From positions 1 through 11,992 of the forward strand of contig QMVU01000010.1 of NCBI GenBank assembly GCA_003661265.1: a stretch of 11,992 nucleotides of DNA. The letters are read 5' to 3'. The notes under the pieces were generated by a model, which made no database searches, was not told where the DNA came from, and saw only the letters and a program-made list of their open reading frames with translations. This DNA comes from Thermoproteota archaeon. Lineage in GTDB: Archaea; Korarchaeota; Korarchaeia; Korarchaeales; Korarchaeaceae. Positions 1 to 11,992 of this stretch are shown one piece after another. The translations under genes and the position numbers were made by a program. Position 1 is the stretch's first letter. Each line of letters starts with the position of its first letter.

Positions 1-245
1 CAACGGAAGATCTTAAGCTTCTGATTAGCGAGATACTCTCTTACGACCCCAATCCCCTCAAGCACTGAGTGTTTTCCTTTTTTAGCTGGTTGAACATAAA
101 TACCATTCTGCCAGTACTCATTCTTCGCAGATCGTCCAGTAACGGCATCTGGAGTAGCAGCATTAACATCAATCAATGCAATTGAGATTTTCCTTCCCAT
201 TGTTTTTTCTTTTATTGCTTTACAAACTTCTGGAACAAGTGCGTG
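1..245 (-). pseudogene. Large terminase nuclease domain, continuation after in-frame TAG (partial, runs off the left edge)
   Basis: This stretch is open on the minus strand in the same frame as the large terminase and is separated from it only by the TAG at 246-248. The translation reads as the RNase H-like nuclease half of TerL. It contains a hydrophobic strand ending in Asp (SIALIDVNAATPDAVTGR, the usual place of a catalytic acidic residue), then an Asn-Glu-Tyr-Trp segment and a 'KKGKHSVLEGIGVVREYLAN' helix typical of phage terminases. The only internal start is an ATG at 198-200 with no good ribosome binding site. A product from there would lack the acidic residues Asp275 and Glu300 that lie before the stop, so independent function is unlikely. 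It could be a product of readthrough, a decayed gene, or the result of a base error. The C-terminus lies outside the window. Confidence 0.7.
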
Positions 246-1154
246 CTAATAAAACTCATCATAAATCCAAACATTATCATCTGGATCAACAGCAGCAAAA
301 ATAACAGCCTGAGGGTTTCTCGTGTGATGGTCGATAGAAATACAGATCATCCAGTCGTCGGGAATGGGGAAAGGATCAACAATATGTATGCGGGGATCGA
401 ATTCTTTGTAAATAAGACCGCTTCTTGTGAAAAATTTACCTTCAAAACGAGCTGCAATCTCATCCTCATCGCGACATAGGGCTTTAATAGCTTCAATATC
501 TGATGGTTTGATATAAGGATTATCATAAGTGCTTACGAAAACCGCTCCTACTAATGGTTTACCAGTCAATGGATCTTTCTTATCTGAATAAACAAGATCA
601 TAAAGCCAGTTTATCCCGCTTAAAGGAGTGAAGGTTATCAACATTTTTCCACCTGTATCAAGAATACGCATCAGATTTTCATGATAGATACGCTGCGGTG
701 GTTCCTCATCAAACCATACACCATGAAGAGAAGATCCAGCAAATTTACTGACATCCTGATCATAACTACGAAAGTTAATAGTTGAACCATTAAATAATTC
801 AAGAGTCCTTTTCTCCGCATGCCAAACATAGGAACCCTCTGGAAGAATTTCTCGAAACCGAGGGAGGTGGATCTCATTTATAACAACATTAAAATCCGGG
901 CCCACTACACGAAGGCGAAGTGGAGGAGGAGGCCAATCCTGCCAAGGATGAATACCAAGTGCTGCATAAATAAGATCATAGATTGCACAATGGCTTTTGC
1001 CACTACGATTACCACCACAAAATATCCGTATTCTCTGAGGAAGCTGATGAAATTCTAATTGTTTACGATGAGGTACATAACTGAATAGCTTAGAATATTC
1101 CGCAAAATCTGGAATATTCAATTCAAAAGGATTATTCTTCTTCCTTCCGGGCAC
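246..1154 (-). CDS. terL: Phage terminase large subunit, ATPase domain and start of nuclease domain, ended by TAG
   Basis: This is the motor ATPase that pumps phage DNA into the prohead and cuts it. Visible motifs are a Walker A GGNRSGKS at residues 47-54, a Walker B ending in VWFDEE at 146-151, and a coupling motif (MLITFTPLSG) at 171-180. The first nuclease strand carries Asp275 (ISIDHH), and the second is VWIYDEFY with Glu300, immediately before the stop. At 302 aa it is well short of a usual TerL (about 400-600 aa), because the nuclease fold continues in frame beyond the TAG. The start is GTG at 1154, with GGAG nearby inside the small-terminase gene, which it overlaps by 23 nt. As it stands the protein would have the ATPase but only half of the nuclease site. 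The family is clear; the status (intact by readthrough or broken) is not. Confidence 0.9.
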   Translation of the reverse strand: MPGRKKNNPFELNIPDFAEYSKLFSYVPHRKQLEFHQLPQRIRIFCGGNRSGKSHCAIYDLIYAALGIHPWQDWPPPPLRLRVVGPDFNVVINEIHLPRFREILPEGSYVWHAEKRTLELFNGSTINFRSYDQDVSKFAGSSLHGVWFDEEPPQRIYHENLMRILDTGGKMLITFTPLSGINWLYDLVYSDKKDPLTGKPLVGAVFVSTYDNPYIKPSDIEAIKALCRDEDEIAARFEGKFFTRSGLIYKEFDPRIHIVDPFPIPDDWMICISIDHHTRNPQAVIFAAVDPDDNVWIYDEFY

Positions 1155-1620
1155 TCTCCATCATCTCCAGAGACCTCAACATATGTGCTCGAAGCATTTC
1201 TTTGAGCTGCTCAGGAGTCATAAAAGAAAAAATGGCAAGGGTCTGGAGTTTCACTGGCTCATTGAAACCAGCTCGATCAAGAATATTTTTGTTAGCATCA
1301 AGGCGGACTTTCTCACTGCGGGCATATTTGGAAAGTTCAACAAGACGTTCAAAAGCATTAGGAGCTTCCTCAACAATCTTCTTCTTCAGCTCTTCTTTAA
1401 GTCGCTGAAGCTCAGCAACGATGTCTTCACGTTTCTCAAGTGCGGTTGCCTTCTGGGTCAGTTCCCAACTCCCACCATCTTCCTCAAAGGCCATTGCATA
1501 GGCATCATCTTTGGAAACTCCAGCAGCACGCAACTTGACGTAAGTCTTCTCTTCAGGAGTGAGAAGTTTTCTTTCTATTTCTTTTTCGATTCTTCCTTTT
1601 CTTTTTGCTTTTCTTACCAC
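1132..1620 (-). CDS. terS: Phage terminase small subunit
   Basis: This is the DNA-recognition subunit that would bind the packaging site and recruit TerL. The 162-aa protein has a Lys/Arg-rich N-terminus, then 'LTPEEKTYVKLRAAGVSKDDAYAMAF' spanning about residues 20-46, the helix-turn-helix-like start common in TerS proteins. A charged coiled-coil stretch follows at about 58-88, then the motif 'RLDANKNILDRAGF' at about 106-119, which is highly characteristic of this family. The GTG start at 1620 is preceded by a strong AGGAGGGCGGAGGA. The position directly upstream of and overlapping the large terminase supports the call. The C-terminal tail (MMESARKEEE) is acidic and may contact the TerL/portal machinery, which is inference. 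Confidence 0.85.
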   Translation of the reverse strand: MVRKAKRKGRIEKEIERKLLTPEEKTYVKLRAAGVSKDDAYAMAFEEDGGSWELTQKATALEKREDIVAELQRLKEELKKKIVEEAPNAFERLVELSKYARSEKVRLDANKNILDRAGFNEPVKLQTLAIFSFMTPEQLKEMLRAHMLRSLEMMESARKEEE

Positions 1621-1697
1621 TCCTCCGCCCTCCTAAATCTCGTCTCAACCTTTGTGGTAAAACATCAAATGTTGATAATACATCCATCTCTATTACC

Positions 1698-1706
1698 ATT
1701 ATATCA
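1698..1706 (-). promoter_or_regulatory. Candidate extended -10 promoter for the terminase genes
   Basis: Read on the minus strand this is TGATATAAT, a perfect extended -10 (TGn-TATAAT). No good -35 is visible at 16-18 nt. Its first three bases are the stop codon of the preceding helix-turn-helix gene, and it lies about 80 nt upstream of the small-terminase start in the only sizeable gap of this operon. It may provide extra terminase transcription. This is a motif match only. Confidence 0.35.
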
Positions 1707-2060
1707 CAAATTCTTCAATTTTTTCTGAAAATCAATAATCATACTCCAGACCGTTCCAACTGCACACCCAAAAATCTCAGCAATTTCCTTGTAACTATGA
1801 CCATTGATATAAAGAGCCCACATCACTCCTTCTGGAGAGGAAGCCCAGCGATACTTCTTGTCAATCGCCTCTACGAATGCATCTTCAAGAGGAGTTACGT
1901 ACTCCTTTGTATGTGCACCAATTGAAGATAATTTTACATCATACATCCCAGCAATTGAAGAGAGCTGGAAGTTAATACACTCCTCAATCGGATCAAAATG
2001 AGAAAGATATTTTCTGATAACTTCATCAAGAAACTCCTGATCCCATGACGACTTCCTCAT
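1704..2060 (-). CDS. Small helix-turn-helix protein, possible late-gene regulator
   Basis: The 118-aa protein has a C-terminal helix-turn-helix at about residues 82-110 (YINGHSYKEIAEIFGCAVGT then VWSMI), resembling sigma region 4 and homeodomain-like domains. The N-terminal 75 residues are acidic and aromatic with no recognised domain. I chose the ATG at 2060, giving MRKSSWDQEF, because GGGTG lies at suitable distance; an upstream ATG at 2114 would add residues deep inside the glycosyltransferase gene. The chosen start still overlaps that gene by 35 nt, so translation is probably coupled. Its place just before terS-terL resembles late regulators of the ArpU/RinA type in phages of Gram-positive bacteria, but I cannot assign it to a family. 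A second terminase-associated DNA-binding protein is the alternative. Confidence 0.7.
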   Translation of the reverse strand: MRKSSWDQEFLDEVIRKYLSHFDPIEECINFQLSSIAGMYDVKLSSIGAHTKEYVTPLEDAFVEAIDKKYRWASSPEGVMWALYINGHSYKEIAEIFGCAVGTVWSMIIDFQKKLKNL

Positions 2061-3099
2061 ACTTATCACCCAAGTATACTCGAAGATATTGATCAACAAG
2101 TAAAGAAGTGTCAAACTTCTCCTCTACTGTTTGCCGAGCTTTCTTCCCTATATCTTCTATTCGATCGAGGTTATCCAAAAGGTAATCAATGAGATCAATC
2201 CACTCATCTCTTTTCCGAGCTAAAAATCCATTCTCTCCATGCACTACTACTTCTTCATAAGAAGGAATAGCAGTAGTGATCAGAGCTTTTTGAGCTTCTC
2301 CAGCGTGCATGAATTTAATTGGCGCCTTAACTCTTATAAAAGCCTCCGGATCTTTCAAATCATGAACAAGAATATTTGCCTCCTCCGTACATAACGGATT
2401 GAGATGGATCAAAGAAGCTTTACAGACACTTATAAAATCTCTATATGGCAGAAATTCAAAATAACGAATATCAATATTTCGCACTGGTTCAAGATAAGCA
2501 CGGGCTAAACCTATCTTTCCACCCACGCAGAATAATCTTATATCCTTCCTCTTTTGATCAAGATAGTTTACTATATCTTTGATAATTGGTAGTCCGGTTA
2601 ATCCACCTCCTCCCCATAAAACCTGAATTCGATCATCTATTCTTGCCAATGGAGCCACTCGCCCAAGCAATGTAAGATTAATATGGGTTCGCACAACAGT
2701 AATTTTATCTACTATTTTATCATTCTTCTCAATCAAATATTCCTTCATTGTTTCTGTTGGAACAAGAACAACGGTCGCCTTCTCCATAAATTTCCAAGGC
2801 AGGTTGTCATTTCGATAATCAATCGTATCGTCAATAAAATAAACAAATCGCTTAGACGGATCCTCCATCAAACTCAATAACCAATTGTGAACAAGACTTC
2901 CAAAATGTCTTCCAATGCGATTCAAAACGAAAAACTTCTCCTTTCCAAATTGGACAAAGTTATCAACTCCACAAACCTTGTGAAAAATAAGGTTCTTAGG
3001 TGCCGCTGGAGCTAACTCGTCACATATTTTCCATAAACAACAATCATCTACCTCACTTAAGAACACAATGCGAGTATCTCCTTGTATATGTCGAGCCAT
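2026..3099 (-). CDS. Glycosyltransferase-like protein (GT-B fold, family 4 type)
   Basis: The 357-aa protein is laid out like a GT-B glycosyltransferase. Its N-terminal half has alternating strands and helices, including VYFIDDTIDY at about 86-95 and VVLVPTETMKEYL at 110-122. The C-terminal half has IQVLWGGGGLTGL (158-170, possible nucleotide-sugar loop), LFCVGG, and a late 'VVHGENGFLARKRDEW' followed by a helical 'ARQTVEEKFD', the classic end of GT4 enzymes. It probably moves a sugar from a nucleotide donor to an unknown acceptor (virion protein, phage DNA, or host glycan). The start is ATG at 3099 with AAGGAGAGG 7 nt upstream, overlapping the previous glycosyltransferase gene by 43 nt. The usual acidic E-x7-E of GT4 is hard to place: candidates are around HDLKDPEAF and GENGF. 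The donor and acceptor cannot be read from the sequence. Confidence 0.8.
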   Translation of the reverse strand: MARHIQGDTRIVFLSEVDDCCLWKICDELAPAAPKNLIFHKVCGVDNFVQFGKEKFFVLNRIGRHFGSLVHNWLLSLMEDPSKRFVYFIDDTIDYRNDNLPWKFMEKATVVLVPTETMKEYLIEKNDKIVDKITVVRTHINLTLLGRVAPLARIDDRIQVLWGGGGLTGLPIIKDIVNYLDQKRKDIRLFCVGGKIGLARAYLEPVRNIDIRYFEFLPYRDFISVCKASLIHLNPLCTEEANILVHDLKDPEAFIRVKAPIKFMHAGEAQKALITTAIPSYEEVVVHGENGFLARKRDEWIDLIDYLLDNLDRIEDIGKKARQTVEEKFDTSLLVDQYLRVYLGDKYEEVVMGSGVS

Positions 3100-4067
3100 T
3101 CTTTTATCCTCTCCTTCGCATCGTATTTCTTTGTAAATAAATAGAGACGCTCAGCATATTCTTCTCGTAAATCTTCATTCTCAATCATATCAATAATTGC
3201 TCTTCGCCATTTGTTCAATTTATTTGACGCATCAACAGGATAATAAAGATCAGGATAAGAAGAAAAAGGTTTGATATCTGTAGCTATTACTGGAATCCTG
3301 AACATACCATAATCCAGAAGCTTTCTGATCGTACGTGTTGCAGTAAAAGGAATTGAAGGTAAAGGTGCTAAGCCAATATCAAGATCCAGTGCTCCAAGTA
3401 CTTCGTAAAAATGATCAATATCAACCCAGTCATAATATTCCCACTGCCACCAAGGGAGACGTTTTATTGGAGTTGGAAGGAAACCGAACCAGATAGTTCG
3501 TACATCAGGATTACCTCGTATTACTTGGGTTACTGCGTGAGCAATATGCTCAGCTATTTTTATATGAGAAGATGACCCCTGCCATCCTATCCTGATTTCT
3601 GCTCGATTTGGACGCTTCCTCAATATTGCTCTTTCAAAATCAACAAGAGGAGGAAGTAAATAAATCTTTGCTCTGGGAAATCTCTCTTTCAAATTCTTAT
3701 AAGCTCCTTCCGAATGAACAGTTAAAATACCACATTCCTCGATAAAAATTTTCACAATCTCCAGTTTCCTATCTGGCCAGAACGGCTTAGTAGGGAAGTC
3801 AGGAGGAATTGCCCAGAGATCATCATCAAGATCGTAAATAAATAACTGATTGGATTTATTCTTTTTCATGTACTGGAAAACAGAATTCTTTATCTGGCGT
3901 TGCAAAACTACGAGATCAGCTTTATGAAGATCAGGGTCTTCTATATACTCAGGGTAAGAGGATACAGTTGCCTTTACATCAGAAAGGCGGGATAAATATT
4001 TGGCAGGGATATAACACTGGACAAGACTGCAACCATCAATACTCCCTGTTATGTAATGGATGTGCAC
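3057..4067 (-). CDS. Glycosyltransferase-like protein (GT-B fold)
   Basis: The 336-aa protein has an N-terminal domain with FIYDLDDDLW at about 76-85, the acidic signature often seen in GT4-like phage and surface-polysaccharide enzymes. It then has ILTVHSEGAYKNL (114-126) and LLPPLVDF (137-144). The second domain opens with IRIGWQGSSSH (158-168), the usual donor-binding strand-loop. It continues to 'RTIRKLLDYGMFRIPVIATD', where a helix is followed by a strand as in the nucleotide-sugar site. The GTG start at 4067 has GGAGAG about 10 nt upstream and overlaps the previous gene by 19 nt. It shares architecture with the next gene but is not closely similar, so this is a pair of different enzymes likely acting in series. 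The substrate is unknown, and virion or host-surface glycosylation is inference. Confidence 0.82.
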   Translation of the reverse strand: MHIHYITGSIDGCSLVQCYIPAKYLSRLSDVKATVSSYPEYIEDPDLHKADLVVLQRQIKNSVFQYMKKNKSNQLFIYDLDDDLWAIPPDFPTKPFWPDRKLEIVKIFIEECGILTVHSEGAYKNLKERFPRAKIYLLPPLVDFERAILRKRPNRAEIRIGWQGSSSHIKIAEHIAHAVTQVIRGNPDVRTIWFGFLPTPIKRLPWWQWEYYDWVDIDHFYEVLGALDLDIGLAPLPSIPFTATRTIRKLLDYGMFRIPVIATDIKPFSSYPDLYYPVDASNKLNKWRRAIIDMIENEDLREEYAERLYLFTKKYDAKERIKEWLDIYKEILALCS

Positions 4068-4336
4068 TCATCACCACTCTCCTGATACCACTTATCCACA
4101 TCACTTATCCACGCTTCAAAAATTTCTCGAAGAAAAGCATGATCCTTAGATGTGTAACCCTTAATTTTCGAAAAATCATCCTTTTTGAGCATTTCCCTGA
4201 TCTCAGCATATTTATAGCTAGGAAAATCTTCTATCCCTGCGTACCACACTGCAAGAATTTCATCCTCCTTCTTTTTAGCATCCGAACTGTGCCAAAATAT
4301 ATACCAGTCACTGCATAACCATCGGGAATATGCCAT
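4049..4336 (-). CDS. Hypothetical protein, aromatic-rich, 95 aa
   Basis: No family is recognised. The protein has an unusually Trp/Tyr-rich N-terminus (MAYSRWLCSDWYIFWHSSDAK), a middle helical segment rich in Lys/Glu, and a further Trp pair near the C-terminus (EAWISDVDKWYQES). The ATG at 4336 is preceded by GGAGGTG, which sits directly on the stop of the metallopeptidase-like gene only 2 nt away, so the two are translationally linked. The aromatic density is compatible with a glycan-binding or virion-associated role next to the glycosyltransferases, but this is speculation. Confidence 0.7.
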   Translation of the reverse strand: MAYSRWLCSDWYIFWHSSDAKKKEDEILAVWYAGIEDFPSYKYAEIREMLKKDDFSKIKGYTSKDHAFLREIFEAWISDVDKWYQESGDECTSIT

Positions 4337-4338
4337 CC

Positions 4339-4746
4339 TTACACCTCCGGTACGACATATTCATGTAAGCGCATAAGCAATGTTCCAATAAGTGTTGCCG
4401 CCTTCTCAATTGTCGAACTCTTCCCATCCAATTCCCATATCAGACAGTGACCAAACTCATGCGCAAGACAGTAGCGAATATAATCTCTAAACCCACGAGT
4501 AAGTCCTTCATCTGGTATCTCCCGAAAAATATCTTGATAGATATAGAAAGAAGCAGAGAAGATCTCTGGATTGTAAGTCATAGAGAATGAACTCCCCTTA
4601 TCATTATGAGGCTGATCCATCCAATGAACGAGATACAGGCGAATAATCGGCACAAGATCAACATACTCAGAAATGGTTTTGCTGATATACGCTTTTAATT
4701 CCTCCTCATACTGTTTCTTTACTTTTTCCTTCGCCTTTTTTCCCAT
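4339..4746 (-). CDS. Putative zinc metallopeptidase-like phage protein (HEFGH motif)
   Basis: The 135-aa protein has a HExxH zincin motif, AHEFGH, with the two His at residues 96 and 100 and the catalytic Glu at 97. A Glu at 114 (STIEKAATLIG) is placed where gluzincins carry the third zinc ligand. The N-terminus is a Lys/Glu-rich helix (MGKKAKEKVKKQYEEELKAY). The domain is small compared with secreted peptidases and closer in size to SprT-like or ImmA-like domains, though I cannot assign a family. The gene starts at ATG 4746 with GGAG 9 nt upstream and overlaps the endolysin gene by 28 nt. It could assist lysis by cutting peptide links, mature a virion protein, or cleave a host regulator. The metal site is seen; the role is inferred. 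Confidence 0.72.
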   Translation of the reverse strand: MGKKAKEKVKKQYEEELKAYISKTISEYVDLVPIIRLYLVHWMDQPHNDKGSSFSMTYNPEIFSASFYIYQDIFREIPDEGLTRGFRDYIRYCLAHEFGHCLIWELDGKSSTIEKAATLIGTLLMRLHEYVVPEV

Positions 4747-5252
4747 GTTTTCAACTCCAATCCATCAAATAATCTAAAAAGCCATCCATACAAAAACTTC
4801 CTCAATTTAGGAACCCGCAAAGCAGTATCAATGTAATATCCCCCCACTTCCACAATGAATATCCTCAAAAGGAAATCACCACTTATGGAATTAACTGCCT
4901 CAAGGGTCTGAGGGCCAATTATCCCATCAATGTCAACAAGCTGACCAGCATCGCAAAGGGCTTCCTGCAAAAGCATATTTGCCCGACGAGATCCGAGATT
5001 AACTGCGATATCGAAGATTTTCACGGCAAGAGGTTCATATTCAATCTCTTCATAACGATTTGGAACCCAAAAGTCTTTCCAGTAGATTTCCTTTGCTCGT
5101 TCAACGGTTAACTCCTTAATATCTTCATTTGGATAAGATCTCTTGCTAATCCCAAACTTAGTCTCCCCTCCAGGGTCATCCGGATCATAGACATAACCTC
5201 CTTCGTGCTTTAGAACAAGCTCAACAGCTTTCTCAAATTTCCGAGAGTACAA
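4719..5252 (-). CDS. Endolysin: GH108 lysozyme with C-terminal peptidoglycan-binding domain
   Basis: This enzyme cuts the sugar backbone of peptidoglycan to release progeny. The 177-aa protein matches the usual length of the family. The N-terminus carries the family hallmark HEGGYVYDPDDPGGETKFGI, starting at about residue 16, with the catalytic Glu17, followed by SKRSYPNEDIKELTVERAKE and IYWKDFW. The later part (VDIDGIIGPQTLEAVN, then IDTALRVPKLRKFLYGWLFR) matches the peptidoglycan-binding domain that normally follows GH108. No signal peptide or membrane segment is present, so export would need a holin; none is evident beside it. The start is TTG at 5252, with GGAGGTGA 6-9 nt upstream. It is the first gene of the leftward operon. 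The identification is strong from motifs. Confidence 0.92.
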   Translation of the reverse strand: MYSRKFEKAVELVLKHEGGYVYDPDDPGGETKFGISKRSYPNEDIKELTVERAKEIYWKDFWVPNRYEEIEYEPLAVKIFDIAVNLGSRRANMLLQEALCDAGQLVDIDGIIGPQTLEAVNSISGDFLLRIFIVEVGGYYIDTALRVPKLRKFLYGWLFRLFDGLELKTWEKRRRKK

Positions 5253-5272
5253 ATCAATTCACCTCCGCATTT

Positions 5273-5300
5273 ATTATAATTGACATCGCTCTTATCTGAA
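5273..5300 (-). promoter_or_regulatory. Candidate leftward promoter for the endolysin-terminase operon
   Basis: On the minus strand there is a perfect TATAAT (5278-5273), with TTCAGA at 5300-5295 as a weak -35 at 16-nt spacing. It lies about 20-50 nt upstream of the endolysin start. The poor -35 would suit a late promoter needing another sigma factor or an activator, possibly the phage sigma factor encoded on the other side. Confidence 0.4.
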
Positions 5301-5310
5301 AGGGGGGCAC

Positions 5311-5339
5311 TTGACTCTCTCCAAGAAATGAGCTATAAT
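5311..5339 (+). promoter_or_regulatory. Rightward promoter of the early operon (TTGACT-17-TATAAT)
   Basis: TTGACT at 5311-5316 and TATAAT at 5334-5339 are separated by exactly 17 nt. Transcription would start near 5346 and give a leader of about 79 nt before the first gene. This is a near-consensus housekeeping promoter, so host RNA polymerase should read this operon without phage help. Confidence 0.85.
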
Positions 5340-5378
5340 AAGTAAGCCAAGAAACGGAAAATATTAGTCTGAAACATG

Positions 5379-5401
5379 ATCCTTACATCTCAAATAAGGA
5401 T
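5379..5401 (+). promoter_or_regulatory. Perfect 7-bp hairpin in the early-operon leader
   Basis: ATCCTTA (5379-5385) and TAAGGAT (5395-5401) pair perfectly around a 9-nt loop, 10 nt before the ribosome binding site at 5411-5417. No U-tract follows, so it is not a terminator. It could protect the 5' end or modulate translation of the first gene. Confidence 0.45.
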
Positions 5402-5424
5402 TAAAGATCAAAAGGAGGGAGCAG

Positions 5425-5685
5425 ATGAATACAAAAAATGAAGAGGAAAAATACCGTTTTACGCCAAAAGGTTTAGTTCTTGCACTTCTCCTCGAAGCTG
5501 GTCTTGATACAAATGAAGCAGAAGAAATAACCGATCGGATTTTCGAACGCCTCGAATGGGAATGTATCAGAGTTGGAATTGAACGAGACAAACAGTGGAC
5601 GGACAAAGACCTTCCTGCCATCATAAAAGACGGCGATTGGGACTTTCAAAAAGTGCGAAAAGTAGAAGAAGGAGAAGACAAATGA
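5425..5685 (+). CDS. Hypothetical protein, 86 aa, first gene of rightward operon
   Basis: No family is recognised. The protein is acidic and mainly helical: a charged N-terminus, then 'RFTPKGLVLALLLEAGL' at about 11-27, an amphipathic helix (TNEAEEITDRIFERLEWEC) and a Lys/Glu tail. The 'xFTPKG' opening is reminiscent of small phage proteins, without a known role. The ATG is preceded by AAAAGGAGGGAGCAG. It ends in ATGA overlapping the sigma-factor start, so the two are translated together. Being first after a consensus promoter and cotranslated with a sigma factor, it could be a partner or antagonist of that factor, which is inference. Confidence 0.8.
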   Translation: MNTKNEEEKYRFTPKGLVLALLLEAGLDTNEAEEITDRIFERLEWECIRVGIERDKQWTDKDLPAIIKDGDWDFQKVRKVEEGEDK

Positions 5686-6350
5686 CCACTTTATTCCATC
5701 CAGCATCTCCCGGCTCAAAACCAAGAACCCTTCTTTGGCAGGTCCCAACAATAGAAGAAGATTGTAACGAACTTTACCAACGTTATCGTGAAGGAGACCA
5801 GAAGGCTAAAGAAAAAATCATACTCAAATGCGTCCCAATGGCTATCCTGATTGCAATTCGATTCGAGCCCCCGCCTCCTTATGACATCAACGATCTTATT
5901 GCAGAAGGCATTTTCGGAATAATGAAAGCGATCGAAAAATTCCGTCCTGAACTGGGATTCTCATTCACAACTTACGCAGCTTGGTGGATCTATGGATTCA
6001 TTACACGTTTTGTCCATTCTCATCAATCGCCTGACTGCGAATCGGTCGAGACGATAATGGACTTTCTGGCTGGCACTGAATCAGTACCAACAGAGGAAAT
6101 ACCTCATGGTATATTTGATTATTTGATCGACGACGAATTCGTCCAGATACTTGAAAGACAGGTAGATATTAAGAAAATCCTATCTATTGTAGGAGGACGA
6201 GAGAGGAAAATCTTAGAAAGCCTCTTGAATCAGAAACCTATCCGTGCTATTGGACGTGAATGGTCAATTTCAGGTCAGCGAGTATCGCAGATTTATTACC
6301 GTACTTTAAAAATTATCCAAGACCGATTACGAATAAATAAAAGGAGGTGA
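5682..6350 (+). CDS. Sigma-70 family RNA polymerase sigma factor (phage-encoded)
   Basis: It would direct RNA polymerase to phage promoters. The 222-aa protein has region 2 at about residues 35-115, including DINDLIAEGIFGIMKAIEKF (core-binding helix) and GFSFTTYAAWWIYGFITRFV (-10 recognition helices with the typical aromatic and Trp residues). Region 4 lies at about 170-218, including GGRERKILESLL, a helix-turn-helix 'IGREWSISGQRVSQIYYRTLK', and a basic tail. An acidic linker of about 50 residues (116-168) replaces regions 3.0-3.2. I chose the ATG at 5682, inside the ATGA overlap, over an upstream in-frame start because it links to the preceding gene and removes a frame-shadow N-terminus. Its target promoters may be the leftward operon, where -35 matches are weak. 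Confidence 0.92.
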   Translation: MTTLFHPASPGSKPRTLLWQVPTIEEDCNELYQRYREGDQKAKEKIILKCVPMAILIAIRFEPPPPYDINDLIAEGIFGIMKAIEKFRPELGFSFTTYAAWWIYGFITRFVHSHQSPDCESVETIMDFLAGTESVPTEEIPHGIFDYLIDDEFVQILERQVDIKKILSIVGGRERKILESLLNQKPIRAIGREWSISGQRVSQIYYRTLKIIQDRLRINKRR

Positions 6351-6356
6351 AGGAAA

Positions 6357-6833
6357 ATGTCATGGGCGTTAGCATACTTGATAGCCATAAGTGATAGCAT
6401 TGCAATAGCTTTGGCTGTTACTGCTACAATCCTTGTCATCGCTCTAGGAGTGTACGCACTGGCTTTATTTCTTGAGAACGGAACAATTCCAATCTCTCAC
6501 AAGAAAAGACTTTACAAATTACTCATCTTTACGATCATTCTTGCCATATTTGCTACCATCTTCCCTACCAAACGAGTACTCTTAACAACTGCAATTGTAA
6601 AATATGGAGTAGAATTTGCACAGACTGAACAAGCTTCTCGTACTAGTAGAAACATTCTCAACTCAGTTGAAAAGGCTACCAAGTTGCTGAACCAAAAATT
6701 GGATCAGCTCCTTCAAGAGAGAAAAGAAACAGGACTTGAGCTCTTTCTACAACTAGTAAATCAAACAACGAATCCTTCAAAATCAACAGGAGGTGAAAAA
6801 CATGAAAGAAAGAATTTGTCGAACAAGCATTGA
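6357..6833 (+). CDS. Membrane protein with two transmembrane helices and a coiled-coil tail
   Basis: The 158-aa protein has two hydrophobic segments, at about 14-39 and 52-70, joined by a short polar loop (ENGTIPISHKKRLYK). A helical, heptad-like stretch (about 95-125) follows, rich in Leu, Glu and Lys, then a polar tail. This fits an inner-membrane protein with a large soluble C-terminal part. It starts at ATG 6357, just after AAAGGAGGTGAAGGAAA, 6 nt downstream of the sigma-factor stop. Its final 32 nt overlap the next membrane gene. It could be a holin-like or superinfection-exclusion protein, or a membrane anchor for phage processes. No known family motif supports a choice. Confidence 0.78.
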   Translation: MSWALAYLIAISDSIAIALAVTATILVIALGVYALALFLENGTIPISHKKRLYKLLIFTIILAIFATIFPTKRVLLTTAIVKYGVEFAQTEQASRTSRNILNSVEKATKLLNQKLDQLLQERKETGLELFLQLVNQTTNPSKSTGGEKHERKNLSNKH

Positions 6834-6984
6834 CATACTTGTACTAATCGGATTAATTATCTTTTTTGGAAAAACAAGCTCTTCCTTCTTCCACATTGAC
6901 ATGGAATCAGAAGGAGGATTTTTCTACACGCTTGCGGTATTCCTAGCCGGATGGATCCTCGGTAAAACAACAGGAGGGAGGTAA
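6802..6984 (+). CDS. Small two-helix membrane protein, 60 aa
   Basis: Two predicted membrane helices lie at about residues 9-23 (SIDILVLIGLIIFFG) and 38-55 (GGFFYTLAVFLAGWILG), separated by a short acidic loop and ending in a basic Lys/Arg tail. The ATG at 6802 follows AGGAGGTGAAAAAC and overlaps the preceding membrane gene by 32 nt, so translation is coupled. Size and topology match small class II-type holins, and the adjacent gene is also membranous. However, holins normally sit beside the endolysin, which here is on the other strand. A holin is therefore only one possibility. Confidence 0.7.
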   Translation: MKERICRTSIDILVLIGLIIFFGKTSSSFFHIDMESEGGFFYTLAVFLAGWILGKTTGGR

Positions 6985-6986
6985 AT

Positions 6987-7343
6987 ATGCCAAAAAACTC
7001 TATAACAGACTTGATTAAGAATTATCTTGAAGCCATCAAGGAAACAGAAAAGCACGGAAGAAAGGTCGGACAGATGTTGGTAAAAGCTCTAAAACCTATT
7101 ATCCCAGACATAGATTATAGCCTAGGCTGGGCAGAAGCAGGAGTGGATACGATATGTCTTTGGTCTAAAAAGCATAAAGCCATCAGAGTAGCAGATGAAA
7201 AAGCAATCCATCTAACAGAAATCATAGAAGAAGTATTCGGTGAAGAGCTCCGCTGGCACATTGATTGTCCTTTTGGAATATGGCTACTTCCAGAGGAAGC
7301 AAGAAAAGTAAAAGAAGTTCTTAAGAGACTGAAGGAAAATTAA
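6987..7343 (+). CDS. Hypothetical protein, 118 aa
   Basis: No family is recognised. The protein is soluble and alpha/beta: an N-terminal amphipathic helix of about 40 residues with Lys/Glu, a middle of probable strands (IDYSLGWAEAGVDTICLW, KAIRVADE), and a C-terminal helical segment ending KEVLKRLKEN. It contains only two Cys. The ATG is preceded by GGAGGGAGGTAAAT, 2 nt after the small membrane gene, so it is in the same operon. The layout resembles small nucleic-acid or protein-binding phage proteins, with no direct evidence. Confidence 0.75.
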   Translation: MPKNSITDLIKNYLEAIKETEKHGRKVGQMLVKALKPIIPDIDYSLGWAEAGVDTICLWSKKHKAIRVADEKAIHLTEIIEEVFGEELRWHIDCPFGIWLLPEEARKVKEVLKRLKEN

Positions 7344-7364
7344 ATTTTTTACATAAATCTTGCA

Positions 7365-7389
7365 GTTGGTACCTGTAGAAGGTACTAAC
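7365..7389 (+). promoter_or_regulatory. 9-bp hairpin between two genes
   Basis: GTTGGTACC (7365-7373) pairs with GGTACTAAC (7381-7389) with one G-U pair and a 7-nt loop. It sits in the 75-nt gap before the first of the tandem paralogues, 15 nt ahead of its AAAAAGGAGGAG. No U-tract follows, so it is more likely an RNA-processing or stability element than a terminator. Confidence 0.4.
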
Positions 7390-7418
7390 TACACATTTAT
7401 ATAAAAAGGAGGAGTACG

Positions 7419-7823
7419 ATGCTGGTTGATCTTTGGCCACAAATTGAACAAGATTTAGAAGAAGTCTCCACAGTATTGATGGAAAAGGACTGGAAGAAGA
7501 AGACCAATCAGATCTTATGTAAGGAGATACGTAAAAGAACATGGTGTATTTTCCTTGAACATCGAATACTTTACTTCTTTTTCCAAGGTTGCCCAGTAGC
7601 TATTCCTTGGGTTGGCGTAAGAATTACCGGATTTCTTGGGGAGCCAATCCCTTCATACGTGCTACAAGAAATAATAGAAGATCTATATTATTCCAACCTT
7701 CGACTGTTTGAAGATGAACTTGGATTCTTCAGAAAAGAGAAAAGTCGTTTCGGAGAGGATATTGTCACTTTCTTTGTCAATCCCAATTTTCCGAAAGGAT
7801 ACAATAGTTTTAGGTATTACTGA
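7419..7823 (+). CDS. Hypothetical protein, tandem paralogue 1 (134 aa)
   Basis: No known family. It pairs with the following gene: both start with a helix carrying an acidic/basic run (IEQDLEEVSTVLMEKDWKKK here), pass through hydrophobic strands, and share a conserved 'EPIP..VLQ.IIED' segment (about residues 75-88), followed about 10 residues on by Leu-Phe. The N-terminal half is aromatic-rich (RILYFFFQGCP) and the C-terminus is basic. It starts at ATG 7419 after AAAAAGGAGGAGTACG. It is probably a small two-domain soluble protein retained as a duplicated pair. The role is unknown. Confidence 0.72.
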   Translation: MLVDLWPQIEQDLEEVSTVLMEKDWKKKTNQILCKEIRKRTWCIFLEHRILYFFFQGCPVAIPWVGVRITGFLGEPIPSYVLQEIIEDLYYSNLRLFEDELGFFRKEKSRFGEDIVTFFVNPNFPKGYNSFRYY

Positions 7824-7832
7824 GGAACAGTT

Positions 7833-8183
7833 ATGAATATAGCTACTCCATTTCTCATTGAAGAAATTAGCTCAATCCTTATCGAAAGGAAGTGGCGCCA
7901 AAAATCAAAAAACATGCTCTATAAAGTAATGTATGGAAAAGTACATTATTTAATTTTGGGCTGGGACCTCCCATACGCTGTGCTCACAGGGAAATGGAAT
8001 TCACCTTCAATGATTGCGGTGAAGATAATTGGTCCTTTCCCCCCAGAACCTATTCCCGATAAAATCCTGCAACAAATAATAGAAGATTTCCACTGCGCTA
8101 ATTTCAACCTTTTTCGTAAAGAAGAATATTCAGAAGAGGAGGCTCCGGTGCTGGTCTTTACAAGAGCACATATAATTGTATAA
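7833..8183 (+). CDS. Hypothetical protein, tandem paralogue 2 (116 aa)
   Basis: It is related to the preceding gene at protein level: a similar 'IEEISSILIERKWRQKSKNM' N-terminal helix, a strand-rich middle, and the conserved 'PPEPIPDKILQQIIEDF' at about 70-86. Identity outside these segments looks low, so the duplication is old. The ATG follows GAGGAACAGTT, 10 nt after the upstream stop. It lacks the Arg/Lys-rich tail of its partner and ends in a hydrophobic run (VLVFTRAHIIV). It may form a heterodimer with its neighbour, which is inference. Confidence 0.72.
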   Translation: MNIATPFLIEEISSILIERKWRQKSKNMLYKVMYGKVHYLILGWDLPYAVLTGKWNSPSMIAVKIIGPFPPEPIPDKILQQIIEDFHCANFNLFRKEEYSEEEAPVLVFTRAHIIV

Positions 8184-8203
8184 GATTGTAGAGGTGGAAA
8201 ACG

Positions 8204-8443
8204 ATGAAATTAAAAGAAGCAATCGAGCTTGGAAAGGCACTCGGATTGAAAACTCCAGAAGAAGCTGTTAATAATGTCCTCATACACAGTCTAAATCTTT
8301 TCAAATATGAGGATATCCCAAAAGAGCTTCATGAACTGGTTATGGATGCAAAAGAACATGGAATAGAATTTTGCCCCACTTGTGGGGCTGCTATGATAGA
8401 CGGGGAATGTTATATGAAAGATTTAACACATAAGGAGGTATAA
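8204..8443 (+). CDS. Small protein with partial zinc-ribbon (CPTC), 79 aa
   Basis: An N-terminal helical half (MKLKEAIELGKALGLKTPEE) is followed by a short Cys motif, EFCPTCGAAM, with Cys57 and Cys60 and a third Cys at 69. This is half of a treble-clef or ribbon zinc site; the missing fourth ligand may come from His76 or from another chain. It starts at ATG 8204 after GAGGTGG. The N-terminal 50 residues resemble phage proteins that bind a partner through a helix, but no family is recognised. Confidence 0.7.
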   Translation: MKLKEAIELGKALGLKTPEEAVNNVLIHSLNLFKYEDIPKELHELVMDAKEHGIEFCPTCGAAMIDGECYMKDLTHKEV

Positions 8444-8446
8444 GAA

Positions 8447-8638
8447 ATGAAAGTCGGAATAGCCAATCCCATGATCAGTGAAGTAAAGGAAATGAAGGTT
8501 GTATGCCCATTCTGTAAACAAGTACATGAAGTAATCTGGAATCCTCATTTAGGGAAATATATCGGAAAGACACCGCTCTGTCCTCATTGGACAGGAGAAT
8601 ACTTCTTTAAAGCATTTTTCATTTTTAGAGTAAAGTAA
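8447..8638 (+). CDS. Small zinc-ribbon protein (CPFC...CPH), 63 aa
   Basis: Cys20 and Cys23 (VVCPFCKQVHEV) and Cys45 with His47 (PLCPHW) make a plausible four-ligand zinc ribbon of about 28 residues. The C-terminus is hydrophobic and aromatic (YFFKAFFIFRVK). The start at ATG 8447 follows AAGGAGGTATAAGAA and lies 3 nt after the preceding stop, so the two Cys proteins are coupled. It could be a nucleic-acid-binding or RNA-polymerase-associated protein, which is inference from the fold. Confidence 0.7.
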   Translation: MKVGIANPMISEVKEMKVVCPFCKQVHEVIWNPHLGKYIGKTPLCPHWTGEYFFKAFFIFRVK

Positions 8639-8661
8639 AAAAATAGATGTGAAATTTTGTA

Positions 8662-8684
8662 TGGAAAATTTTCCAAATGATCAT
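8662..8684 (+). promoter_or_regulatory. Two adjacent perfect palindromes, possible operator
   Basis: TGGAAAATTTTCCA (8662-8675) is a 14-bp perfect palindrome and ATGATCAT (8677-8684) another 8 bp, one base apart, in the only gap of this operon segment. The ribosome binding site AAGGAGGAG follows at 8702-8710. A TATAAA at 8684-8689 could be a -10, but no -35 is clear. This suggests a repressor site or a symmetric RNA hairpin. Confidence 0.4.
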
Positions 8685-8713
8685 ATAAAATGTTTAGCTC
8701 TAAGGAGGAGATA

Positions 8714-8929
8714 ATGAACAATTCCGAAATAGTTTTCAAAACATTTTATGGTAAAAAATGGCATATCTGTAAAGAATCTGACGCCTTTGGACCAACTTCT
8801 TGGTGTGGGATAAACGACATGTGGAAATGGGTTGAGGAAGCCAGATTAGATCAAGTCCCTGTAGAAGAGATATGTAAAATTTGTCTACGGAAGAGAACAG
8901 AAAAGGAAGAAAAAAAGGAAGAAGAATGA
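8714..8929 (+). CDS. Small Cys/His protein, 71 aa
   Basis: Possible metal ligands are His17, Cys19 (KWHICKES), Cys31 (SWCG), and Cys54 and Cys57 (ICKICLRK). The pattern is a compact C/H-rich domain with a charged Lys/Glu tail. I chose the ATG at 8714 because AAGGAGGAG lies 4-12 nt upstream; an ATG at 8690 has none. The last base pairs overlap the next gene in ATGA, so they are co-translated. No family is recognised. Confidence 0.72.
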   Translation: MNNSEIVFKTFYGKKWHICKESDAFGPTSWCGINDMWKWVEEARLDQVPVEEICKICLRKRTEKEEKKEEE

Positions 8930-9147
8930 AACTTCCCAGACCAGTGAAAAAGAAACTCGAAGATCTTGACAAGAAGATAAAGCTTTATGCAGAATACGCC
9001 AGACAGTGTGATAATCCTGACGACCTTACTTACTGGAACGCTCGAATAGATAAACTGCGGGAAAATCGTTTTTTAATGAAGGTAATAGGATATGGCCTTG
9101 TAGCTATGTCCAGAGAGCGAAAGAGGAGAACCCGTTTGAAATTTTAA
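8926..9147 (+). CDS. Small basic helical protein, 73 aa
   Basis: A very basic, helical protein (VKKKLEDLDKKIKLYAEYAR, then a short hydrophobic middle 'FLMKVIGYGLVAM', then RERKRRTRLKF). The charge suggests nucleic-acid binding. The ATG at 8926 overlaps the previous stop in ATGA, after GGAAGAAGA. It ends 19 nt before the next gene. No known domain. Confidence 0.68.
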   Translation: MKLPRPVKKKLEDLDKKIKLYAEYARQCDNPDDLTYWNARIDKLRENRFLMKVIGYGLVAMSRERKRRTRLKF

Positions 9148-9166
9148 GGTTAAAAAGGAGGAGAAA

Positions 9167-9517
9167 ATGAAAGACGATTTAGCCCGCAAAATGTTAAAAG
9201 AAATAGCATATGATCTCCTCAAATATTGTCATAGCAAAACCTGTCGTTTTCCTACACAGTGTCCTCGTGATCATCAAAAATGCAGACAATCCTTAGGATT
9301 ACACACCGCCATCGCATGGCGTGTTGCACAGCATATAGCCCGCCTTCTGAATATGGAAAAGATAAGTCTTGATATTATTCAAGATCACTTAACTCGCATC
9401 AGTGAATTCATTAACGTATTGGCTTATCATACCGATAAATTCCAGCAACTTTACGGTCTGTTAAACGAAGCAGTTTACTGGATAGGATGTCTAGAATTCG
9501 ATAAAGATGATTGCTAA
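9167..9517 (+). CDS. Cys/His-rich protein, tandem paralogue 1 (116 aa)
   Basis: Near the N-terminus is a strictly spaced C-H-x3-C-x5-C-x3-H-x2-C motif, with Cys21, His22, Cys26, Cys32, His36 and Cys39 (KYCHSKTCRFPTQCPRDHQK then Cys). This suggests a small metal-binding (probably zinc) module. The rest is helical (AIAWRVAQHIARLL; HLTRISEFINVLAYH), ending in Cys-rich 'WIGCLEFDKDDC'. The ATG follows AAAAAGGAGGAGAAA. The same motif with identical spacing recurs in the next gene, so the two are paralogues. A zinc-dependent protein- or RNA-binding role is inferred. Confidence 0.75.
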   Translation: MKDDLARKMLKEIAYDLLKYCHSKTCRFPTQCPRDHQKCRQSLGLHTAIAWRVAQHIARLLNMEKISLDIIQDHLTRISEFINVLAYHTDKFQQLYGLLNEAVYWIGCLEFDKDDC

Positions 9518-9588
9518 ACAGACAAGTTATAGTACTTTAAACCCTAATCACCAGTGTTTACAACGTTAAACAGCGGGAGGGGATCATT

Positions 9589-9945
9589 ATGATAGGAACG
9601 ATTAAGAAAAAACTACAAGACCAGAGAGAAAAATTACTTAAGTACTGTCATGATGAAAAATGTAGTAATATCTACACATGCCCGTGGGAACATGAAAAAT
9701 GTGAAAAGAAGCTTGGTCTAGATACAGCTATTGCATGGGTAGCAGGGTATGTAGTATTTCAGATCCTCTATAAAGCATTTCTTGATGATTTGAAAGACCA
9801 TTTCCATACCCTTTGTTATTTGTATGAGGTAGTACGACTGCACAAAGATCAATACCCTGTGCTTTTCCAGCTCCTACACGATACTGTTTATCTTGTTGAC
9901 GATTTGGTAAATATAGAAATAATGGAAAGTATGAAAAAACGTTGA
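9589..9945 (+). CDS. Cys/His-rich protein, tandem paralogue 2 (118 aa)
   Basis: It carries the same C-H-x3-C-x5-C-x3-H-x2-C motif as its neighbour (Cys20, His21, Cys25, Cys31, His35, Cys38), with the shared 'LLKYCH' entry and the 'LGL.TAIAW' helix directly after it. Between these fixed points the sequences differ, which suggests an old duplication with constraint on the metal site. The C-terminal half is hydrophobic and helical. The start at ATG 9589 follows GGGAGGGGATCATT. A 71-nt gap with a weak hairpin (TGTTTA/TAAACA, 9555-9572) separates the pair. Confidence 0.75.
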   Translation: MIGTIKKKLQDQREKLLKYCHDEKCSNIYTCPWEHEKCEKKLGLDTAIAWVAGYVVFQILYKAFLDDLKDHFHTLCYLYEVVRLHKDQYPVLFQLLHDTVYLVDDLVNIEIMESMKKR

Positions 9946-10218
9946 CCTATTCCCCTGAAGCCGTTAAAAATAACGACTTTGGTGAGTAAAAGTAGGAAAT
10001 CCTCTACTGGGATAAAAAATTAATACTGATAGGTCTGAGAACACTTACTGCTATGATTCTATTCGGAATAACGGTGGTTACTTGAACTACGTTTAAGAAA
10101 AGGTTAATTTTGTTAGCCTTATTTTGTACATTTATCAAATGAGAAAAACAAGAGAGCGTGGGCGTGGAGAAGCTTTACCTATATATGAAAGATTTTGGAA
10201 ATAAAGGAGGGTATAAAG
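9946..10218 (+). other. Gene-free 273-nt stretch with several hairpins
   Basis: No credible gene is visible; the longest frames are under about 30 codons and lack ribosome binding sites. Hairpins seen: CGTTA/TAACG (9962-9975, with flanking AAG/CTT), AGTAG/CTACT near 9989-10006, and AAGGTTAA/TTAGCCTT with a 5-nt loop at 10100-10120. The stretch may be a leader, a terminator region or a structured RNA. I see no tRNA T-loop signature. Confidence 0.35.
10100..10126 (+). terminator. Weak intrinsic terminator of the rightward operon
   Basis: AAGGTTAA (10100-10107) pairs with TTAGCCTT (10113-10120), with one G-U pair and loop TTTTG, followed by ATTTTGT. The U-tract is short and the stem AU-rich, so termination would be partial. 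It would leave the zinc-ribbon gene at 10219 partly separate. Confidence 0.4.
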
Positions 10219-10530
10219 ATGGGATATGCAAAATCCGAATTTATATGGGTAATGGATAAACGAAATGGTAAATTGTATTGGGTTAAAGAAGAAAGGAATG
10301 ATTCAGTTCTTTGTAAAAGGTATGTAGATGAACCACCGACTCTTATAAGAAAAGAGAATTTAGTAAAAGTGGTGGGAGCCGAAAGAATAATAAAGCCCTT
10401 AGAAATATATGGGCCTTGGAGGGGACCAGCATGGCAATGTCTCAAGTGTGGAAGAGACGCGGGAGTTATGTTCGAGGGACCTCCACCTAAATGTTTTAAT
10501 TGCGGTCAGTCTTTTTGGGAAGAATATTAG
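10219..10530 (+). CDS. Protein with C-terminal zinc ribbon (two CxxC), 103 aa
   Basis: Cys74/Cys77 (WQCLKCGRDAGV) and Cys92/Cys95 (PKCFNCGQSFW) form a rubredoxin-like zinc ribbon of about 25 residues at the C-terminus. The N-terminal 65 residues are basic and strand-rich (FIWVMDKRNGKLYWVKEE), likely a small beta domain. The start at ATG 10219 follows AAAGGAGGGTATAAAG; an upstream in-frame ATG at 10195 has no ribosome binding site. It ends with TAG, the only complete gene here that does, and the frame beyond is just 14 codons. Zinc-ribbon proteins of this sort often bind nucleic acids or electron-transfer partners; function unknown. Confidence 0.75.
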   Translation: MGYAKSEFIWVMDKRNGKLYWVKEERNDSVLCKRYVDEPPTLIRKENLVKVVGAERIIKPLEIYGPWRGPAWQCLKCGRDAGVMFEGPPPKCFNCGQSFWEEY

Positions 10531-10608
10531 AATTGCAAAATGCACAAAGGTAAGGGAGAGAAAGACGAACCTTAAGAGGAGAGGAGTTGGGAAGGAAGAA
10601 CTTTCTCT

Positions 10609-10630
10609 GAAGTTTCAGAAGAAAAGCTCC
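10609..10630 (+). repeat. 22-bp direct repeat, copy 1
   Basis: The sequence begins GAAGTTTCAG and ends AAGCTCC, and is perfectly repeated at 10890-10911 (281 bp apart). The flanking GGAAGGAA is also shared. In copy 1 the start forms a near-palindrome (TCTGAA GT TTCAGA). It ends 8 nt before the -35 of the small-RNA promoter, so it could be an activator site or an UP-like element. Confidence 0.65.
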
Positions 10631-10638
10631 GTAAGAAG

Positions 10639-10667
10639 TTGACAAAAGCGTTTGGAAATGTTAATAT
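10639..10667 (+). promoter_or_regulatory. Promoter of the small structured RNA (TTGACA-17-TAATAT)
   Basis: A perfect TTGACA at 10639-10644 is followed after 17 nt by TAATAT at 10662-10667 (4 of 6 matches). A perfect TATAAT also lies at 10668-10673, but at a spacing of 23. Start of transcription is expected near 10674. Confidence 0.6.
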
Positions 10668-10673
10668 TATAAT

Positions 10674-10812
10674 GGAGCTCCCCTTGGGTAATCCCCCAAG
10701 GAAAGCCTGCCGAGAGGCAGGTGTTACCCCTGTCGGGTTACCAATCTTTGGTAGAATGGTTATAAAAGCCCGACAGATGCCCATAGGCTGTAGGGCCTAT
10801 GGGCTTTTTTAT
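10674..10812 (+). ncRNA. Candidate small structured RNA of about 140 nt
   Basis: A promoter and a strong terminator frame a GC-rich stretch with four hairpins in order. H1 is CCTTGGG (10682-10688) with CCCAAGG (10695-10701). H2 is CCTGCC (10706-10711) with GGCAGG (10716-10721), closed by a GAGA tetraloop of the GNRA type. H3 is CTGTCGGG (10730-10737) with CCCGACAG (10769-10776), perfect over 8 bp, containing inner TACCAA/TTGGTA (10739-10753). H4 is the terminator stem. GGGTAA (10686-10691) could instead pair with TTACCC (10724-10729), giving a structure exclusive with H1. I do not recognise a known RNA family. The absence of a ribosome binding site argues against protein, although one frame is open. 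Confidence 0.72.
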
Positions 10813-10817
10813 TTTTT
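10779..10817 (+). terminator. Strong intrinsic terminator
   Basis: GCCCATAGGC (10779-10788) and GCCTATGGGC (10795-10804) make a perfect 10-bp stem with a 6-nt loop, immediately followed by TTTTTTATTTTTT. It also serves as the 3' hairpin of the small RNA. Confidence 0.93.
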
Positions 10818-10889
10818 ACTTAACGGCGGGAAATACTAGCTCTTATTGGATAGAGGAATACGATGCAGGAGAGGGAAGGAAATTACTCC

Positions 10890-10911
10890 GAAGTTTCAGA
10901 AGAAAAGCTCC
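10890..10911 (+). repeat. 22-bp direct repeat, copy 2
   Basis: Identical to copy 1 at 10609-10630, with shared GGAAGGAA upstream, but no promoter follows at the same distance. It ends 22 nt before the GC-rich palindrome cluster. Confidence 0.65.
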
Positions 10912-10933
10912 AGCCATAGGAGACTCACTTTGG

Positions 10934-10978
10934 GTCGACGGGACTCCCGTGGCAGCCACCCCCTCCCCCGGGCCCGGG
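10934..10978. repeat. Series of four GC-rich palindromes
   Basis: GTCGAC (10934-10939), ACGGGACTCCCGT (10938-10950), GTGGCAGCCAC (10949-10959) and CCCGGGCCCGGG (10967-10978) follow each other with partial overlap. They form a sharp GC-rich island in AT-rich DNA. The minus strand carries several G-runs (GGGCCCGGGGGAGGGGG) compatible with a quadruplex. The function is unknown: recombination site, structured RNA or protein-binding site are options. Confidence 0.55.
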
Positions 10979-11282
10979 CTTCGCTATTCCTTCCTATATT
11001 CTTTCCTCCTAACGGGATCTTGGGACTAAGACAAATTCTTTTCTTTTCCTTCTGGTATCGAAAAAAGAAAGAAAAAATTAATGATTTTGCGGTTTTGCGT
11101 GATGAGTAACAATCATCATGCAAGCGAAAAAATGGACAATGTGTCAAATATTTGGGACAAAAAGGGGAAAAGAGAATGCGGTTTTTTCGTTTTCTCCCTT
11201 CTCTTCCCCTGATCTTTTCTCTCTCCCTCCTTACTTTTTTCCTTTCCCCTTTCCTTTCTTTCTCTCTTTCGCGCACCTTAAC

Positions 11283-11311
11283 TTGACAATTAGTCAATTT
11301 TTTGGTATAAT
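11283..11311 (+). promoter_or_regulatory. Perfect consensus promoter pointing into the antisense of a gene
   Basis: TTGACA at 11283-11288 and TATAAT at 11306-11311, exactly 17 nt apart. The -35 lies within an inverted repeat TTGAC-AATTA-GTCAA (11283-11297), which looks like an operator. Transcription from about 11318 runs against the minus-strand gene at 11357-11617. Confidence 0.85.
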
Positions 11312-11328
11312 GGAGGCAAAAAAAAGAA

Positions 11329-11344
11329 GGCCTTGACCATGGTC
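11329..11344 (+). repeat. Left arm of 16-bp inverted repeat
   Basis: GGCCTTGACCATGGTC pairs with GACCACGGTCAAGGCC at 11633-11648, 15 of 16 positions. It flanks the minus-strand gene 12 nt beyond its stop codon. On the minus strand it is followed by TTC and eight T, as in a terminator. Confidence 0.7.
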
Positions 11345-11356
11345 TCATTTTTTTTC

Positions 11357-11617
11357 TTATAGACTTAATCTCATCAACATGTCTACAGGGAGGCTTTCTC
11401 TTATCTGTGAAGCATATTCTAACACTTCTGGTCGTCCAATCCCTAATTCTATCAACCTTTCAATTATCTCCTCTTCTGTGTATTCTGTAACTATCCTATC
11501 AATTGCCTTATCTATATCTTTTTCCTGCACTCTTAGATCAACCTGGAGTCGTGTAAAATCACGATATCCCGTGACTCCATCAAAAGCCATGTTTTCAAGT
11601 ATTTCCCTTAGTTCCAT
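11357..11617 (-). CDS. Small hypothetical helical protein between inverted repeats, 86 aa
   Basis: No family is recognised. The protein is helical and acidic: MELREILENMAFDGVTGYRD, then LQVDLRVQEKDIDKAIDRIV, then EEEIIERLIELGIGRPEVLE and an amphipathic end. The regular hydrophobic spacing is typical of a real protein. The ATG at 11617 follows AAAGGGGGGAAAG; an upstream frame to 11653 has no such site and crosses the repeat. It is opposed by a plus-strand promoter and terminator. A weak leftward promoter may exist at 11759-11733 (TTGACT then TGTAAT, only 15 nt apart). It could be a regulator or toxin/antitoxin-like protein under antisense control; that is a guess. Confidence 0.7.
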   Translation of the reverse strand: MELREILENMAFDGVTGYRDFTRLQVDLRVQEKDIDKAIDRIVTEYTEEEIIERLIELGIGRPEVLEYASQIRESLPVDMLMRLSL

Positions 11618-11632
11618 CTTTCCCCCCTTTCC

Positions 11633-11648
11633 GACCACGGTCAAGGCC
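11633..11648 (+). repeat. Right arm of 16-bp inverted repeat
   Basis: Complement of the left arm at 11329-11344 with one mismatch. It lies just upstream of the minus-strand gene's ribosome binding site, so in that gene's mRNA the two arms would join the 5' and 3' ends. Confidence 0.7.
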
Positions 11649-11678
11649 CCCAAGGGGAAGGCCTTGCCTTGTTTTTTT
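11642..11678 (+). terminator. Intrinsic terminator on the plus strand
   Basis: CAAGGCC (11642-11648) pairs with GGCCTTG (11660-11666), with three more G-C pairs inside and an AA bulge, followed by CCTTGTTTTTTT. It would end the antisense RNA started at about 11318. Confidence 0.7.
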
Positions 11679-11992
11679 GGGAAGGCTTGTTACTTAAGGA
11701 CAATTGTCAAAGAACAAAACTGCATTATCACCATTACACCACTTTTCTCTAATAGTCAACCTGTCAATTTTCCTTGACAAAACGCCACAATTTGGTGTGG
11801 GAAAATAATAAAAAACTTGATAGCACAACACAAAATGCAGGAAAAGCCTGATAGCGCAATGCCTTTTGACAATTTGTCCAAAATCCCGAGCGCAAAATAG
11901 AACTTGACAGGTGAGCGGAAAAATTGACGCCCAGTTTTTGTGACAAAGTCAAATTTGTTGTGAAAATTTCCTCATTTTTTGTGATTTTGGGC
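11654..11992. promoter_or_regulatory. Gene-free control region with many TTGAC/GTCAA sites
   Basis: No gene seen in 339 nt. It contains GACAATTGTC (palindrome, 11699-11708), TGTCAA-N6-TTGACA (11762-11779), TTTTGACAATTTGTCCAAAA (11864-11883), TTGACA at 11904, TTGAC at 11924 and GTGACAAAGTCAAA (11940-11953). A second element TGATAGCRCAA occurs at 11818-11828 and 11849-11859, 31 nt apart (about three helical turns). Most TTGACA copies have no -10 at the right distance, so they look like protein-binding sites (operators or origin iterons), not promoters. Confidence 0.6.

Follow-up and report, generated by a model that had tools for sequence, protein, structure and literature searches.

Genomic Context of the Locus

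The window, by which we mean the whole analyzed stretch of 11,992 nt, is an entire contig (C10) of a 1.49 Mb assembly that comprises 294 contigs, is 71% complete, and has no 16S match. It belongs to a phage of an uncultured bacterium that encodes the large and small terminase subunits (phrog_2 and phrog_2538), an endolysin, and a sigma factor. The rightward ORFs continue as far as 10530, and the stretch from there to the window end is mostly non-coding. A second contig of the same assembly (C7, 12,488 bases) carries the early region of a related phage; there, a mostly non-coding region of about 1.9 kb with two minus-strand ORFs precedes the rightward genes, which resume at 6158, approximately 1.9 kb beyond the start of the conserved block. 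As gene blocks are found on both sides of the mostly non-coding stretch, the predicted RNA described below sits in a control region between them. The sequence-only reading had placed it at the end of the early operon, and a plus-strand ORF does end at 10530, but the locus is instead part of a control region that has blocks of rightward genes on either side. The following features have been identified.

10598–10630, no strand assigned: direct repeat, copy 1; 33 nt with the core GAAGTTTCAGAAGAAAAGCTCC and the dyad TCTGAA-GT-TTCAGA, shortly before the promoter
10639–10667, plus strand: predicted promoter of the sigma-70 type with an extended –10 element (TG), TTGACA-17-TAATAT, identical in C7
10674–10777, plus strand: predicted RNA body, 104 nt, with the start deduced from the promoter
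10682–10701, plus strand: hairpin 1, 7 bp here and 8 bp in C7 due to an inserted G
10705–10722, plus strand: hairpin 2, seven pairs and a GAGA (GNRA) loop
10723–10729, plus strand: linker GUUACCC, mostly unpaired as judged by unpaired probabilities and identical in both copies; candidate contact region
10730–10776, plus strand: hairpin 3, with a 10-pair outer stem, a one-sided UAUAAA bulge, and an inner stem
10779–10817, plus strand: predicted intrinsic terminator, 11-pair stem and T-rich tail
10879–10911, no strand assigned: direct repeat, copy 2; 91% identical to copy 1, heading the second conserved block

The direct repeat at 10598–10630 is a candidate protein-binding site; its 21-nt core occurs four times in the assembly (at most three mismatches allowed), each time on one of the two phage contigs. 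The two phages differ in the gene that immediately precedes the RNA: in C7 it is leftward (3597–4244, minus strand), belongs to the PAPS-reductase family and also matches the SspD model, while this position in C10 is occupied by a different, rightward ORF (10195–10530) that has cysteine pairs and no Pfam match.

Predicted Promoter, Terminator, and Fold

The predicted promoter consists of the hexamer TTGACA (10639–10644), a 17-nt spacer, the extended element TG, and the hexamer TAATAT (10662–10667), and agrees with the consensus at 10 of 12 positions. Promoter-like sites alone are not above chance, as the window contains 35 of them, compared to 29.3 ± 5.2 in shuffled sequences. The terminator, in turn, has an 11-pair stem (10779–10804) followed by T6 A T6, and strong terminators, defined as stems of at least nine pairs with six GC and at least six T of eight, average 0.0 per shuffle of the window. 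Hence, units composed of a good promoter and a strong terminator 60–250 nt further on are observed in none of 100 window shuffles, and in the real window all six listed units are located at this locus. The TTGACA promoter and the very strong terminator named in the sequence-only reading are thereby borne out, and the locus has, as would a small RNA gene, a promoter and an intrinsic terminator of its own in the same orientation, both predicted from sequence.

The body has a GC content of 54%, compared to 39% for the whole window, and the fold of the 10674–10817 segment has an energy of –70.4 kcal/mol, versus –44.1 ± 4.0 for 200 dinucleotide shuffles (z = –6.5), none of which is as stable. When both strands were scanned in a total of 1190 segments of 110 nt, with 25 shuffles per segment, the lowest energy and the lowest z-value both belonged to the plus-strand segment at 10701 (–57.9, z = –9.0). 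The next z-values are –6.9 at 10681 (plus strand) and, equally, at 7321 (minus strand), an unrelated place; the minus strand at the locus of the predicted RNA also ranks high (z = –6.2). The 7301–7450 region (minus strand) is in itself unusual, as such a low z-value (–6.9 near 7321, 25 shuffles) is not typical of a coding stretch.

The three hairpins read from the sequence alone in a GC-rich stretch of about 140 nt are reproduced by these calculations, including the GNRA loop, GAGA, of hairpin 2 and the perfect outer stem of 8 bp, which corresponds to the first eight pairs of the 10-pair outer stem of hairpin 3, all of them Watson–Crick. Hairpin 1 is already present in the 30-nt 5′ fragment. 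On the contrary, the suggested switch between GGGTAA and TTACCC does not stand: this pairing can be drawn, but the alternative fold is less stable than the ground state by 4.8 kcal/mol in C10 and 7.8 kcal/mol in C7, with a pair probability below 0.001, and a riboswitch or another two-state RNA based on it has been rejected on energetic grounds, as far as ligand-free, nested secondary structures are concerned.

Conservation in a Related Phage

A second copy of the RNA is found in C7 at 4381–4523, with 94% identity over 228 aligned nt that include the promoter. Identity counted without gaps changes sharply along the region. It is 61% just 5′ of the repeat, 97% in the repeat and promoter (10602–10673), 98% in the body (102 of 104 aligned positions, plus one inserted G), and 74% in the terminator (10778–10817); two less conserved stretches on the 3′ side, one after the terminator and one after the second block, are 68 and 65% identical, respectively, and the body differs from these two stretches with Fisher p = 1e-11. 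For reference, third codon positions of four gene pairs are 38–68% identical (the pair with 38% may be paralogs), and the identity of protein pairs between contigs is 86% for C7 and C68, and 84 and 61% for the others.

Judging from the two sequences, the body is either constrained far more strongly than the less conserved stretches on its 3′ side, or has been recently exchanged. A recent exchange between these phages could account for part of the block identity; the sharp drop inside the terminator makes constraint the likelier of the two. Further blocks of the region, at 10884–10985 (93%), 11082–11185 (88%), and 11273–11347 (93%), are also conserved in C7, and therefore conservation alone does not single out the RNA.

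The few differences in the body are compatible with the fold. The inserted G of C7 extends hairpin 1 from seven to eight base pairs; in the inner stem of hairpin 3, a C to T change turns a C–G pair into U–G, and an A to T change turns an A–A mismatch into a U–A pair. The C7 body is more stable than the C10 one (–52.6 versus –48.3), an equal gain being obtained in 1.8% of 3000 random placements of the same three types of changes and in 0.7% of cases when any two substitutions and one insertion are allowed. The C7 terminator, more changed than the body, still folds as a hairpin with one pair lost; that is, the terminator is kept in shape rather than in sequence. The fold of the C7 copy has z = –6.2, so structure beyond chance is retained in the homolog, as expected of a small RNA, in a comparison of two sequences without two-sided covariation. 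Two-sided pair changes between the copies are absent, and with two sequences the shuffle control on pair counts yields no signal.

Three one-sided pair changes (A2 columns 69–87, 115–124, and 117–122) are G–U exchanges on the plus strand and would read as A–C on the minus strand. From C10 to C7, the plus-strand fold loses 2.1 kcal/mol and the minus-strand fold 7.2, and the plus strand is the likelier one. This observation bears on the possibility that the locus is a DNA site (an origin or a site of single-strand initiation, recombination, or packaging) whose hairpins form in single-stranded DNA and whose likeness to a promoter and a terminator is incidental. The presence of several conserved blocks and repeats nearby agrees with such a site, as does the fact that the C10 copy, considered by itself, has an equally good fold on its minus strand (–69.9, z = –7.4). 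However, the one-sided changes preserve pairing on the plus strand and not on the minus strand; promoter, hairpins, and T-run all point the same way at suitable distances; and the combination of a promoter with a strong terminator is absent from all 100 shuffles. We regard a DNA site as quite improbable.

Coding Potential

Two frames of at least 40 codons cover the body in the C10 copy, one of 66 codons on the plus strand (10639–10839) and the other of 70 codons on the minus strand (10572–10784). Their openness, together with the fact that about the first 33 codons of the minus-strand frame stay in frame in C7, is what could be said for a short protein-coding gene. Against it, both frames are shifted inside the body by the G inserted in C7: the plus-strand frame immediately meets a stop, and the second half of the minus-strand frame is changed. 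Moreover, the plus-strand frame has no start before a TTG that belongs to the –35 hexamer. No reading frame is therefore kept over the RNA, as in a small RNA gene, the evidence being this one inserted base; a protein-coding gene has been rejected on these grounds, and we assign it hardly any probability at all. The C7 copy is thus a homolog in which the stems are kept while the open frames over the body are shifted. The plus-strand ORFs that follow the RNA in C10 (10799–11029 and 10846–11109) have no counterpart of at least 50 amino acids in C7.

Search for Homologs and RNA Families

The window contains no Rfam 15 match at the gathering score, and the statement of the sequence-only reading that no RNA family can be named agrees with this covariance-model search. 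At E up to 10, 23 sub-threshold matches are obtained, three of which (trpB, CsrC, and XIST_A_REPEAT) overlap the RNA or its terminator. CsrC, the best of these by E-value, scores 26.5 bits versus 61 needed and has been judged a chance match; as it spans 10566–10821, it takes in the purine-rich stretch upstream. No tRNA or tmRNA has been found in the window.

Sequence searches yielded no further homologs. Scanning IMG/VR with the pattern GCCTGCCGAGAGGCAGG produced four stretches, unrelated by eye and scoring 14 to 20 bits with the covariance model, and the pattern GGGTAATCCCC followed by a gap and GTTACCC produced ten, also unrelated by eye and none of them found with the model at E ≤ 1; the pattern of hairpin 3 and that of the second block had no matches in the same database. 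These scans are for exact patterns and would miss diverged relatives. In genome contigs a gapped pattern occurs in six stretches, none of which scores with the model at the pattern site. Comparison by blastn with phages gave seven records at E up to 10 (best E 0.8), and with plasmids, no record at E ≤ 1. Scans at the protein level yielded no relative either.

The covariance model built from the two sequences (R1) was run over 23 sources and gave seven matches at E up to 1, including the two true copies. The strongest of the remaining five, in L038 (24.7 bits, E 0.0019), lies away from the pattern site and has been judged to be due to chance for a two-sequence model; the other four are weaker. 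Among 29 genomes of the phylum, R1 has matches only in the assembly that contains C10 and C7. Similarly, in 394 genomes (its own included), searched with the stricter filters of Infernal, only this assembly is found, the other 393 being without a match. The IMG/VR contig L010 has a terminase 92% identical to that of the window and DNA 85% identical to window positions 1–5279, but the absence of an R1 match there is uninformative, as the contig ends at the equivalent of window position 7148. Two records found via a neighboring protein family, L045 and L046, have no R1 match over their whole length at E ≤ 1, and a piece of L046 with 13.6 bits has been judged a chance match. The members known so far are hence two copies, both in one assembly.

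CRISPR Repeats and Base-Pairing

A short phage RNA gene with hairpins might act as an RNA anti-CRISPR that mimics the repeat of a host CRISPR array, a possibility for which the presence of Cas1 in 10 of the 24 host-family genomes can also be cited. No Cas1 match is found, however, in the host assembly (71% complete) or in its one congener (78%). Eighteen arrays from overlapping loci of host-family genomes yielded nine distinct repeats, none of them the host’s own, and their alignments with the RNA region do not exceed chance, as 17 to 99 of 100 shuffled versions score equally well. Matches of 418 spacers (some counted twice because of overlapping loci) to the phage contigs do not exceed 20 nt among those listed. 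A repeat mimic is a very remote prospect in our estimate.

The predicted pairing of the linker with 92 ORF starts of three phage contigs does not surpass that of shuffled linkers; on three measures, 14.5, 31.5, and 43% of 200 shuffles perform as well. The C68 start AAAGGAGGGGTAATAATG pairs well with the linker (–15.7), a score that is not significant, and the C7 ortholog of this start has AAAGGAGGTATAACGATG.

Comparison with Known Phage RNAs

Phage small RNAs with their own promoter and terminator are a known kind, described mostly from model hosts, where they have been found by RNA-seq. The arrangement of a promoter, a structured RNA of about 150–200 nt, and a terminator is that of the lambda 6S RNA, or pR′ leader, whose terminator is controlled by an antiterminator. 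By analogy, the locus could be a cis-acting transcription-control unit, where a promoter and a short structured leader end in a terminator that a phage antiterminator overrules, thus allowing for later rightward transcription. The promoter, short RNA, and strong terminator do follow in that order, rightward genes are found further on in C7, and a second promoter (11283–11311) also runs almost directly into a terminator-like hairpin (11328–11345). Yet, more than 1.4 kb, with further terminator-like hairpins, separate the locus from the next rightward gene, with one (C10) or two (C7) minus-strand ORFs in between; unlike in the lambda arrangement, no rightward gene with a C7 counterpart lies directly 3′ of the RNA. 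Furthermore, the body is 98% and the terminator 74% identical, the reverse of what a terminator-centered unit predicts. We consider a unit of this type unlikely.

Other known RNAs resemble the predicted one in part. The stable RNAs C and D of phage T4 are small, structured, phage-encoded, and without known function, and the likeness lies in these properties, including the obscure function; they are located in a tRNA gene cluster and processed from longer transcripts, whereas here the window has no tRNA gene, and a promoter and a terminator are predicted for the RNA itself. Antisense RNAs of phages, such as lambda oop, are short, terminated, transcribed from their own promoters, and encoded in control regions, all of which is also predicted for the studied locus, but here no likely gene lies on the opposite strand: the C7 minus-strand gene 3597–4244 has its start on the 5′ side of the RNA and runs in the direction leading away from it. 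The packaging RNA of the phi29 family is a phage RNA of similar length that also has several hairpins; an RNA of this type has been rejected here, there being no Rfam match at threshold and the terminase subunits being phrog_2 and phrog_2538 instead. RNA anti-CRISPRs, finally, are likewise small RNA genes encoded by phages, from which the present RNA differs in having no likeness to the nine repeats of the host family.

Proposed Function

Taken together, these data point to a free-standing, non-coding phage small RNA gene, most likely acting in trans, which we consider the probable explanation. In it, transcription by the host sigma-70 polymerase would begin at the extended –10 promoter and be ended by the intrinsic terminator, yielding an RNA of about 140 nt that would fold into three stable hairpins during its synthesis. 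The RNA itself would be the product, being neither protein-coding nor the leader of a gene, and would act in trans in infection. This action would rely on its body being fixed in both sequence and shape: the RNA might bind a protein of the host or the phage, or else its exposed linker GUUACCCC might engage in base-pairing. A regulator encoded by the phage probably uses the flanking repeat as its operator.

The body has remained near-unchanged in the related phage while the adjoining DNA has diverged, which makes it very probable that the RNA does something. Moreover, near-identity extends over stems, loops, and linker, beyond the needs of folding, and this suggests a specific partner; with the body nearly invariant and the terminator drifted, such a partner could be fished out using the RNA as bait. 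Most weight is therefore given to trans action via a protein or RNA partner, followed by a cis-acting control unit like that of lambda 6S and then by a DNA site. As far as can be judged from two sequences, the RNA is a new family within a known kind of phage small RNA, so far with two members. It was predicted from sequence, passes the comparison between two phages, and falls below every Rfam threshold. A more far-reaching version, which we put forward only as a tentative and rather doubtful idea, is that of a new family of early phage RNAs whose shape and sequence enable them to take control of a machine of the host, be it the polymerase, the ribosome, or an RNA-binding regulator, and which are near-invariant in phages of this uncultured host and governed by a phage regulator binding to the repeat.

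Other Features of the Region

A family of small proteins with five members, located in C10 at 9167–9517 and 9589–9945 and in C7 at 1567–1983, 2458–2796, and 2859–3218, is characterized by conserved YCH, C, P, H, and C positions and an IAW motif; the two members tested have no Pfam match, and two distant relatives are found in IMG/VR.

The second conserved block (10884–10985) is GC-rich, 93% identical in C7, and contains the small palindromes GTCGAC, GGGACTCCC, GTGGCAGCCAC, and CCGGGCCCGG. It is not more structured than expected by chance, and IMG/VR contains no exact match to its 20-nt core. Further on, a long polypyrimidine tract is observed on the plus strand at 11181–11272, being longer in C7; the skews in the 11180–11299 region are –0.67 (GC) and –0.69 (AT). 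The second promoter matches the consensus at all 12 positions, has a TTGAC-N5-GTCAA dyad over its –35 element, and meets the hairpin, followed by T8, within approximately 20 nt.

The minus-strand ORF 11357–11653 lies between 16-nt inverted repeats, GGCCTTGACCATGGTC and GACCACGGTCAAGGCC (11329–11344 and 11633–11648). In C7 (5147–5420), similar repeats, as seen by eye, surround an ORF at no more than 32% identity, resembling an exchangeable cassette; the minus-strand ORFs beyond the RNA in C10 and C7 have 32% identity at best and may not be homologous. The rest of the window (11700–11992) is repeat-rich non-coding DNA with many TTGACA/TGTCAA and TGATAGCGCAA-like words seen by eye; it is 85% identical to C7 and possibly represents an origin or an operator field. 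The last 45 bases of the window recur at the end of C68, a contig resembling the right part of C7.
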